A DNA stretch of 64,000 bases, taken from assembly GCF_007096355.1 (NCBI RefSeq), contig NZ_VKDF01000004.1:357-64356 (forward strand), written 5' to 3'. Positions 1 to 64,000 of the stretch are shown in pieces. The notes below the pieces were generated by a model that did no database searches, was not told the origin of the DNA, and saw only the letters and a program-made list of their open reading frames with translations. The position numbers and the translations under genes were made by a program. Position 1 is the first letter of the stretch. Each line of letters starts with the position of its first letter. This DNA comes from Paracoccus sp. M683. Lineage in GTDB: Bacteria; Pseudomonadota; Alphaproteobacteria; Rhodobacterales; Rhodobacteraceae.

Positions 1-645
1 GAAATGTTCCTGTTCATAGTGGTGATGCCCGTCATAGCGCTTGAACGGCCGGTCCCCGATCGTCTCATGGCTGAGCGGGTCATCGGTCAGAACAAGGCTG
101 TGGCTGCCCATCGCATGGGTGAAGTGGAAACTGATGCCATGGCGCTCCATCTGTCGGCGGGCGAAATCCAGGTCGGATTCGCGATATTGGACAGTGTATT
201 CAAGCAAAGGATAATCGCGGGTTAATTTGACCTGCAAGGCCGGGTCGCCCAGGGCTGCATATTCGCCCAGCAATTCATTCAAAATCTGCACAACGGTTTT
301 ATTGTGAAAGATCCGCTGGTTACGCCTGTGGCTGGCCAGCCAGAACCAGGGCCGCAGGGTCAGGTCATAGCGGTGCCCGTTCTCGCCCACGCCGGCCCAA
401 CGGGCGGATGTGACGATGCCGTCAAAGGGGCGCATCTGGTCATGGGCCTCGATCTCGACGGTGGCATGGGTGCCGATCAGCGCGTCGAAATCCAGGTCAT
501 CGCGGGTGGCCAGGGCCTCGACCCGATAGTCGAACAAATCGTTCAGATGGTCAGAGCCGTCAAAGCGCAGCAGCGCCAGCGTATCGGCACCAAGCGCGGT
601 GGTCAGGCGGCCAAGGCGTTCGGTCTGCTGAAAGGGGGCGTTCAA
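1..645 (-). CDS. vgrG: Type VI secretion tip protein VgrG (TssI), N-terminal part, cut by the window edge
   Basis: This is the first 215 residues of a VgrG spike protein. VgrG trimers cap the Hcp tube of the type VI secretion system and carry effectors into target cells. The frame is open to base 1 with no stop. Visible family landmarks are FDGSDHLNDLFDYRVEA near residue 28, LRPWFWLASHRRNQRIF near residue 100, and YTVQYRESDLDFARRQMER near residue 150, all typical of the gp27-like base. I chose a TTG start at 643-645 because GGAGG lies just upstream (about 8 nt) and the VgrG domain begins about 17 residues later. The C-terminal gp5 needle and any effector extension lie outside the window, so whether this is an orphan or part of a full cluster cannot be told. 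Confidence 0.85.
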   Translation of the reverse strand, partial: MNAPFQQTERLGRLTTALGADTLALLRFDGSDHLNDLFDYRVEALATRDDLDFDALIGTHATVEIEAHDQMRPFDGIVTSARWAGVGENGHRYDLTLRPWFWLASHRRNQRIFHNKTVVQILNELLGEYAALGDPALQVKLTRDYPLLEYTVQYRESDLDFARRQMERHGISFHFTHAMGSHSLVLTDDPLSHETIGDRPFKRYDGHHHYEQEHF

Positions 646-767
646 AAAGGGCCTCCACGGGAAAAAACAGAACTGTTGAAATGGACTAACATGTCCGCGA
701 AGAGGGGGCCACTGCCCCCTGCCTGATCAGTCAGGCCTTTTGGGCAGGCCTATTGGTCAGGAGGCCG
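646..767. terminator. Gap with GC-rich hairpins between an amidohydrolase gene and vgrG
   Basis: The gap holds a perfect GGGGGC/GCCCCC stem (704-709 with 714-719) and a second small dyad CCTGA/TCAGG around 722-735. It lies downstream of the amidohydrolase stop at 768 and upstream of vgrG on the same strand. A transcription stop for the catabolic operon is plausible, but there is no clear U-tract, so the call is weak. Confidence 0.35.
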
Positions 768-2204
768 TCAAAATGTGCGATAGAGCTGCCCCCAGCCCGG
801 ATCGTGCATATGGCTTTGCGCACCGGCGCGCCGGACCAGCGCAGCCGCCTCGTGCCGGCCCTGTTCCAAGGCGTCCTTGACGTCGACCGAGGCCACCTGC
901 CGCCCTTGCATCAGCAGCCGTCCATCGACCATCACCGTCTCGACATCGGCCCCGGTCGCCTGATGGATCAGCCGGTGGACGGGCATCCAGTCCGGGGTCA
1001 GATGCGGCTGGTCCATGTCCAGCACGACCAGATCGGCCTTTTTGCCCGGCTCCAGCGAGCCGATCTGATCTTGCAGCCCCAGCACGCGGGCGGCGTCGAT
1101 GGTGATCATTTCCAGCACCTTGCCGGGCGGAAAGAAAAACCGGTCGTGATTGCGCTGTACATGCTGGACGGACTGGAACAGTCGGGCGGTCTGAAGCATG
1201 TCGAAATACCGGCTTGGGGCGGTGCCGTCAGTGGTGATGGCAAGGCTGATGCCGCGCGACATCATCTCGATCACCGGGGTTGCGCGTCCCGGCGGCGCAT
1301 GAGTGACATGGGTGCCGGTCTGGGCCAGAATGTCGATCTCGTCGGGTGAAATGCCCCAGCAATGTTGCAGGTGGATATCAGGACCAAGCAGCGCGTTTTC
1401 CTGATCCTGAAAGGCCAGCCGGATATGGCCGGCAAAGGCGTCGGAATGCAGCCTTATGCCGTATTTCCGGGCCAGGTCGCGGACCGCGCGGGCGTGCATC
1501 CGGTCATCGGGCGTCAATGCCACGGCCTGATCGGGTGTCGAGATGTTCGACGGATCAATCGAAGGCACGATGGTGAAGGGCGTCAGATAGACCCGAATGC
1601 GCCCCTGATCGCTGCCGTCAAGGGTCTGGATCGCGGCCTCGGCCCCCTCCATCATCTCGGCGAAGGTGATGGAGCGCCGCAGGGGGGTGCCGCTGTCCCA
1701 ACGGGTGACCTGCTGCGGCCAGGGCAGGCCGGCGGGGCCGGTGCAGATGATCTCGCGCAGGCCGATCTGCGAATAGGCGCGGGCATGGTTCACGGCAAAT
1801 TCGGGATCGTCGCTGCGTGGCATGGACGAGATGATGCTGACCCCGGTTGTCACACCTGCGCGCAAACGCTCCAGCCCCGAGACGAGGCCATCAGCATACC
1901 AGAAATCGCGGGTGGTGAAGTGATAGTAAAGCGGCGTGACGATCTTCATCCAGGACGGGCTGGTATCGGATGCAAGGCTGCGGATCAGGCAATGGCCGGC
2001 ATGGCCATGCGCGTCGATCAGTCCGGGGATGATCAGCTTGCCCCGGCAGTCGATCTGGCGGTCGCCCGGCTGTGTCGCAATCTCGGCGCTGGCACCGACC
2101 GCCTGGATGCGGTTGCCGGTGACGCGGACGGCCCCGTCCTCGATGATGCGGCGTTGCGGGTCCATCGCGATCACGGTCGCATGGCGAAAGATCGTGGCGG
2201 TCAT
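768..2204 (-). CDS. Amidohydrolase, chlorohydrolase/deaminase type (COG0402-like)
   Basis: This is a 478-residue metal-dependent hydrolase of the amidohydrolase superfamily, in the branch with AtzA/TrzN-like and guanine/adenosine-type deaminases. It should deaminate or dechlorinate a heterocyclic ring or cleave an amide; the substrate is unknown. The metal ligands look complete: H66 and H68 in DAHGH, a histidine near 253 in RLHSDAFAGH, LQHCWG near 280, and the aspartate in ITTDGTAPS near 327. It has no signal peptide and should be cytoplasmic. It is the last gene of the run that starts at 10489, about 105 bp after the binding-protein gene, so it probably shares that operon. Its company, an importer and two other amidohydrolases, suggests stepwise hydrolysis of the imported compound. 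Confidence 0.85.
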   Translation of the reverse strand: MTATIFRHATVIAMDPQRRIIEDGAVRVTGNRIQAVGASAEIATQPGDRQIDCRGKLIIPGLIDAHGHAGHCLIRSLASDTSPSWMKIVTPLYYHFTTRDFWYADGLVSGLERLRAGVTTGVSIISSMPRSDDPEFAVNHARAYSQIGLREIICTGPAGLPWPQQVTRWDSGTPLRRSITFAEMMEGAEAAIQTLDGSDQGRIRVYLTPFTIVPSIDPSNISTPDQAVALTPDDRMHARAVRDLARKYGIRLHSDAFAGHIRLAFQDQENALLGPDIHLQHCWGISPDEIDILAQTGTHVTHAPPGRATPVIEMMSRGISLAITTDGTAPSRYFDMLQTARLFQSVQHVQRNHDRFFFPPGKVLEMITIDAARVLGLQDQIGSLEPGKKADLVVLDMDQPHLTPDWMPVHRLIHQATGADVETVMVDGRLLMQGRQVASVDVKDALEQGRHEAAALVRRAGAQSHMHDPGWGQLYRTF

Positions 2205-2309
2205 GTCGGCCTTGGGCTGATTGGGGGCAACGAAGTGCGGGCCAGCGGCAGGGCCGGCCCGCAGTCACTGTGATCATACGCTGCTGTTCCGGGCAGCGCG
2301 CGACCCGGC

Positions 2310-3875
2310 CTATTCGGCCAGGGTGGTGAACCAGTGACGCGCCTTGTTGTCGGCCCGCAGATCAAGATCCTGAACCCGGTCGCGCGTGGCCCAGGCAATC
2401 GGCTGCTGATGCAGGGGGATCAGCAGGATCTGGTCCTTGGCGACGCGCAACGCATCCTCTTCCAGCTTCAACCGCTCGGCAGGGTCGGTTGCGGCTGCGG
2501 CCTGCTTGACGATGGCGTCAAGCTCGGGCGAGGACCAGCCGCCATAGTTCGAGACACCATAGGCCCCGTCCTTGGTCGACAGCACCTGCGACAACAGCGA
2601 GAACGCATCCAGCGTCGGTTCATTCGCCCAGCTGAGGTTGAACATCTCGGTCTTGCCCTGCGAGCGCTTGGGCGACTGGACCGAGCGTGGCCCCATGTCG
2701 ATGTCGACCTGCATCCCGGCGCGGGACAGCATATTGGCGATGCCCTGGCACCAGTCTTCCTCGTTGATGCTTTCGTCATTCATGCAGGTATAGGTAAAGC
2801 GCAGCCCCTCGGCCCCGGCTTCCTTCAGCAGTTCGGCGGCCCTTGCGGGATCAGCCGGATCAAAGCTGTCCAGCGAGGCGGCATAGCCCGCAATCTCGGG
2901 CGCGATCAGAGAGCCAGAGGGTCGCGCAAGCCCGCGCATGACGCGCTGGTTGATCAGATCGCGGTCGATCAGCGCCTGAACGGCCTGGCGGACGCGGATG
3001 TCGTTGAAGGGGTTGGGGCGCCCGTCGGGCAGGGTTTCGCGCCGGTTCATCGCGACAAAGACGGTGCGCAATTCGGTCATCGTCATGACCTTGACACCGG
3101 GATCGGCCTTCAGGCGTTCGATATCCTGAATGGGGGCGCTGTCGATCACATCGACCTCGCCCGACAGCAGCGCGGCGATGCGGGTCGCGGCCGAGGTGAT
3201 GGGGATGAATTCCAGCCGGTCGATATTGTGCTGTTTCTCGTCCCACCAATCTGGGTTGACCAGCAGCACGGTCTTGCTGTCGGGGGCGCGGCTTTCCAGC
3301 ACGAAGGGCCCGGTTCCGTTGGTGTGGCCGGTGGCATAGCCCTCGACGCCAGCACCGAAATCGGTCGGGGCCTCGGTGTTGTTGGCCTTCAGCCAGTCGG
3401 CGTCGAAAACGAAGATATTGGTGATGTCGTTCAGAAACAGCGAGGATGGCGTGGTCACGTCGATCTCGACCGTATAGTCGTCGATCTTCCGAATGTCCTT
3501 GAACAGCGGCATATTGCCCTTCAGCGGCGAGGCCGGGTCGGCGGCGCGTTTGAACGAGGCGACGACATCATCGGCCGTCAGATCGGCGCCGTCGTGGAAT
3601 TTGACCCCCTCGCGCAGCTTGAAGCGCCAAAAGGCGTCATCGACCAGTTCCCATTCGACGGCCAGCGCCGGTTCCAGGCCGAAGGTCTTGTCATAGCGGA
3701 CCAGCCCTTCATAGATGTGGTTCAGAAAGGCGAGGTTCGCCGTCGAGGGGACCGAGTTCGGATCCAGCGAATAGATATCGGCGCGCGACCCCCATTTGAC
3801 CGTGTTTTCGGCCTGCGCGGCGAAGGCGCTGACCGACAGGGCAAGGGCCGCAGCCATGGTATTGATGATCTTCAT
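2310..3875 (-). CDS. ABC transporter periplasmic binding protein, peptide/nickel family 5
   Basis: This is a 521-residue extracytoplasmic binding protein of the DppA/OppA family (SBP_bac_5), the capture subunit of the importer encoded upstream. Residues 1-22 form a signal peptide ending AQA, with mature ENTVKWG after it. The DIYSLDPNS and YEGLVRYD segments near the N-terminus and VKFHDGADLTADDVVASF are characteristic of the family. I chose the ATG at 3873-3875 over an in-frame GTG two codons earlier, because AGGAG sits 7 nt from the ATG. Family 5 proteins bind peptides but also opines, sugars, nickel and other small solutes, so peptide is not assumed. The linked amidohydrolases point to an amide or N-heterocycle. 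Confidence 0.92.
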   Translation of the reverse strand: MKIINTMAAALALSVSAFAAQAENTVKWGSRADIYSLDPNSVPSTANLAFLNHIYEGLVRYDKTFGLEPALAVEWELVDDAFWRFKLREGVKFHDGADLTADDVVASFKRAADPASPLKGNMPLFKDIRKIDDYTVEIDVTTPSSLFLNDITNIFVFDADWLKANNTEAPTDFGAGVEGYATGHTNGTGPFVLESRAPDSKTVLLVNPDWWDEKQHNIDRLEFIPITSAATRIAALLSGEVDVIDSAPIQDIERLKADPGVKVMTMTELRTVFVAMNRRETLPDGRPNPFNDIRVRQAVQALIDRDLINQRVMRGLARPSGSLIAPEIAGYAASLDSFDPADPARAAELLKEAGAEGLRFTYTCMNDESINEEDWCQGIANMLSRAGMQVDIDMGPRSVQSPKRSQGKTEMFNLSWANEPTLDAFSLLSQVLSTKDGAYGVSNYGGWSSPELDAIVKQAAAATDPAERLKLEEDALRVAKDQILLIPLHQQPIAWATRDRVQDLDLRADNKARHWFTTLAE

Positions 3876-3932
3876 TTGCACTCTCCTGCTGGGTTATCGG
3901 GTGATGGCCGGTACGCGGCGCGTGGTTTGGGT

Positions 3933-4892
3933 TCAGGCGAAATGACAGGCGACCGATGCGCCGTCGGGTGCGATGCGCAGCGGGGGACGGTCGGATTTGC
4001 ATCGGTCCTGTGCCAAGGGGCAGCGCGGGTGAAAGGCACAGCCCGAGGGCGGTGACAGCGGGCTTGGCACCTCGCCCGCGACGATCTCGCGGTTGCGATG
4101 AGGGGCGTTCACATCGGGGATCGTGTCCAGCAGCAGCCGGGTATAGGGATGCTTGGGATCGGCGAACAGAACCTCGGTATCGGCCTGTTCCACGATCCGG
4201 CCCAGATACATCACCGCGATCCGGTCCGACATGTGGCGCACCACTGACAGGTCATGGCTGATGAACAGATAGGTCAGCCCCAACTCGTCCTGAAGGCGCC
4301 GCATCAGGTTCAGGATCTGGGCCTGCACCGACACGTCCAGCGCGCTGGTCGGCTCGTCGCAGACCAGAAATTCCGGCTCGGATGCCAGCGCCCTGGCGAT
4401 CGAGATCCGCTGTCGCTGGCCGCCGGAAAATTCGTGCGGGAATTTCTCGCCATCGGCGATGTTCAGCCCGACGATGGCCAGCAGATCGGCGACGCGGTCG
4501 GTAATCTCGGCCTCGGTTTCGCGCAGCTTCAGCTCGCGCAGCGGTTCGGCGATGATGTTCCTGACGCGCCAGCGCGGGTTCAGCGAGGCATAGGGATCCT
4601 GAAAGATCATCTGCGCAGAAAGCGGCGCGCCCGAGCGGCCGGGCGCAAAGCGGATCTGGCCCGCGCTTGGCGGGTAAAGCCCTGTCACCAGCTTGGCCAC
4701 GGTCGACTTGCCGCAGCCCGATTCACCCACCAGGCTGAGGCAGCCGCCCTGCGGCACCTCGAAGGTCACATCGTTGACGGCATGCAAAAAGCGGCGGTCC
4801 TGGCGATAGACCAGGCGGTTCAGCAGCGGGGCCGAGACGTCAAAGACACGGTCCAGCGCCTCGACTTTCAATGCGGCGGTCCTGCGGGTCAT
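3933..4892 (-). CDS. ABC transporter ATP-binding protein, DppF/OppF type
   Basis: This is a 319-residue ATPase subunit of the family 5 importer. Walker A is GESGCGKST at residues 56-64, the signature is FSGGQRQR, and Walker B is LVCDEPTSALD. The C-terminal oligopeptide-transporter extension carries GCAFHPRCPLAQDRC. The reading frame stays open further upstream, but I chose the ATG at 4890-4892: it has GGAGGTG at the right distance and overlaps the stop of the upstream ATPase gene as ATGA, a sign of translational coupling. It pairs with the DppD-type subunit encoded just before it to power the two permeases. Confidence 0.93.
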   Translation of the reverse strand: MTRRTAALKVEALDRVFDVSAPLLNRLVYRQDRRFLHAVNDVTFEVPQGGCLSLVGESGCGKSTVAKLVTGLYPPSAGQIRFAPGRSGAPLSAQMIFQDPYASLNPRWRVRNIIAEPLRELKLRETEAEITDRVADLLAIVGLNIADGEKFPHEFSGGQRQRISIARALASEPEFLVCDEPTSALDVSVQAQILNLMRRLQDELGLTYLFISHDLSVVRHMSDRIAVMYLGRIVEQADTEVLFADPKHPYTRLLLDTIPDVNAPHRNREIVAGEVPSPLSPPSGCAFHPRCPLAQDRCKSDRPPLRIAPDGASVACHFA

Positions 4893-5875
4893 GCGACACC
4901 TCCTTGATACAGCCAGCAGGCGGCCTGACCGGCGCTGGTGGGGACCATTGCGGGGCGTTCGCGCCGGCAATGCGGGCCTGCCATGGCGCAGCGCGGGTTG
5001 AAGGCGCAGCCGGACGGGATGGCATTCAGCCGTGGCATGGCGCCGTCGATCTGGTGCAGCTTCTCGATCCGCGCTCCAAGCGCCGGGATCGAGGCCATCA
5101 GCCCGCGCGTATAGGGATGGGCGGGGGCCTTCAGCACCTGGTCGACCGGGCCGATCTCGATCAGGCGGCCGGCATACATCACCGCCACGCGGTCGGCGGT
5201 TTCGGCGATGACGCCCATGTCATGCGTGACCAGCATGACGGCCGTGTCATGGTCCTTGCACAGCCGCCGCAAAAGCCCGGTAATCTGCGCCTGGATCGAG
5301 ACATCCAGCGCCGTTGTCGGCTCATCCGCGATGATCAGCCGGGGCTTGGCGGCCAGCGCCAAGGCGATGACGACGCGCTGGCGCATCCCGCCCGAGAATT
5401 GATGCGGATAGTGATCGACGCGTTCCTCGGGGCCTGGAATGCCGACCTCGCGCAGCAGGGCGATGGCGCGCTGACGGGCGGCGGTGCGGCTGGTATCGGG
5501 GATGTGGCGGCGAATGGTCTCGGTCAGCTGCGCGCCCACGGTGAACAGCGGGTTCAGCGAGGTCAGCGGATCCTGGAATATCGCCCCGATCTCGCGGCCG
5601 CGCAGCTTTTCCATCTCGCGGTCGGCCAGCTGGTCGATGCGGCGCCCCGCCAGTGTGATCTGCCCCGAGGCGATATGGCCGGGTCGTTCCAGCAGCCCCA
5701 GAATCGCCGCGCCGGTCATGGATTTCCCGGCGCCGCTTTCGCCGACGACGCCCAGAATCTCGCCCGGCTGGATCGACAGCGAGACGTCGTTCAGCGCGGT
5801 CAGCGTGCCGTGGCGATTGGGAAATTCTACCACAAGGTTCTTTACCTCCAGGCAGGGTTGGCTTGCGTCAAACAT
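4889..5875 (-). CDS. ABC transporter ATP-binding protein, DppD/OppD type
   Basis: This is a 328-residue ATPase subunit and the partner of the DppF-type protein. It shows Walker A GESGAGKSM, the signature FSGGMRQR, Walker B LIIADEPTTALD and the C-terminal GCAFNPRCAMAGPHC element found in peptide-type importer ATPases. Its ATG at 5873-5875 lies inside the last codons of the frameshifted amidohydrolase gene (8-bp overlap), and its stop overlaps the next gene as ATGA. The operon is therefore tightly packed and probably translationally coupled. Confidence 0.93.
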   Translation of the reverse strand: MFDASQPCLEVKNLVVEFPNRHGTLTALNDVSLSIQPGEILGVVGESGAGKSMTGAAILGLLERPGHIASGQITLAGRRIDQLADREMEKLRGREIGAIFQDPLTSLNPLFTVGAQLTETIRRHIPDTSRTAARQRAIALLREVGIPGPEERVDHYPHQFSGGMRQRVVIALALAAKPRLIIADEPTTALDVSIQAQITGLLRRLCKDHDTAVMLVTHDMGVIAETADRVAVMYAGRLIEIGPVDQVLKAPAHPYTRGLMASIPALGARIEKLHQIDGAMPRLNAIPSGCAFNPRCAMAGPHCRRERPAMVPTSAGQAACWLYQGGVA

Positions 5876-7363
5876 GCGGGCTTTCCTTTATCGGATAGCT
5901 TGGGGGGAAGATCTTCTCGACCGGGGGATGGTCCCAGGTCCGGGCCGGGTATTGCGCGACCAGCCGGTCGAACTGCGCCTGCGCCTGCCGCCGCGCCGCC
6001 GCCATGTCGATGCCGGCGACCATGCCGTCGCGCATGGACAGCCGGCCATCGACAAAGACCGCCTGCGTGACCTTGCCCGAGCCACCCGTCACCAGCGTGG
6101 TGATCGGGTCCACGGTTGGGGTCATGACCGGGTCATCCAGCCGGAACACCGCCAGATCTGCCTTGGCACCGGCGGCGATCCGGCCCAGATCGGCCCGGCC
6201 AAGCGCGCGCGCGCCGCCAAGGGTCGCCGCATCGAAAAGGTCGCGGCAGGCGATGCGTTCGGGGCCGTCATCATTCATCCGGCAGGTGATCAGCCCGACC
6301 AGCAGGTTCATCAGCATGTCCGCCGGCGCCGTATCGGTGCCCATGGCGATGTTGATCCCCATGTCGCGCAGCCGGGAAAAGCTGTTCAGACTGCTGCCGC
6401 TGCGCCCCGAGACCAGCGCGCAATGCACCACCGACACCCCGTGCCGCGCATAAAGCGCCAGATCCTCATCCGTCGCATTGGTGGCATGGGGCGCGATCAG
6501 CCGATCGTTCAGCAGCCCCTCGCGTGCAAGCCATGCCGGGGCGGTGCTGCCGTGCAACGCCCTGACGGTATCGACCTCCATCTTGCCCTGGGCCATGTGC
6601 AGCCGCAGCTTCACGTCCAGATCGCGGCGCGCTCGAAGCTGGCCCGCAGCAGGCCCGCGGTCGAGGTCTCGACCCGGTCGGGCGCCAGCATCCCCTGGAT
6701 CAGCCCGCCATGGCGGCCGGCCTGACGCGCGATATAGGCGGCGGCATCGTCCAGCCCGGCCAGCCCGCGCGGTTCGTCGAAATGCGGTCGCATGTCGCCC
6801 GGCCCGTGCAATACCATCCCGCCGGCGCGATAGGCGGGGCTGAGATAGACCCGCAGGCCCAGTTCCCCGGCCGCATCGGCGGCGGCGTCGAACTCGGCCA
6901 CGGTCTCGCCCCATTCGCGATAGAACAGCGAGGCGATGGGCGCTGCGGTGGTGATCCCGTTCAGCAGCAGCTGGCCAAAGGCAAAACGCTTCTGAAAGGC
7001 CAGCTCGTCGGGGGTATACATCTCGTATGGGCCGCGCTGGACATAGGATAGCGGCCAGACCCGGCCCTTTTTCCAGGCTGGGAAATGGTCGATGCCAAGG
7101 ACGGTGGTATCCAGGTCTGACAGCGCGTCCAGGTCGATCAGGCCGGGCGAGATCAGCGCGGCGCCGAAATCAATCCGCCGGGCGACCTGGCCGGCAAAGG
7201 CGTGGCCGGCAAAGATGATCCGGTCACCGTCGATCACCACTTCGCCGCGCTTCAGCAGCACCGGCTGATCGCCGTCATGGGCCAGCACCCAATCGGCGCA
7301 AAGCAGGGTCGGCCCATCGGGGCGGCGGCCAAGATCCAGCGTGGCAAGGGCAGCATCTGCCAT
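5868..7363 (-). pseudogene. Amidohydrolase gene with a single-base frameshift
   Basis: Two overlapping frames together make one amidohydrolase of about 498 residues. The first runs from ATG 7361-7363 to a stop at 6611-6613. The second frame continues the homology (DLDVKLRLHMAQGKME onward) to 5868. One missing base near 6625-6630, probably a C in a GCCC run, explains both: restoring it gives ERARDLDVKL in one frame. The C-terminal half has good superfamily motifs (APHATNATDED, VVHCALVSGRSG, MGTDTAPAD). At the strand-1 position where the metal-binding HxH normally sits there is IDLDALSDLD instead. The start overlaps the previous stop as TGATG. Either the gene is broken in this strain or the read carries an indel; downstream genes of the operon are intact. 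Confidence 0.8.
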
Positions 7364-8559
7364 CAGGGCATCTCCACGATGCTGCGGCCGCCCCGCGCGA
7401 TGACCCGGCCGGCCTTGATGACCAGCGGCCGGGGGGCTGTGGTGTTGACGACGGCATGGGCGACGGTCTGGCCGTCCAGCAGGGTGAAATCGGCCTTGCT
7501 GCCGACCGCGACGCCATGGCCCGGCACCCCCATCGCCGCCGCCCCGCCGGTCGAGACGATCTCCAGCGCGAGCCGCAGGTCGGCATCGGACCGAAAGCCG
7601 TTCCGCATGCCGATGACGGTGGCGCGGTCGATCATGTCGGGCTGGCCCCAGGGCCCCCAGGTGTCGCGGATGCCGTCGCAGCCCGCCCCCACGCGCACAC
7701 CCGCCTCGCGCAGCCGCTTGACCGAGGGCACCGTGGCCGAGGGCGCGCCGGTGGTCACGATGGCGATGTCCAGCGCGGCGATCTGTTCGATCAGATGGCC
7801 GACCCGCAGGTGATCGTTCATGCCCAGGGCGAAGGCATGGCTGATGGCAAAGCGACCCTGCATGCCATTGGCGCGGACCCGTTCGAAGATCAGCTCCATG
7901 GTAAAGGCGCCAAGCTCGCCGGCTTCGTGCAGGTGAATGTCGATGGGCACGTCATGCTTTGACGCCAGTGCGAACAGCGCATCCAGCTGACCTTTGGGGT
8001 CGCGGTCGATGCCGCAAGGGTCGATGCCGCCCAGAACCTCGCAGCCATTGGCAAGGGCCTGATCCAGCAGATCGACCACGCCCGGCGCGACCATCACGCC
8101 CGATTGCGGAAAGGCCACGATCTGAATGTCGATGATGTCGCGCAGCGCCTCGCGGGTTTGCTGCACCCCTTCGACCAGCCGCAAGCCATGGGTCATGTCG
8201 ATATCGACATGGCTGCGGATATGGCTGGCACCATTGGCGGCCAGGCTGATGGCGTGGCGCATGGACTGTCGGTGAGGGTCGATGCCGATGGCCAGCCGAT
8301 TCTCTCGTTCAAAGTCGATGCGGCTGCGCAGCACCGCCTCGCGGTTGTTTTCGTGCCAGTCCATGCCCCAGGTGGTCTTGTCCAGATGGGTATGGGCGTC
8401 GATCAGGCCGGGCCAGGCTATCGCGCCGCCGCCATCCTCGACGGCGATGCCCTGGGGCATATCGGCCGGGCCGATGGCGACGATGATCCCGTCGCGGATC
8501 AGGATGTCGGTAGGGTCAGCGCCCAGGGGACGGACGTTTCTTACAAGCAGGTCGGACAT
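7363..8559 (-). CDS. CodA-like amidohydrolase (cytosine deaminase family)
   Basis: This 398-residue hydrolase resembles cytosine deaminase CodA and the AtzC-type isopropylammelide hydrolases. Active-site landmarks are IDAHTHLDKT with H56 and H58, a following IRSHVDID, DIHLHEAGELG (metal histidine and catalytic glutamate), ISHAFALG, and GCDGIRDTWGP with the metal aspartate. In CodA the same positions read HIHLD, HVDV, HCDE, SHT and HDD. An in-frame upstream extension is possible, but the ATG at 8557-8559 is preceded by GAGGTAAGC and starts 2 bp after the permease stop. Probable role: cytoplasmic deamination or ring hydrolysis of the imported compound. The exact substrate is unknown. Confidence 0.88.
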   Translation of the reverse strand: MSDLLVRNVRPLGADPTDILIRDGIIVAIGPADMPQGIAVEDGGGAIAWPGLIDAHTHLDKTTWGMDWHENNREAVLRSRIDFERENRLAIGIDPHRQSMRHAISLAANGASHIRSHVDIDMTHGLRLVEGVQQTREALRDIIDIQIVAFPQSGVMVAPGVVDLLDQALANGCEVLGGIDPCGIDRDPKGQLDALFALASKHDVPIDIHLHEAGELGAFTMELIFERVRANGMQGRFAISHAFALGMNDHLRVGHLIEQIAALDIAIVTTGAPSATVPSVKRLREAGVRVGAGCDGIRDTWGPWGQPDMIDRATVIGMRNGFRSDADLRLALEIVSTGGAAAMGVPGHGVAVGSKADFTLLDGQTVAHAVVNTTAPRPLVIKAGRVIARGGRSIVEMP

Positions 8560-8561
8560 GC

Positions 8562-9506
8562 TTACCTCAGCTTCGGGTTCAGGGCGTCGCGCAGCCAGTC
8601 GCCCAGCAGGTTGACGGAAATGACCAGCAGCGACAGCTGCACCACCGGGAAGATGACGATCCACCACATGCCCGAGAACAGGTATTGGTTTCCGATGCGG
8701 ATCAGCGTCCCCAGTGACGGCTGGCCCGGCGGCATGCCGATGCCCAGGAAGGACAGCGTCGCCTCGGTCAGGATGGCCATGCCGAAACTCAGCGTGGCGG
8801 CGACCAGAACCGGGGTCAGGGTATTGGGCAGGATGTGACGCGCCATGATGCGGCGGGCGGGCACGCGCAGCAGCCTGGCGGCCATGACATATTCCTTGCC
8901 CTTCTCGACAATGCTCTGGGCGCGGACGGTGCGCGCATATTGCACCCAGCCCGAGATGGTGATCGCCAGGATCAGCACCGCCGAGGCGCCGATCTCGCGC
9001 AGGTCTGGCGGCAGCATCTGACGCACCACGGCCGAGACGAGGATGGCGATCAGGATGGTCGGGATCGACAGGACAACATCACCGATCCGCATCAGGATAT
9101 TGTCCGCGATGCCGCCGAAATAGCCGGCGACAAGCCCGAAGGTCAGCCCGATCAGCAGCGACAGCGCGACCGAGGCGATGCCGATCATGACCGAGGTGCG
9201 GGTGCCGTACAGCATCACCGACAGCATGTCGCGGCCCTGGGTGTCGGTGCCCAGCAGATAGGGCCATTCGCTGCCCTCCAGCCAGATCGGGGGCAGTTCC
9301 GATTTCCACATGTCCAGCTGCGCCGGGTCATAGGGGTTCTGTGGCGCGATCAGCGGGGCCAGAAAGGCAGACAAGACCAGAACCAGCAGGATGGCCGCCG
9401 CCAGCCGTGCCGAGGCCGAGCGGGTAAAGGACCACCACAGGTCGCTGCTGCGAATGCGCTGCCAGCGCGAGGGAAGGTCGGCGGGCGAAGAGGTCAGCTG
9501 TGTCAT
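8562..9506 (-). CDS. ABC transporter permease, DppC/OppC type
   Basis: This is a 314-residue inner-membrane permease. It has an N-terminal helix near residues 35-53 (AAILLVLVLSAFLAPLIAP), a large periplasmic loop containing LLGTDTQGRDMLS, and then a five-helix BPD_transp_1 domain with the coupling segment EYVMAARLLRVPARRIMARH. LGTDxxGRD is a hallmark of the DppC branch. It forms a heterodimer with the DppB-type permease encoded 14 bp upstream. The gene order B, C, two hydrolases, D, F, A is unusual, because the hydrolases are placed inside the transporter operon. Confidence 0.93.
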   Translation of the reverse strand: MTQLTSSPADLPSRWQRIRSSDLWWSFTRSASARLAAAILLVLVLSAFLAPLIAPQNPYDPAQLDMWKSELPPIWLEGSEWPYLLGTDTQGRDMLSVMLYGTRTSVMIGIASVALSLLIGLTFGLVAGYFGGIADNILMRIGDVVLSIPTILIAILVSAVVRQMLPPDLREIGASAVLILAITISGWVQYARTVRAQSIVEKGKEYVMAARLLRVPARRIMARHILPNTLTPVLVAATLSFGMAILTEATLSFLGIGMPPGQPSLGTLIRIGNQYLFSGMWWIVIFPVVQLSLLVISVNLLGDWLRDALNPKLR

Positions 9507-9520
9507 GATGAATGTGGCCC

Positions 9521-10489
9521 CTATGTCGCGTCACGCAAACGGGGGTCGATCACCGCATAGGTGATGTCGACCATCGTGTTGAGAAAGACGAAGATGAAGG
9601 CGACGATGCACAGATAGGCCGCCATGACCGGAATATCTATGAAGGTCACCGCCTGGATGAACAGCATCCCCATGCCGGGCCATTGGAACACCGTCTCGGT
9701 GATCAGCGCGAATGCGATCAGCGTGCCGATATTCATCGCCGTCAGCGTGACCACAGGCATCAGGCAATTGCGCAGCGCATGGCGGAAATAGATCCGGTGG
9801 CGCGGGATGCCGCGGGCGCGGGCGAACTTGACATAGTCCGAGCGCATCACCTCCAGCATCTCGGCCCGGACCAGGCGCATGATCAGCGTCACCTGATACA
9901 GCGACAGCGAGATCGAGGGCAGGATCAGCGCCATCAGCCCGGATTTGGTCAGCAGCCCCGTCGACCACCACCCCAGATCCACCACGTCGCCGCGGCCAAA
10001 AGCCGGCAACCATCCCAGGCTGACCGAAAAGACCAGGATCAGCAGGATGCCCACGACAAAGCTGGGCAGCGAGACCCCGATGATCGAGCCGAATTGCAAG
10101 GCCTCGGAATACCAGGCCCCGCGCTTGATCGCCGTCAGCACGCCCAAAGGCAGGCCGATGACCAGCGACAGGATGGTCGCGATCAGCACCAGCTCCATCG
10201 TTGCGGGAAAGCGGTCCGCGATAAGGCCCAGGACCTCTTGCCCGTTGCGATAGGAAATCCCGAAATTCCCCTGCGCCGCATTGCCGACAAAGCGCAGATA
10301 CTGGACCAGGAAACTGTCATTCAGCCCCAGCCTTTCGCGCAGCTCGTCCCGGTCGGCCTGGGTCGACTGTTCGGTCGACATCATGTCCACCGGGTCGCCC
10401 GCAAGCTGGAAAATCAGGAATGCCAGAAACGAAACCGCCAGCATGACCAGCGCGGCATTCAGCAGCCTTTTGATGACGAATACCAGCAT
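9521..10489 (-). CDS. ABC transporter permease, DppB/OppB type
   Basis: This is a 322-residue inner-membrane permease that opens the importer operon. It begins MLVFVIKRLLNAALVML, the usual DppB N-terminal helix, has the periplasmic region with LGLNDSFLVQYLRF, and ends with the permease core holding the EAA-like coupling loop YVKFARARGIPRHRIYFRH. It lies 87 nt downstream of the predicted promoter start and directly downstream of the nested ATTGTC operator, so import should be controlled at this point. Confidence 0.93.
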   Translation of the reverse strand: MLVFVIKRLLNAALVMLAVSFLAFLIFQLAGDPVDMMSTEQSTQADRDELRERLGLNDSFLVQYLRFVGNAAQGNFGISYRNGQEVLGLIADRFPATMELVLIATILSLVIGLPLGVLTAIKRGAWYSEALQFGSIIGVSLPSFVVGILLILVFSVSLGWLPAFGRGDVVDLGWWSTGLLTKSGLMALILPSISLSLYQVTLIMRLVRAEMLEVMRSDYVKFARARGIPRHRIYFRHALRNCLMPVVTLTAMNIGTLIAFALITETVFQWPGMGMLFIQAVTFIDIPVMAAYLCIVAFIFVFLNTMVDITYAVIDPRLRDAT

Positions 10490-10582
10490 GGCCTAGCTCT
10501 CTTTCCTGGGGGTGCGGCAGGTCTGCGCGGCTGTCGCGCGATGGCGTCCTTCCTGATGTCCAGCCATGGTTTCCTTCCCGTG

Positions 10583-10610
10583 ATCCTAGATTGTTGTGTT
10601 ACATTGTCAA
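10583..10610 (-). promoter_or_regulatory. Predicted sigma-70 promoter of the importer operon
   Basis: On the minus strand TTGACA (10610 to 10605) is a perfect -35 box, followed 16 nt later by TAGGAT (10588 to 10583) as -10. The -35 box lies inside the operator at 10603-10638, so a bound repressor would block polymerase. Transcription would start near 10576. Confidence 0.55.
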
Positions 10611-10638
10611 TTTAATTGTCGACAATTGGGGCGACAAT
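10603..10638. promoter_or_regulatory. Nested dyad operator, predicted GntR-family site
   Basis: The site is ATTGTC, six bases, the perfect palindrome ATTGTCGACAAT (10615-10626), six bases, then GACAAT. The outer half-sites are symmetric about the same centre as the inner palindrome. The same core recurs at 12147-12158 beside the gntR gene. The rest of the gap 10490-10710 holds no gene. Confidence 0.65.
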
Positions 10639-10710
10639 AAAAAACACATTCGTCAACAACGCATCCGTTCTGTTCCGGTCCACATGCCGCGAAACTGCGC
10701 GGCACATGTG

Positions 10711-11487
10711 TCAGCTGCCGCTTTTCAGGGCGGTTTCGGCATGGGGCGCAGGGGTTTCATGCTGCCGCAATCCGGCTTTCAGGCGCGGATAGTCATAGGC
10801 ATTGACCTTTGAGGTCTTCAGGCCGGCCCCAACCAGCGCTTCGGCCTGTTTCACGGCGACGACGATGCCGTCGATGACCACCACCCCGGTGGCCTGGGTC
10901 AGGGGCAGCGCCAGTTCCGACATGCCGGCGCAGCCCAGCAGCACTGCCTCGGCCCCGTCTTCGTCGCGGGCGCGGGCGATCTCGGCCAGCAGCAGGTCAT
11001 AGGCGCGGGCCATTTCGGATTCCAGCGCCAGGACCGGCAGGTCGATACAGCGAACCCGGCGGCAATGGCGATCGGCGCCATAGCGCTGCACCAGATCCTC
11101 GATGATCGGGATCGAGCGGGGCAGGGTGGTGATGATCGAGAACCGCTTGGCGATCACCATCGCGGCCTGCACGCCGGCCTGGCAGATGCCAATCACCGGG
11201 CCGGTCGCAACCTCGCGCGCGGCATCCAGACCAGGATCGTCGAAACAGGCGATGACCGTGGCCTGCGCACCGCCGGATTCGGCTTTGCGGATCATCCTCA
11301 GCATTGCAGGCACCGACATCGCCTCGTCGGCGAACCCCTCGATGGTTGCGGGGACATCGGCGCCGGTCAGGGCGGTGATCCGCGTCAATTGCTGGGCGAC
11401 GCGGCGCGCGCTTTGCAGCGCCTGGCCGGTCATCGAGGCCGTTGCGTTGGGATTTATCAGCGCTATGTGCAGCGGCCCCGCCATCAT
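10711..11487 (-). CDS. Asp/Glu/hydantoin racemase family protein
   Basis: This 258-residue protein belongs to the Asp/Glu racemase superfamily, hydantoin racemase branch (HyuE-like). It has INPNATASMT at residues 11-20, a first catalytic cysteine C81 in IACFDDPGLDAARE and the second, C186, in LLGCAGM. These two cysteines act as the acid/base pair in proton abstraction at a chiral carbon; related members isomerise maleate or decarboxylate malonates. The start ATG at 11485-11487 overlaps the stop of the flavin-reductase gene as ATGA. A longer frame upstream reads through that gene and is not supported. Alongside amidohydrolases, racemisation of a hydantoin-like or carbamoyl amino acid intermediate is reasonable but unproven. 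Confidence 0.85.
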   Translation of the reverse strand: MMAGPLHIALINPNATASMTGQALQSARRVAQQLTRITALTGADVPATIEGFADEAMSVPAMLRMIRKAESGGAQATVIACFDDPGLDAAREVATGPVIGICQAGVQAAMVIAKRFSIITTLPRSIPIIEDLVQRYGADRHCRRVRCIDLPVLALESEMARAYDLLLAEIARARDEDGAEAVLLGCAGMSELALPLTQATGVVVIDGIVVAVKQAEALVGAGLKTSKVNAYDYPRLKAGLRQHETPAPHAETALKSGS

Positions 11488-12101
11488 CGGACCAACTCTG
11501 CCAGAGCGGGCGGCTTCAGCTCGAACTGCTGGTCCGCGACGACATAGTTGTCGGCGTGAAGCCGGGCGATCGGGTGATAGCGATCGGCATCGACATAGCG
11601 GCCTTGCGCGTCCAGACAATCGGCCCGCACATGCATATGAACCACCTCGCCCAGCACAATCACCCGGCGCGGATATTCGATCAGCCGGTCGACGCGACAT
11701 TCCATCGCGCAGGGGCTTGCCGGCAGCCAGGAACAATCGACCTGCGCGCCGGCCGCGACGATCTCGCCTGCCAGGTGCAACTCATCCACTTCGGTGTCGA
11801 CCCCCAGCCCGCAAACCAGCATCGTCCGTGACAGGGCCATGTCGACCATGTTGACGGTGAATTGTCCGGTGCGCCGGATATTGGCCATCGTGTCTTTCTC
11901 GCGCCCGTCCAGCCGCGGCTGTATTCCCAGTGCCAGGATCGCCGGATCATGTGAAAAGACGTTGAAAAAGCTCATCGGGGCGCCGTTGTCGCGGCCGCTG
12001 GCCGTGCGCGTGGTGACCAGCGCGATGGGGCGCGGCCCGACGAAATTCGTCAGTAGCCGATAGCGGTCCTGAGACGGAAGCTGTGTCAGATCAAATTCCA
12101 T
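11484..12101 (-). CDS. Flavin-reductase-like FMN-binding split-barrel protein
   Basis: This 205-residue protein has the flavin reductase domain (PF01613 type). PRPIALVTTRTASGRDNGAP near residue 23 and FSHDPAILALGIQPR are typical FMN-binding segments, followed by TGQFTVNMV. Proteins of this fold reduce FMN for a partner monooxygenase or bind FMN for unrelated chemistry; no monooxygenase is visible nearby. The gene starts 46-57 nt from an ATTGTC operator that contains a TTGACA -35 box, and overlaps the racemase gene by 4 bp, so these two genes form their own transcription unit facing away from gntR. Confidence 0.85.
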   Translation of the reverse strand: MEFDLTQLPSQDRYRLLTNFVGPRPIALVTTRTASGRDNGAPMSFFNVFSHDPAILALGIQPRLDGREKDTMANIRRTGQFTVNMVDMALSRTMLVCGLGVDTEVDELHLAGEIVAAGAQVDCSWLPASPCAMECRVDRLIEYPRRVIVLGEVVHMHVRADCLDAQGRYVDADRYHPIARLHADNYVVADQQFELKPPALAELVR

Positions 12102-12146
12102 GCTATCCCCTGTGTCCTCGATATCTGGCTATATATCGTATACAAG

Positions 12147-12158
12147 ATTGTCAACAAT
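12147..12158. promoter_or_regulatory. Predicted GntR-family operator between gntR and the flavin-reductase gene
   Basis: ATTGTCAACAAT is the near-palindrome found as the core of the importer operator at 10615-10626. On the minus strand it contains TTGACA, which could serve as -35 for the flavin-reductase/racemase pair. The flanking bases also hold GTATAC. Its place between divergent genes fits autoregulation. Confidence 0.6.
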
Positions 12159-12232
12159 AATGCAGGCATTTCTGTCTGGACCATATCCGGTGAAACAGGC
12201 TATGTCTGGCCTTGACCCGGATCGAGACGCCC

Positions 12233-12901
12233 ATGGAACATCTGACCACCGAAGAGATTGCCGAACGTGTCTGGCTGTCGATCGCCGACCGCAGGCTGCT
12301 GCCGGGAACGCGGCTGAAGGAAACCGAGTTGGCCGAGGTCTTTGGCGTAAGCCGGGCGCGGATTCGTCAGGTTCTGGCCCTGCTGGAGAGGGACGGCCTG
12401 ATCGTCATTGAAAGCAACAAGGGTGCTGTCGTCGCCAAGCCAAGCGTTCAGGACGCCAAGGACATCTTCCATATCCGCTCGGCCGTCGAGCAGCGGGTGC
12501 TGGCGCGGCTGGTGGATCAGCTGGATGCGGCGAAACTGGTCGAGATGTTCGAGCATGTCGCCAAGGAGCGGATCGCGAATAACAGCGGCAACCAGCGTGA
12601 CATCATCAAGCTGTCCGGTGGGTTCCACGTCATGCTGGCGGAACTGGCCGAGGCCGATTTCCTGTGCCGCCTGATGCGGGATCTGGTCAGCCGCACCTCA
12701 CTGATCACCGCGGCCTTCCGCGATTCGAACAGGCATAACTGCGGCCCCGACGAGCATGAAGAAATTCTGCTGCATCTGAAGAACCGGGATCTGGCGGCGG
12801 CGCAAAAGGCCATGGCCGCGCATCTGGCCCATGTCGAAAGCGAATTGAAGCTGATCCAGGATCGCGAGCCGGCAAAGAGCCTTCGCGACGCGCTTGGTTA
12901 G
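12233..12901 (+). CDS. GntR family transcriptional regulator, FadR/FCD subfamily
   Basis: This is a 222-residue regulator. Residues 1-70 form the winged helix-turn-helix (EEIAERVWLSIADRRLLPG, LKETELAEVFGVSRARIRQ). Residues 80-215 form the FCD ligand domain, with DIFHIRSAVEQ, FHVMLAELAEADF and PDEHEEILLHLKNRD supplying the usual metal/ligand histidines and acidic residues. It is divergent from the flavin-reductase gene. Two matching palindromes, beside itself and before the importer operon, make it the likely local repressor, relieved by the substrate or a breakdown product. The start is uncertain: the ATG at 12233 has only a weak ribosome site, and an in-frame TTG at 12212 would add seven residues. 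Confidence 0.88.
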   Translation: MEHLTTEEIAERVWLSIADRRLLPGTRLKETELAEVFGVSRARIRQVLALLERDGLIVIESNKGAVVAKPSVQDAKDIFHIRSAVEQRVLARLVDQLDAAKLVEMFEHVAKERIANNSGNQRDIIKLSGGFHVMLAELAEADFLCRLMRDLVSRTSLITAAFRDSNRHNCGPDEHEEILLHLKNRDLAAAQKAMAAHLAHVESELKLIQDREPAKSLRDALG

Positions 12902-12949
12902 ACCCGCCCAGTCGGTCCCCTGACGGGTTCGAGCCGGATCTGGAAAAGG

Positions 12950-13010
12950 GGGGGCTTTGCCCCCATCCGGCCTTGCCGGATTCCCCCAGGATATTTGGAT
13001 CAAAGCGAGG
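12950..13010 (-). repeat. 3'-end element, copy 1 (after the aminotransferase gene)
   Basis: The core at 12983-13010 ends GGATATTTGGATCAAAGCG on the plus strand. On the minus strand it begins 4 nt after the aminotransferase stop and is followed by two hairpins: ATCCGGC/GCCGGAT (12965-12981) and GGGGGC/GCCCCC (12950-12964), then CCTTTTCC. It probably acts in termination or 3'-end formation. Related copies lie at 28163, 29641 and 51801. Confidence 0.65.
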
Positions 13011-13014
13011 CCGA

Positions 13015-14142
13015 TCAGAGCAGTTTGTCGATGGCGGGTTTCAGCCGCGCCAAAGTCGCCGGGACATCCTTCAGCTTGTCCAGTCCGAACAGACCCAGAC
13101 GGAAGGTCGAGAAGCTGTCGCCCTCGCCGACTTGCAGCGGCACGCCGGCAGCGATTTGCAGGCCCTCGGCGGCGAATTTCTTGCCTGTCCTGATGTCGGG
13201 GTCGTCGGTATAGCTGACCACCACACCCGGCGCGCCAAAGCCCGGTGCGGCGACCGGACGGATACCCTTGGCCGCCAGCATCTCGCGCACGCCATTGCCA
13301 AGGGCCCATTGTGCGTCGCGGGCGGCGTCAAAACCCATGGCCTCGGTCTCGCGCATGGCGGCGTGCAGGGACAACAGCGAATCCGTCGGCATGGTGGCGT
13401 GATAGGCATGGCCGCCGTCTTCATAGGCTTTCATGATCGCGCGCCATTTCTTCAGGTCCAGCGCAAAGCTGTCGCTGGTGGTTTCGGCCAGCCGCCGCGC
13501 GCCCTCGGATGACAGCAGCACCAGACCTGCTGCGGGGGTCGAGGACCAGCCCTTTTGCGGGGCCGAGATCAGCACGTCGACGCCGGTGGCGGCCATATCC
13601 ACCCAGATCGCGCCCGAGGCGATGCAATCCAGCACCATCAGCGCGCCGACCTCATGCGCGGCGGTGGCCAGTGCGGTGATGTAATCATCCGGCAGGATCA
13701 GCCCGGCGGCGGTTTCGACATGGGGCGCAAAGACGATATCGGGGCGGCTGTCGCGGATTGCGGCCGTGACCTCGTCGATGGGCGGGGGCGCATAGGCAGG
13801 CTGTGGGGCGTTACCGGCGGGGCGGGCGGTGATGACGGTGGTTTCCTCGGCAAAGCCGCCCGCGTCCAGGATCTGTGTCCAGCGATAGCTGAACCAGCCG
13901 TTCCTGACGATCAGTGCATGGGCGCCGCGCGCAAACTGCCGGGCCACGGATTCCATCGCATAGGTGCCGCCGCCGGGAATGATGGCGATTTCTTCGGCCT
14001 TGTAGACTCCTTTCAGCGTGGTCGACAAATCGCGCATCACCCGCTGGAATTTCTGTGACATGTGGTTCAGCGAGCGGTCGGTGAAGACGACCGAGAATTC
14101 CTGCAAGCCGTCAGGGTCGATATCGGGGCGCAATCCGGGCAT
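13015..14142 (-). CDS. Class V aminotransferase (alanine/serine-glyoxylate type)
   Basis: This is a 375-residue PLP enzyme of the class V aminotransferase family that includes alanine-glyoxylate and serine-glyoxylate transaminases. PLP features are the phosphate-binding IIPGGGTYAMES (residues 55-64), the pyridine-binding D172 in LMVLDCIASG, and the Schiff-base lysine K197 in ISAPQKGWSS. The substrate cannot be fixed from sequence; an amino acid donor with glyoxylate or pyruvate as acceptor is the family norm. It is divergent from a threonine-dehydratase-like gene 116 bp away, suggesting linked amino acid catabolism. It ends at the 3'-end element 4 bp downstream. Confidence 0.85.
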   Translation of the reverse strand: MPGLRPDIDPDGLQEFSVVFTDRSLNHMSQKFQRVMRDLSTTLKGVYKAEEIAIIPGGGTYAMESVARQFARGAHALIVRNGWFSYRWTQILDAGGFAEETTVITARPAGNAPQPAYAPPPIDEVTAAIRDSRPDIVFAPHVETAAGLILPDDYITALATAAHEVGALMVLDCIASGAIWVDMAATGVDVLISAPQKGWSSTPAAGLVLLSSEGARRLAETTSDSFALDLKKWRAIMKAYEDGGHAYHATMPTDSLLSLHAAMRETEAMGFDAARDAQWALGNGVREMLAAKGIRPVAAPGFGAPGVVVSYTDDPDIRTGKKFAAEGLQIAAGVPLQVGEGDSFSTFRLGLFGLDKLKDVPATLARLKPAIDKLL

Positions 14143-14258
14143 GGCGGGTCCTTTCCGTCAGATCTGGGGGCAGGTTAGCGCGGGGCCGGGGCATGGGCCA
14201 GCCCGCCTTGTGGCGGAGGCTGCCTGCCTCTACCCTTGCCGCAAACGCAGGAGTCGCG

Positions 14259-15227
14259 ATGTTCACCCGTTCCGAACTGTCACAGGCCGCCACGTTGGTC
14301 CACGCCCAGATCCCGCCGACGCCAACCCATCATTGGCCGCAGCTTTCCGCGCGGGTGGGCGCAGAGGTCTGGGTCAAGCATGAAAACCACCTGCCGACCG
14401 GGGCCTTCAAGGTGCGGGGCGGCATCACCCTGATCGACTGGCTGCGCCGGACCCAGCCCGATTGCCCCGGTGTCATTACCGCCACGCGCGGCAATCACGG
14501 CCAAAGCCAGGCGCGGGCGGCAACGGCCGCCGGGCTGCGGGCGGTGATCTATGTGCCGCGCGGCAACTCGCCCGAAAAGAACGCGGCCATGCGTGCCTAT
14601 GGCGCCGAGTTGCGCGAACATGGCGATGATTTCGACGAGGCGCGTCTGGCCGCGATGGCTGCGGCCGAGGATGAAGGCCTGTTCCCGGTGCCGCCCTTCC
14701 ATCGCGAACTGGTGCGAGGCGTCGCCACCTATGGCTGGGAGATGTTTCATGACACCCCGCCGTTGGATGCGGTCTATGTGCCCATCGGCTGCGGCTCGGG
14801 TATTGCCGGCGTGATCGCCGCGCGTGACGCGCTGGGGCTGCGGACCGAGGTGGTGGGCGTGGTGGCCGAGGGCGCGGCAGGCGCCAAGCTGTCGGTTGAA
14901 CAGGGGCGCGTGGTGGAAACGAACAGCGCCGTGACCTTTGCCGATGGCATGGCCGTGCGCGTGCCCGTGGCCGAGGCGCTGGCGATCTATGGCCCCGGCG
15001 CCGCGCGGATCGTGGCGGTCAGCGACGACCAGATCGCGCAGGCCGCCCGCGCGATCTTCGAAGGCATCCACAATATCGCCGAGGGCGCCGGTGCCGCCGC
15101 CTTTGCCGCGCTGATGGCCGAGCGCGACCGCCAGCAGGGCCGACGTGTTGCCGTGATCCTGTCGGGCGGCAATATCGACAGCGCCAAGGCCGCGACCTTG
15201 CTGGCGGGGGGAACTCCGGCGCCGTGA
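14259..15227 (+). CDS. Threonine/serine dehydratase-like PLP enzyme (fold type II)
   Basis: This is a 322-residue PLP enzyme of the threonine dehydratase family, lacking a C-terminal ACT regulatory domain, so it is of the catabolic type. The PLP lysine is K51 in LPTGAFKVRG, the substrate loop is TATRGNHGQSQARAA, the glycine-rich phosphate loop is IGCGSGIAG, and the C-terminal strand is VILSGGNID. The reaction would be beta-elimination of a hydroxy-amino acid to a keto acid and ammonia; threonine, serine and hydroxyaspartate are all possible. The ATG at 14259 is preceded by GCAGGAG at good spacing, so the longer upstream reading is not needed. A hairpin follows the stop. Confidence 0.85.
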   Translation: MFTRSELSQAATLVHAQIPPTPTHHWPQLSARVGAEVWVKHENHLPTGAFKVRGGITLIDWLRRTQPDCPGVITATRGNHGQSQARAATAAGLRAVIYVPRGNSPEKNAAMRAYGAELREHGDDFDEARLAAMAAAEDEGLFPVPPFHRELVRGVATYGWEMFHDTPPLDAVYVPIGCGSGIAGVIAARDALGLRTEVVGVVAEGAAGAKLSVEQGRVVETNSAVTFADGMAVRVPVAEALAIYGPGAARIVAVSDDQIAQAARAIFEGIHNIAEGAGAAAFAALMAERDRQQGRRVAVILSGGNIDSAKAATLLAGGTPAP

Positions 15228-15249
15228 CCCCCCTTGCGGCATCGGGGGG
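15228..15249 (+). terminator. GC hairpin after the dehydratase gene
   Basis: Six C (15228-15233) pair with six G (15244-15249) around a 10-nt loop, directly after the stop codon. No U-tract follows, so termination strength is doubtful. Confidence 0.4.
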
Positions 15250-15293
15250 CGCGGGCATAGGTTGTGGGTAAGTTCACATCAAGCAGGCTATCC

Positions 15294-15992
15294 ATGCGCA
15301 TCGGCATTCTTCAAGCTGGTCAGTCGCCCGAGGTTCTGAAAGCCTCTCTGGGCGATTATCCTGACATGTTCACCCGGCTGCTGGCCGGGCGCGGCTTCGA
15401 TTTCAGCCATTTTCATGTCGAGGGCATGGATTTTCCTGTCAGCCCCGCCGATGCCGATGGCTGGTTGATCACCGGGTCACGCCACGGTGCCTATGAGGAT
15501 CACGCCTTTATCCCGCCGCTGGAAGATTTCATCCGGCAGGCCTATGCGCAGGGCGTGCCGCTGGTCGGGATCTGCTTTGGCCATCAGATCATCGCGCAGG
15601 CCTTGGGCGGGCGTGTCATCAAACACCCGGATGGCTGGGCCGTCGGCACGCAGGATTACGATTTCGAGGGCGAAAAGGTCGTGCTGAACGCCTGGCATCA
15701 GGATCAGGTCGTGGACCTGCCGGCGGATGCCCGCGTCGTCGGCACCAACGCCTTTTGCGAAAACGCCGCGCTGGTCTATGGCGACCGCGCCTATACGGTG
15801 CAGGCGCATCCCGAGTTCGAGGACGATTTTGTCCAGGGCCTGATCGAGCATCGGGCCAAGGGCAAGGTGTCGCAGGATCTGCTGGATGGCGCGCAGGCCC
15901 GGATGGGCGAGGCCAAGGCCGGCAATCAGGTCGCGGACCGGATCGAGGCGTTTTTCAAGCAGCCCCGCAACCTTGCCAAGGGGGCCGCGTGA
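15294..15992 (+). CDS. Class I glutamine amidotransferase family protein
   Basis: This is a 232-residue stand-alone class I glutamine amidotransferase domain. The triad is complete: nucleophile C94 in GICFGHQ, and H172 with E174 in QAHPEFE. It lies 115 bp upstream of a PuuA-like glutamine synthetase, and a PuuB-like oxidase is nearby. A role in hydrolysing a gamma-glutamyl conjugate (the PuuD job) is therefore reasonable, although its motif is closer to GMP-synthase-type amidotransferases than to classical PuuD. The ATG at 15294 gives the normal N-terminus MRIGIL; an upstream GTG at 15264 is less likely. Confidence 0.85.
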   Translation: MRIGILQAGQSPEVLKASLGDYPDMFTRLLAGRGFDFSHFHVEGMDFPVSPADADGWLITGSRHGAYEDHAFIPPLEDFIRQAYAQGVPLVGICFGHQIIAQALGGRVIKHPDGWAVGTQDYDFEGEKVVLNAWHQDQVVDLPADARVVGTNAFCENAALVYGDRAYTVQAHPEFEDDFVQGLIEHRAKGKVSQDLLDGAQARMGEAKAGNQVADRIEAFFKQPRNLAKGAA

Positions 15993-16107
15993 GGGCGGCA
16001 AACCGGGCAACGGACAGAAAACGGCCCGGTCGCGCCACATGGGGCGGACCGATCCAGGACAGGCGCTGGCGGATCTTTCCCGAACCAGCCGCCACAACAG
16101 GTGATAC

Positions 16108-17469
16108 ATGAAACAACCCGAATGGACGACGCGCATCCCGCAGGCGGCACAGGACTATATCAAGGATATCCGCCTGGACGAGGTGGAATGCATCGTCGCC
16201 GATATTGCCGGCGTCGCGCGGGGCAAGGCCATGCCCGCGTCGAAATTCGCCAAGCAGGAAAAGTTCTTTCTGCCGAACTCGATCTTCTTGCAGACCATCA
16301 CCGGCGAATGGGCCGACAATCCTTCGGGGGCGTTTACCGAACCCGATATGATCCTGACCCCGGATTTCAGCACCGCGACCGCCGCGCCCTGGACCGCCGA
16401 TTACACCGTTCAGGTGATCCATGACGTCTTTGACCAGGCGGGCCAGCCGGTTCCGATGGCGCCGCGCAATGTGCTGAAGCGCATCGTCGGGCTTTACGAG
16501 GCAAAGGGCTGGCGCCCGGTCGTCGCGCCCGAGATGGAATTTTTCCTGGTTGCCCGCAATATCGACCCCAACCAGCCGATCATTCCGCCGATGGGCCGCA
16601 GCGGCCGGCGGGCGGCGGCGAAACAGGCCTATTCCATGTCGGCGGTGGATGAATATGGCAAGGTCATCGACGACATCTATGACTTTGCCGAGGCGCAGGG
16701 CTTTGAAATCGACGGCATCTTGCAGGAAGGTGGCGCCGGTCAGATCGAGATCAACCTGAACCACGGCGATCCGGTCGCGCTGGCCGACGAGATCTTCTAT
16801 TTCAAGCGCCTCATCCGCGAGGCCGCGCTGCGCCACGACTGTTTCGCCACCTTCATGGCCAAGCCGATCGAAGGCGAACCGGGCAGCGCCATGCACATGC
16901 ACCATTCGGTTGTGGATCTGAAAACCGGACAGAACATCTTTTCCGATGAACGCGGGCGCGAGACGCCGCAATTCATGCATTTCATCGCCGGCATGCAAAG
17001 GCATCTGCCGGCGGCGGTGGCGTTGCTGGCGCCCTATGTGAACAGCTATCGCCGCTATGTCCCGGATTTCGCCGCGCCGATCAATCTGGAATGGGGCCGC
17101 GACAACCGCACCACTGGCCTGCGCGTGCCGATCTCTGGCCCCGAGGCGCGGCGGATCGAGAACCGACTGGCGGGCATGGATTGCAACCCCTATCTGGGCA
17201 TCGCGGCGTCGCTGGCCTGCGGTTATCTGGGCCTGATCGAGGCCGAAAACCCACGCGCCGAATGCCTGGGCGATGCCTATATGTCCGAGGATGAACTGCC
17301 CCTGACCCTGGGCGACGCCCTGGACCTGATGGTCGAAAGCGAGGCGATGACCGGCGTGTTGGGCAAGGAATTTGTGGATGTCTACGAATCGGTCAAGCGC
17401 AACGAATACAAGGAATTTCTACAGGTGATCAGCCCGTGGGAGCGTGAGCATCTGCTGTTGAATGTCTAG
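16108..17469 (+). CDS. puuA: Glutamine synthetase family protein, gamma-glutamylputrescine synthetase (PuuA)-like
   Basis: This is a 453-residue member of the glutamine synthetase superfamily, closer to PuuA-type gamma-glutamylamide synthetases than to GlnA. The N-terminal beta-grasp part contains ADIAGVARGK near residue 34. The catalytic domain has VVAPEMEFFLV, GGAGQIEINL, GSAMHMHHSV and the ATP-site segment ENRLAGMDCNPYLGIAASLACG. It lacks the GlnA C-terminal adenylylation loop as far as I can see. The reaction would be ATP-dependent joining of glutamate to an amine such as putrescine or another monoamine. Flanked by an amidotransferase and, further on, a PuuB-like oxidase, it fits a gamma-glutamyl polyamine route. 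Amine specificity is inferred. Confidence 0.85.
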   Translation: MKQPEWTTRIPQAAQDYIKDIRLDEVECIVADIAGVARGKAMPASKFAKQEKFFLPNSIFLQTITGEWADNPSGAFTEPDMILTPDFSTATAAPWTADYTVQVIHDVFDQAGQPVPMAPRNVLKRIVGLYEAKGWRPVVAPEMEFFLVARNIDPNQPIIPPMGRSGRRAAAKQAYSMSAVDEYGKVIDDIYDFAEAQGFEIDGILQEGGAGQIEINLNHGDPVALADEIFYFKRLIREAALRHDCFATFMAKPIEGEPGSAMHMHHSVVDLKTGQNIFSDERGRETPQFMHFIAGMQRHLPAAVALLAPYVNSYRRYVPDFAAPINLEWGRDNRTTGLRVPISGPEARRIENRLAGMDCNPYLGIAASLACGYLGLIEAENPRAECLGDAYMSEDELPLTLGDALDLMVESEAMTGVLGKEFVDVYESVKRNEYKEFLQVISPWEREHLLLNV

Positions 17470-17590
17470 TATGGGATCGGCCCTGAAGGTCATCGCCGTG
17501 ACGGTTGGGGCGATGATCCTGGGCGCGGTGATTGCCCTTTTTGCTGCTGCTGGCGGCGGTGTGGCGCTGCGTTCGGCCGGACCGCAATGA
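17462..17590 (+). CDS. Small single-span membrane protein after the glutamine synthetase gene
   Basis: This is a 42-residue frame whose ATG overlaps the last codons of the glutamine synthetase gene in another frame. Residues 9-34 form one hydrophobic helix (VIAVTVGAMILGAVIALFAA), with a short basic end. A second ATG at 17471 would give 39 residues. No family is recognised. It ends 17 bp before a strong terminator, so it is cotranscribed with the synthetase. The position and clear helix favour a real gene, but the ribosome site is poor. Confidence 0.45.
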   Translation: MSSMGSALKVIAVTVGAMILGAVIALFAAAGGGVALRSAGPQ

Positions 17591-17606
17591 AAGGCCGCAA
17601 ATAATC

Positions 17607-17638
17607 CGGCCCCGGCGTGCTGCCGGGGCCGTTTGATT
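17607..17638. terminator. Strong bidirectional intrinsic terminator
   Basis: A perfect 10-bp stem, CGGCCCCGGC (17607-17616) with GCCGGGGCCG (17622-17631), has a 5-nt loop and is followed by TTTGATT. It sits between the convergent synthetase and YcaC-like genes. Confidence 0.85.
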
Positions 17639-17660
17639 GTTCAGCTCGGTTCAGATCGGA

Positions 17661-18341
17661 TCAGCTGCGCTGCGAATCCAGCTCTTCGCCGGTCTGCTCG
17701 ACCTCGCGGGCCTTCTGGTAGCTTTCGATCAGCAGCTGGTATTCCGGGAAGACCTGCGTATAGATCGCGGCCCATTCACCGGCATCCTCGCGGTGCCAGG
17801 TCTTTTGCAGTTCGGATGCCACGGCGGCCGTATCCATCGGCACGGCACCAGCCTGAACCACGCGGGCCAGGGTGATTTCCTCGGCCATCTTGGAATAGGT
17901 GCCCGAGGCGTCGATCACCACAAAGACGCGATAGCCTTCAGCAATGGCGCTGATGGCGGGGAAGGCCATGCAAACGCTGGTGATGGTGCCTGCGATGATC
18001 AGGGTCTTGCGGCCCGTGGCCTTCACCGCCGCGACGAAATCGGGGTTGTGCCAGGCGTTGATCTCGCCGTGACGGGCGACATATTGCGCATGCGGCGCGT
18101 TCTGGTGGATTTCCGGGATCAGCGGGCCGTTCGGGCCCTGCGGCACCGAAGCCGTGGTGATGACCGGGATCTTGGCCAGCATCGCCATCGAGGCCAGCGC
18201 ACCGGCATGACGGCGCAGCGTGGTCATCGGCATGTCGTTGACGGTCTGGAACAGCCCGCTTTGATGGTCGATCAGCAGCATCACCGCGTCATCGACATCA
18301 ATCACCGGGGCTTTGCCGTCGAAATTGGCAGGAGTCGACAT
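17661..18341 (-). CDS. Isochorismatase-like cysteine hydrolase, YcaC type
   Basis: This is a 226-residue cysteine hydrolase very similar in layout to E. coli YcaC. It shows D25 in LLIDHQSGL, GPNGPLIPE, the HGEINAW loop, and the nucleophile C124 in AGTITSVCMAFPAISA, followed by FVVIDASGTYS. YcaC-group enzymes form octamers and their substrate is not settled. The family reaction is hydrolysis of an amide or ether bond through a thioester intermediate. It stands on the opposite strand between the PuuA-like and PuuB-like genes, so an amide-cleaving role in polyamine or amine use is possible but only positional. The gap 18342-18593 has AT-rich promoter-like sequence and no gene. Confidence 0.88.
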   Translation of the reverse strand: MSTPANFDGKAPVIDVDDAVMLLIDHQSGLFQTVNDMPMTTLRRHAGALASMAMLAKIPVITTASVPQGPNGPLIPEIHQNAPHAQYVARHGEINAWHNPDFVAAVKATGRKTLIIAGTITSVCMAFPAISAIAEGYRVFVVIDASGTYSKMAEEITLARVVQAGAVPMDTAAVASELQKTWHREDAGEWAAIYTQVFPEYQLLIESYQKAREVEQTGEELDSQRS

Positions 18342-18593
18342 GATATATGCTTCCTTGTCTTGTTCAGGTGGGTTGAGGGCGGGCTTGCGTGATCCGTTCG
18401 TCCGCCGTCATGCCATGTGATCTAATCCAAAATTCAGAACGATAAAGATAATATATGTTCGCAAAACAAGAACGCTAGGTTCTGGACTTCCGGCTTGCCG
18501 AACCGGCTGTTGCTGCCCACTGGAGAAACCGCCCGCGATCTGTCATCTCTGTATCTGGTCAGTGTTCTGGCCGCCGCGATGGATGCTGTTGTG

Positions 18594-19904
18594 ATGAACC
18601 TGCTTTATGCCAATGACCGGCGGGGCGAATATCCGCCCAGCCTTTACGCCGATACGCGCGACCTGCTGGATCCGTTTCCGCAGCTGAAAGGCGAGATCCG
18701 GGCTGATGTGGCGGTGGTGGGGGGCGGCTATACCGGGCTGTCGGCGGCGCTTCATCTGGCGCGGTCGGGTTTCGACGTGGTCTTGCTAGAGGCGCATCGC
18801 GTTGGTTTTGGCGCTTCGGGTCGCAATGGTGGACAGCTGGGTTCGGGCCAGCGGCAAGAGGTCGACTGGATGGAACGCCAGCTGGGGCGCGACACCGCCC
18901 GGCGGCTGTGGAATCTGGCCGAGGATGCCAAGGCGCTGACCCGCGATCTGGCGGCGCAGGCCGGGGTGCCCGTGCATGATGGCGTGGCCCATGCCTGCCG
19001 CAGCGCCGATGAGGTCGCGCATGCCCACAGGCTGGCCGCGCATCTGGCCGAACATTACGGCTATGACAAGGTTGTGCCGCTGGATCGGGATGGGTTTCGG
19101 GCGCTGGTGCCCTCGGACGCCTATGTCGGCGGCGATCTGGATGGTGGGGCCGGGCATCTGCATCCGCTGAACCTGGCCATTGGCATGGCCCGGCTGGCTG
19201 GGGATGCTGGCGCGCGCATTTATGAGGGCACCCATGTTCACACCATCGAACATGCCCGCAAGGCAAGCGACAAGACCATTCTGCGCTGCGATACCGGGCG
19301 AGTCATCTGCGATCATGTGATCCTTGGCGGCAACGGGTATCTGGGTGATCTTTCCACCCCGGTCGCCCGTCGGGTCATGCCGATCAACAATTATATCGTC
19401 GCGACCGAGCCGTTGGGCGACCGCGCCGCGCAGGTGCTGACCCGGAACGTGGCCGTTGCCGATACAAAATTCGTGGTGAATTACTGGCGGCTGTCGGATG
19501 ACGGGCGGCTGATCTTTGGCGGCGGCGAGTCCGTGGGCTATCGGTTTCCGCGCGACATCCGGGCCAAGGTGCGCCCGCATCTGCTGTCGGTTTATCCGGG
19601 GCTGAAGGATGTGGCGCTGCCCCATGGCTGGGGCGGCACGCTGGCCATCACCATGAACCGCATGCCCTTCTTTGCCCGGCCGGCGCCGAATTGCCTGTCT
19701 GCCAGCGGCTTTTCGGGCCACGGCGTCGCCTTGGCGACACTGGCCGGCCGGCTGATGGCCGATGCGGTCGCCGGACAGGCGGCGGGGTTCGATGCCATGG
19801 CCGCCGTGCCCGGCAGCAACTTCCCCGGCGGGGCGATGCTGCGCGGTCCGATGCTGGTCGCCGGGATGAGCTGGTATGCATTGCGGGACCGTCTGGGATT
19901 TTAG
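18594..19904 (+). CDS. puuB: FAD-dependent oxidoreductase, gamma-glutamylputrescine oxidase (PuuB)-like
   Basis: This is a 436-residue flavoprotein of the DAO family. The FAD-binding Rossmann motif is VVGGGYTGLSAALHLA near residue 43, followed by LLEAHRVGFGASGRNGGQ, a PuuB signature. The C-terminal FAD contact is SGFSGHGVALATLAG. PuuB oxidises the terminal amine of gamma-glutamylputrescine to the aldehyde, with ammonia and H2O2. The putrescine substrate is inferred from family and neighbours. The start is a judgement: MNLLYANDRRGEYPPS fits the family's N-terminus, and the open frame continues 33 codons upstream to a TTG, but neither start has a good ribosome site. No gamma-glutamyl-aminobutyraldehyde dehydrogenase (PuuC) is visible in the window. 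Confidence 0.85.
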   Translation: MNLLYANDRRGEYPPSLYADTRDLLDPFPQLKGEIRADVAVVGGGYTGLSAALHLARSGFDVVLLEAHRVGFGASGRNGGQLGSGQRQEVDWMERQLGRDTARRLWNLAEDAKALTRDLAAQAGVPVHDGVAHACRSADEVAHAHRLAAHLAEHYGYDKVVPLDRDGFRALVPSDAYVGGDLDGGAGHLHPLNLAIGMARLAGDAGARIYEGTHVHTIEHARKASDKTILRCDTGRVICDHVILGGNGYLGDLSTPVARRVMPINNYIVATEPLGDRAAQVLTRNVAVADTKFVVNYWRLSDDGRLIFGGGESVGYRFPRDIRAKVRPHLLSVYPGLKDVALPHGWGGTLAITMNRMPFFARPAPNCLSASGFSGHGVALATLAGRLMADAVAGQAAGFDAMAAVPGSNFPGGAMLRGPMLVAGMSWYALRDRLGF

Positions 19905-20200
19905 GGCACCGGCGGCTTGGCGTCGCCTGCTGCTGGGAAATCATGGCACTCGGCCGTGAAATCCGAATCACCAAGCTGTGAAATTGCGTGATTCGTGCCA
20001 GATTTCCCGTGTTTCGCCGGCGATTTGATCCATATTTCGTTCTGTCTGGGATTTTGCCCCACTTTTTTCAGTCCGCCATCATTTCACTACATATAGTGTT
20101 CGTGGCTGGCTGAGGCGCAATTTTTATACAAATTTCCCTATGATCGGCGTAATGTTCTTATTGTGTTTCGCGGCATTGGTCGAACATGTCTGCGGTTTGG
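19905..20200. other. AT-richer intergenic stretch before the division cluster
   Basis: Nearly 300 bases with no convincing gene on either strand. The stretch contains runs such as CACTACATATAGTG and several T- and A-rich patches that could hold the promoter for the mraZ leader, but I could not fix a -35/-10 pair. Open frames crossing it lack ribosome sites or family resemblance. Confidence 0.6.
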
Positions 20201-20240
20201 CCCATAGATTTCCATTGCGTCCCATGAAATCCCATGTCAC
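20201..20240 (+). promoter_or_regulatory. Four 10-bp-phased MraZ-type boxes
   Basis: CCCAT, TCCAT, CCCAT and CCCAT begin at 20201, 20211, 20221 and 20231, exactly 10 bp apart with 5-bp spacers. Read on the other strand these are ATGGG-like direct repeats. E. coli MraZ binds TGGGN direct repeats with 5-nt spacers upstream of its own gene, so this is the expected autoregulatory site, with four boxes instead of three. Confidence 0.7.
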
Positions 20241-20254
20241 AACTTGAATCACGA

Positions 20255-20467
20255 AAACGGGCAGTGAAGGGGCAACAAGACCCCGCGAAGGCGAAGCAGG
20301 CTTCATACAGGCACCCGTTTTCCAAACATGCCGGCCCAACGTGCGAGCAGCACCTCCCCCAGGTGGCGCGTGGCGGTCAGGCGAACCCCGGAAAGACGGG
20401 GCCCAGTAATGGGAACGAGGGCGGCGGATCGGGCAGTGGCAGCGGCCCGATCCGCCCTTTCTCTTTC
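20255..20467 (+). ncRNA. UpsM-like leader sRNA upstream of mraZ
   Basis: Rhodobacter sphaeroides makes an abundant sRNA, UpsM, from the long 5' leader of its division cluster, ended by an intrinsic terminator ahead of mraZ. The same layout is present here: about 270 non-coding bases between the MraZ boxes and mraZ, with a strong terminator at 20423-20467. Smaller hairpins such as CCCCGGAAAGACGGGG near 20386-20401 also occur. The 5' end given is a guess from the UpsM length of about 200 nt. The call rests on position and structure, not on sequence alignment. Confidence 0.6.
20423..20467 (+). terminator. Intrinsic terminator inside the mraZ leader
   Basis: A perfect 12-bp stem, GGCGGATCGGGC (20423-20434) with GCCCGATCCGCC (20445-20456), has a 10-nt loop and is followed by the pyrimidine tract CTTTCTCTTTC. 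It lies 44 nt before the mraZ start, so only read-through transcripts reach the division genes. Confidence 0.8.
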
Positions 20468-20487
20468 GGGCGGACCGAAAGGGCGGA
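20451..20487 (+). promoter_or_regulatory. Alternative hairpin that competes with the leader terminator
   Basis: TCCGCCCTTTC (20451-20461) is perfectly complementary to GAAAGGGCGGA (20477-20487). The left arm reuses six bases of the terminator's 3' arm and its U-tract, so the two structures exclude each other, as in attenuators. The trigger that would shift the balance is unknown. Confidence 0.55.
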
Positions 20488-20510
20488 CAGTGAGGTAAGG
20501 AGCAGCCTAC

Positions 20511-21011
20511 GTGGCGCGCAGGTTCAGAGGCTCGGAAGAGGTCAAGGTCGACACGAAAGGTCGTGTCTCGATCCCGGCCAAGTTCCGTCGCGTGTTTGAA
20601 CAATGCGACCCCGACTGGCAGCCCGGCAATCGCCCCCAGCTTGTCATCGTCTATGGCACCAGCAAGCAGAACCACTTGCAACTTTACACGATGGAGGCGA
20701 TCGAGGATATCGACCGCCAGATCGACCGCATGCAGCGCGGCACGCCTGAACGCGCCATGCTGGAGGCCTCGATGAACGGTTTCGCCGAAGAGGCCGAAAT
20801 CGACGGCGATGGCCGCCTGCTGCTGCCCCAGAAGCTGCGCGAGAAGATCGGCCTGACCGAACGCGCCTTCTTCATCGCGTCGGGTGAATATCTGAAGCTG
20901 TGGACGCCCGAGGCCTATGCCGAAGATGCCGAGCGTCTTGAGGCGCGCATCCCCGATTTTGAACCGGGCGCCGACCCGCTGTCGCTGTTGCCTGCGCGGG
21001 ACGAGGGCTGA
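20511..21011 (+). CDS. mraZ: Transcriptional regulator MraZ
   Basis: This is a 166-residue MraZ, the conserved first gene of division clusters, with two SpoVT/AbrB-like DNA-binding modules. The first reads [14 protein letters not shown] (residues 13-26) and the second [17 protein letters not shown] (about 100-116). It forms ring oligomers and represses its own promoter in E. coli. The matching 10-bp repeats at 20201-20240 fit that role here. The start is a GTG at 20511 with AAGGAG 9 nt upstream. It is separated from rsmH by 4 bp. Confidence 0.95.
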
Positions 21012-21015
21012 CCAG

Positions 21016-21987
21016 ATGGCCGATCCGCATATCCCGGTCCTGCTGAAGCCGCTTCTCAGGGCGGTCGAACCTGTCGGCGGGGTATGGGTCGATGGCACGT
21101 TTGGTGCTGGTGGCTATGCGCGCGGCCTGCTTCAGGCCGGCGCCGGGCAGGTGATCGGCATCGACCGCGATCCTTCGGTCTTTCGCATGGCGCAGGATTG
21201 GGCGGGCGAATATGGCGACCGGCTGCGGCTGGTTCAGGGCACGTTTTCCGATCTGGACGACCTGGCCGGCGCGCCGGTCGATGGTGTGGTGCTGGATCTG
21301 GGTGTCAGTTCGATGCAACTGGATCAGGCCGATCGCGGCTTTTCCTTCCTGCGCGACGGTCCGCTGGACATGCGGATGGGCGATGACGGCCCCTCGGCCG
21401 CCGATCTGCTGAACACCGCCGATCAGGACCAGATCGCAGATGTGCTGTATCATTATGGCGAGGAACGCGCCGCCCGCCGCATTGCGCGGGCGATCGTTGC
21501 CGCGCGTCCGCTGGCCCGGACCGCCGAACTTGCCGAGGTCGTCTCGGCCTGCCTGCCGCGCGCGAAGCCGGGGCAAAGCCATCCCGCGACGCGCAGCTTT
21601 CAGGCGATCCGCATCTGGGTGAATGACGAATTTGGCCAGTTGATCTCCGGGCTTCAGGCGGCCGAGCGCGCGCTGCGGGCGGGCGGCAAGCTGGCCGTGG
21701 TCAGCTTTCACTCGCTTGAGGACCGGATCGTCAAACGTTTCATGCAGGCGCGCGCAAATGCTGCCGGCGGCGGCAGTCGCTATGCGCCACCGACGGAAGC
21801 CGCGCAGCCGGCATTCAGCCTGCCATTCCGCAAGGCCATCGGCCCCGACCCGGACGAGCTGGACGAAAACCCGCGCGCCCGTTCGGCCCTGCTGCGCGTG
21901 GCGATCCGCACCGATGCACCCGCCAGCCCCGCCGATACGTCCGGGTTGGGCCTGCCAAGACTGCCCTCTGCCATGGGAGGCGCCTGA
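21016..21987 (+). CDS. rsmH: 16S rRNA m4C1402 methyltransferase RsmH (MraW)
   Basis: This is a 323-residue SAM-dependent methyltransferase that N4-methylates C1402 of 16S rRNA. The SAM site is [14 protein letters not shown] near residue 24, followed by [18 protein letters not shown] near residue 92 and [15 protein letters not shown] near residue 230. The ATG at 21016 gives the canonical N-terminus HIPVLL after three residues. The stop overlaps the ftsL start as TGATG. The central region includes the usual inserted helical domain. Confidence 0.96.
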
Positions 21988-22370
21988 TGCGCTCGATCAT
22001 CATTCTGTCCTGTGTCCTCTCCGTCATGGGCCTGGCCTTCTGGGCCTATCGCGAGAATTACCGCACCCAGGCCGCGCTGGACGAGATGCGGCAGGTGCAG
22101 AACCAGATCGGCCAGCTGCGCGAGGATTTGGGCGTCCTGCGGGCCGAATGGGCCTATCTGAACCGCCCGACGCGGCTGCGCGAACTGGTCGACCTGAATT
22201 TCGAACGCCTGCGCCTTGTGCCGATCGAGGCGGGCCAGTTCATCCGGTTGGCGCAGATCGACTATCCCGCGCCGCCGCCCACGCCACCCGTGCGCCCGCA
22301 GGCGCGCCCGAAATTCATCAGTGACCGTGCCGCCGGCCTTCTGGTTCCGGCCCGTGAGGAACAGCCATGA
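21987..22370 (+). CDS. ftsL: Cell division protein FtsL
   Basis: This is a 127-residue bitopic membrane protein. Residues 3-20 form the transmembrane helix (SIIILSCVLSVMGLAFWAY). Residues 25-60 form a coiled coil (ALDEMRQVQNQIGQLREDL). The periplasmic tail is proline-rich (APPPTPPVRPQARP). FtsL links FtsQ/FtsB to FtsW/FtsI in the divisome. Identity comes from its position between rsmH and ftsI plus this topology, since FtsL sequences diverge strongly. The stop overlaps ftsI as ATGA. Confidence 0.9.
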   Translation: MRSIIILSCVLSVMGLAFWAYRENYRTQAALDEMRQVQNQIGQLREDLGVLRAEWAYLNRPTRLRELVDLNFERLRLVPIEAGQFIRLAQIDYPAPPPTPPVRPQARPKFISDRAAGLLVPAREEQP

Positions 22371-24196
22371 TCCGCCCCCCCCTGCGCCCGCTTGCCCGTA
22401 TTCTGCGCGCCCGCGAGACCGGCCAGAACCCCGATGCGATCGAGGCCGAAAACCGCGCCCGCCGCCATGCCGAGATCCAGGACAAGGCCCGCCGCCGGGC
22501 CGAAAGCCGGCTGATCCTGATGGCTGCCGCCTTTGCCTGCGCCTTCGGCACCGTGGGCGTGCGCATGGGCACGCTTGCTGCAAGCGAACCGTCCGAGCCG
22601 CAGGCGCAGGTCATGGGTGCCCGGATCATGTCGCAGCGCGCTGACATCACCGACCGCGCCGGCCGCGTTCTGGCCACCAACCTGTTGACCTATTCGCTGT
22701 ATGCCCATCCCCATCAGATGATCGACCCGGAACGCGCCGTGACCGGGTTGATGCGGATATTCCCCGATCTGGACGAGGCGCGGTTGCGCGCCGATCTGAC
22801 CGGCAACCGCAAGTTTCTTTGGATCAAGAAGAAGATCAGCCCCGAACAGATGCAGGCCGTCCATGATATTGGCGAACCCGCATTGCTGTTCGGCCCGCGC
22901 GAGATGCGGCTTTATCCCAATGGCCGTATCGCAAGCCATATCCTTGGCGGCGCCGCCTTCGGTCAGGAAGGCGTCAGCAGCGCCGAGGTTCTGGGCGTCG
23001 CCGGTGTGGAAAAAGCCTTTGACGGCTGGCTGCGCGATCCCTCGAACGAGGGGGCGCCGCTGGCGCTGTCCATCGACCTGACCGCGCAATCGGCGATGGA
23101 AGAGGTGCTGGCCTCGGGCATGTCCGTGATGAACGCCAAGGGCGCCGCCGGCATCCTGATGGAGGTCAAGACCGGCGAGATCGTGGCCATGGCCAGCCTG
23201 CCCGATTTCGACCCCAATGACCGGCCGCGCCCGCTGTTGAAGGGCGATCCCTCGGACAGCCCGCTGTTCAACCGCGCGGTGCAGGGCCAGTACGAGCTTG
23301 GCTCGACCTTCAAGATCTTCCCGGTCGCGCAGGCGATGGATCTGGGGCTGGTCAATCCGAACACGATGATCAATTCGACCACGCCAATGCGGATCGGCAA
23401 GTTCCGCATCCGCGATTTCAGCGATTATGGCCGGCAGTTGTCCGTGACCGATGTGATCGTGAAATCGTCGAATGTCGGCACCGTCCGCATCGCACAATTG
23501 CTGGGCGCGGAACGTCAGAAGGACTTTCTGGTCAAGCTGGGCCTGTTCGAACCCACCCCGGTCGAGATGGTCGAGGCGCCCACCGGCAAGCCGCTGGTGC
23601 CGACGCGCTGGCCGGCCGTGACTTCGGCCACGGTGTCGTTCGGGCACGGCATCGCGGCCAGCCCGCTGCATCTGGCGGCGGCCTATGCCACCATCGCCAA
23701 TGACGGCCGCAAGGTCACGCCAACGCTGGTCCACCGCCGCAGCCGTCCGCAGGGCGAACAAGTGCTGTCGCCGCAGGCCGCCGATCTGGCGATCTCGATG
23801 CTGCGTCAGGTGGTGACGCGCGGCACAGCCCGTTCCTCGGAAGTGCCCGGCTATGAAATCGCGGGCAAGACCGGCACCGCCGACAAGCCGCGTCCGGGCG
23901 GCGGCTATTACGAAGACAAGGTGGTCTCGACCTTTGCCTCGGTCTTTCCGGCCTCGGATCCCGAATATGTGCTGATCGTGACGCTGGATGAACCTTCGGT
24001 GCGCCGCGGTGCCGGGCAAAGCCGCACCGCAGGCGCCACCGCAGCGCCGGTTGCCGCCGAACTGGTCCGCCGCCTGGCGCCGCTGGTTGGCCTTGGCCCG
24101 ATCAGCGACGAAAAACTGCCGAACATCGCGGCACGTTTCGAGCCTCATGTTGAACCCGCGGCCCCCCCTGCTGTAAAGGTCGTCGCAAATAACTGA
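22367..24196 (+). CDS. ftsI: Septal peptidoglycan transpeptidase FtsI (PBP3)
   Basis: This is a 609-residue class B penicillin-binding protein. The N-terminal cytoplasmic segment is long and rich in Arg/Ala (about 47 residues), followed by one transmembrane helix near 48-66. The dimerisation domain begins with ADITDRAGRVLATN. The transpeptidase domain has all three motifs: the nucleophile S313 in GSTFK, S367-S-N369, and K501-T-G-T. It crosslinks septal peptidoglycan with FtsW. It overlaps ftsL by 4 bp and is followed after 14 bp by murE. Confidence 0.96.
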   Translation: MIRPPLRPLARILRARETGQNPDAIEAENRARRHAEIQDKARRRAESRLILMAAAFACAFGTVGVRMGTLAASEPSEPQAQVMGARIMSQRADITDRAGRVLATNLLTYSLYAHPHQMIDPERAVTGLMRIFPDLDEARLRADLTGNRKFLWIKKKISPEQMQAVHDIGEPALLFGPREMRLYPNGRIASHILGGAAFGQEGVSSAEVLGVAGVEKAFDGWLRDPSNEGAPLALSIDLTAQSAMEEVLASGMSVMNAKGAAGILMEVKTGEIVAMASLPDFDPNDRPRPLLKGDPSDSPLFNRAVQGQYELGSTFKIFPVAQAMDLGLVNPNTMINSTTPMRIGKFRIRDFSDYGRQLSVTDVIVKSSNVGTVRIAQLLGAERQKDFLVKLGLFEPTPVEMVEAPTGKPLVPTRWPAVTSATVSFGHGIAASPLHLAAAYATIANDGRKVTPTLVHRRSRPQGEQVLSPQAADLAISMLRQVVTRGTARSSEVPGYEIAGKTGTADKPRPGGGYYEDKVVSTFASVFPASDPEYVLIVTLDEPSVRRGAGQSRTAGATAAPVAAELVRRLAPLVGLGPISDEKLPNIAARFEPHVEPAAPPAVKVVANN

Positions 24197-24210
24197 CAGG
24201 TGGCGGGACA

Positions 24211-25695
24211 GTGGCCGAGACGGACAAGAAGCTTTCAGATCTGGGGCTGAGGGCAAGAAACGGGCGTGACCCGCGCATCACCGGGATTTCGCTGGATAGC
24301 CGGCAGGTTCAGCCGGGGCATCTGTTCGCGGCGCTGCCGGGATCCGAACGCCACGGCGCCGATTTCATCCAATACGCGCTGCGCATGGACGCGGGTGCCG
24401 TGCTGACCGACCGCAAGGGGGCAGAGATCGCCGCCGATGTGCTGAAGGACTGGGATGGCGCGCTTGTCGTGACCGAGGATCCCCGTGCGGCGCTGGCCGG
24501 TGCCGCCGCGCTGTGGTTTGCCGCCCAGCCCGAACATGTGGTCGCCGTCACCGGCACCTCTGGCAAGACCTCGGTTGCGAATTTCACCCGCCAGATCTGG
24601 CAGGCGCTTGGCTACAGCGCGATCTCGATGGGAACGATGGGGGTGCAGGGCGATTATCAGGCCAAGCTGGCCCATACCACGCCCGATCCGCTGACCCTGC
24701 ACCGCGTTTTGGCCGAGGCTGCCGCCGCTGGCGTGACCCATGCCGCGATGGAGGCATCGTCCCACGGGCTGGATCAGCGCCGGCTGGATGGCGTTCGGGT
24801 TCAGGCGGGGGCCTTCACCAATTTCAGCCAGGATCATCTGGATTATCACAAGAATTTCGACGACTATTTTGCCGCCAAGGCACTGTTGTTCAACCATATC
24901 CTTGATGAAGGCGCCGCTGCCGTCATCAATACCGACAGCGATCGCGGCGTGCAGATGGCGGGCATTGCCCGCGACCGGGGCCTGCCGCTGACCACGGTGG
25001 GCCGGGCCGAGGGCACGGACCTGCGCATCCTCGATCAGCGTTACGATGCCACCGGGCAGGACCTGCGCTTTGCCGTTGCGGGCAAGCCCTATCTGGTGCG
25101 CCTGCCGCTGATCGGCGGGTTTCAGGCGGAAAACGTGCTGCTGGCCATGGGGCTGGTCATGGCCGCCGGCGATCCGCCCGAGGCGATCATTCCCGCGCTG
25201 CCCGGCCTGACCACCGTGCGCGGCCGGATGGAACTGGCCGCGCAGCGCGACAATGGTGCGGCGGTGTTTGTCGACTATGCCCACAAGCCCGGCGCGGTGA
25301 TCGCGGCGCTGCAATCGCTGCGCCCGCATGTGATGGGCCGCATCGTCGTGGTCATCGGCGCGGGTGGCGATCGCGACACCGGCAAGCGCCCGCTGATGGG
25401 CCAGGCCGCCCGCGATTTTGCCGATGTGGTCATCGTCACCGATGACAACCCCCGGACCGAGGATCCTGCCGCCATCCGCGCCGCCGTGATGGCCGGCGCC
25501 GGCCCCGACGCCATCGAGGTCGCGGACCGGGCCGAGGCGATCTTGCGCGGTGTCGATGCCCTGCAACCGGGCGATGCGCTGCTGATCGCCGGCAAGGGCC
25601 ACGAGACCGGCCAGGTCGTCGGACATGACGTTTACCCCTTTGATGACGCGGAACAGGCATCCGTTGCCGTCGCCGCGCTGGATGGCAAGATATGA
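24211..25695 (+). CDS. murE: UDP-MurNAc-L-Ala-D-Glu:meso-diaminopimelate ligase MurE
   Basis: This is a 494-residue Mur ligase. The ATP-binding P-loop is VTGTSGKTS with K119. HTTPDPLTLH and ASSHGLDQRRLDG are MurE signatures. DNPR at residues 412-415 is the motif that selects meso-diaminopimelate over lysine, so the peptidoglycan should be of the DAP type. The start is a GTG at 24211 with AGGTGG upstream. The stop overlaps murF as ATGA. It acts in the cytoplasm on UDP-MurNAc-dipeptide. Confidence 0.95.
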   Translation: MAETDKKLSDLGLRARNGRDPRITGISLDSRQVQPGHLFAALPGSERHGADFIQYALRMDAGAVLTDRKGAEIAADVLKDWDGALVVTEDPRAALAGAAALWFAAQPEHVVAVTGTSGKTSVANFTRQIWQALGYSAISMGTMGVQGDYQAKLAHTTPDPLTLHRVLAEAAAAGVTHAAMEASSHGLDQRRLDGVRVQAGAFTNFSQDHLDYHKNFDDYFAAKALLFNHILDEGAAAVINTDSDRGVQMAGIARDRGLPLTTVGRAEGTDLRILDQRYDATGQDLRFAVAGKPYLVRLPLIGGFQAENVLLAMGLVMAAGDPPEAIIPALPGLTTVRGRMELAAQRDNGAAVFVDYAHKPGAVIAALQSLRPHVMGRIVVVIGAGGDRDTGKRPLMGQAARDFADVVIVTDDNPRTEDPAAIRAAVMAGAGPDAIEVADRAEAILRGVDALQPGDALLIAGKGHETGQVVGHDVYPFDDAEQASVAVAALDGKI

Positions 25696-27074
25696 GCCTG
25701 TGGACCGCAGCCGATGCCTCTGCCGCCACTGGCGGGCGGGCGCAGGGCGATTGGGTGGCGTCGGGCGTTTCCATCGACACCCGCACGATTCAGCCGGGCG
25801 ACCTGTTTGTCGCCTTGCAAGCCGAACGCGATGGTCATGATTTCGTTGCTCAGGCGCTGGAAAAGGGCGCGGCTGCCGCGCTGGTCGACCGCATCCCCGA
25901 TGGCGTTCCCGCCACCGCGCCGCTGCTGATCGTCCCCGAGGTTCTGCCCGCCCTAGAGGCGCTTGGCCGGGCTGGTCGCGCCCGGACGCAGGCAAAAGTG
26001 ATCGCCATCACCGGCTCGGTCGGCAAGACCTCGACCAAGGATATGGCCCGCGTGGCGCTGACCGGACAGGGCCGCATCCACGCCGCCGAGGCCAGCTATA
26101 ACAACCACTGGGGCGTTCCCCTGACGCTGGCGCGGATGCCCGTGGCCACCGATTTCGCCATTATCGAGATCGGCATGAACCATCCCGGCGAAATCGCCCC
26201 TCTGGCCCGCATGGCGCGGCCCCATGTGGCGATGATCACCACCATCGCGCCGGCGCATCTGGAAGCTTTTGACAGCATGGATGGCATCGCCCGCGAAAAG
26301 GGCGCGATCTTCGAGGGGCTGGTCACGATGGGCACCGCCATCATCCCCGAGGATCTGCCGACCACGCCGATCCTGCGTGACTGTGCCGACCGGGCCGGCG
26401 CGCTGGTTGTCGGTTTCGGGCAACACGGCATGGCCAAGCCGCTGAAGGTGATGCCCGGCGATGGCCGCCTGCGGCTTCACGCCAATATCACTGGCCAGAT
26501 CGTTGATTTCACGCTGGAAACCACCGGCGCGCATTTTGCCATGAACGCCATTGGGGTGCTGGCTGCGCTGAATGCGGCCGGTGCTGACGTGAAGCTGGCG
26601 GCCAAACGCCTGGGCGACTGGTTGCCCCCGAAAGGGCGGGGCGCGGTCGAGATGCTCGGCGCGATCCGCCTGATTGACGACGCATTCAACGCCAATCCTG
26701 CCTCGCTGGCAGCGGGCCTCGCCACGCTGGTCGGGCTGACGCCCGGCCGCCGCGTCGCGATCCTGGGGGACATGCTGGAACTTGGCCCGGACGAGATCGC
26801 GCTGCATGCCGCTGTCGCCGATGATCCGGCCATGGCATCGGTCGATCTGATCCATCTGGCCGGTCCCCGCATGCGTCACCTCTACGATGCCCTGCCGCCC
26901 GCCAAGCGCGGGGAATGGGCCGAAACCGCAGCCGAGCTTGCCGCCCGCGCCACTGATCTGGTGCGGCCCGGCGATATCGTTCTGGTCAAGGGCTCGAAGT
27001 CGTCAAAGATTTCCGCCGTGGTTGACGCGCTGCGCAAATCGGGGCAAACGCCCCCGCCGGTAACAGGGATTTAG
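25692..27074 (+). CDS. murF: UDP-MurNAc-tripeptide:D-Ala-D-Ala ligase MurF
   Basis: This is a 460-residue Mur ligase that adds D-Ala-D-Ala to the UDP-MurNAc tripeptide, completing the pentapeptide. The P-loop ITGSVGKTSTKD contains K112. Other conserved parts are the YNNHWGVPLTLARM segment, IGMNHPGEI, and LIDDAFNANPASL near the C-terminal domain. It overlaps murE by 4 bp and is followed by mraY after 3 bp. Confidence 0.95.
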   Translation: MSLWTAADASAATGGRAQGDWVASGVSIDTRTIQPGDLFVALQAERDGHDFVAQALEKGAAAALVDRIPDGVPATAPLLIVPEVLPALEALGRAGRARTQAKVIAITGSVGKTSTKDMARVALTGQGRIHAAEASYNNHWGVPLTLARMPVATDFAIIEIGMNHPGEIAPLARMARPHVAMITTIAPAHLEAFDSMDGIAREKGAIFEGLVTMGTAIIPEDLPTTPILRDCADRAGALVVGFGQHGMAKPLKVMPGDGRLRLHANITGQIVDFTLETTGAHFAMNAIGVLAALNAAGADVKLAAKRLGDWLPPKGRGAVEMLGAIRLIDDAFNANPASLAAGLATLVGLTPGRRVAILGDMLELGPDEIALHAAVADDPAMASVDLIHLAGPRMRHLYDALPPAKRGEWAETAAELAARATDLVRPGDIVLVKGSKSSKISAVVDALRKSGQTPPPVTGI

Positions 27075-27077
27075 ACG

Positions 27078-28160
27078 ATGTTGTATTGGCTCAGCAGCCT
27101 GTCCGAAGGGGGCGACCTCTTCAACCTGTTCCGCTATATCACCTTCCGCGCCGGCGCGGCCTTCTTTACCGCGCTGATCTTTGGCTTCATGTTCGGGCGC
27201 CCGCTGATCAACTATCTGCGCCGCACCCAGAAAAAGGGCCAGCCGATCCGCGATGACGGCCCCGAAACGCATTTCGTCAAGGCCGGTACGCCGACCATGG
27301 GCGGGCTTCTGATCCTGTCGGCGCTGTTCACCTCGACCCTGCTCTGGGCGCGGCTGGACAATGGCTATGTCTGGATGATCCTGACCGTGACGGCGGGCTA
27401 TGCGGCCATCGGTTTTGCCGATGACTATGCCAAGGTCAGCAAGATGAACACCAAGGGCGTCTCGGGTCGGGTGCGCATGGTGCTGGGGCTGGCGCTGGCT
27501 TTCGTCGCTGCCGCCTGGACCATGTGGCTGCAACCCACTGGTCTGACCGGCATGCTTGCCCTGCCGATCTTCAAGGATACGCTGGTCAATCTGGGCTGGT
27601 TCTTCCTTCCCTTCGCCATGATCGTCATCGTCGGCGCCGCCAATGCGGTGAACCTGACCGACGGCCTGGACGGGCTGGCGATCATGCCGGTGATGATCGC
27701 GGCAGGCACGCTTGGCGTCATCGCCTATACGGTCGGGCGCGTCGACTTCACCAATTACCTGGGCGTCCACCATGTCCCCGGCACGGGTGAGATCCTGATC
27801 TTCGTCTCGGCCCTGATCGGCGGCGGGCTTGGCTTTCTGTGGTATAACGCGCCGCCCGCTGCGGTCTTCATGGGCGATACCGGCTCGCTGGCCCTGGGCG
27901 GCGCGCTCGGTGCCATCGCCGTCGCCACCAAGCATGAAATCGTGCTGGCCATCGTCGGCGGTCTGTTCGTGGTCGAGGCCCTGTCGGTCATCATTCAGGT
28001 GCTTTACTTCAAGCGCACCGGCAAGCGGGTATTCCTGATGGCCCCGATCCACCACCATTTCGAAAAGAAGGGCTGGGGCGAGGCGCAGATCGTCATCCGC
28101 TTCTGGATCATCGCCCTGATCCTGGGGCTGATCGGCCTGGCCACGCTGAAGCTGCGCTAG
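27078..28160 (+). CDS. mraY: Phospho-MurNAc-pentapeptide translocase MraY
   Basis: This is a 360-residue polytopic membrane enzyme with about ten helices. It transfers phospho-MurNAc-pentapeptide to undecaprenyl phosphate, making lipid I. Catalytic and binding motifs are [11 protein letters not shown] near residue 114, [16 protein letters not shown] near 190, [12 protein letters not shown] near 265, and the histidine loop [11 protein letters not shown] near 323. The 3'-end element (28163-28212) begins 2 bp after the stop, and murD follows 76 bp later, so this is the largest break in the first half of the cluster. Confidence 0.96.
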
Positions 28161-28162
28161 GG

Positions 28163-28212
28163 CCTGCTTTGGTCGTCAAATATCCTCGGGGGTCCGGGGG
28201 CAGACAGCCCCC
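28163..28212 (+). repeat. 3'-end element, copy 2 (after mraY, inside the division cluster)
   Basis: The degenerate core at 28163-28192 (ending AAATATCCTCGGGGG) directly follows the mraY stop in the sense direction. A GGGGGC/GCCCCC hairpin with a 5-nt loop follows at 28196-28212. No U-tract is present. The same order of parts is seen at 13010, 29700 and 51864 on the minus strand. Confidence 0.6.
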
Positions 28213-28236
28213 GCTCCGACAGTTCGGAGAAGGCAC

Positions 28237-29664
28237 ATGATCCCCGTTCAAGGCGTCGAAAACCAGACCATCGCCGTTTTGGGCTTTGGCCGCTCGGGCA
28301 AGGCCACCGCCGCCGCGCTGAAAGCCGGCGGCGCCCATGTCATCGCATGGGATGACGGCGTCGACACGCGCGAGGCCGCCGCCGCAGATGGCTGGGACAT
28401 CGTCGATCTGACCCGCGATGCGGGCTGGCAGGGCGTTTCGGCGCTGATCACCAGCCCCGGCATCCCGCATCTTTATCCCAAACCCCATCCGGTCATCGAA
28501 AAGGCCCTGCGCCTTGGGGTGCCGGTCGATAATGATATCGGCCTGTTCTTTCGCAGCTTTGCCACCAGTGATTGGAACGAGTTCGACCGCATCCCCCGTG
28601 TGATTGCCGTCACCGGCTCTAACGGCAAATCCACGACCACGGCGCTGATCCATCACATCCTGACCGAAAGCGGTCGGCCTACACAGATGGGCGGCAATAT
28701 CGGCACCGGTGTTCTGTCGCTGAACCCCGCCGAGGATGGCGAGGTCATCGTGCTGGAGCTGTCCAGCTATCAGACCGACCTTGCCCGTGCCTTGACGCCG
28801 GATGTGGCGGTCTTCACCAACCTGTCGCCTGATCATCTGGATCGCCATGGCGGTCCGGGGGGCTATTTCGCGGCGAAGCGCCGCTTGTTTGCAGAAGGTG
28901 GCCCGGACCGTGCCGTGATCGGCGTTGATGAGATCGAGGGGCTGTATCTTGCCGATCAGCTTTCCATGGCTCCTGCGGATGATCGGGTGATCCGGGTTTC
29001 GGCCGAGGCGAAACTGGACGGTCCCGGCTGGTCCGTCTTTGCCCGCAAAGGCTATCTTGCCGAATATCGCAAGGGGCGTCAGGTGGCCTCGATCGACCTG
29101 CGCGAGGTCAAGGGGCTGCCGGGGGCGCATAACCACCAGAACGCCTGTGCCGCCTATGCCGCCTGCCGGGCCGTGGGCCTGCCCCCGCGCGAGATCGAGG
29201 CGGCGCTGCACAGCTTCTCGGGTCTGCCGCATCGCAGTCAGACCGTGGCCGAAATCGGTGGCGTGCGTTACGTCAATGACAGCAAGGCCACCAATGTGGA
29301 TGCGGCCGCCAAGGCGTTGCAGGCCTTTGACCGGATCCGCTGGATCGCCGGGGGCTTGGGCAAGGACGGTGGCATCGCCGCGCTGCAACCCATTCTGTCG
29401 CGCGTGACCAAAGCCTATCTGATCGGTCATTCCGCCCGCGATTTCGCACTGGAACTGGGTCAGACCCCCTATGAAATCGCTCAGACGATGGATCAGGCCG
29501 TCGCCCATGCCCATGCAGAGGCGCTGCCTGGCGAAACGGTGCTGCTGGCGCCGGCAGCCGCGAGTTTTGACCAATACCCGAACTTCGAAAAGCGGGGCGA
29601 GCATTTCACCTTGCTGGTCGAGGCTTTGGCGCGGGGTCAGGGGGGCGCTGCCCCCATGGCCTGA
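28237..29664 (+). CDS. murD: UDP-MurNAc-L-alanine:D-glutamate ligase MurD
   Basis: This is a 475-residue Mur ligase that adds D-glutamate to UDP-MurNAc-L-Ala. The N-terminal UDP-binding fold starts [14 protein letters not shown]. The ATP site is [24 protein letters not shown] and [14 protein letters not shown] follow in the expected order, and [12 protein letters not shown] lies in the C-terminal domain. The ATG at 28237 is preceded by CGGAGAAGG. The last codons overlap the GC hairpin of the element shared with convergent thiD. After murD the cluster is interrupted by minus-strand genes until ftsW. Confidence 0.95.
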
Positions 29665-29700
29665 CGGCCATTCCCCCGGGATATTTTGATCAAAGCGAGG
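29641..29700 (-). repeat. 3'-end element, copy 3 (thiD/murD junction)
   Basis: The core at 29673-29700 (plus strand ending TTTTGATCAAAGCGAGG) supplies the last codons and TGA stop of thiD on the minus strand. The hairpins ATGGCC/GGCCAT (29656-29671) and GGGGGC/GCCCCC (29641-29655) follow in thiD sense and run into the 3' end of murD. Confidence 0.65.
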
Positions 29701-30499
29701 CTGCCTGTGCCGGAAAATGGTTCAGGGGGCCATGGCCGCTCTGGCTGCCGACCGACAGGGCGTCTGCCGATGCGATGGCGGCGGTGACATAGGCCTTACT
29801 GCGGTCGACGGCACTGACAAGCGGCAGGCCCCGGCCCAGCCATGTGGCCAGGGCCGAGGACAGGGTGCAGCCGGTGCCATGAGTGTTGCGGGTGGGGTGG
29901 CGGGGGGACTCGAACCACCTCTGGGTTTCGCTTGTGACCAGCAGGTCGGGGCAGGTCTCGCCGGGCAGGTGGCCACCTTTCAGCAGCACCGCTTGCGGGC
30001 CGAGGCCAAGAAGGGCCGTGGTTTGTTGTAGCATGGCGTGGCGATCGGTTGCGACCGCCTGGCCCAGCAGGTCGGCTGCCTCGGGCAGGTTCGGGGTTAT
30101 GACCGTAGCCAGCGGCAGCAGATCGCGGCGCAGTGCCGCCACCGCTGCCTGTTCAAGCAGCCTGTCGCCGCCCTTGGCCACCATGACCGGATCCAGCACG
30201 ATGGGGCCTCGCAGCCCTTGCAATGCCCGAGCCGTGGCAGCGGTGATCGCGGCATTGCCCAGCATGCCGATCTTGACCGCGTCGATACGGATATCTGCCC
30301 TGATCGCCATGACCTGATCGGCGATGAATTCCGCAGGCGGCAGAAATGCGCCGCTGACGCCTTGGGTATTCTGCACGGTCAGTCCCGTGATCGCGGCCAT
30401 GGCATATCCGCCATTGGCCGCGATGGTCTTGATATCGGCCTGAATGCCCGCTCCGCCCGAGGGATCCGATCCGGCGATGGACAGGATGTTCGCGATCAT
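29690..30499 (-). CDS. thiD: Hydroxymethylpyrimidine/phosphomethylpyrimidine kinase ThiD
   Basis: This is a 269-residue ribokinase-fold kinase that phosphorylates HMP and HMP-P to HMP-PP for thiamine synthesis. Conserved parts are ILSIAGSDPSGGAGIQADIKT at the N-terminus, VKIGMLGNAAITAATA, VLDPVMVAKGGDRLL, and the anion-hole motif NTHGTGCTLSSALAT. The ATG at 30497-30499 overlaps the thiE stop as ATGA; a start four codons earlier is possible but less likely. The final residues and the stop codon lie inside the recurring 3'-end element. Confidence 0.94.
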   Translation of the reverse strand: MIANILSIAGSDPSGGAGIQADIKTIAANGGYAMAAITGLTVQNTQGVSGAFLPPAEFIADQVMAIRADIRIDAVKIGMLGNAAITAATARALQGLRGPIVLDPVMVAKGGDRLLEQAAVAALRRDLLPLATVITPNLPEAADLLGQAVATDRHAMLQQTTALLGLGPQAVLLKGGHLPGETCPDLLVTSETQRWFESPRHPTRNTHGTGCTLSSALATWLGRGLPLVSAVDRSKAYVTAAIASADALSVGSQSGHGPLNHFPAQAASL

Positions 30500-31116
30500 G
30501 GCGCGCCCCATTCGCGCACCAGTTGTCGGGTTGCCTGTTCGGGGTTTTCAGTGCGTGCGATGGCCGAGACATAGGCCGCCCCCGCCACGCCCGCCAGACG
30601 CAGGGCGCGTGCGTCGCCAAGCGCCAGCCCTCCGATCGCGATGGCGGGGCAGGGCGCGCGGGCTGCGATCAAGGCCAGCCCGTCAAAGCCAAAGGGCGCG
30701 GCATGGTCGGGTTTCGTCGCCGTGGCCCGGACCGGGCCGGTGCCGATATGGTCGATGCAGCCCGGCGGTATCGCGGCCAGTTGGGCCGGGTTGTCGATTG
30801 ACAGGCCCAGCATCATCTTTGCGCCGATCATCGCCCGGATCCGGGCCGGATCGCCATCGCCCTGACCGATATGCAGCCCGTCGGCAACAGCCTCTAGCGC
30901 CACCTGGGCGCGGTCATTGACGATCAGCGCCACGCCCATGGGGGCCAGGAGGGATTTGATTTGCCGCGCGGTGGCGATCAGCTGGTCATCGGTCGCGGTC
31001 TTGTCGCGCAGTTGCACGGCCCATGCGCCGCCTTTTGCTGCGGCAAGCGCCTGCTGAGCCACGGGCAGCGGCGCGGTGGGATCGGTGACGAAATAGACGG
31101 GTCCAGGCTGTCTCAT
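30496..31116 (-). CDS. thiE: Thiamine-phosphate synthase ThiE
   Basis: This is a 206-residue TIM-barrel enzyme that joins HMP-PP and thiazole phosphate to give thiamine phosphate. Family motifs are VQLRDKTATDDQL near residue 34, LIVNDRAQVALEAVADGLHIGQ near 63, the GTGPVRATATKPDHA pyrophosphate loop near 124, and AIAIGGL near 155. The ATG overlaps the thiM stop as ATGA and its own stop overlaps thiD. The order thiM-thiE-thiD is a compact salvage operon. Confidence 0.94.
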   Translation of the reverse strand: MRQPGPVYFVTDPTAPLPVAQQALAAAKGGAWAVQLRDKTATDDQLIATARQIKSLLAPMGVALIVNDRAQVALEAVADGLHIGQGDGDPARIRAMIGAKMMLGLSIDNPAQLAAIPPGCIDHIGTGPVRATATKPDHAAPFGFDGLALIAARAPCPAIAIGGLALGDARALRLAGVAGAAYVSAIARTENPEQATRQLVREWGAP

Positions 31117-31904
31117 GCTGCGGTGATCCTTGCGCCAAGGTCCAGATCCGCCGGTGTCAGCCGGTGCAACGCATCCAGGAACAACGGTTGAAAGCTGCCC
31201 GGCCCGGCGGCACGTTCCCCCGCAATCTGCCCCGCCAGCCCGTAATAGGCCAGCGCCGCTGCCGTCGCGCTCAGCCGATCGAGGGTGACGGCGCAGAAGG
31301 CTGCGACGATCCCGGTCAGCGCGCAGCCAAGCGCCGTGACCCGAGGCATCAGCGCATGGCCATTGGCCACATGCAACGCGCGGTCCCCGTCGGTCACGAA
31401 ATCGACCGGCCCGGTCACCGCGACCACGCCGCCGATCCGCACGGCCAGATCACGGGCGGCCTGATGCGCCGCCTCGACCTGGTCCCCTGCATCCGCCCCC
31501 TTTGAGGCCGAAGCTGCGCCGGCCAGTGCCAGCACCTCGGATGCATTGCCGCGAATGACCGGCGGGCGTGCGGCCAGCAGCCGTTCACAGGCCTGCCGGC
31601 GGAACGCTGTCGCTCCGGCGGCGACCGGGTCCAGCACCCAGACGCGGCCGCGGCCGTTCATCACCGCCGCCGCGTCCAGCATGGCATCGAACCAATCCGC
31701 GTCTGGCGTGCCGATATTGAGGCTGAGCGCATCGGCGATGCCCGCGAACTCGCCCGCCTCTTGCCGCGCATGCACCATCGCCGGCGAGGCGCCCGCCGCC
31801 AGCATGACATTGGCCATGACATTCATGGCGACGTAGTTGGTGATGTTCTGCACGAGTGGCGCAGATTGGCGCATCTGCGCCAGATAGGTTCCGGTATCGT
31901 TCAT
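31113..31904 (-). CDS. thiM: Hydroxyethylthiazole kinase ThiM
   Basis: This is a 263-residue kinase that phosphorylates 5-(2-hydroxyethyl)-4-methylthiazole, the salvage route to the thiazole half of thiamine. It shows VQNITNYVAMNVMANVMLAAGASPAM near residue 18, VLDPVAAGAT near 90, VIRGNASEVLALAG near 117, and the catalytic ALGCALTGIVAAFC segment. The ATG at 31902-31904 has GAGGG upstream and gives the standard N-terminus; reading further upstream would translate the riboswitch. It is the first gene after the TPP riboswitch and so probably repressed by thiamine pyrophosphate. Confidence 0.94.
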   Translation of the reverse strand: MNDTGTYLAQMRQSAPLVQNITNYVAMNVMANVMLAAGASPAMVHARQEAGEFAGIADALSLNIGTPDADWFDAMLDAAAVMNGRGRVWVLDPVAAGATAFRRQACERLLAARPPVIRGNASEVLALAGAASASKGADAGDQVEAAHQAARDLAVRIGGVVAVTGPVDFVTDGDRALHVANGHALMPRVTALGCALTGIVAAFCAVTLDRLSATAAALAYYGLAGQIAGERAAGPGSFQPLFLDALHRLTPADLDLGARITAA

Positions 31905-31964
31905 CTTGCCCTCGCATTCGGGGCGAAGGCAGGCCGGGGCAGGGCGCGGATCGAGCGCTGGCCC

Positions 31965-32044
31965 CGCGACTTCCTCCGCCGGCATTATCCGGTTCAGGTT
32001 CAAGGGTGCGTCTCAGCCCGCGTGTCGCAAGCGCCCCTGTCGCG
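31965..32044 (-). ncRNA. TPP riboswitch (THI element)
   Basis: On the minus strand the hallmark parts occur in order: CGCGAC closing arm (32044-32039), GGGGCGC, CGGGCTGAGA, ACCCTTGAACCTGA, CCGGATAATGCCGGCG, GGAGGAAG, and the pairing arm GTCGCG (31970-31965). These match the TPP aptamer consensus, including the CUGAGA and CCUGA/GGAUAAUGCC strands. It lies 60 nt upstream of thiM. Control is probably by sequestering translation or by early termination; no clear terminator stem was fixed. Confidence 0.93.
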
Positions 32045-32075
32045 AGGTCATGGAGAGCAGCAGCAGCCGCAGAAG

Positions 32076-32537
32076 TCAACCAGCCAGCAGCTTGTCGAGG
32101 TTGGCGTAGGTCGCCTCCATCCCCTCGGTCATGCCGACGGCCAGCGTCTGATCGCGGGCTTCCGCATTGGCAAAGGTGATCACCATATGCATCTCGGTGC
32201 CGTCCTCGACTGCGATCAGCCGGGTTTCGATATGGTTTTCCATATAGCCATATTCGGGCCATGATTCGCGGTGCCGGATCAGTGTCGGGGCCTCTAGCAA
32301 GTCATAGGTCGCGATCATGTTCATATCGGTGCCCTCGTTGTCCCAGGTGAAATGGTGCTGGCCACCGACCACTGCCTCGCCGGTCAGTGATTTCAGCGCG
32401 CCGAAGTCACTGGTCATCCATTGCCGCATCAGCGCGGTATCGGTGATCGCCTTCCAGACCTTTTCGGGCGGGGCCGCAAAGCGGCGCGTGACGACGACAT
32501 CGCGGTCGCCTTCGGCCTTGGCAATCAACTTGGTCAT
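32076..32537 (-). CDS. SRPBCC / AHSA1-type domain protein
   Basis: This is a 153-residue START-fold (SRPBCC, activator of Hsp90 ATPase-like) protein. VVVTRRFAAPPEKVWKAITD near residue 14 is the usual first helix-grip element, followed by LMRQWMTSDFG and DMNMIATYDLLEAP. Such proteins bind a hydrophobic ligand; function is normally unknown. It is encoded behind an ArsR repressor with a 4-bp ATGA overlap, a very common two-gene arrangement in bacteria, so its level is probably controlled by that repressor. Confidence 0.88.
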   Translation of the reverse strand: MTKLIAKAEGDRDVVVTRRFAAPPEKVWKAITDTALMRQWMTSDFGALKSLTGEAVVGGQHHFTWDNEGTDMNMIATYDLLEAPTLIRHRESWPEYGYMENHIETRLIAVEDGTEMHMVITFANAEARDQTLAVGMTEGMEATYANLDKLLAG

Positions 32538-32875
32538 GGGTCTTTCCTTTCAGTTGGAAGATCGGGCATTGCCGCCAGCACCTGATCCAATGCGCGGAAA
32601 CGGGCATCCAGCGTGGCCAGGAAGGGCCCAAACCACGCCGCCGTTTCGGCGATGGCCTGATGGCGCAGGCGTCGCGGACGGGCTGTGCCTTCGATGCGGG
32701 TTTCGATCAGCCCGGCCTGTTCCAGCACCTTCAGATGCCGCGATATGGCGGGCTGGCTTATGCCGAAGGGCTGGCACAGTTCCGCCACCGTCGCTTCGCC
32801 CTGCGCCAGTCGCTGTATCAGCGCGCGGCGGGTGGGGTCGGCAAGGGCCGCAAGTCGAGTATCGAGAGTATCCAT
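32534..32875 (-). CDS. ArsR family transcriptional repressor
   Basis: This is a 113-residue winged-helix regulator. It begins with TRLAALADPTRRALIQRLAQ, followed by the recognition part FGISQPAISRHLKVLEQAGLIE and a C-terminal helix. No CxC metal site of the ArsR/SmtB type is visible (the single cysteine is in AELCQPFG), so it is of the non-metal group usually paired with SRPBCC proteins. It overlaps the SRPBCC gene by 4 bp. A palindrome just upstream is the likely autoregulatory operator. Confidence 0.9.
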   Translation of the reverse strand: MDTLDTRLAALADPTRRALIQRLAQGEATVAELCQPFGISQPAISRHLKVLEQAGLIETRIEGTARPRRLRHQAIAETAAWFGPFLATLDARFRALDQVLAAMPDLPTERKDP

Positions 32876-32880
32876 AATGA

Positions 32881-32898
32881 AGTTGTTATATAACTGTT
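32881..32898. promoter_or_regulatory. Predicted ArsR operator
   Basis: The perfect 10-bp palindrome GTTATATAAC (32885-32894) lies 6-20 nt upstream of the arsR ATG, in an AT-rich patch that contrasts with the GC-rich surroundings. This is the usual place for an ArsR autoregulatory site overlapping the promoter. Confidence 0.5.
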
Positions 32899-33027
32899 TC
32901 GTTATTTAATCAAGCCATGTCGGACAACTGAGGAAAAACGCCAGTAGCATGGCTTGTGGAATCAGGCTATGCTGCGACCAGATCCGGGAAAACCGGACAT
33001 GGCAGAGGCAGTGAAGGCGGTATTTCC

Positions 33028-34194
33028 ATGACCGAGATGGTCTTTGGCGCCACGTCCGTTCGGGCGGGTGATCCGATTCTCCCACGTTGGTGGCGCACGC
33101 TGGACAAATGGTCCCTGATCTGCGTGCTGGGACTGTTCGCAATGGGGCTGTTGCTGGGCCTTGCCGCGTCGGTGCCGCTGGCGGAAAAGAACAATCTGCC
33201 CCGGTTTTACTATGTTCAGCGCCAGGCGGTGATGGGCGGGTTCGGGCTGGTCGTGATGCTGGTCATCTCGATGCTGTCGCCCCGTCAGGTGCGCCGCCTT
33301 GGCGTGCTGGGCTTTCTGGGTGCGTTCCTGGCCATTCTGGCGCTGCCGATGATCGGCACGGATTTTGGCAAGGGTGCTGTCCGCTGGCTGTCCATCGCCG
33401 GGGTGTCGGTGCAGCCGTCCGAGTTTCTGAAGCCCGGTTTTGTCGCGCTTTGCGCCTGGTTCATGGCCTCTAGCCAGGAAGTCGGTGGGCCGCCGGGCAA
33501 GGCCTATTCCTTCATCGCCGCAGTGGTGGTGGTCGTGCTGCTGGCCTTGCAGCCCGATTTCGGACAGGCCTCGCTGTTGCTGTTTTCCTGGGGCGTGATG
33601 TATTTCGTCGCGGGTGCGCCGATGATCCTGCTGATGGTGGTGGCGGCCATCACCATCTGCGGCGGTGTCTTTGCCTATGGCGCATCCGATCACTTCGCCC
33701 GCCGGATCGACGGTTTTCTGTCGCCCGAGGTCGATCCCCGCACGCAGCTGGGCTATGCCACCAATGCCATTCAGGAAGGCGGCTTCTTCGGCGTTGGCGT
33801 GGGCGAAGGCACGGTCAAATGGTCGCTGCCCGATGCCCATACCGATTTCATCATCGCCGTCGCGGCCGAGGAATACGGCCTGATCATGGTGCTGGCGATC
33901 ATCACGCTTTACTGCATCATCGTCACCCGGTCGCTGTTGCGCTTGCTGAAGGAACGCGATCCCTTTGCACGCATTGCCGGCACCGGGCTGGCCTGTGCCT
34001 TTGGCGTGCAGGCGCTGATCAATATGGGCGTCGCCGTGCGGCTGCTGCCCGCCAAGGGCATGACGCTGCCCTTTGTCAGCTATGGCGGTTCCTCGGTCAT
34101 CGCCTCGGGGATCGCCATGGGGATGCTGCTGGCACTGACCCGCACCCGCCCGCAGGGCGAGATCGCCCAGATCCTGCGCAGGGCGGGGCGCTGA
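33028..34194 (+). CDS. ftsW: Lipid II polymerase FtsW (SEDS family)
   Basis: This is a 388-residue SEDS protein with about ten membrane helices. It polymerises lipid II at the septum with FtsI. Family landmarks are [18 protein letters not shown] near residue 116, [15 protein letters not shown] near 222, YQ-loop-like [34 protein letters not shown], and the C-terminal [15 protein letters not shown]. The ATG at 33028 gives the usual short N-terminus; an in-frame GTG at 32956 would add 24 residues. The stop overlaps murG as TGATG. It restarts the division cluster after the inverted block and must have its own promoter or one shared across the gap. Confidence 0.95.
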
Positions 34195-35279
34195 TGGCGG
34201 GAAAGCTTGCCCTGATCGCCGCTGGCGGAACCGGCGGTCACATGTTCCCTGCGCAGGCGCTGGCCGAGGTGCTGCTGGCCGAGGGTTGGCGCGTCAAGCT
34301 GTCGACCGATGATCGCGGCGCGCTTTATGCCGGTGGGTTTCCGGCGGCGGTGGAACGCAGCATCGTGGCCTCGGCCACGACGGCGCGGGGGGGGGTGCTG
34401 GGCAAGCTGGCCGCGCCTTTCAAGATCGCATCGGGCGTGCTGGCCGCGCGCCGGGGGTTTCGCGCCGACAAGCCCGATATCGTGGTGGGGTTCGGCGGCT
34501 ATCCGACCATCCCGGCCATGTCGGCGGCGCTGACCATGCGCTTGCCGCGGATGATCCATGAACAGAATGGCGTGATGGGCCGGGTGAACCGCGCCTTTGC
34601 CGCCCGCGTCGATACCGTCGCCTGCGGCACATGGCCCACCGAACTGCCCCAGGGGGTGCATGGCATCCATACCGGCAACCCGGTTCGCGCCTCGGTCAAG
34701 GATCGCGCGGGCACGCCTTATCGCGTGCCGGGCGATGGCCCTCTGCACATCGTCGTCATCGGCGGCAGCCAGGGCGCGCGCGTGCTGTCCGATGTGGTGC
34801 CTGCCGCCATCGCCGCCCTGCCGACCGAGATGCGCCCCCGCCTGCGCGTCGCCCATCAGGCCCGCAAAGAGGATCACGATCGCGTGGTTGCCGCCTATCG
34901 CGCCGCAGGTGTCACCGCCGAGGTGCGCCACTTCTTCGACGACGTGCCCGCCCGCTTTGCCGAGGCGCAACTGGTCGTCGCGCGTTCTGGTGCCTCGACC
35001 ATCGCGGATCTGACGGTGATCGGGCGCCCTTCGATCCTGATCCCGCTGCCCACGGCCACCAATGATCATCAGACCGCCAATGCGCGGCCTTTGGCCGATG
35101 CCGGCGCCGCGCTGATGCTTCCTGAATCCGTTCTTGACGCCGAAAGCCTGACGCGCGACATGCACGCGGTCCTTTCCGATCCTTCACGCGCCTCGGCCAT
35201 GGCTGCCGCCGCGCTGTCCCTCGGCCGCCCCGATGCGGCCCGCCGCCTTTACGATCTCGTCACGGAGCTTGCCGTATGA
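34194..35279 (+). CDS. murG: Lipid II synthase MurG
   Basis: This is a 361-residue GT-B glycosyltransferase that adds GlcNAc to lipid I, making lipid II, on the inner membrane face. It starts with the glycine-rich lipid-binding loop [28 protein letters not shown] and [12 protein letters not shown] follow, the second loop is [12 protein letters not shown] near residue 185, and [23 protein letters not shown] lies near 261. It overlaps ftsW by one base and murC by 4 bp. Confidence 0.95.
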
Positions 35280-36709
35280 ATGCCGCCGCCGCCACCAAAC
35301 TGCCCATGGAACTGGGTCCTATCCATTTCGTCGGGATAGGCGGCATCGGCATGTCGGGCATTGCCGAGGTTCTGCTGACCCTTGGCTATCGCGTGCAGGG
35401 CAGTGACCTGAAGCGGTCCAAGATCACCGACCGGCTGGAAAAGCTGGGTGCGACCGTGTTCGAGGGCCAGCGCGCCGAGAATATCGGCGAGGCCGGCGTC
35501 GTGGTCATCTCGACCGCGATCAAGAAGGGCAACCCCGAGCTGGAAGAGGCCCGCCGTCGCGGCCTTCCCGTCGTCCGCCGCGCCGAGATGCTGGCCGAAC
35601 TGATGCGCATGAAATCCAACATCGCCATCGCCGGCACGCATGGCAAGACCACCACCACCACCATGGTCGCCACGCTGCTGGATGCGGGTGGTCTGGACCC
35701 CACGGTCATCAATGGCGGGGTGATCCACGCCTATGGCAGCAACGCGCGGGCGGGTGCTGGCGAATGGATGGTCGTCGAGGCCGACGAGTCGGATGGCAGC
35801 TTCAACCGCCTGCCCGCCGATATCGCCATCATCACCAATATCGACCCCGAGCATATGGAGCATTGGGGCAGCTTCGACGCGCTGCGTCAGGGTTTTCTGG
35901 ATTTCGCCTCGCGCATTCCCTTCTATGGCCTTGCCGTCTGCTGCACCGACCATGCCGAGGTGCAGGCGCTGGTCGGCAAGCTGACCGACCGCCGCGTGAC
36001 GACCTTTGGCTTCAACGCGCAGGCCGATGTGCGGGCGATGAACCTGCGCTATGAAAACGGCATCGCGCATTTCGACATTGCGCTGCAATGCGAAGGTCCG
36101 ACCGATACCGGCGATGTCGAGATGATCGAGGGCTGCACCCTGCCCATGCCGGGCGATCACAATGTCAGCAACGCACTGGCCGCCGTGGCCGTCGCCCGCC
36201 ATCTGGGCATGAAAAAGGCCGAGATCCGCGAGGCGCTGGCCAAGTTCGGTGGCGTGGGTCGCCGCTTTACCCGCGTGGGCGAGGTGAACGGCGTCACCAT
36301 CATCGACGATTATGGCCATCATCCGGTGGAAATCGCCGCCGTTCTGAAGGCCGCCCGTCAGGCGACGCAAGGTCGTGTCATCGCCGTGCATCAGCCGCAC
36401 CGCTATTCGCGCCTGTCGAACCTGTTCGAGGATTTCTGCACCTGTTTCAACGAGGCCGACGTGGTCGGCATCGCCGAGGTCTATGCCGCAGGCGAAGATC
36501 CGATCCCCGGCGCAACGCGCGACGATCTGGTCGCGGGGCTGATCGCTCATGGTCATCGCCACGCCCGTGCCGTGATCGACGAAGAGGATCTGGCGCGACT
36601 GGTGCGCGAGCAGGCCCGTCCGGGTGATATGGTGGTCTGCCTTGGCGCAGGCACGATTTCGGCCTGGGCCAATGGCCTGCCTGAACGCTTGCAGGGGAAG
36701 GCCGCGTGA
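35276..36709 (+). CDS. murC: UDP-MurNAc:L-alanine ligase MurC
   Basis: This is a 477-residue Mur ligase that adds L-alanine to UDP-MurNAc. The N-terminal Rossmann part reads [17 protein letters not shown]. The P-loop is [15 protein letters not shown] near residue 119. [12 protein letters not shown] and [12 protein letters not shown] follow, and [16 protein letters not shown] marks the C-terminal domain. It overlaps murG and the DUF2484 gene by 4 bp each, so translation is coupled across all three. Confidence 0.95.
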
Positions 36710-36957
36710 CGGCGGCCGCCTATCCGCCGCTTGCCGCCGCATTGATCTGGCTGGTGCTGGCGCTGCTGGTGCCGTTGCTGGCTGCCCATCGCCATCTGGT
36801 CGCGACATGGGCCCTGGTCGTTCTGGGTGTGCCGGTCCTTGGCTGGCTGACGCTGCGCGGTGGTCCCGCTGCCGGGATCATCGGCCTGGCGCTTGGGGTT
36901 CTGGTGCTGTATTGGCGCCCGTTTACCCGCCGCCGCGACGCCACTCCGGCGGAATGA
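36706..36957 (+). CDS. DUF2484 family small membrane protein
   Basis: This 83-residue protein has three hydrophobic helices (about residues 8-25, 33-50 and 54-70) and a basic C-terminus [15 protein letters not shown] recognise it as the DUF2484 protein that Rhodobacteraceae often carry between murC and murB. Function unknown. The start is a GTG at 36706 overlapping the murC stop, and only one base separates it from the next small gene, so it is part of the division operon. A wall-synthesis or membrane-assembly role is only positional inference. Confidence 0.85.
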
Positions 36958-36958
36958 G

Positions 36959-37312
36959 ATGAACCCCTGGCTGGTCGCCGCCCTTTGCCTCATGGGGGCG
37001 GGTTTCATCGGTTACTGGTCGGCCTCGCGCGGGCCGTGGTGGCCGGCGACCGTGCTGTCGCTGTTGCTGGCGGTGATTTCCTTGCAGCTGTATTTCGCCT
37101 TTCGCGGTGATGGCACCTATCACGATCTGGCCGCATGGACGGCGATGACCTTCACGGTGATGCCGGGGCTGGTGGCTGCCGTCGCAGGCATCTGGCTGGG
37201 CGGGGTGCGTGGTCCGGGCAGGGCGGCGATCTGGCGCGGCTGGCAGGGGCAGTTGACGGGGCTTGCATTGGCGGTGGCGCTGGCCGCGCAGATTGCTGCC
37301 GCGTTGATCTAG
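36959..37312 (+). CDS. Small polytopic membrane protein, unknown function
   Basis: This is a 117-residue protein with about four helices: residues 4-22 (WLVAALCLMGAGFIGYWSA), 27-47 (WPATVLSLLLAVISLQLYFAF is split across the helix end), 60-83 and 95-116. The ATG at 36959 follows the DUF2484 stop by one base, with GGAATGAG as a possible ribosome site. No family is recognised. Tight packing after murC and DUF2484 indicates cotranscription. Confidence 0.75.
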   Translation: MNPWLVAALCLMGAGFIGYWSASRGPWWPATVLSLLLAVISLQLYFAFRGDGTYHDLAAWTAMTFTVMPGLVAAVAGIWLGGVRGPGRAAIWRGWQGQLTGLALAVALAAQIAAALI

Positions 37313-37324
37313 GGCCGCGCAATC

Positions 37325-37411
37325 ATGGCCCTTTTCCTTCTTCTTGGGCTGGCCGTGCTGATCGGCTTCGGCGCCGTGGCCCCTATCGCCGCGCGGCATG
37401 GCCCGAGCTAG
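37325..37411 (+). CDS. Possible 28-residue membrane peptide
   Basis: A short open frame (MALFLLLGLAVLIGFG, then a basic end) lies between two better supported small membrane-protein genes and in the same direction. It has one helix and no clear ribosome site. It may be only spacer sequence. Confidence 0.25.
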   Translation: MALFLLLGLAVLIGFGAVAPIAARHGPS

Positions 37412-37414
37412 CCC

Positions 37415-37594
37415 ATGGCATTCGCGGTCCCGGCGGCGCTTGCCATCGCCGGATTGGGTATCTGGCTGGTCGTGGTGGACAGGGATGAATTTGGTGCCAT
37501 CTTCGGCGGGTCAATCCTGCTGTTTCTGTTCTTGCCGGCAGTTCTGGGCGGTCTGATCGGCCTTCTGAAACGGCCTGATCGCACCGGGGGCTGA
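37415..37594 (+). CDS. Small two-helix membrane protein, unknown function
   Basis: This 59-residue frame encodes a helix at about residues 4-21 (AVPAALAIAGLGIWLVVV), a short polar turn DRDEFGAIFGG, a second helix at about 33-51, and a basic end KRPDRTGG. It lies between the preceding small membrane-protein genes and murB, in the same direction. I recognise no family. Clear amphipathic layout supports a real gene, but its ribosome site is weak. About 100 bp without a gene separate it from murB. Confidence 0.5.
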   Translation: MAFAVPAALAIAGLGIWLVVVDRDEFGAIFGGSILLFLFLPAVLGGLIGLLKRPDRTGG

Positions 37595-37696
37595 AAGCCC
37601 GTTGCCCTGCCATGTGGGCTGATCCTGGCCGCGCTTGCCTGATCATGCTGGTCTGACCGAGTTGACGCCCCGCCTCGGCATGGCTACCAGCACCGG

Positions 37697-38629
37697 ATGA
37701 CCTTCGATATTCCCGCGCCCCGCGGCGCGCTGACCCCGAACCGACCCCTTGACGGGCTGACATGGCTGCGTGTCGGCGGCCCGGCCGACTGGCTGTTCCA
37801 GCCCGCCGATGCCGAAGATCTGGTCGCGTTCCTGGCCGCGCTGGACCCTGCCGTTCCGGTCTTTCCCATTGGCGTGGGCAGCAACCTGATCGTCCGGGAT
37901 GGCGGTATCCGGGGCGTCGTGATCCGGCTTGGCCGCGCCTTCAACGACATCGAGATCGAAGGCCAGACCGTCATCGCCGGCGCCGCCGCGCTGGACGCCC
38001 ATGTCGCCCGCCGCGCCGCCGATGCCGGGCTGGACCTGACCTTTTTGCGCACCATTCCCGGCAGTATCGGCGGGGCGGTGCGGATGAATGCCGGCTGCTA
38101 TGGCAGCTATGCCGCCGACCACCTGATCGAGGCCCGCGCCGTCACCCGTGACGGGCAGCAGGTGACACTGTCGCCCGACGACCTGCGCTTTGCCTATCGC
38201 CATTCCGAATTGCCCGAGGGCTGGGTTCTGACCGCCGCCGTCTTTCACGCCGAAATCGGCGACCCCGATGCCCTGCATGCCCGCATGGCCGACCAGCTTG
38301 CCAAGCGTGATGCGACACAGCCGACCAGGGAACGCAGCGCCGGCTCGACCTTCCGCAATCCTGCCGGGTTCAGCAGCACGGGCCGTGCCGATGACACGCA
38401 TGAGATGAAGGCCTGGTCACTGATCGACGCCGCCGGCCTGCGCGGGCACAGCTGGGGCGGGGCGCAGATGTCGGAAAAACACCCGAATTTCCTGCTGAAC
38501 GCCAATGGCGCCACCGCGGCCGAGCTGGAGGAGCTGGGCGAATTGGTCCGCCGCCGCGTGCTGGAAAACAGCGGCCATGATCTGCAATGGGAGGTCATCC
38601 GCATCGGCGACCCTCTGCCTGAAGCCTAG
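37697..38629 (+). CDS. murB: UDP-N-acetylenolpyruvoylglucosamine reductase MurB
   Basis: This is a 310-residue FAD enzyme that reduces enolpyruvyl-UDP-GlcNAc to UDP-MurNAc. The FAD-binding part shows [12 protein letters not shown] near residue 23, [16 protein letters not shown] near 60, and [16 protein letters not shown] near 120. The catalytic proton donor region is [12 protein letters not shown] near 215, and the end contains [21 protein letters not shown]. This is the type I MurB layout. Ribosome site ACCGG is weak; the N-terminus agrees with the family. Confidence 0.95.
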
Positions 38630-38753
38630 GGCAGGCCAGGTTCGGGGCCCGGCGGCAAAAATTGGGCTTTTGCGATTCAACCTTTGCGGCTAAGGTAATG
38701 GTTACATACCGAATATAGCGCAGGACCGGGCCGAACCCGACCGCGCGAAGCAG

Positions 38754-39728
38754 ATGAAAAGCCCGGAAAAACCGGGCGCGAAAGGCGAAATCGTGGCGGG
38801 CAGGTCGAGCAGGACAGCCCACACCGTAGCTGTTCTGATGGGCGGACCCTCGGCCGAGCGCGAGGTGTCGCTGTCATCGGGGCGCGAATGCGCGGATGCG
38901 CTGCGGGTGGCGGGCTTTGAAGTCATCGAAATCAAGCTGGGTGCCGAACTGGGCACCGAAATCGTCACGCGCCTGACCGAGGCGCGGCCTGATGTGGTGT
39001 TCAATGCATTGCATGGCCGGTGGGGCGAGGATGGTTGCGTGCAGGGCCTGCTGGAATGGATGGGGCTTCCCTATACGCATTCGGGGGTGCTGGCCTCGGC
39101 CTTGGCGATGGACAAGACCCGTGCGAAGGCGGTTTTGCGCGCCGCTGGCCTGCCGGTTATGGAAAGCATCGTTGCCGATCGCGACGAGGTGCGTGCCCGC
39201 CATGTCATGCCCGCGCCCTATGTGGTCAAGCCGAATAATGAAGGCTCCAGTGTGGGTGTCTATATCGTTGCGGCGGAAAACAACGGCCCGCCTGCGCTGG
39301 ACGACAAGATGCCCGCCCGCGTGATGGTCGAAACCTATGCCCCCGGCCGGGAACTGACCGTGGCGGTGATGGGTGACCGTGCGCTTGGCGTGACGGAAAT
39401 CATCGTCGAGGGCTGGTATGACTATGATGCGAAATACATGCCCGGCGGATCGCGCCATGTGATCCCGGCCGAGATCCCCCAGGAAATCACATCGGCCTGC
39501 CTGGACCTTGCGGTGCGTGCCCATGACACGCTTGGCTGCAAGGGCCTGTCGCGCACCGATTTCCGATGGGACGACACGCGCGGTTTGGCGGGGCTTATCA
39601 TTCTGGAAGTGAACACCCAGCCCGGCATGACGCCGACCTCGCTGGCGCCGGAACAGGCGGCCCATGAAGGCATCGACTTCCCTGCGCTGATGCGCTGGAT
39701 GGTAGAGGACGCGCTGTGGCAAGCCTGA
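38754..39728 (+). CDS. ddl: D-alanine--D-alanine ligase Ddl
   Basis: This is a 324-residue ATP-grasp ligase that makes D-Ala-D-Ala for MurF. The domain starts with [19 protein letters not shown] near residue 25, preceded by a short basic leader. [34 protein letters not shown], and [19 protein letters not shown] are the substrate and Mg-ATP motifs. It overlaps ftsQ by 13 bp. The 124-bp gap before it is AT-richer around TTACATACCGAATATAG and may hold an internal promoter. Confidence 0.95.
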
Positions 39729-40636
39729 CCGATCATCGCGGCACGCCGCCCAAGCGCAAGCGCGATCCCGCGCCGTCACGGCTGGCCTATCGGCTGGAAC
39801 GGATGTGGCTGACGCCTCTTTACCGGCGGGTCTTGCGGGTGGGTGTGCCGGCCTTTCTTCTGGCCATGTCGGTCGGCATCTGGATGTCGGACGAGGACCG
39901 GCGCGCGATGTTGCACGAAGGCATTGCAGGCCTGGTCGACAAGGTCCAGAGCCGCGAGGAATTCCAGGTCAAGATGATGACCATCGAGGGCGCCTCGCCC
40001 GCCGTGGACAAGGCGCTGCGGTCAATGCTGCCGGTCGACCTGCCGGCCTCCAGCTTCGATATCGACCTGACGGCGTTGCGCTTGCAGGTGATGGCCCTGG
40101 ACGCGGTGGAAAAGATTGAACTGCGGATCAAGCCGGGCGGCATCCTGTCGGCGGTGGTGACTGAACGCCAGCCTGCGGTGCTGTGGCGCCATGCCCGCGG
40201 CATCGAGATGCTGGACAAGAACGGCCATCGCGTCGCCGGCGTCACCTCGCGCGAGATGCGGCCGGATCTGCCGATCATCACTGGCGATGGTGCCGATCAG
40301 GTCACGGCCGAGGCGCTGGCGCTGATCGACGCCGCCGGTCCGGTGCTGCCCCGCCTGCGCGGGCTTCAGCGTCAGGGCGAGCGTCGGTGGGATGTGGTGC
40401 TGGATCATGGCCAGCGCATCCTGCTGCCCGAGGTGGATGCCCTTCGCGCGCTGGAACATGCCATTGAATTGCAGCGCAGCGACGATCTGCTGGGCCGCGA
40501 TATCAGCGTGATCGACCTGCGCGACCCGGCCCGGCCCGTGGTGCGCATGGGCGTTGATGCGCGCAACACGATCCGGGGCGCCCGTGGCCTGCCCTTGCTG
40601 GGGCCGGACGGGCAGGTGCTGGCAAATGATGGATAG
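39716..40636 (+). CDS. ftsQ: Cell division protein FtsQ
   Basis: This is a 306-residue bitopic divisome protein. It has a basic cytoplasmic segment ([14 protein letters not shown]), one helix near residues 43-57 ([15 protein letters not shown]), a POTRA domain beginning [19 protein letters not shown] near 83, and the FtsQ beta domain after it ([16 protein letters not shown] near 143). It recruits FtsL/FtsB and later FtsW/FtsI. The start is a GTG at 39716 inside the end of ddl. Confidence 0.93.
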
Positions 40637-40648
40637 GGTGACAGGGCA

Positions 40649-41983
40649 ATGACCGATCTTTATCAGACTCAGCGTGCAATGCGGAACATGCGCCGCGCCG
40701 CCATGCAGCGGGGCGTGATCGGTATTCTGGACATCGGCACATCCAAGATCGCCTGTCTGGTGCTGCAATTCGACGGTTCCGGCGTCTCGCGCGAGGCGGA
40801 TGGCGTCGGGCCGATGGCGGGGCAGGCAAATTTCCGTGTCATCGGCGCCTCGACCACCCGCGCGCGCGGCATGCGCTTTGGCGAGATCGACGCCATGGCC
40901 GAGACCGAACGCGCCGTCCGTACCGCCGTTGCCGCCGCCCAAAAGGTTGCCGGCGTGCGCGTCGATCACGTGATCGCCTGCCTGTCGGGCGGCCGGCCTG
41001 CCTCTTACGGGTTGGCGGGCGAGATAGGGTTGGAACAGGGCAAGGTCACGGAACATGACGTGGCCTCGGTGCTGGCATCCTGCGATACGCCCGATTTCGG
41101 CCGTGGCCGCGAGGTGCTGCATGCCCAGCCCGTGAATTTCGCGGTCGATCACCGCAGCGGCCTTGCCGACCCGCGCGAGCATTCGGGCAATCGGCTGGCT
41201 TGCGACATGCATGTGCTGACCGTCGATGGCGATGCGATCGGCAACCTGATCCACTGCATCCGGCGCTGTGATCTGGAACTGGCGGGCATCGCCAGCGCAT
41301 CCTATGCCGCCGGTCGGGCCAGTCTGGTCGAGGATGAACAGGAACTTGGCGCGGCTTGCATCGACCTGGGCGGCGGCGGCACGGGCGTGTCGATCTTTAT
41401 CAAGAAGCACATGATCTATGCCGATTGGGTCCGCATCGGCGGGCATCTGATCACCCAGGATATCAGCCAGGGCCTGCGCGTGCCCTATGCCGTGGCCGAG
41501 CGGCTGAAGACGCTGAATGGCGGGATCGAGGCCACCGGGCGCGATGATCGCGACATGATCGAGGTCGGGGCCGAGACCGGTGATTGGGAATCCGACCGCC
41601 GCAGCGTCAGCCGCAGCGACGTGATCGGCGTCATGCGCCCGCGCGTCGAGGAAATTCTGGAAGAGGTGCGTCAGCGTCTGGATGCGGCGGGGTTCGATTC
41701 GCTGCCCAGCCAGCAGATCGTGCTGACCGGCGGCGGCAGCCAGATCCCCGGTCTGGACGGGCTGGCGACGCGCATTCTTGGCCCCAATGTCCGCTGCGGC
41801 CGGCCGCTGCGAATCGACGGGCTGGCGCATCAGCTGACCGATCCCAGTTTCAGCAGCGCCGTGGGACTGGCCCTGTTCGCAGCCCATCCGCAGGACGAGT
41901 GGTGGGATTTCGAAATGCCCGCCGACCGCTATCCCGCGCGCAGCCTGCGCCGCGCCTATCGCTGGTTCCGAAACAACTGGTAG
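40649..41983 (+). CDS. ftsA: Cell division actin-like protein FtsA
   Basis: This is a 444-residue actin-fold ATPase that anchors FtsZ to the membrane. The first phosphate loop is IGILDIGTSKIACLVL near residue 24, the SHS2 1C domain contains RVDHVIACLSGG, the second loop is AACIDLGGGGTGVSIF near 235, and the C-terminal nucleotide part is IVLTGGGSQIPGLDGLA near 354. The end (YRWFRNNW) is an amphipathic, aromatic-basic membrane-targeting helix. 226 bp separate it from the ftsZ start, the usual place for ftsZ-specific promoters; no gene is seen there. Confidence 0.95.
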   Translation: MTDLYQTQRAMRNMRRAAMQRGVIGILDIGTSKIACLVLQFDGSGVSREADGVGPMAGQANFRVIGASTTRARGMRFGEIDAMAETERAVRTAVAAAQKVAGVRVDHVIACLSGGRPASYGLAGEIGLEQGKVTEHDVASVLASCDTPDFGRGREVLHAQPVNFAVDHRSGLADPREHSGNRLACDMHVLTVDGDAIGNLIHCIRRCDLELAGIASASYAAGRASLVEDEQELGAACIDLGGGGTGVSIFIKKHMIYADWVRIGGHLITQDISQGLRVPYAVAERLKTLNGGIEATGRDDRDMIEVGAETGDWESDRRSVSRSDVIGVMRPRVEEILEEVRQRLDAAGFDSLPSQQIVLTGGGSQIPGLDGLATRILGPNVRCGRPLRIDGLAHQLTDPSFSSAVGLALFAAHPQDEWWDFEMPADRYPARSLRRAYRWFRNNW

Positions 41984-42209
41984 GGACCCGCAAAACCACC
42001 GATATGTGGCGGCGGCATAGCCCCCACCATATTCTGTTGTCTTGGCAAGATACCGCCGACGTTGCCTGTTCGTACCGCCATATTTTGCGGCCGAAGGGTG
42101 TTTTTCGGGTGACGTATGGGGGCATTGCCGCTACCATCGCAGGGATAACGGGGGATTCGACCGGGTGGGCGAACTAAGGCCCGGCAGACAGCGAAAACAG
42201 GCGGAAACC

Positions 42210-43847
42210 ATGAACCTCAATCTGATGATGAATGACGAAGAAGAGCTGAAGCCGCGGATCACCGTGTTCGGTGTCGGCGGTGCAGGCGGCAATGCGGTCA
42301 ACAACATGATCGAAAAGCAGCTTGAAGGCGCAGAATTCGTCGTGGCGAATACCGACGCGCAGGCGCTTGCCGGCTCGAAGGCGGAACACCGCATCCAGAT
42401 GGGGCCGAAGGTGACCGAAGGTCTGGGCGCGGGGGCCAAGCCCTCGATCGGCGCCAAGGCCGCCGAGGAAACCATCGAGGATATCGTCGATCACCTGATG
42501 GGCGCGCATATGTGCTTCATCACCGCCGGTATGGGCGGCGGCACCGGCACGGGTGCTGCCCCGATCATCGCGCAGGCCGCGCGCGAGATGGGCATCCTGA
42601 CCGTCGGCGTCGTCACGAAGCCCTTCCAGTTCGAGGGCACCAAGCGCATGCGTCAGGCCGAAGAGGGCGTTGAAGCCCTGCAAAAGGTCGTCGATACGCT
42701 GATCATCATTCCGAACCAGAACCTGTTCCGTCTGGCCAACGAAAAGACCACCTTCACCGAAGCCTTCGCCATGGCCGATGACGTGCTGTATCAGGGCGTC
42801 AAGGGCGTGACCGACCTGATGGTGCGTCCGGGCCTGATCAACCTCGACTTCGCCGACGTTCGCGCGGTGATGGACGAGATGGGCAAGGCGATGATGGGCA
42901 CGGGCGAGGCCTCGGGCGAGAACCGCGCCGTGGAAGCCGCCGAGCGTGCGATTGCCAACCCGCTGCTGGATGAAATCAGCCTGAACGGCGCCAAGGGCGT
43001 GCTGATCAACATCACCGGCGGCTATGACCTGACCCTGTTCGAGCTGGACGAGGCGGCGAACATCATCCGCGACAAGGTGGATGCCGATGCGAATATCATC
43101 GTCGGTTCCACGCTGGATCCCAGCATGGACGGCACGCTGCGCGTCTCGGTCGTGGCCACCGGTATCGACGCCGAACCCGCCAGCGCCGAGATCCCGGCCC
43201 CGCGTCGTGGCATGTCCGAGCCGCTGACCCAGAACCCTTCGGTCGCGCAAAAGGCAAGCGCCGCGCCGCCGCAGGACGATGATCTGCCGGTCCCGCCGCG
43301 TCGCGCACCCGTCGCGCCCCCCGTCGCGGAAACCCGCCCTGTCGCAGCGCCTGCCGCGACCCGCGAGGTGATTGGCGATGACGACATGCCGCCGGCCGGC
43401 TGGAACCGCGTTCCGGCGCCCAAGGCGGCCGTCGCCCCGGCCAGCCCCGAGGTCGAGGACGAACTGACCAGCTATTACACGCCCAAGGCCCCCAGCCAGG
43501 ATCGCGTGAACGTCAAGCCCGAGGTGATGGAGCGTCTGAAGCGCGCCGTCGAACATCATGGCGAACGCCCCTCGCGCCAGGCCGCTGCCGCCCCTGCGGG
43601 CGGGCAGGCCGGGCAACCGCAAGGCCGCATGGGCGGTCTGGGCCGGTTGATCGAGCGCGTTGCAGGTCATGCCGAAGGTGCCGCTGCCCCGCAGAAGCCG
43701 GCCGCCAGCACCATCGCCGAGCGCGTCAGCGAACGGGTCGCTACCCGCGCCCGTCAGGCCGAATCCGATTTCGACGATCTGGCCAGCCCCGACTCGGCCG
43801 ATGACAATGTGGAAATCCCGGCTTTCCTGCGCCGTCAGGCGAACTGA
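42210..43847 (+). CDS. ftsZ: Cell division tubulin-like GTPase FtsZ
   Basis: This is a 545-residue FtsZ that forms the Z ring. The GTPase domain starts [19 protein letters not shown] near residue 14. The tubulin signature [10 protein letters not shown] lies near residue 110 and the T7-loop segment is [11 protein letters not shown] near 215. The core ends around residue 325. A linker of roughly 200 residues rich in Pro, Ala and charged residues follows, then the conserved terminal peptide [12 protein letters not shown], which binds FtsA and other partners. The ATG at 42210 gives the standard N-terminus; the open frame further upstream is untranslated leader. Confidence 0.96.
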
Positions 43848-43877
43848 CCGCTCACGTTTGTGGGAAACGAACTGCTG

Positions 43878-43910
43878 AAAGGGCCGCCCGGTGCGGCCCT
43901 TTCCTTATTT
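43878..43910 (+). terminator. Intrinsic terminator after ftsZ
   Basis: The stem AAAGGGCCGC (43878-43887) pairs perfectly with GCGGCCCTTT (43893-43902) around a 5-nt loop and is followed by CCTTATTT. It ends the division operon 31 bp after the ftsZ stop. The remaining gap up to lpxC (43911-44075) holds the small dyad TGACC/GGTCA (43924-43940) and presumably the lpxC promoter. Confidence 0.88.
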
Positions 43911-44075
43911 GCGATCAATTTCTTGACCGCAGACAGGTCAGCAAACATGCGCTATCCGCGCCGATTGTTTCAGGCCGTTACAAAACGTTAATTGAGTGGC
44001 GGCAGGCCTGCGCTTACCTGAAGCTGCACCGGGACGCCCTTGCTCTCGGATTGAAATGGAATGGCAGGCAGAATC

Positions 44076-45011
44076 ATGCAGGCGACGATCAAAAGCACGG
44101 TAGAGTTCGAAGGGGTCGGGTTGCACTCGGGCGCCCGCACCCGTCTGGCGATTCACCCGGCACCGGCAGGGCACGGCATTGTTTTTCGCCGCATTGACCT
44201 GACCGAAGGCGAAAACCGGCTGGCGGCACGGTGGGACAACGTGACCCCCTCGCCGCTGTGCACGCTGCTGGACAATGGCCAGGGCGCGACCCTGTCCACC
44301 ATCGAACATGTGATGGCCGCGCTGGCCGGCACCGGCATCCACAACGCGCTGATCGACGTGGACGGGCCGGAAGTGCCGATTCTGGATGGCTCTAGCCAGC
44401 CTTTCGTGCGCGGTATCCTGCGTGTGGGCATCCGGCTTCAGGGCCGCCCGCTGCGCGCGATCCGCGTGCTGCGCCCGGTCGAGGTGCGCCAGGGCGAGGC
44501 TTTCGCCCGGCTTGCCCCCGCCGACCACCTGGAAATCGACTTCCAGATCGACTTTACCGACGAGGCGATCGGCCATCAGGAAAAGCGGCTGGACATGGCC
44601 AATGGCGCCTTCCTGCGCGAGCTTGCTGACAGCCGCACCTTCTGCCGTCAGGCTGATGTCGATGCGATGCGCAAGCAGGGCCTGGCCCTTGGCGGCACCT
44701 ATGACAACGCGGTTGTCGTGGATGGCGCGCAGGTGCTGTCGCCGGGCGGGCTGCGCCATTCGGACGAGGCCGTGCGCCACAAGATGCTGGACGCCATGGG
44801 CGATCTGGCGCTGGCCGGTGCGCCGCTGCTGGCGCAATATACCGGGCATCGCGCCGGGCATGCGATGACCAACCAGCTTCTGCGCGCGCTGTTCGCCCAG
44901 CCCGATGCCTGGGAATGGGTCACCTGCTCGACCGATCTTGAGAATCGCTTGCCGGGCGCTGGCGTTGCCGCCTATGGCCCCGTGGCCGGGCACGAGACTG
45001 CACTGGGCTGA
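44076..45011 (+). CDS. lpxC: UDP-3-O-acyl-GlcNAc deacetylase LpxC
   Basis: This is a 311-residue zinc amidase that commits UDP-3-O-acyl-GlcNAc to lipid A synthesis. It starts with the usual ATIKSTVEFEGVGLHSG. The zinc ligands lie in STIEHVMAAL (histidine) and RHSDEAVRHKMLDAMGD (histidine and aspartate), and the catalytic histidine is in TGHRAGHAMTNQLL. Start choice: the ATG at 44076 has AGGCAG upstream and matches the family; an ATG 15 nt earlier is also open. It follows ftsZ after a terminator, so it is transcribed separately. Confidence 0.95.
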   Translation: MQATIKSTVEFEGVGLHSGARTRLAIHPAPAGHGIVFRRIDLTEGENRLAARWDNVTPSPLCTLLDNGQGATLSTIEHVMAALAGTGIHNALIDVDGPEVPILDGSSQPFVRGILRVGIRLQGRPLRAIRVLRPVEVRQGEAFARLAPADHLEIDFQIDFTDEAIGHQEKRLDMANGAFLRELADSRTFCRQADVDAMRKQGLALGGTYDNAVVVDGAQVLSPGGLRHSDEAVRHKMLDAMGDLALAGAPLLAQYTGHRAGHAMTNQLLRALFAQPDAWEWVTCSTDLENRLPGAGVAAYGPVAGHETALG

Positions 45012-45151
45012 CCGGCCCGGTGCATCTGTCCGCCGATGTCCTTGCGAAACGCAGGTCAAAATCAACAGATTGCCATTTTGCGCCCCCTGATGTTCTGTGC
45101 TAGGACGACCGGGCCGTCGCGCGTAAGCACCACGGTCACAAGACGGAATTG

Positions 45152-46018
45152 ATGGACAGAGTGACCATGGCGCGTTCGAAATCGTCGGCAACCCTGATGG
45201 CAATCCTGCTTGCGGCATCGGTCGCTGCCGGTTGTTCCCGCATGGGCGGAGAATCGGAAGCGCCGCGCAATCTGGAAAATTTCTCGGCCGAGGAAATTTA
45301 CAAACGCGGCGAATACGAGCTGGAAAATAGCCGCAAGCCCGAGGATGCGGTATTCTATTTCAGCGAGATCGAGCGGCTGTATCCCTATTCCGAATGGGCC
45401 AAGCGCGCGTTGATCATGCAGGCCTATGGCTATCACCGGGCCAAGAACTATGAAGAGGCGCGGGGCGCCGCGCAGCGTTTCATCGACACCTATCCGGGCG
45501 ATGAGGATGCGGCCTATGCCAAATATCTGCTGGCGCTGTCCTATTACGACCAGATCGACGATGTGGGCCGCGATCAGGGCCTGACCTTCCAGGCCTTGCA
45601 GGCGCTGCGCGCCGTGATCGAGGAATATCCCGAAAGCGAATATGCCCGCAGCTCGATCCTGAAATTCGACCTGGCCTTTGACCATCTTGCCGCAAAAGAG
45701 ATGGAGATCGGCCGCTATTACCTGAAGCAGGGCCATTACAGTGCCTCGATCAACCGATTCCGCGTGGTTGTCGAGGAATTCCAGACCACCACCCACACGC
45801 CCGAGGCGCTGATGCGGCTGGTCGAGGCATATCTGGCGCTTGGCCTGTCGGACGAGGCGCAGACGGCGGGTGCGATTCTGGGCCATAACTTCCAGTCCTC
45901 GCCCTTCTATCAGGACGCCTATGAGCAGCTGCGTGGTCGCGGCCTGTCGGCGACGCCGCAGGGCAATAGCTGGCTGACCAATATCTATCGTCAGGTCGTG
46001 CAGGGCCGCTGGCTGTAA
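45152..46018 (+). CDS. bamD: Outer-membrane assembly lipoprotein BamD (ComL)
   Basis: This is a 288-residue lipoprotein of the BAM complex that inserts beta-barrel proteins in the outer membrane. The signal is ATLMAILLAASVAAGC with the lipidated cysteine near residue 28. TPR repeats follow: AEEIYKRGEYELENSRKPEDAV, then SEWAKRALIMQAYGYHRAK, and GHYSASINRFRVVVEEFQ near the C-terminus. Start alternatives at 45149 (TTG) and 45167 (ATG) leave the lipobox intact. It precedes recN by 12 bp, a pairing common in alphaproteobacteria. Confidence 0.93.
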   Translation: MDRVTMARSKSSATLMAILLAASVAAGCSRMGGESEAPRNLENFSAEEIYKRGEYELENSRKPEDAVFYFSEIERLYPYSEWAKRALIMQAYGYHRAKNYEEARGAAQRFIDTYPGDEDAAYAKYLLALSYYDQIDDVGRDQGLTFQALQALRAVIEEYPESEYARSSILKFDLAFDHLAAKEMEIGRYYLKQGHYSASINRFRVVVEEFQTTTHTPEALMRLVEAYLALGLSDEAQTAGAILGHNFQSSPFYQDAYEQLRGRGLSATPQGNSWLTNIYRQVVQGRWL

Positions 46019-46030
46019 AAGGGTCCGGCG

Positions 46031-47677
46031 ATGCTTCGCCAGTTGGACATCCGCGATATGCTGCTGATCGACCGGCTCGAACTGAGTTTCGGGCCGGGCC
46101 TGAACGTGCTGACCGGCGAGACGGGCGCGGGTAAGTCGATCCTGCTGGATTGTCTGGGCTTCGTGTTGGGGTGGCGCGGCCGCGCCGATCTGGTGCGGGC
46201 GGGCGCCGAGCAGGGCGAGGTGACGGCGGTATTCGACCTGCCGGATGGGCATCCCGCGCGCGCGGTGCTGTCCGAGGTCGGCATCAAGCCTGAAGGTGGC
46301 GAACTGATCCTGCGCCGGGTGAATGGTGGTGACGGACGCAAGACGGGTTGGGTGAACGATCGCCGCGTATCCGGCGAAGTGCTGCGCCAACTGTCCGAGA
46401 TGCTGGTGGAATTGCATGGCCAGCACGATGATCGGGGCCTTTTGAACGCACGCGGCCATCGGGCCTTGCTGGACGCCTTTGCCGGCCTGGACATGGCCGA
46501 AACCCGCAAAGCATGGACGGCCCGGCGCGAGGCGCGCGCCGCGCTGGAACGGGCCCACGAGGCACTGGTTGCAGCGAAGAAGGAAGAAGACTTCCTGCGC
46601 CACGCGGTCAAGGAACTGGACGATCTCGCGCCGGATACCGGGGAAGAGGCCGCGCTGGACAGCGCGCGCCGCAGCATGCAGGCCGCCGCACGCATCCGCG
46701 ACGATGTGGCCCGCGCCTTGCAGATCCTTGGCCCTGATGGCGCCGAGGGCGCGTTGCTGGATGCAAATCGCTGGCTGGAGGGCGCGGCCGACAAGGCCGA
46801 GGGCCAGCTGGACGCCCCGATCGGCGCGCTTGGCCGCGCGCTGGTGGAACTGGGCGAGGCGGCCTCGGGCGTCGAATCGGCGCTGGATGCGCTGGATTTC
46901 GACCCGCTCGCGCTGGAGCGCACCGAGGAGCGTCTGTTTGCCCTGCGCGCCTTGGCCCGCAAGCATGATGTTCTGGCCGACGATCTGGCCGTTCTGGCCG
47001 ATGATCTGCGCGAAAGGCTGGGCCGCATCGACGCGGGTGAGGATCAGATAGCAGCGCTGAAACAGGCCGTTGCCGCGGCCGACGACGCGTATGACAGGGC
47101 GGCCGAGGCATTGCACGCGCAACGCAGCCGCGCGGCCGGGCAGTTGGACAAGGCGGTCTCGGCCGAACTCGCGCCGCTAAAGATGGAACGTGCGGTGTTC
47201 GAGACGCGAATCACCCCGGCCGATCCCGGCCCCGAGGGGTATGATATGGTCGCCTTCACCGTGGCAACCAATCCCGGCGCGCCCGCCGGACCGCTGGACA
47301 AGATCGCCTCGGGGGGCGAGCTGTCGCGGTTTCTTCTGGCGCTGAAGGTCTGTCTGGCGCGCGGTAATGACGCCCTGGTGCTGATCTTTGACGAGATCGA
47401 CCGGGGCGTCGGCGGTGCGACGGCCGATGCGGTCGGGCGGCGGCTGAGGCGGCTGGCTGATGACGCGCAGGTTCTGGTGGTGACACACAGCCCGCAGGTG
47501 GCGGCGCTTGGGGCGCATCATTTCCGCGTGGCGAAATCGGTGTCGGGTGGCATGACCACCAGCCGGGTCAGCCCACTGGACGATGCGGCGCGCATCAACG
47601 AAATCGCCCGCATGCTTGCGGGCGACAAGATCTCGGATGCGGCGGTGGATGCGGCGCGCGCGTTACTTGCGGGCTAG
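46031..47677 (+). CDS. recN: DNA repair protein RecN
   Basis: This is a 548-residue SMC-like ATPase of double-strand break repair. Walker A is TGETGAGKSILLD near residue 33. A coiled-coil region spans about 160-360, rich in Ala, Glu and Arg. The ABC signature part is IASGGELSRFLLALK near 424 and Walker B is LVLIFDEIDRGVGG near 450, followed by VTHSPQVAALGAHHF. It is convergent with an exported-protein gene whose stop lies 9 bp away. Confidence 0.95.
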   Translation: MLRQLDIRDMLLIDRLELSFGPGLNVLTGETGAGKSILLDCLGFVLGWRGRADLVRAGAEQGEVTAVFDLPDGHPARAVLSEVGIKPEGGELILRRVNGGDGRKTGWVNDRRVSGEVLRQLSEMLVELHGQHDDRGLLNARGHRALLDAFAGLDMAETRKAWTARREARAALERAHEALVAAKKEEDFLRHAVKELDDLAPDTGEEAALDSARRSMQAAARIRDDVARALQILGPDGAEGALLDANRWLEGAADKAEGQLDAPIGALGRALVELGEAASGVESALDALDFDPLALERTEERLFALRALARKHDVLADDLAVLADDLRERLGRIDAGEDQIAALKQAVAAADDAYDRAAEALHAQRSRAAGQLDKAVSAELAPLKMERAVFETRITPADPGPEGYDMVAFTVATNPGAPAGPLDKIASGGELSRFLLALKVCLARGNDALVLIFDEIDRGVGGATADAVGRRLRRLADDAQVLVVTHSPQVAALGAHHFRVAKSVSGGMTTSRVSPLDDAARINEIARMLAGDKISDAAVDAARALLAG

Positions 47678-47686
47678 AACACCGCC

Positions 47687-48133
47687 CTAGTCGAGAATCG
47701 CGTTCACCAGCCGGATGAAGGACAGCAGCCGCCCGGTATCGGAATCGACCCGCACCAACTGGCCGTCGATGATGGCATAGCGGTTCCCGCGTGGCGGATC
47801 GCCAAGACCATAAAGACCGGGCTGGGTGATAACGTGAATGTCGTCCAAATCCAGCACATCACCGATCACGATGCCATTGTTGCCGCCCCGGCGCGCCTGC
47901 CCCGGAGGCACGCAGGCCGGGCTTTTCTTGGCAAGGCCGGGCGGGCAATTCGCCACGACGATCGGACGCTGCGCGCGCAGGATCTGGCCGTCACGAACCT
48001 CGACCCGCACATCGCGATCACGGTCGTGGCCGCGTCCGTTGCCCTGGTTGTTTTCTTTTGCAAAGCTGCTGACCGGGGCCACGATCATCGTGACGCCCAG
48101 CAAAGCCGCAGTCATCAGGCGTCGCTTGGTCAT
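47687..48133 (-). CDS. Exported protein of unknown function, paralogue A
   Basis: This 148-residue protein has a signal peptide (about residues 1-25, ending SSFAKEN). Then come a charged stretch NNQGNGRGHDRDRDVRVE and the cysteine motif CPPGLAKKSPACVPPGQA, and a C-terminal domain HVITQPGLYGLG, YAIIDGQLVRVD, LSFIRLVNAILD. The cysteine motif is common in small periplasmic proteins of this bacterial family; function is unknown to me. The C-terminal domain is shared with the next gene upstream (48285-48590), which lacks the cysteine motif, so the two arose by duplication. Confidence 0.8.
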   Translation of the reverse strand: MTKRRLMTAALLGVTMIVAPVSSFAKENNQGNGRGHDRDRDVRVEVRDGQILRAQRPIVVANCPPGLAKKSPACVPPGQARRGGNNGIVIGDVLDLDDIHVITQPGLYGLGDPPRGNRYAIIDGQLVRVDSDTGRLLSFIRLVNAILD

Positions 48134-48284
48134 TGTCTTTTCCTTCGATCAGCGGCCCTCGGCGGACCTGCCGTTTATGTCGTCACATTTGCAGAACAAC
48201 GATTGTCCTTTGGCGGCGGTTCCGCAGCGCGCCGGCCCTGTGACAGTTGTGATCGCCGTCAATCCGGCTTGGGCAACAATGCCT

Positions 48285-48590
48285 CTAATCCAGGATGGTG
48301 CTCTGGCTGCGCAGGATAGACAGAACCTTCATGGTCTTTGGATCGACCCTGATCAACTGACCGCTGGCAACGGCATATTCGCTGTTGCCGACATTGCGGC
48401 CCAGCCCATAAAGGCCCGGCTCGGTGATGATGTGAACCTGATCGGCGGGCAAGATGTCGCCCACCGCGATACCGGCTGTTGATTGTGCCGCCGCCGGCCC
48501 GCTTTCCGACTGCGAAAAGCCCCTGATCCCAACCGCCGTGAATGCGGCGGCAACCACCAGAATCTGCGCCAATGAGGCCGCGCGTGCCAT
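48285..48590 (-). CDS. Exported protein of unknown function, paralogue B
   Basis: This 101-residue protein begins with an N-terminal hydrophobic signal or anchor (SLAQILVVAAAFTAVGI). A linker rich in Ser and Ala follows, then the domain HIITEPGLYGLG, YAVASGQLIRVD, VLSILRSQSTILD. These segments align with the end of the neighbouring paralogue. The ATG at 48588-48590 has AAGGAA upstream; a longer upstream reading is not supported. The gap 48134-48284 shows no gene. A periplasmic or membrane-attached role is inferred from the signal only. Confidence 0.75.
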   Translation of the reverse strand: MARAASLAQILVVAAAFTAVGIRGFSQSESGPAAAQSTAGIAVGDILPADQVHIITEPGLYGLGRNVGNSEYAVASGQLIRVDPKTMKVLSILRSQSTILD

Positions 48591-48688
48591 TTCCTTGCCC
48601 CGGTTTTCACCTGTCCTTATTCCGGGCGAACACGGGCCCCGTTCCTGAGTTCCGTAATCTTCGAAAAAAACATGCAACCGTGGCGGAT

Positions 48689-49558
48689 TCACCCGTTCCG
48701 TCTGTTGAACCGTGGCAGCATGGCCGAGAAATCACGCCCGCGGCCGTCCTCGCGTTCGACAAATTCCTCGTAAAGGTCCCGCGCCTGTCGGCCCATTGGC
48801 GTGTCGGCGCCGGCCGAGGCTGCGGCATCCTGCGACAGGTTCAGGTCCTTCAGCATCAGTTCCGCCGCGAAACCGGGTTTATAGTCGTTATCGGCGGGCG
48901 ATTTCGGCCCGATGCCGGGGGCGGGGCAATAGGCGTTCATGCTCCAGCTGTAACCCGAGCTGGTCGAGACAACGTCGAACATCTTCTGCCGGTCAAGGCC
49001 CAGCTTGTCGGCCAGGGCGAAAGCCTCGCAGGTGGCGATCATGGTGACGCCAAGGATCATGTTGTTGCAGATCTTGGCCGCCTGACCCGCGCCCGAGGCG
49101 CCGCAATGCACGGTCTTTTGACCCATTATGTCAAACAGTGGCTGGGCGGTGGCGAAGGCCGCGTCATCGCCGCCGACCATGAAGGTCAGCGTGCCCGCCT
49201 GTGCCCCGCCGATGCCGCCGGAAACCGGCGCATCCAGCGCGCCGAGGCCCGCGGCCTGTGCGTCAGCCGCCACCGCGCGGGCGCTGTCCACATCGACGGT
49301 CGAACAGTCGCACAGAACTGCGCCCGCCCGCATGGCCGGGATAACCTGTTCCGCCACCGCGCGCAGGATGGCGCCATTGGGCAGCATGGTGATGACGACG
49401 TCGGCGCCTGTTGCGGCCTCGGCCGCGCTGGCCGATTTGGTCACGCCCTCGGGCATGGGGGCGGCGGTGTCGAAACCCGCGACCTGATGCCCGGCCTTGG
49501 CCAGATTGGCCGCCATCGGGCCGCCCATATTTCCCAAACCGATGAATGCGATCTTCAT
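48689..49558 (-). CDS. mmsB: 3-hydroxyisobutyrate dehydrogenase MmsB
   Basis: This is a 289-residue NAD-dependent dehydrogenase of valine breakdown, oxidising 3-hydroxyisobutyrate to methylmalonate semialdehyde. The N-terminus IAFIGLGNMGGPMAANLAK is the NAD fold of the beta-hydroxyacid dehydrogenases, DAPVSGGIGGAQAGTLTFM is the substrate motif near residue 120, and the catalytic lysine lies in GAGQAAKICNNMILG near 170. It overlaps the hydrolase gene upstream as ATGA, so the product of that enzyme is its substrate and the two are coupled. Confidence 0.94.
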   Translation of the reverse strand: MKIAFIGLGNMGGPMAANLAKAGHQVAGFDTAAPMPEGVTKSASAAEAATGADVVITMLPNGAILRAVAEQVIPAMRAGAVLCDCSTVDVDSARAVAADAQAAGLGALDAPVSGGIGGAQAGTLTFMVGGDDAAFATAQPLFDIMGQKTVHCGASGAGQAAKICNNMILGVTMIATCEAFALADKLGLDRQKMFDVVSTSSGYSWSMNAYCPAPGIGPKSPADNDYKPGFAAELMLKDLNLSQDAAASAGADTPMGRQARDLYEEFVEREDGRGRDFSAMLPRFNRRNG

Positions 49559-50562
49559 GCCTTGTCCTCCCAGTTCAGTTCATCCGCGCCAAGCGGCGCC
49601 AGCATCGCGCCCACATGGGCGGCCGAGGCATCGGCGTGCCATTTCGGATTGCGGTCCTTGTCGATGATCTGGGCGCGCACGCCCTCGACGAAATCGCCCA
49701 TTTCGGTGGCGCGATAGGTAAAGCGGAACTCGCGGGCCAGCGAATCCTGGATGCGCTGGTCGGCCCGTGCCGCGCGCACCATCGCCAGCCCCGCCGCCAT
49801 CGAAAGGGGCGAGTTGCGGCGGATGGGTTTCAGCGCGGCCTGATCGCCAGCGGCTTCCAGCGCGGTGACGATATCGGCCACAGTCTCGCCGCCGAATGCC
49901 GACAGGTCGCGATCGGCCAGCGGGGCAGGGGGCGGGGTCTGGCCATGGATGACTGATGTGCTGCCGGTGGTTTCCAGCTGCGCGATCAACGCAGGCCAGT
50001 CGGATTCGGGCAGGTAGTAATCCGCAAACCCGGCATGGATCGCGTCGCCCGCACCCATGCGGTCGCTGGTCAGCATCAGATATTCGCCGATCCGGCCCGG
50101 CGCGCGGGCAAGAAGCCAGGTGCCGCCGACATCGGGGATCAACCCGATGGTGCTTTCGGGCATGGCGATCTGCGTGGTGTCGCCCACGATCCGATCGCTG
50201 GCATGGCCGCCAACACCCACGCCGCCGCCCATGACAAAGCCCTGCATCAGTGCCACCACGGGCTTGGGGTAATCGGCAATCGCCGCGTTCATCAGATATT
50301 CGTCGCGGAAGAAGTCGCGCCCGATCTGATGGTTGCCCTCAAGCCCGCCGCGATAGACGGCGGCGATATCGCCACCGGCGCAAAAGGCACGCTCGCCCTC
50401 GGCATCAATGACAACCAGATCGACCGCCGGGTCTGCCCGCCACTCGTCCAGCGCCTGATGGATGGCCAGTGCCATCTCGTGCGTCAGCGCGTTCAGTGCC
50501 TGCTGGCGGGTGAAGGTGATGCGACCGGCGCGTCCTGTCTTGCGGATATTGAGGTCGTTCAC
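49555..50562 (-). CDS. 3-hydroxyisobutyryl-CoA hydrolase (enoyl-CoA hydratase family)
   Basis: This is a 335-residue crotonase-fold protein. FCAGGDIAAVYRGGLEG near residue 60 and GFVMGGGVGVGGHASDRIV near 108 form the oxyanion hole. PESTIGLIPDVGGTWLLAR near 134 carries the acidic residues that mark the hydrolase (HIBCH) rather than hydratase subgroup, and the protein is longer than a typical hydratase (about 260). The reaction is hydrolysis of 3-hydroxyisobutyryl-CoA to the free acid for MmsB. It is separated by 3 bp from the acyl-CoA dehydrogenase gene. Confidence 0.92.
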   Translation of the reverse strand: MNDLNIRKTGRAGRITFTRQQALNALTHEMALAIHQALDEWRADPAVDLVVIDAEGERAFCAGGDIAAVYRGGLEGNHQIGRDFFRDEYLMNAAIADYPKPVVALMQGFVMGGGVGVGGHASDRIVGDTTQIAMPESTIGLIPDVGGTWLLARAPGRIGEYLMLTSDRMGAGDAIHAGFADYYLPESDWPALIAQLETTGSTSVIHGQTPPPAPLADRDLSAFGGETVADIVTALEAAGDQAALKPIRRNSPLSMAAGLAMVRAARADQRIQDSLAREFRFTYRATEMGDFVEGVRAQIIDKDRNPKWHADASAAHVGAMLAPLGADELNWEDKA

Positions 50563-50565
50563 GGC

Positions 50566-51711
50566 TTATCCCCGCTCGGCCAGAAGGGCGCGGCCGACGA
50601 TCAGGCGCATGATTTCATTCGTGCCCTCAAGGATCTGGTGAACGCGCAGGTCGCGGACGATTTTTTCAATGCCGTAATCGGCCAGATAGCCATAGCCACC
50701 ATGCAGTTGCAGGCATTGGTTGGCGACCTCAAACGCGCGGTCGGTGACGTAAAGCTTGGCCATGGCACAGAATTTGGTCGCGTCCGGCGCGCCGTTATCC
50801 AGCTTCCACGCCGCCTGACGCAGGAAGATGCGGGCCGATTGCAGGGCGGTTTCCATCTCGGCGAGGCGGAATTGCAGGGCCTGGAACTGGTCGATGCTTT
50901 TGCCGAAAGCGCGGCGCTCGCCCATATAGGTCAGCGTTGCGTTCAGCGCCCCCTGGGCGCCGCCAAGCGCGCCCGCGCTGATGTTCAGCCGCCCGCCATC
51001 TAGGCCGGCCATGGCATAGGTAAAGCCCTTGCCTTCCTGACCCAGCAGATTGTCATGCGGGATCACGCAATCGTCGAATTGCACCTGCGAGGTCGGCTGT
51101 GCCTGCCAGCCCATCTTGTGTTCCAGCGCGCCGAAGGAAAGGCCGGGCGTGCCATCCTCGACGATCACCGTGCTGATGCCCTTGGGGCCATCCTCGCCGG
51201 TGCGGACCATGGTGATATAGACGTCGGAATAGCTGCCGCCCGAGATGAAGGCCTTGGTGCCGTTCAGGCGGTAGCCCTCATTGGTGCGATCGGCGCGGGT
51301 TCGCAGCGCGGCGGCGTCGGAACCGCTGCCGGGTTCGGTCAGGCAATAGCTGAAGATCTTTGACATGCTGCACAGGTCGGGCAGCCATTTCGCCTTGGTC
51401 TCGGGCGAGCCGAACTTGTCGATCATGCCGCCGCACATATTGTGGATCGACAGGAAGGACCCGACGGCGGGATCGGCCATGGCCAGGGCTTCAAAAACCA
51501 GCGTCGCGTCAAGGCGAGACAGGCCCGAGCCGCCATATTCCTCGCTGACATAAAGGCCGCCGAAACCGAGCTGTGCGATTTCGGACCACAGGTCCTTGGG
51601 GATCGTGCCCGCGGCTTCCCATTCGCGCGAATGCGGCGCGATGCGGGTTTCGCCGAAATCACGGGCCATGTCGAAAATGGCCTGCTGTTCCTCGCTAAGC
51701 GCAAAATCCAT
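50566..51711 (-). CDS. Acyl-CoA dehydrogenase, isobutyryl-CoA type
   Basis: This is a 381-residue FAD enzyme. YCLTEPGSGSDAAALRT near residue 120 and KAFISGGSYSDVYI near 153 are acyl-CoA dehydrogenase signatures. The segment QLHGGYGYLADYGIEKIVRD followed by QILEGTNEIMR near 366 carries the catalytic glutamate in the position used by short and branched-chain enzymes. Grouping with mmsA, the hydrolase and mmsB points to isobutyryl-CoA as substrate in valine breakdown. Its electrons would go to electron-transfer flavoprotein. 157 bp, with the 3'-end element, separate it from mmsA. Confidence 0.92.
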   Translation of the reverse strand: MDFALSEEQQAIFDMARDFGETRIAPHSREWEAAGTIPKDLWSEIAQLGFGGLYVSEEYGGSGLSRLDATLVFEALAMADPAVGSFLSIHNMCGGMIDKFGSPETKAKWLPDLCSMSKIFSYCLTEPGSGSDAAALRTRADRTNEGYRLNGTKAFISGGSYSDVYITMVRTGEDGPKGISTVIVEDGTPGLSFGALEHKMGWQAQPTSQVQFDDCVIPHDNLLGQEGKGFTYAMAGLDGGRLNISAGALGGAQGALNATLTYMGERRAFGKSIDQFQALQFRLAEMETALQSARIFLRQAAWKLDNGAPDATKFCAMAKLYVTDRAFEVANQCLQLHGGYGYLADYGIEKIVRDLRVHQILEGTNEIMRLIVGRALLAERG

Positions 51712-51800
51712 CGGAAGCCTCCCCTCTCGTCAGGATATGAACGTTTGTTTAATTATCAGGGCCGGGCGTCGACGTGCAAGTCCGGCTTTGGGGCGGGGCA

Positions 51801-51864
51801 GGGGGGCGCTGCCCCCCTCGGCGCTGGCGCGCCTCACCCCCTGGGATATTTGGATCAAAGCGAG
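51801..51864 (-). repeat. 3'-end element, copy 4 (after mmsA)
   Basis: The core at 51837-51864 (plus strand GGATATTTGGATCAAAGCG near its end) starts 4 nt after the mmsA stop in mmsA sense. A GGGGGGC/GCCCCCC hairpin (51801-51817) follows. Two copies, here and at 12983, have almost identical cores. The rest of the gap 51712-51800 holds no gene. Confidence 0.65.
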
Positions 51865-51868
51865 GGGA

Positions 51869-53368
51869 TCAGTCCATCGCCTTGAAGTTGAACTCGCCAC
51901 CTTCCTTGATGCCCGAGGGCCAGCGCGCGGTCACGGTTTTCGTGCGCGTGTAGAAGCGGAAGGCGTCGGGGCCGTGCTGGTTCAGGTCGCCGAAGCCGGA
52001 TTTCTTCCAGCCGCCGAAGGTGTGATAGGCCAGCGGAACCGGGATCGGGACGTTGATGCCGACCATGCCGATATTGATGCGGCTGGCGAAATCGCGGGCG
52101 GTGTCGCCGTCACGGGTGAAGATGGCGGTGCCGTTGCCGTATTCGTGGCTCATGGCGAGGTCGAGCGCCTCTTCATAGGTCTTGGCGCGGACGGTCGACA
52201 GGACCGGGCCGAAGATTTCGGTCTTGTAGATGTCCATGTCGGGGGTCACGCGGTCGAACAGATGCGGGCCGACAAAGAAGCCGTCTTCATAGCCTTGCAG
52301 GCTGAAATCGCGGCCGTCGACAACCAGTTCGGCGCCCTGATCAACGCCTGATTGCACCAGGCGCAGGATGTTTTCCTTGGCGGCCTTGGTGACGACCGGG
52401 CCGTAATCCACGTCATCTCCGGCGGTATAGGGGCCGACCTTCAGTTTCTCGATCCGCGGCACCAGCCGTTCGATCAGCGCATCTGCGGTCTTTTCGCCCA
52501 CCGGAACCGCGACCGAGATCGCCATGCAGCGTTCGCCCGCAGCGCCATAGCCGGCGCCGACCAGCGCGTCCGCCGCCTGATCCAGATCGGCATCGGGCAT
52601 GATGATCATGTGGTTCTTGGCGCCGCCGAAGCACTGCGCGCGCTTGCCGGTGCGGGCGGCCTCTTCATAGATATATTGCGCAATCGGGGTCGAGCCGACG
52701 AAGCCCACCGCCTGAATGACCGGGCTGTGCAGGATTGCATCGACCGCGCCCTTGTCGCCATTGATCACCTGCAACACGCCATCGGGCAGGCCGGCCTCTT
52801 GCAGCAGCTTGGCCAGCATCAGGGGCACCGAGGGGTCACGTTCGGACGGTTTCAGGATGACGGCATTGCCGCAGACCAGCGCCGGACCCATTTTCCACAG
52901 CGGAATCATGGCGGGGAAGTTGAAGGGGGTGATCCCCGCAACCACGCCAAGCGGCTGGCGCATCGAGAAGATGTCGATGCCGGGGCCGGCCGAATCGGTG
53001 AACTCGCCCTTCAGCAGATGCGGCGCGCCGATCGAGAATTCGATGACCTCCAGGCCGCGCTGCACGTCGCCCTTGGCGTCGGGGAAGGTCTTGCCATGTT
53101 CCGAGGACAGCACCTCGGCCAGCTGGTCCATGTCGCGGTTGATCAGGTCGACAAAGCGCATCATCACGCGGGCGCGGCGCTGCGGGTTGGTGGCGCCCCA
53201 GGCGACCTGTGCCTTGGCCGCGCTGGCGATGGCGGCGTTCATTTCGGCGTCAGAGGCCAGAGGAACCTTGGCCTGAACCTCGCCCGTGGCGGGGTTGTAG
53301 ACATCAGCGAAGCGGCCGGACGTGCCTTTGACTTCCTTGCCGTCGATCCAGTGATACAGTTCTTTCAT
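51869..53368 (-). CDS. mmsA: Methylmalonate-semialdehyde dehydrogenase MmsA
   Basis: This is a 499-residue CoA-acylating aldehyde dehydrogenase that converts methylmalonate semialdehyde to propionyl-CoA and CO2. It starts LYHWIDGKEVKGTSGRFADV. ITPFNFPAMIPLWKMGPAL near residue 150 and KPSERDPSVP belong to the NAD fold. The catalytic cysteine lies in AAGERCMAISVAVPVG near 285, and EIFGPVLSTVRAKTYEEAL near 390. The ATG at 53366-53368 has a perfect AGGAGG site upstream. It is divergent from a LysR gene with a palindrome between them, its likely control point. Confidence 0.95.
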   Translation of the reverse strand: MKELYHWIDGKEVKGTSGRFADVYNPATGEVQAKVPLASDAEMNAAIASAAKAQVAWGATNPQRRARVMMRFVDLINRDMDQLAEVLSSEHGKTFPDAKGDVQRGLEVIEFSIGAPHLLKGEFTDSAGPGIDIFSMRQPLGVVAGITPFNFPAMIPLWKMGPALVCGNAVILKPSERDPSVPLMLAKLLQEAGLPDGVLQVINGDKGAVDAILHSPVIQAVGFVGSTPIAQYIYEEAARTGKRAQCFGGAKNHMIIMPDADLDQAADALVGAGYGAAGERCMAISVAVPVGEKTADALIERLVPRIEKLKVGPYTAGDDVDYGPVVTKAAKENILRLVQSGVDQGAELVVDGRDFSLQGYEDGFFVGPHLFDRVTPDMDIYKTEIFGPVLSTVRAKTYEEALDLAMSHEYGNGTAIFTRDGDTARDFASRINIGMVGINVPIPVPLAYHTFGGWKKSGFGDLNQHGPDAFRFYTRTKTVTARWPSGIKEGGEFNFKAMD

Positions 53369-53434
53369 CGCGTCCTCCTGAATGCATTGCCGGTATCTTA
53401 GCCTTGCGGAAATGCTGCGAGAAGGGGCAGTGTG

Positions 53435-53449
53435 GCAAAATCGTTTTGC
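53435..53449. promoter_or_regulatory. Dyad between mmsA and the LysR gene
   Basis: GCAAAA (53435-53440), TCG, TTTTGC (53444-53449) is a perfect inverted repeat in the 103-bp divergent gap, with a further TGCAAAG at 53455. It is a plausible LysR operator governing both genes. Confidence 0.5.
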
Positions 53450-53471
53450 GATTATGCAAAGGGCTTTGGCG

Positions 53472-54374
53472 ATGGATTGGGACGATCTGCGCATATTTCT
53501 GGCTGTGGCGCGGGCGGAAAGCCTGTCTGGCGCGGGGCGGCGGCTTGGGCTGGATGCCTCGACCATGGGGCGGCGCGTCGCCCGGCTGGAGGATGCCACC
53601 GGCGTCACCTTGTTTCTGAAAACGCCCCAGGGCTATGCGTTGACCGAAGAGGGCGCGCGGTTGATCCCCCATGCTGAGGCGGCCGAGCAGGCGGCAGCGG
53701 CGGCGGCAGAGGCGGCCAGTGGCGAGGCCGGGATTGGTGGCCAGTTGCGGATCGGCGCGCCGGATGGCTGTGCGAACTATCTGCTGCCGCAAGTTGCACG
53801 CCAGTTATGCGAGGCCTATCCGGGGCTGGAGGTGCAGATCGTTGCCCTGCCGCGTGTCTTTAACCTGTCCAAGCGCGAGGCGGACATGGCTATCGGTGTC
53901 TCGCCGCCCGAAACCGGCCGGCTGGTGGTGCAACGACTGGTCGAATATCGGCTGCATCTTGCCGGGCATCGTGACTATCTGGCGCGTGCGGCGGCGCTGA
54001 CAAGCCTTGCCGATCTGCGCCATCATCGGCTGATCGGCTATATCCCCGACATGATTTTTGACCGCGAACTGGATTATCTGGCCGAAACCGGGGTCGAGGC
54101 TGCGGCGATCACCTCGAATTCCGTTTCGGTGCAGATGCAGGCGATTCGGGCCGGGGCGGGGCTTGGAATCGTGCATGATTTCGCGATTCCCTTCACGCCG
54201 GGGGTGATCCCGGTGCTGACCGACAAGATCGCGTTAAGCCGCAGCTTCTGGCTGCTGCGTCATGCCGATGACCGTGCCAGCCGCCGCCTGACGGTGCTGG
54301 CCGAGGCCCTGGCGCAGGCTTTGCGGCGCGAAGTTGCCCGGCTGGAGGGGATGGTGCCGCGCGATGGGTGGTGA
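53472..54374 (+). CDS. LysR family transcriptional regulator
   Basis: This is a 300-residue LysR regulator. The winged helix-turn-helix is at residues 1-60: WDDLRIFLAVARAESLSGAG, then LGLDASTMGRRVARLEDATG. The effector domain follows from about residue 90 (GQLRIGAPDGCANYLLPQV). The ATG at 53472 gives the family-standard N-terminus; the open frame extends 30 codons upstream with other ATGs. Divergence from mmsA across a dyad suggests that it controls valine catabolism, probably sensing a pathway intermediate; that link is positional. Confidence 0.9.
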   Translation: MDWDDLRIFLAVARAESLSGAGRRLGLDASTMGRRVARLEDATGVTLFLKTPQGYALTEEGARLIPHAEAAEQAAAAAAEAASGEAGIGGQLRIGAPDGCANYLLPQVARQLCEAYPGLEVQIVALPRVFNLSKREADMAIGVSPPETGRLVVQRLVEYRLHLAGHRDYLARAAALTSLADLRHHRLIGYIPDMIFDRELDYLAETGVEAAAITSNSVSVQMQAIRAGAGLGIVHDFAIPFTPGVIPVLTDKIALSRSFWLLRHADDRASRRLTVLAEALAQALRREVARLEGMVPRDGW

Positions 54375-54447
54375 ATGCCGGGCTTGACGGACCGGCAGAA
54401 GGTGAAAATGATACCCTCAACGTATGCGCGAAAATTTGGGGGCAGTC

Positions 54448-54909
54448 ATGCTGGTCAATCAATTGCTGTCGATGAAATCGGATTCGGGCAAACCGGGCGT
54501 TGCGGGGACAACGATCGCGACGGTCAAGCCGTCGGATACCGTGGCAGATGCCGTTCGCCTGTTGTCCGAACTGCGGATCGGCGCGGTTGTGGTGTCAAGC
54601 GACGGCAAGCGGCCCGAAGGCATCCTGTCGGAACGTGACGTCGTGCGGCAACTGGGGCAGAAGGGCGCGGCGGTGCTGGACAGCCCGATCAGCGAATTGA
54701 TGACCCGCGAGGTACAGACCTGCACCTTGTCCGAGGATGCGCTGATCATTCTGGATCGCATGACCAAGGGGCGGTTCCGGCACCTGCCGGTAGTGGATCA
54801 GGATGGGGCGATGCTGGGCGTCGTCTCGATCGGGGATGCGGTCAGCGGGCGGTTGAAGGAACTGGCGGCCGAGAAAGAGGCGCTGACCGGGATGATCATG
54901 GGGAACTAG
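54448..54909 (+). CDS. CBS domain pair protein
   Basis: This is a 153-residue protein made of two CBS domains. The first runs over about residues 18-75 (VADAVRLLSELRIGAVVVSSDG, ILSERDVVRQL), the second over about 80-140 (MTREVQTCTLSEDALIILDRM, RHLPVVDQDGAMLGVVSIGDAVSGRL). Such stand-alone pairs bind adenine nucleotides and act as energy or redox sensors. The target here is unknown. The start is uncertain: ATG 54448 has GGGGGCA nearby, while an ATG at 54424 would add eight residues. Confidence 0.88.
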   Translation: MLVNQLLSMKSDSGKPGVAGTTIATVKPSDTVADAVRLLSELRIGAVVVSSDGKRPEGILSERDVVRQLGQKGAAVLDSPISELMTREVQTCTLSEDALIILDRMTKGRFRHLPVVDQDGAMLGVVSIGDAVSGRLKELAAEKEALTGMIMGN

Positions 54910-54994
54910 GCGGGGTTTTCCGGTAAAGGCTTGAAATCCGCGGCATGATCGGCTTTGTCAGTCAATATGGCGGCTAACCGGAGGAGCCCTGTCC

Positions 54995-55492
54995 ATGCGT
55001 ATCGGCCTGTATCCCGGCACTTTCGATCCCATCACTCTGGGTCATATCGACATCATTCAGCGTGCGATGATCCTGGTTGATCGCCTTGTCATCGGTGTCG
55101 CCGTCAACAAGGACAAGCGGCCCCTGTTCGATCTGGAGGAACGGGTGGCGATGGTGACACGGGAATGCACGCCGATCGCGGAAAAGACCGGCACGCAGAT
55201 CCTGGTTCATCCCTTTGATAACCTGCTGATCCATTGCGCCCGTGACGTGGGCGCCACGGTCATTGTGCGCGGGCTGCGGGCTGTGGCTGATTTCGAATAT
55301 GAATTTCAGATGGTTGGCATGAACCGCGCCATGGATTCCAGCATTGAGACCGTGTTTCTGATGGCCGATGCGCGCCGGCAGGCCATTGCCTCGCGGCTGG
55401 TGAAGGAAATCGCCCGCCTGGGTGGCGATGTGTCGCGATTCGTCACACCGGATGTTGAAACCGAGCTGTTGGCGCGGGTTCGTCAACATTGA
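54995..55492 (+). CDS. coaD: Phosphopantetheine adenylyltransferase CoaD
   Basis: This is a 165-residue nucleotidyltransferase of coenzyme A synthesis, joining 4'-phosphopantetheine and ATP to dephospho-CoA. The nucleotide motif GTFDPITLGHIDII at residues 9-22 contains the T/HxGH signature. VIGVAVNKDKRPLFDLEERV and IVRGLRAVADFEYEFQM follow as in E. coli CoaD. The ATG at 54995 has GGAGGAG upstream. It stands alone, 85 bp after the CBS gene. Confidence 0.96.
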   Translation: MRIGLYPGTFDPITLGHIDIIQRAMILVDRLVIGVAVNKDKRPLFDLEERVAMVTRECTPIAEKTGTQILVHPFDNLLIHCARDVGATVIVRGLRAVADFEYEFQMVGMNRAMDSSIETVFLMADARRQAIASRLVKEIARLGGDVSRFVTPDVETELLARVRQH

Positions 55493-55546
55493 CTTGATCG
55501 GCAGTTGCTGCGGACCTAGCCTCTGACCATCAGAGGGAGGATCCAC

Positions 55547-56425
55547 GTGTCCCAGCCGAACCCGCCGCAAGATGGCCCCGATCCCGGTTCGGTTCTGACG
55601 CAAGATGGGTCGCGTGGCCAGCGGCCGATCCGGCCCGATGGCATTCCAGAGCCCGCAAGAATAACGGCCGGTTCCGTCGGGCAGGCCCTGGCTGCCGGGT
55701 GGCGGGACTTTCGCTGTGCCCCGGCCTTTGGTCTGCTGTTCTCGGCTTTCTACGTCGCCGGCGGCCTGGTCATGGCAGCAGTCGCAATGGCGTCGGGCCA
55801 GGAATGGTGGCTGATCCCCTTCATCGTCGGCTTTCCGCTGATTGCCCCCTTTGCGGCCGTCGGCCTGTATGAGGTCAGCCGGCGGATCGAGGCCGGCGAG
55901 CCGTTGGACTGGCCGAAGGTCGCGGGCGTGGTCTTTGCGCAGAAAGATAGGCAGATCCCGTCGATGGCCATGGTGATCTTGTTGATGTTCATGTTCTGGG
56001 TCTTTGTCGCACATACGACATTCGCGCTGTTCATGGGGCTGTCTGCGCTGACCAATATCACCTCATCGCCCGAAGTTCTGTTTCAGGGGCGTGGCTTGTT
56101 GATGCTGGCTGTCGGCACGCTGATCGGCGCGGGATTCGCCACCGTGCTGTTCTGCATCACGGTGGTGGGACTGCCAGTGCTGCTGGACCGCGAGGTCGAT
56201 TTCATCACGGCCATCATCACCTCGTTCAAGGCCGTGTTCCGCAATCCGGGGCCGATGCTGCTTTGGGCGGTGGTGATCGCGGGGCTGCTGTTTCTGGGTA
56301 TCCTGCCGCTGTTTCTGGGCCTGTTCATCGTGCTGCCGGTTCTGGGTCATGCCAGTTGGCACTTGTATCGCCAGCTGATCCCGGACAGGGGCCAGGGCGA
56401 AACGCAAGGCCGCCCGTCGCGATAG
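55547..56425 (+). CDS. DUF2189 family integral membrane protein
   Basis: This is a 292-residue protein. The first 45 residues are polar and Pro-rich. Then come about six helices: near 60-78, 84-104, 145-170, 185-212 and two at 235-275. The segment ALAAGWRDFRCAPAFGLLFSAFY and the PLIAPFAAVGLYEVSRRIEAG stretch are typical of DUF2189. Function is unknown. The start is a GTG at 55547 with GGGAGGATC upstream. A strong terminator follows 70 bp after the stop. Confidence 0.85.
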   Translation: MSQPNPPQDGPDPGSVLTQDGSRGQRPIRPDGIPEPARITAGSVGQALAAGWRDFRCAPAFGLLFSAFYVAGGLVMAAVAMASGQEWWLIPFIVGFPLIAPFAAVGLYEVSRRIEAGEPLDWPKVAGVVFAQKDRQIPSMAMVILLMFMFWVFVAHTTFALFMGLSALTNITSSPEVLFQGRGLLMLAVGTLIGAGFATVLFCITVVGLPVLLDREVDFITAIITSFKAVFRNPGPMLLWAVVIAGLLFLGILPLFLGLFIVLPVLGHASWHLYRQLIPDRGQGETQGRPSR

Positions 56426-56494
56426 CGGCTTGCAGGCGGCGCTTCGCGCGCGACAGCTGCGGCAATCTGATCAACGCACACCACGACGGCAAAA

Positions 56495-56526
56495 GACAAA
56501 GCCCAGGCGTCTGCCTGGGCTTTGTC
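56495..56526. terminator. Strong bidirectional intrinsic terminator
   Basis: A perfect 14-bp stem, GACAAAGCCCAGGC (56495-56508) with GCCTGGGCTTTGTC (56513-56526), has a 4-nt loop and is flanked by A- and T-runs in both directions. It lies between the convergent DUF2189 and bactofilin genes. Confidence 0.88.
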
Positions 56527-56582
56527 GATCCTGGTAACCGGGCGATATGGCCGCGGTTTTCCTGAGTTGCTGGCTTGCCAGA

Positions 56583-57107
56583 TCAGCTGGCAGCCGTCGG
56601 CGGTGCCAGCTTCTTGGCGCCTTCGCCGGCCAGCGGGTCGTCCTGACGCTGGACCGAACCTTCGAAATGCGCGCCGGATTCGATGGCGATGGTCTTGTGG
56701 ACGATGTCGCCCTCGACCCGCGCGGTGGCGGACAGACGGACCTTCAGGCCACGCACGCGGCCGACCACACGACCATTGACGATGACTTCGTCTGCAACGA
56801 CTTCGCCCTTGATGGTCGCGCTTTCGCCAACCGTCAGCTGATGGGCGCGGATGTCGCCTTCGATATTGCCCTCGATCTGGATGTCACCCTGGGTGCGGAT
56901 ATTGCCGGTTACCGTCAGGTCGGAAGACAGCACCGATGGCGCGGTGCGCGCGCGCGGGGCGGCTGGAACAGGCGCTGCCGACTGGTCGGCGCCGCGTTCG
57001 GGCGTGCCCATGGGGGCGCTGCTGGCGGGTTGGCTGGCTGCCTCGGCCGGGGCCGGGGTGCCGGGATTGCGGTTTCCGGTATCGGTTACGCGGGATTTAG
57101 TAAACAT
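56583..57107 (-). CDS. Bactofilin (polymer-forming cytoskeletal protein)
   Basis: This is a 174-residue bactofilin (DUF583). A disordered Ala/Pro-rich N-terminus of about 60 residues is followed by the beta-helix core, residues 62-150, with repeated strands: LTVTGNIRTQGDIQIEGNIE, VGESATIKGEVVADEVIVNG and VEGDIVHKTIAIESGAHFEG. Bactofilins form nucleotide-free filaments that scaffold wall enzymes. The gene start lies inside the end of the M23 peptidase gene (11-bp overlap), which fits the known bactofilin/M23 partnership in cell shape and wall modification. Confidence 0.94.
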   Translation of the reverse strand: MFTKSRVTDTGNRNPGTPAPAEAASQPASSAPMGTPERGADQSAAPVPAAPRARTAPSVLSSDLTVTGNIRTQGDIQIEGNIEGDIRAHQLTVGESATIKGEVVADEVIVNGRVVGRVRGLKVRLSATARVEGDIVHKTIAIESGAHFEGSVQRQDDPLAGEGAKKLAPPTAAS

Positions 57108-58422
57108 TGCTTGCCGCCTCGATAAAGCTCATTGGATTCACGGCCCGACCATTCACCCGAACCTCATAGTGCAGATGCGGGCCGGTCGAGCGCCCGGTAT
57201 TGCCCATATCACCGATTCGCTCGCCTTGCGACACACGTTGGCCGACCTTCACGCGAATTTTCGACAAATGGGCATAGCGGGTTTCGGTGCCCAGCTCGTG
57301 TTCGATCTTGATCAGATAGCCGTAGCCGCTTTGACGGCCCGCAAAGGTCACCACGCCATCGCCCGGTGCCACGATCGGCGTGCCGACCGGGCCAGCCATG
57401 TCGATACCCTCGTGCATACGGCCCCAACGGCGACCGAAACCCGATGTGTAGCGGAAGGACGAGGCGACCGGCATGGCCAGCGGCAGCTTTTCCATCGCGA
57501 TGCGATAGGTGTTCATCTGGTCCAGCGTCACGATGATCTGGTTGGCCTTGGTCTCGCCCTGCGAGATCGCGGCATCGCCATGGCTGGAATAGGCGATCGG
57601 GGTCAACGGACCGCCCTGACCGGAATAGCCGCTGCGGATCGTCCGCAGCACCTGATCAGGATCCATCCCGACAGAGCGGAAAACCTTGTTCAGCGGCTCG
57701 ACCGAGATGGTGACGGCATCTTCAAGCTGGGCAAAGATCTCGTCGTGGCGGGCAAGAATCTGATCGCGTTCGACAGCAATCTGTTCGGCTGCGATGCGGG
57801 CCTGTTCGGCCTCGGCCACGGCTTCGGCGCGGGCGGATGCGGTCTGCTTCAGCTCGTCGGACAGGATATCCAATGCGACCGAAAATTCCTGCGAACGACC
57901 GGCTTCGGGCAGGGGTTGTCCGGTGCCGTCCTCGATCGCAGCCGTCAGCGAGGCGGCCTCGTCCTGGGCGCTGTCACGCTCGACGATGGCATTGCGCAGC
58001 GTCGACTGGACGACGCCCATGCCTGTTTCCAATTCGCGCCGCGCCTCTTCCGATGCCAGCAGCTGCGATTGCATCTTCGAGACCTGATCAAGCGCGACGG
58101 TGAACCTGCTTTGGGCGGTCGCCGCTTCGGCGGCGCGCGTGTCCCGTTCGGCCGACAGCTGTTCCAGCCGGTCCTCGAAGGCGATCTGTGCGCGCCGGAT
58201 CTGGTCGCGCGAGGAATCCGCGCTGATCGAGTCGATCACCAGGATCGAGCTGGCAAGGATCGCCCAGCCAAAGACAACCGCAGTGCCGCCGATCGCCACG
58301 AATTGCGTCAGCGGGCGCAGCCGAACGAACCGGGTGCTGTCCTCGGATCGCAGAAAAAGCCGTTGTTCGGGTAGCCAGCGCTCTAGGGCCGTGTTCAGAC
58401 GGTGCGTGATACCAAATGCCAA
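57097..58422 (-). CDS. M23 family peptidoglycan endopeptidase, membrane-anchored with coiled coil
   Basis: This is a 441-residue LytM-type metallopeptidase. A short cytoplasmic part is followed by one helix near residues 43-63 (FVAIGGTAVVFGWAILASSIL), then a coiled coil from about 75-245 rich in Ala, Glu and Arg, then the M23 domain. Zinc ligands are visible: MHEGIDMAGPVGTPI (HxxxD) and STGPHLHYEVRVNG (HxH), with RYAHLSKI between. The start is probably the TTG at 58420-58422, since no in-frame ATG or GTG occurs near the family N-terminus and GGGGA precedes it; this is the least certain point. It would trim crosslinks in the periplasm, positioned by the bactofilin encoded after it. Confidence 0.88.
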   Translation of the reverse strand: MAFGITHRLNTALERWLPEQRLFLRSEDSTRFVRLRPLTQFVAIGGTAVVFGWAILASSILVIDSISADSSRDQIRRAQIAFEDRLEQLSAERDTRAAEAATAQSRFTVALDQVSKMQSQLLASEEARRELETGMGVVQSTLRNAIVERDSAQDEAASLTAAIEDGTGQPLPEAGRSQEFSVALDILSDELKQTASARAEAVAEAEQARIAAEQIAVERDQILARHDEIFAQLEDAVTISVEPLNKVFRSVGMDPDQVLRTIRSGYSGQGGPLTPIAYSSHGDAAISQGETKANQIIVTLDQMNTYRIAMEKLPLAMPVASSFRYTSGFGRRWGRMHEGIDMAGPVGTPIVAPGDGVVTFAGRQSGYGYLIKIEHELGTETRYAHLSKIRVKVGQRVSQGERIGDMGNTGRSTGPHLHYEVRVNGRAVNPMSFIEAASNVY

Positions 58423-58594
58423 TGCATGTCCCCAAGCTGTGGCGCACCGTTCGATCGGTCGCCTTATGGTTCCAGTCAGGGTTTCGTAAACAGGTGCTGT
58501 GCCCTCAATGCAACATGCCAGCTGCCAGGCGGCACGCAGATGGGCAGATTCACGCCTGTTGTGGCGGAATCTCGCCGAGCATTTGCTGGGGATA

Positions 58595-59992
58595 TCAGGC
58601 AATTTCATACGGCAATGGTCCGCTGCGATCACCGGGAATCCGCAGGGCGCGGTCGACGGGCGGGACTGACCGCTGATGGCAATCCTGCCGCGGGCAGATA
58701 CGGCAGGAAATGCCGATGGGTTCGTAGGAATGCGGATTTCCCAGTTCCAGACCATCGGCATAGACCACCTCGGCGGCATGCGTGATCTCGCAGCCAAGGC
58801 CGATGGCAAAGCGCCGGATCGGGGCGCCAAAGGCACCTGCCGGCCTGGAGACATCGCGCGACATCAGCAGATACCGGGCGCCATCGGGCGTCTGCGCCAA
58901 TTGTCGTAGAAAGCGGCCGGGCTGTTCGAATGCCTGATGGACGTTCCACAGCGGGCAGGCGCCACCAAAGCGCGCGAATTGCAACCGAGTCGCGGAATGG
59001 CGTTTGGTGATCGTGCCTGCCTGGTCGACGCGCACGAAAAAGAAGGGCAGGCCCTTTTCGGCGGGGCGTTGCAGCGTCGACAGGCGATGCGCAACCTGTT
59101 CCAGCGATGCGTCGAACAGATGCGCCAGCCGTTCAAGGTCGTGGCGTTCCCGCCGCGCGGCGCCCAGAAAGCCGCGATAGGGCATCAGCGCGGCGCCCGC
59201 GAAATAGTTGGCCAACCCGATCCGCGCAATGTTACGCGCGGTTTCGCTGCGGAAACGCGCCAGATCAAGCGTCGCCTCCAGCAACTCGCCGTGACGGGCC
59301 AGCGCCACCTGGTGCAGCAACTGGAACCGGCGGGTCGATGGCTCGGCCGCAGCATTCATCAGCAATTCGCGTCCCTCGCGCCGGAAGACGGCGCCGGTCG
59401 GCAGATCGGTCATGCGCGTGGCAATGCCTGCTGCCGCCAGCGCCTGTTGCGCCAGCAGCGAGGGATCGCCACGTTGCCCGTCAGGGCAGGCGAAACGCTC
59501 GGCCGCGCGGTCGACCGCGTCGATGTAATTGTCGCAATAGTGGAAGAAATCGCGCACCTCTTCCCAGGGCGAGGGCGTGGCGTTCTGGCCCGATGCGCCA
59601 ATCGCCTCATCCAGCGCCGCAAGACGTTCCTGCCCCTCGCGATGGGCGCGGTAGAGATCCAGAAAGGCGCGGGCCAGAACCGGGGTGTTGGTGGCAGCCA
59701 GCCGCAGGTCGGCCAGCGATGGAGAGGCGTCGAAAACAGGGTCTGCCAGCGCCTCTTGCATGTCGATCACCATGCGTTCGGCATCGCCGGCAGACAGCGA
59801 TTGCAGGTCGACACCAAATTCCTGGGCCAGCCGCAGCAGCACCCCGGCCGAGATCGGGCGGTGGTTGTTTTCCATCTGCGACAGATAGGGCAGGCTGATC
59901 CCCAGCCTTTCGGCGAATCCGCGCTGGCTTAGCCCCGCGCGGGCGCGCGTCTCGCGCAAGGATACGCCCGCATAGATCTTTTGCACCGCCAT
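58595..59992 (-). CDS. XRE-type regulator of the short-chain fatty acyl-CoA regulator family (ScfR/PccR/RamB-like)
   Basis: This is a 465-residue regulator. Residues 8-65 form an XRE helix-turn-helix (LRETRARAGLSQRGFAERLG, ISLPYLSQMENNHRPIS). A long middle contains an ImmA/IrrE-like segment, and the C-terminal DUF2083-type domain ends with the cysteine cluster GISCRICPRQDCHQRSVPP. Known members (PccR in Rhodobacter, RamB) sense short-chain acyl-CoAs and control propionyl-CoA or acetyl-CoA assimilation, binding TTTGCAAA repeats. Two such sites lie 15-43 nt upstream of its ATG (59990-59992). The ATG follows CGGGGGC; the open frame further upstream would translate the operator. Confidence 0.9.
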   Translation of the reverse strand: MAVQKIYAGVSLRETRARAGLSQRGFAERLGISLPYLSQMENNHRPISAGVLLRLAQEFGVDLQSLSAGDAERMVIDMQEALADPVFDASPSLADLRLAATNTPVLARAFLDLYRAHREGQERLAALDEAIGASGQNATPSPWEEVRDFFHYCDNYIDAVDRAAERFACPDGQRGDPSLLAQQALAAAGIATRMTDLPTGAVFRREGRELLMNAAAEPSTRRFQLLHQVALARHGELLEATLDLARFRSETARNIARIGLANYFAGAALMPYRGFLGAARRERHDLERLAHLFDASLEQVAHRLSTLQRPAEKGLPFFFVRVDQAGTITKRHSATRLQFARFGGACPLWNVHQAFEQPGRFLRQLAQTPDGARYLLMSRDVSRPAGAFGAPIRRFAIGLGCEITHAAEVVYADGLELGNPHSYEPIGISCRICPRQDCHQRSVPPVDRALRIPGDRSGPLPYEIA

Positions 59993-60006
59993 GATTGCCC
60001 CCGATA

Positions 60007-60049
60007 TTTGCAAAGTGACCTGTAGCTTTTGCAAAGCCGCCCTTGCAAG
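60007..60049. promoter_or_regulatory. TTTGCAAA operator pair upstream of the ScfR-family gene
   Basis: TTTGCAAA occurs at 60007-60014 and again at 60028-60035, centres 21 bp apart (two helical turns). A weaker CTTGCAAG follows at 60042-60049. This is the motif reported for PccR-type regulators, although there the spacing is 4 bp. It predicts autoregulation. The rest of the gap 60050-60175 contains no gene. Confidence 0.7.
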
Positions 60050-60175
60050 AGGGCGTGAGGCGAGGCCGCAAAGGGGCATCGACAGCAGCATGATGAACAA
60101 GAATGACAGAAACACCAGAAACATGCCGGTCAGACTAACCGGCAATGTTTAAGATTCCGTTGGCTCGTCCCGGCC

Positions 60176-61372
60176 CTAGGCGGACCGGCTTAGCACCCGT
60201 TCACGATGGATCACCCACAGCACCGCCAGCAACGAGCCAAGCGCCGAAACGGTCATGATCGCCAGCAGCGGCGTTGCCCCCGAATCCTCGTGCAGCAGGG
60301 CGCCGGCCAGCGCCGACAGGACGGCCCCGCCGGCGATTGCCATGGCACCGCCCAGGCCCGAGGCGGTGCCGGCCAGTTCGGGGCGGACATTCATCATGCC
60401 GGCATTGGCATTGGGCAGGACCAGACCGTTCCCCAGGCCCATGAAGGCAATGGCGCCGAAGAACAGCAGCGGCTCGTGCGATCCGGCCAGGTCCGCGATC
60501 AGCCCGGCCGACAGCGCCACGAAACAGACCAGGGCGCCCGCAAGAATCATCCGAACCAAACCGATCCGGGCCGCGAACCGGGCCGACAGGAAATTCCCGA
60601 TCAGATAGCCGATCGAGGGGGCAGCGAAGTAATATCCGACCTGCGCCGGGGTCAGGCCGAAAACGTGCTGACCGACAAAGGGGGCGCCGCCCAGATAGGC
60701 GAAGAACGCCCCCGAGGACAGCGTCGCCGCCAGGCAATAGCCCCAGAACCTGACCGAGCGCAGCACCAGCGGATAATTCGCGATCTGTTGGGCCAGCGGC
60801 ACGCCTCCGTCACGGACCGTCTCGCCCATGTCGCGCCATGCCCAGATCAGAACGGCCAGTCCCAGCAGCCCCATCAGCGCAAAATTTGCCTTCCACCCGA
60901 TCGCCTGGTCCAGGACGCCACCGACAATTGGTGCGATCATTGGCACAATGGCCATGCCCATGGTGACATAGCCGATCATGCTGGCCGCCCGGTCGCCGCT
61001 GTACATGTCGCGGATGGCGGCGCGCGGGACCAGCATGCCAACGGTAATGACCGCCTGAATCATGCGAAATACCAGAAAGACCCCGGCGCTTTGCGCCACA
61101 AGCGTGCCGATCGTGGCCAGCAGAAAGATGATCAGCCCGCCCAGCATGACCGGACGCCGGCCCATGCGATCGCTGATCGGGCCGGCAAGCAACTGCAACA
61201 CCGCGCTGGCCGCGATATAGCCGGACACCGACAACTGCATCACCGCGTAATCGACGTCGAAATACTGCGCCATGCCCGGCAACGAGGGCAAAAACACGTT
61301 CATCGACAACGCTGACACGCCCGACAAAGCGACGAGCGTGATCGTATGCGGCGGGTTTCTAACCCCAGTCAT
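60176..61372 (-). CDS. MFS transporter, Bcr/CflA drug-resistance type
   Basis: This is a 398-residue major facilitator with twelve predicted helices. The Bcr/CflA group is shown by SALSMNVFLPSLPGMAQYF near residue 20, the loop GPISDRMGRRPVMLGGL near 63 (motif A), and RMIQAVITVGMLVPRAAIRDMY near 103. It would export a drug or small metabolite in exchange for protons; the substrate cannot be told. Its start overlaps the end of the DUF486 gene by 14 bp, so it is the last gene of a run starting at dnaB. Confidence 0.9.
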   Translation of the reverse strand: MTGVRNPPHTITLVALSGVSALSMNVFLPSLPGMAQYFDVDYAVMQLSVSGYIAASAVLQLLAGPISDRMGRRPVMLGGLIIFLLATIGTLVAQSAGVFLVFRMIQAVITVGMLVPRAAIRDMYSGDRAASMIGYVTMGMAIVPMIAPIVGGVLDQAIGWKANFALMGLLGLAVLIWAWRDMGETVRDGGVPLAQQIANYPLVLRSVRFWGYCLAATLSSGAFFAYLGGAPFVGQHVFGLTPAQVGYYFAAPSIGYLIGNFLSARFAARIGLVRMILAGALVCFVALSAGLIADLAGSHEPLLFFGAIAFMGLGNGLVLPNANAGMMNVRPELAGTASGLGGAMAIAGGAVLSALAGALLHEDSGATPLLAIMTVSALGSLLAVLWVIHRERVLSRSA

Positions 61373-61715
61373 GGAACACGAACCAGGCCCCCAAACAGAT
61401 CAACCCGAAACCGACCGCATGCTGCCAGCCCAGTTTTTCGCCAAGATAAAACCATGAAAATCCGGCGAAAACGGTCAGGCTGATGACCTCTTGTATGGTT
61501 TTCAGCTGGGCGGCGCTGAAATAGCCGTGGCCGATCCGGTTGGCGGGAACCTGCATGGTATATTCGAAAAATGCAATCAGCCAACTGACCATGATCACGG
61601 TTAACAGCGGTGCCGTCTTGAATTTCAGATGGCCATACCACGCAATCGTCATGAAAACATTCGAGGCGATCAGCAACCCGATGGTGATGACCGGGATCGG
61701 CAGGCTTATTCCCAT
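61359..61715 (-). CDS. DUF486 (DMT-like) small membrane protein
   Basis: This is a 118-residue protein with four helices, matching DUF486: ITIGLLIASNVFMTIAWYGHLK, VIMVSWLIAFFEYTMQVPANRIG, the loop YFSAAQLKTIQEVISLTVF, and FSWFYLGEKLGWQHAVGFG. Half the size of EamA exporters, it probably works as a dimer. Function is unknown. Its ATG at 61713-61715 lies within the dnaB 3' end (10-bp overlap) and its end overlaps the MFS gene, so all three are read from one transcript. Confidence 0.88.
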   Translation of the reverse strand: MGISLPIPVITIGLLIASNVFMTIAWYGHLKFKTAPLLTVIMVSWLIAFFEYTMQVPANRIGHGYFSAAQLKTIQEVISLTVFAGFSWFYLGEKLGWQHAVGFGLICLGAWFVFHDWG

Positions 61716-63193
61716 TGGCTTTGACGATCCTTGGCGAGGTTGCCGAAGCGCGTGAACTGACCTTCAAAGGACAGCTCGACCGTGCCGATGGGGCCGTGGC
61801 GCTGTTTGCCCAGAATGACCTCGGCCTTGCCATGGCAGGATTCCATCATCGTCTGCCAGGTGGCCATCTTGTCCAGCTCGTGATCGGCGGGCTTTTCGCG
61901 TTCGCGGTAATATTCTTCGCGGAACACGAACATCACGATATCGGCGTCCTGTTCGATACTGCCCGATTCGCGCAGGTCCGACAGCTGCGGGCGCTTGTCC
62001 TCGCGGCTTTCGACCTGGCGTGACAGCTGCGACAGGGCGATCACCGGGATGTTCAGTTCCTTGGCGATGGCCTTCAGGCCCTGCGTGATTTCGTTGATCT
62101 CGTTCACGCGGCTGTCCTTGGCGGTCGCGGCGCGCAACAGCTGAAGATAGTCGACCATCAGCACGTCAAGGCCATGGGTCCGCTTCAGCTTGCGGGCGCG
62201 GGCAGCCATCTGATTGATCGGCAGGGCTGGCGTATCGTCGATGTAAAGCGGGCAGTTCTGCAAGGCATGGGCGGCCTCGACGAAACGGCGGAACTCGGCC
62301 TCGTCCATATCGCCGCGGCGGATGCGTTCAGATGGCACCTCGGCCGCCTCGGACAGGATCCGCGCGGCCAGCTGCTCGGCCGACATCTCCAGGCTGAAAA
62401 AGCCCACGACACCGCCTTGGACCGCGCCCTGCGTGCCATCGGCGCGCTCGCCCAGCTTATAGGCCTTGGCCACGTTGAAGGCGATGTTCGTGGCCAGCGA
62501 CGTCTTGCCCATCGAGGGGCGCCCGGCAAGGATGATCAGGTCAGAATTGTTCAGCCCGCCCATCTTGCGATCCAGATCGACCAGCCCGGTCGAAATCCCG
62601 GACAGCTCGCCATCACGCTGATAGGCGGCATTCGCGGCCTGAACCGCGCCGGTAACCGCCTTGAGGAAGCTTTGAAATCCACGCTCGGCCGTGCCCTGTT
62701 CGCCCAGCTTGTAAAGGATCTGCTCGGCCGCGGTGATCTGGGCCTCGGCATCGTCATCGACGGCCACGGTGGCGGCGCGGGCGGAAATATCCTGCCCCAG
62801 GCCAATCAATTCGCGCCGCAGCGCAAATTCGCGGATCATCTGGGCATAGTCGCGCGCGGCAAAGGCGGAAATCGCAGCCCCGGCGATGCGCGCCAGATAG
62901 GACGGGCCGCCCAGATCCTTCAGCCCGGCATCGTTTTCCATGAACGCCTTGATCGTCACCGGGCTGGCCAGCGCATTGCGGCGAATCCGTTCCGAGCAGA
63001 TCTCGAAGATGCGGGCATGGACGGGTTCATAGAAATGATCGGCCTTGATGATCTGGCTGATCCGGTCGAACACATCGTTATTGGTCAGCAGCGCGCCCAG
63101 CAATTGCTGCTCTGCCTCGATCGAGAAAGGAACCGTCTGCTCTTCGGCATCCTTGGCGGCCTGTTTGATGGTGATCGCCGTCGCCTCGGCCAT
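61706..63193 (-). CDS. dnaB: Replicative DNA helicase DnaB
   Basis: This is a 495-residue hexameric helicase that unwinds DNA at the replication fork. The N-terminal collar domain begins VPFSIEAEQQLLGALLTNN near residue 21. The RecA-like core has Walker A AGRPSMGKTSLATNIAFN near 222, SLEMSAEQLAARIL, Walker B DVLMVDYLQLL near 340, and IALSQLSRQVESREDKRP near 385. No intein is present. The 148-bp gap upstream (63194-63341), between dnaB and pyrE, contains two DnaA-box-like TGTGGA repeats and no gene. Confidence 0.96.
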   Translation of the reverse strand: MAEATAITIKQAAKDAEEQTVPFSIEAEQQLLGALLTNNDVFDRISQIIKADHFYEPVHARIFEICSERIRRNALASPVTIKAFMENDAGLKDLGGPSYLARIAGAAISAFAARDYAQMIREFALRRELIGLGQDISARAATVAVDDDAEAQITAAEQILYKLGEQGTAERGFQSFLKAVTGAVQAANAAYQRDGELSGISTGLVDLDRKMGGLNNSDLIILAGRPSMGKTSLATNIAFNVAKAYKLGERADGTQGAVQGGVVGFFSLEMSAEQLAARILSEAAEVPSERIRRGDMDEAEFRRFVEAAHALQNCPLYIDDTPALPINQMAARARKLKRTHGLDVLMVDYLQLLRAATAKDSRVNEINEITQGLKAIAKELNIPVIALSQLSRQVESREDKRPQLSDLRESGSIEQDADIVMFVFREEYYREREKPADHELDKMATWQTMMESCHGKAEVILGKQRHGPIGTVELSFEGQFTRFGNLAKDRQSQWE

Positions 63194-63341
63194 GATGCTG
63201 CCCTTGCTTTATGAATTGTCACGGAAACTAACCGATACCGCGCGGCGAGGGAACGCCGGGCGGGTAAAAATTCAGGGGATCAAACCGATGCGAAAGCTGT
63301 GGAAATCCTGTGGATCGACACCCGCAACGGTTTGAAACAAA

Positions 63342-64000
63342 TCAGCTATTCGCGGATTGCCAGTCGCGCGGGTTGGTCAGGAAGGTCTCGACCTCTTGCA
63401 GGGTCGCGGCGTCAAAGGCGCCCTGTGCCCTTGCCTCGGCCAGAACGTCCCACCAGGTGCAAAGGTGATGCAAGCTCACGCCGTGATCGGCCAGCCGCTG
63501 CGTCGTTTCCGGGAAGATACCGTAATAAAAGATTACCGCCGTATGCGCGCATTGCGCACCGGTTTCGCGGATCGCATCGACAAAGCTAAGCTTTGATCCG
63601 CCATCGGTGGTCAGATCCTCGACCAGCAGCACGCGCTGACCCTCGGTCATTACACCCTCTATCCGGGCATTGCGGCCATATCCCTTAGGCTTCTTGCGCA
63701 CATAGGTCATCGGCAGACCCAGGCGCTCGGCCACCATCGCGCCAAAGGGGATGCCGGCCGTCTCGCCGCCGGCGACATTGTCGAATGCGTCGAAACCGGC
63801 GTCGCGCATAACGGTGGCGGCCATGAAATCCATCAGCGTCTGGCGGACTCGCGGAAAGCTGATGATGCGGCGGCAGTCCACATAGGTCGGCCCCTTCAGG
63901 CCCGAGGCATAGGTGAACGGGTTCTCGGCATTGAAATCCACCGCCTTGATTTCCAGCAGCATCCGGGCGGTCAGGCGGGCGATTTCCTCGCGCGAGGGGT
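63342..64000 (-). CDS. pyrE: Orotate phosphoribosyltransferase PyrE, cut by the window edge
   Basis: This is the C-terminal 218 residues of PyrE, which makes orotidine 5'-phosphate from orotate and PRPP in pyrimidine synthesis. The PRPP motif is [20 protein letters not shown], and [17 protein letters not shown] is the flexible catalytic loop. The frame continues upstream of the first internal ATG (63962) as [12 protein letters not shown], matching the usual N-terminus, and has no stop before base 64000. The true start is therefore outside the window, probably only a few codons away. Confidence 0.95.

Follow-up and report, generated by a model that had tools for sequence, protein, structure and literature searches.

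The leader that precedes the division-gene operon in this Paracoccus genome (G000) is read here, at a probability of about 0.7, as a weak-tailed UpsM leader on which most transcripts are ended as a small RNA (sRNA), and whose control lies in the pairing of an StsR-like sRNA at the R1 region and the subsequent action of RNase E. In the mechanism proposed, the terminator would be weakened by its poor U-tract, such that most transcripts end as the small RNA and few read through, and control is predicted to act at the R1 motif, not at the second stem which a first-pass annotation of the sequence had put forward as a switch. The conserved StsR-like sRNA would pair at R1, causing the R1 closing stem to open and RNase E to gain access to the leader, which it would presumably then cut. 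The features to which this reading refers are given below in positions of the window, i.e., the whole 64-kb stretch of DNA that was analyzed, with the sRNA gene given by its own locus.

20200–20235, minus strand: MraZ-box-like repeats of the TGGGA type with a 10-bp period, from direct reading (units GCCCAT, TTCCAT, TCCCAT, and TCCCAT at 20200, 20210, 20220, and 20230)
20215–20243, plus strand: likely promoter, read by eye in conserved columns of the Paracoccus alignment (−35 box TTGCGT at 20215–20220, 17-nt spacer, −10 box CACAAC at 20238–20243)
20250–20465, plus strand: UpsM-type leader RNA of ~215 nt with an R1–R4 fold and putative ends
20253–20322, plus strand: R1 of the minimum-energy fold, closing stem 20253–20261 with 20314–20322
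20296–20313, plus strand: predicted StsR-like pairing site, from cofolding with the own-genome sRNA, with the conserved motif TTCATACAGGC at 20302–20312
20330–20382, plus strand: R2, predicted hairpin with a bulged GAGCAG at 20345–20350
20386–20401, plus strand: R3, predicted short hairpin
20423–20456, plus strand: R4, predicted terminator stem that covaries, loop AGTGGCAGCG at 20435–20444
20457–20467, plus strand: interrupted pyrimidine tract CTTTCTCTTTC, U-poor across the family
20451–20487, plus strand: stem A, 20451–20461 TCCGCCCTTTC with 20477–20487 GAAAGGGCGGA, judged not to be a switch
20463–20481, plus strand: hairpin B, predicted pairing of 20463–20469 CTTTCGG with 20475–20481 CCGAAAG (P 0.997)
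20511–21011, plus strand: mraZ, first gene of the dcw cluster, GTG start at 20511, open frame with a match to PF02381
L190:1541–1615 (G000:C23:317222–317296): gene of the StsR-like sRNA, 5′ half almost invariant

The mraZ gene opens a division and cell-wall cluster, the later genes of which were named by eye. The leader lies directly 5′ of mraZ and its R1–R4 fold closes with an intrinsic terminator, as is characteristic of UpsM, and the initial assignment to the UpsM type, with a terminator ahead of mraZ, is borne out by both position and R1–R4 anatomy. We infer that the locus corresponds, in Paracoccus, to the UpsM leader of the division-gene operon and that it is transcribed and terminated there as well. 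An Rfam scan of the leader gave no match, and an Rfam match to mir-8813 at 15803–15895 was taken as a chance match. An open frame of 121 codons (20234–20599) crosses the leader into mraZ; in PMC5089854, a leader sORF is described for R. sphaeroides only.

Comparisons were made with a first set of 178 oriented leaders from 61 Paracoccus genomes, 5 named loci yielded by a search of named genomes for MraZ relatives, and 112 family genomes of other genera, the last out of 117 with an mraZ match (leaders of G092 and G137 were added later, and G101, G111, and G166 were left out). Motifs were counted in the 176 full-length leaders (66 Paracoccus and 110 others), and the Paracoccus leaders from the 61 genomes and 5 named loci comprise 64 unique ones. 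Transcription likely starts near 20250, judging from the putative promoter boxes read by eye, and the MraZ-box-like repeats occupy the interval from the likely −35 to the likely −10 box and the sequence immediately upstream of it. Their two-repeat pattern is found in 64/66 Paracoccus leaders, in 41/110 other leaders, and in none of the shuffles. TGGG repeats are binding sites of MraZ, and MraZ may bind to those found here; as they lie inside the likely promoter, autorepression by MraZ is possible.

The 12-bp terminator stem reported in the first-pass annotation is indeed present, with arms GGCGGATCGGGC (20423–20434) and GCCCGATCCGCC (20445–20456), the loop AGTGGCAGCG, and the tail CTTTCTCTTTCGGG, and has a folding energy of −26.7 kcal/mol and a probability of 0.996 in the ensemble of 20415–20513. 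Its loop motif GTGGCAG occurs in 66/66 Paracoccus and 82/110 other full-length leaders, a few of these 82 matches falling outside the terminator, and a stem of at least 6 bp closed on GTGGCAG was found in 143/178 leaders. In a set of 145 leaders, in which the invariance of the loop is by construction since they were chosen for GTGGCAG, 1658/1740 stem cells are in standard pairs, and two-sided changes number 45, 53, 47, and 33 at pairs 2, 3, 5, and 7 of the stem, respectively. The terminator loop GUGGCAG is kept family-wide while its stem covaries. The leader tails average 5.3 U per 9 nt, their U runs never exceeding 5 (n = 135), compared with 8.1 U in 9 for the terminators of the StsR-like sRNAs, of which 151/156 have a run of at least 7. 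Such a U-poor tract across the family likely allows read-through without any switch. It has to be noted that a “leaky” terminator is a matter of degree, since in PMC5089854 the read-through of UpsM in R. sphaeroides is estimated at ~1 in 100 and its terminator is termed strong.

An alternative is that read-through is set by a factor that binds the GUGGCAG loop, or by an upstream refolding of the leader, with StsR governing decay only. The GTGGCAG-closed stems and the two-sided changes in them would fit a hypothetical loop-binding factor, while for a refolding there is the precedent of R2–R4 in R. sphaeroides, which was modeled for UpsM and yet, in PMC5089854, reported not to be conserved across the family. 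Pairing of upstream sequences with the 5′ arm of the terminator was no better than chance (mean of 6.5 bp vs 6.6 bp in shuffles for 61 Paracoccus leaders, and 6.4 bp vs 7.0 bp for 82 others), and an upstream antiterminator was rejected on these grounds. This alternative is considered unlikely. The idea of a terminator with an alternative fold in UpsM was already in print, in the form of the R2–R4 refolding of PMC5089854.

The switch that had been proposed would have stem A compete with the terminator and thereby split transcription between the sRNA and the division genes. The stem itself exists as described, with 11 Watson–Crick pairs and no interruption, shares 6 nt (20451–20456) with the 3′ arm of the terminator, and is above chance in the source window: in 2000 shuffles of the downstream stretch that preserved dinucleotides, its 11 bp were attained once, and the 64-kb window holds perfect inverted repeats of at least 11 bp with a loop of 3–30 nt at 4 distinct places, two of which are the terminator and stem A. 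Its role as a switch is nevertheless very improbable, as judged by the order of synthesis, energy, and conservation. The 3′ arm begins at 20477, i.e., downstream of the tract, and from the anatomy of intrinsic terminators the transcript would be released within the tract at ~20460–20467, before 20477–20487 is transcribed. The energy of stem A is −19.0 kcal/mol, and its probability in the ensemble of 20415–20513 is 7 × 10⁻⁵. In the two nearest relatives (L004 and L048), the longest helix of this type has 5 bp, and 11 bp are reached in only 5/64 unique Paracoccus leaders even with G-U pairs allowed. The shuffle comparison, which covered 64 unique Paracoccus and 71 unique other leaders and was made for both the A-type helix and the pairing of the tract, gave a mean A-type helix length in Paracoccus of 7.2 bp vs 6.7 bp in shuffles, with 4/64 unique Paracoccus leaders at or below the 1-in-20 level. 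Pairing of the terminator 3′ arm with downstream sequence above 0.1 is predicted in 9/66 Paracoccus and 8/77 other leaders, these being the 143/178 leaders with a GTGGCAG-closed stem of at least 6 bp, which were also used for the tract-pairing counts. Neither a competing stem that forms before the termination decision nor a conserved alternative stem, as would be expected of an attenuator, is found here. Covariation of both stems in relatives had been suggested as a check on the switch; the terminator stem does covary, while the second stem lacks conservation, an outcome that the first-pass annotation had itself named as speaking against its proposal. With stem A missing in the nearest relatives and copied after the terminator, control likely comes from a family-wide sRNA instead.

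The fold contains a further element, hairpin B, which was absent from the first-pass annotation and is compatible with the terminator, with an energy of −10.3 kcal/mol by itself and −37.0 kcal/mol together with the terminator, compared with −19.0 kcal/mol for stem A alone. A role after read-through could be envisaged for stem A or hairpin B, by which either would mask the U-tract or shape the region of the mraZ start in the mRNA. In favor of this are the predicted formation of hairpin B, the pairing of the tract above 0.5 in 57/66 Paracoccus vs 21/77 other leaders, and the helices of at least 9 bp in 37/60 Paracoccus leaders vs 25% of mononucleotide shuffles. The tract pairing in Paracoccus, however, is 0.78 vs 0.73 in dinucleotide shuffles and is thus largely a matter of composition, and outside Paracoccus it is 0.56, i.e., below the 0.62 of the shuffles. 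As a selected element, hairpin B exceeds chance only in part, as it beats mononucleotide shuffles and hardly the dinucleotide ones, and such a role after read-through is quite improbable.

The reading preferred here, control by an StsR-like sRNA at R1, builds on the conservation of the R1 motif and of its predicted partner. An sRNA of a predicted 72–75 nt with an RpoH-like promoter shows complementarity to the R1 motif UUUCAUACAGGC, and ATACAGGC is present in 64/66 Paracoccus and 96/110 other full-length leaders. When the own genome was scanned for sequences complementary to the R1 motif, 9 places matched, vs 2 for the reversed pattern; one of the 9 is the leader, and among the other 8 only L185 looked sRNA-like by eye, being preceded by promoter-like boxes and followed by a terminator. 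The sRNA was detected in 60/61 Paracoccus genomes, in 119/120 genomes of the family, and in 121/121 genomes sampled at the level of the order, every one of which belongs to the Rhodobacteraceae; the two genomes in which it is missing are 71% and 74% complete, respectively. In a survey of 142 genomes of the class, 17 matches at E up to 0.01 were obtained, of which two, at 111 and 90 bits, are to members of the family and the other 15 score 22–30 bits, and the two-motif leader, searched as an exact pattern only, was found in 2/142 genomes, the same two family members. The family, class, and order surveys each covered more than 40 genomes and were therefore run with stricter filters, at the cost of weak matches. 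Nucleotides 2–41 of the sRNA are identical in 150/156 copies, and its promoter boxes, read by eye, are CTTGGA and of the TATAA type. The Rfam matches of the sRNA (Hrs13 at 24 vs 52 bits, suhB, and SorY) are below the gathering score and were taken as chance. StsR (RSs0827) is known in R. sphaeroides as an sRNA dependent on RpoHI/HII, as described in PMC8307010, PMC8625941, and PMC11354728, and the Paracoccus sRNA is most likely StsR, given its length, the type of promoter seen by eye, and its partner. A search of the open-access literature found no description of StsR outside R. sphaeroides, which the primary StsR paper may contain.

Pairing with UpsM, as known for StsR, is seen here in prediction. 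Duplexes were calculated for 150 of the 156 sRNAs, those with a leader of at least 400 nt, and have a median energy of −35.9 kcal/mol vs −24.9 kcal/mol for shuffled leaders, the best shuffled duplex being −33.1 kcal/mol and the worst real pair −26.3 kcal/mol. The predicted duplex starts in the R1 zone in 147/150 pairs, and no recognizable pairing site was found in 3/150 leaders. In the source window the site has a mismatch, giving −31.5 vs −38.7 for a typical site. In cofolding of 111 pairs for which both motifs were required, the site is predicted to be paired in 111/111, and the R1 closing stem, present in 68 leaders, is lost in all 68; the unpaired fraction of the R1 3′ arm rises from 0.26 to 0.47, and the median pairing of the terminator is 1.00 with and without the sRNA. 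The freed R1 3′ arm (20314–20323) re-pairs in the predicted complex with R3 at 20390–20401. Such an opening of R1 with an intact terminator fits the reports on StsR, UpsM, and RNase E of R. sphaeroides, according to which StsR binds to UpsM, and a part that was double-stranded before becomes accessible to RNase E (PMC8307010, PMC8625941, and PMC11354728). A paper citing the primary StsR work adds that read-through into dcw is influenced by StsR pairing and cleavage as well, and the intact terminator of the predicted complex does not explain this reported effect.

Covariation between the two RNAs is not convincing, as 14/95 substitutions in 147 sites keep the pairing vs 7.7 expected, and the R1-site substitutions that break it are mostly at the first two positions. 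Among diverged pairs, the cognate sRNA of G185 gains little over the consensus (−30.1 vs −29.1), and that of G112 is worse (−15.2 vs −20.1). The GAGCAG of R2 is present in 153/173 leaders vs 10% of shuffles. A second contact, between the 5′ end of the sRNA and the R2 bulge, was considered from complementarity seen by eye and the conserved GAGCAG, and was set aside as it exceeds 0.3 in only 14/111 cofolds, nested cofolding being a method that shows a second contact poorly. A more far-reaching proposal is that UpsM is inseparable from StsR, the two RNAs making up a module that defines the Rhodobacteraceae and gates the division operon, in which the almost invariant 41-nt 5′ half of StsR would touch both R1 UUUCAUACAGGC and the GAGCAG of R2, the GUGGCAG loop would dock a read-through factor, and MraZ would repress the promoter. 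This proposal is tentative, and we regard it as doubtful in its full extent.

With a plausible but unsupported switch removed, the focus shifts to an evolutionarily kept leader motif together with an sRNA; the two are found jointly in genomes throughout a large bacterial family and would link cell division to the stress sigma factors. Coordinates in a Paracoccus genome are thereby given for a predicted UpsM/StsR pair outside R. sphaeroides, and attention is drawn to the kept terminator loop as a candidate binding element. The SAM-riboswitch-derived sRNAs SreA and SreB of Listeria, cited in PMC5089854, are likewise terminated leaders usable as sRNAs; unlike them, the Paracoccus leader has no identified ligand domain and no antiterminator above chance. 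The putative StsR of Paracoccus resembles that of R. sphaeroides in its length of ~72 nt with a predicted intrinsic terminator, its RpoH-like promoter by eye, and its complementarity to UpsM. The UpsM of Rhodobacter sphaeroides is an sRNA of ~200 nt that arises by partial termination, with no separate mraZ start, Hfq binding, and processing by RNase E. The leader described here differs from it in belonging to another genus and in carrying hairpin B, which is mainly a Paracoccus feature; the R1 motif is its most widely kept part, whereas PMC5089854 calls R1 hardly conserved. What it shares with UpsM, as described in PMC5089854, is the place before mraZ, the R1–R4 fold, the intrinsic terminator, and the family-wide occurrence.
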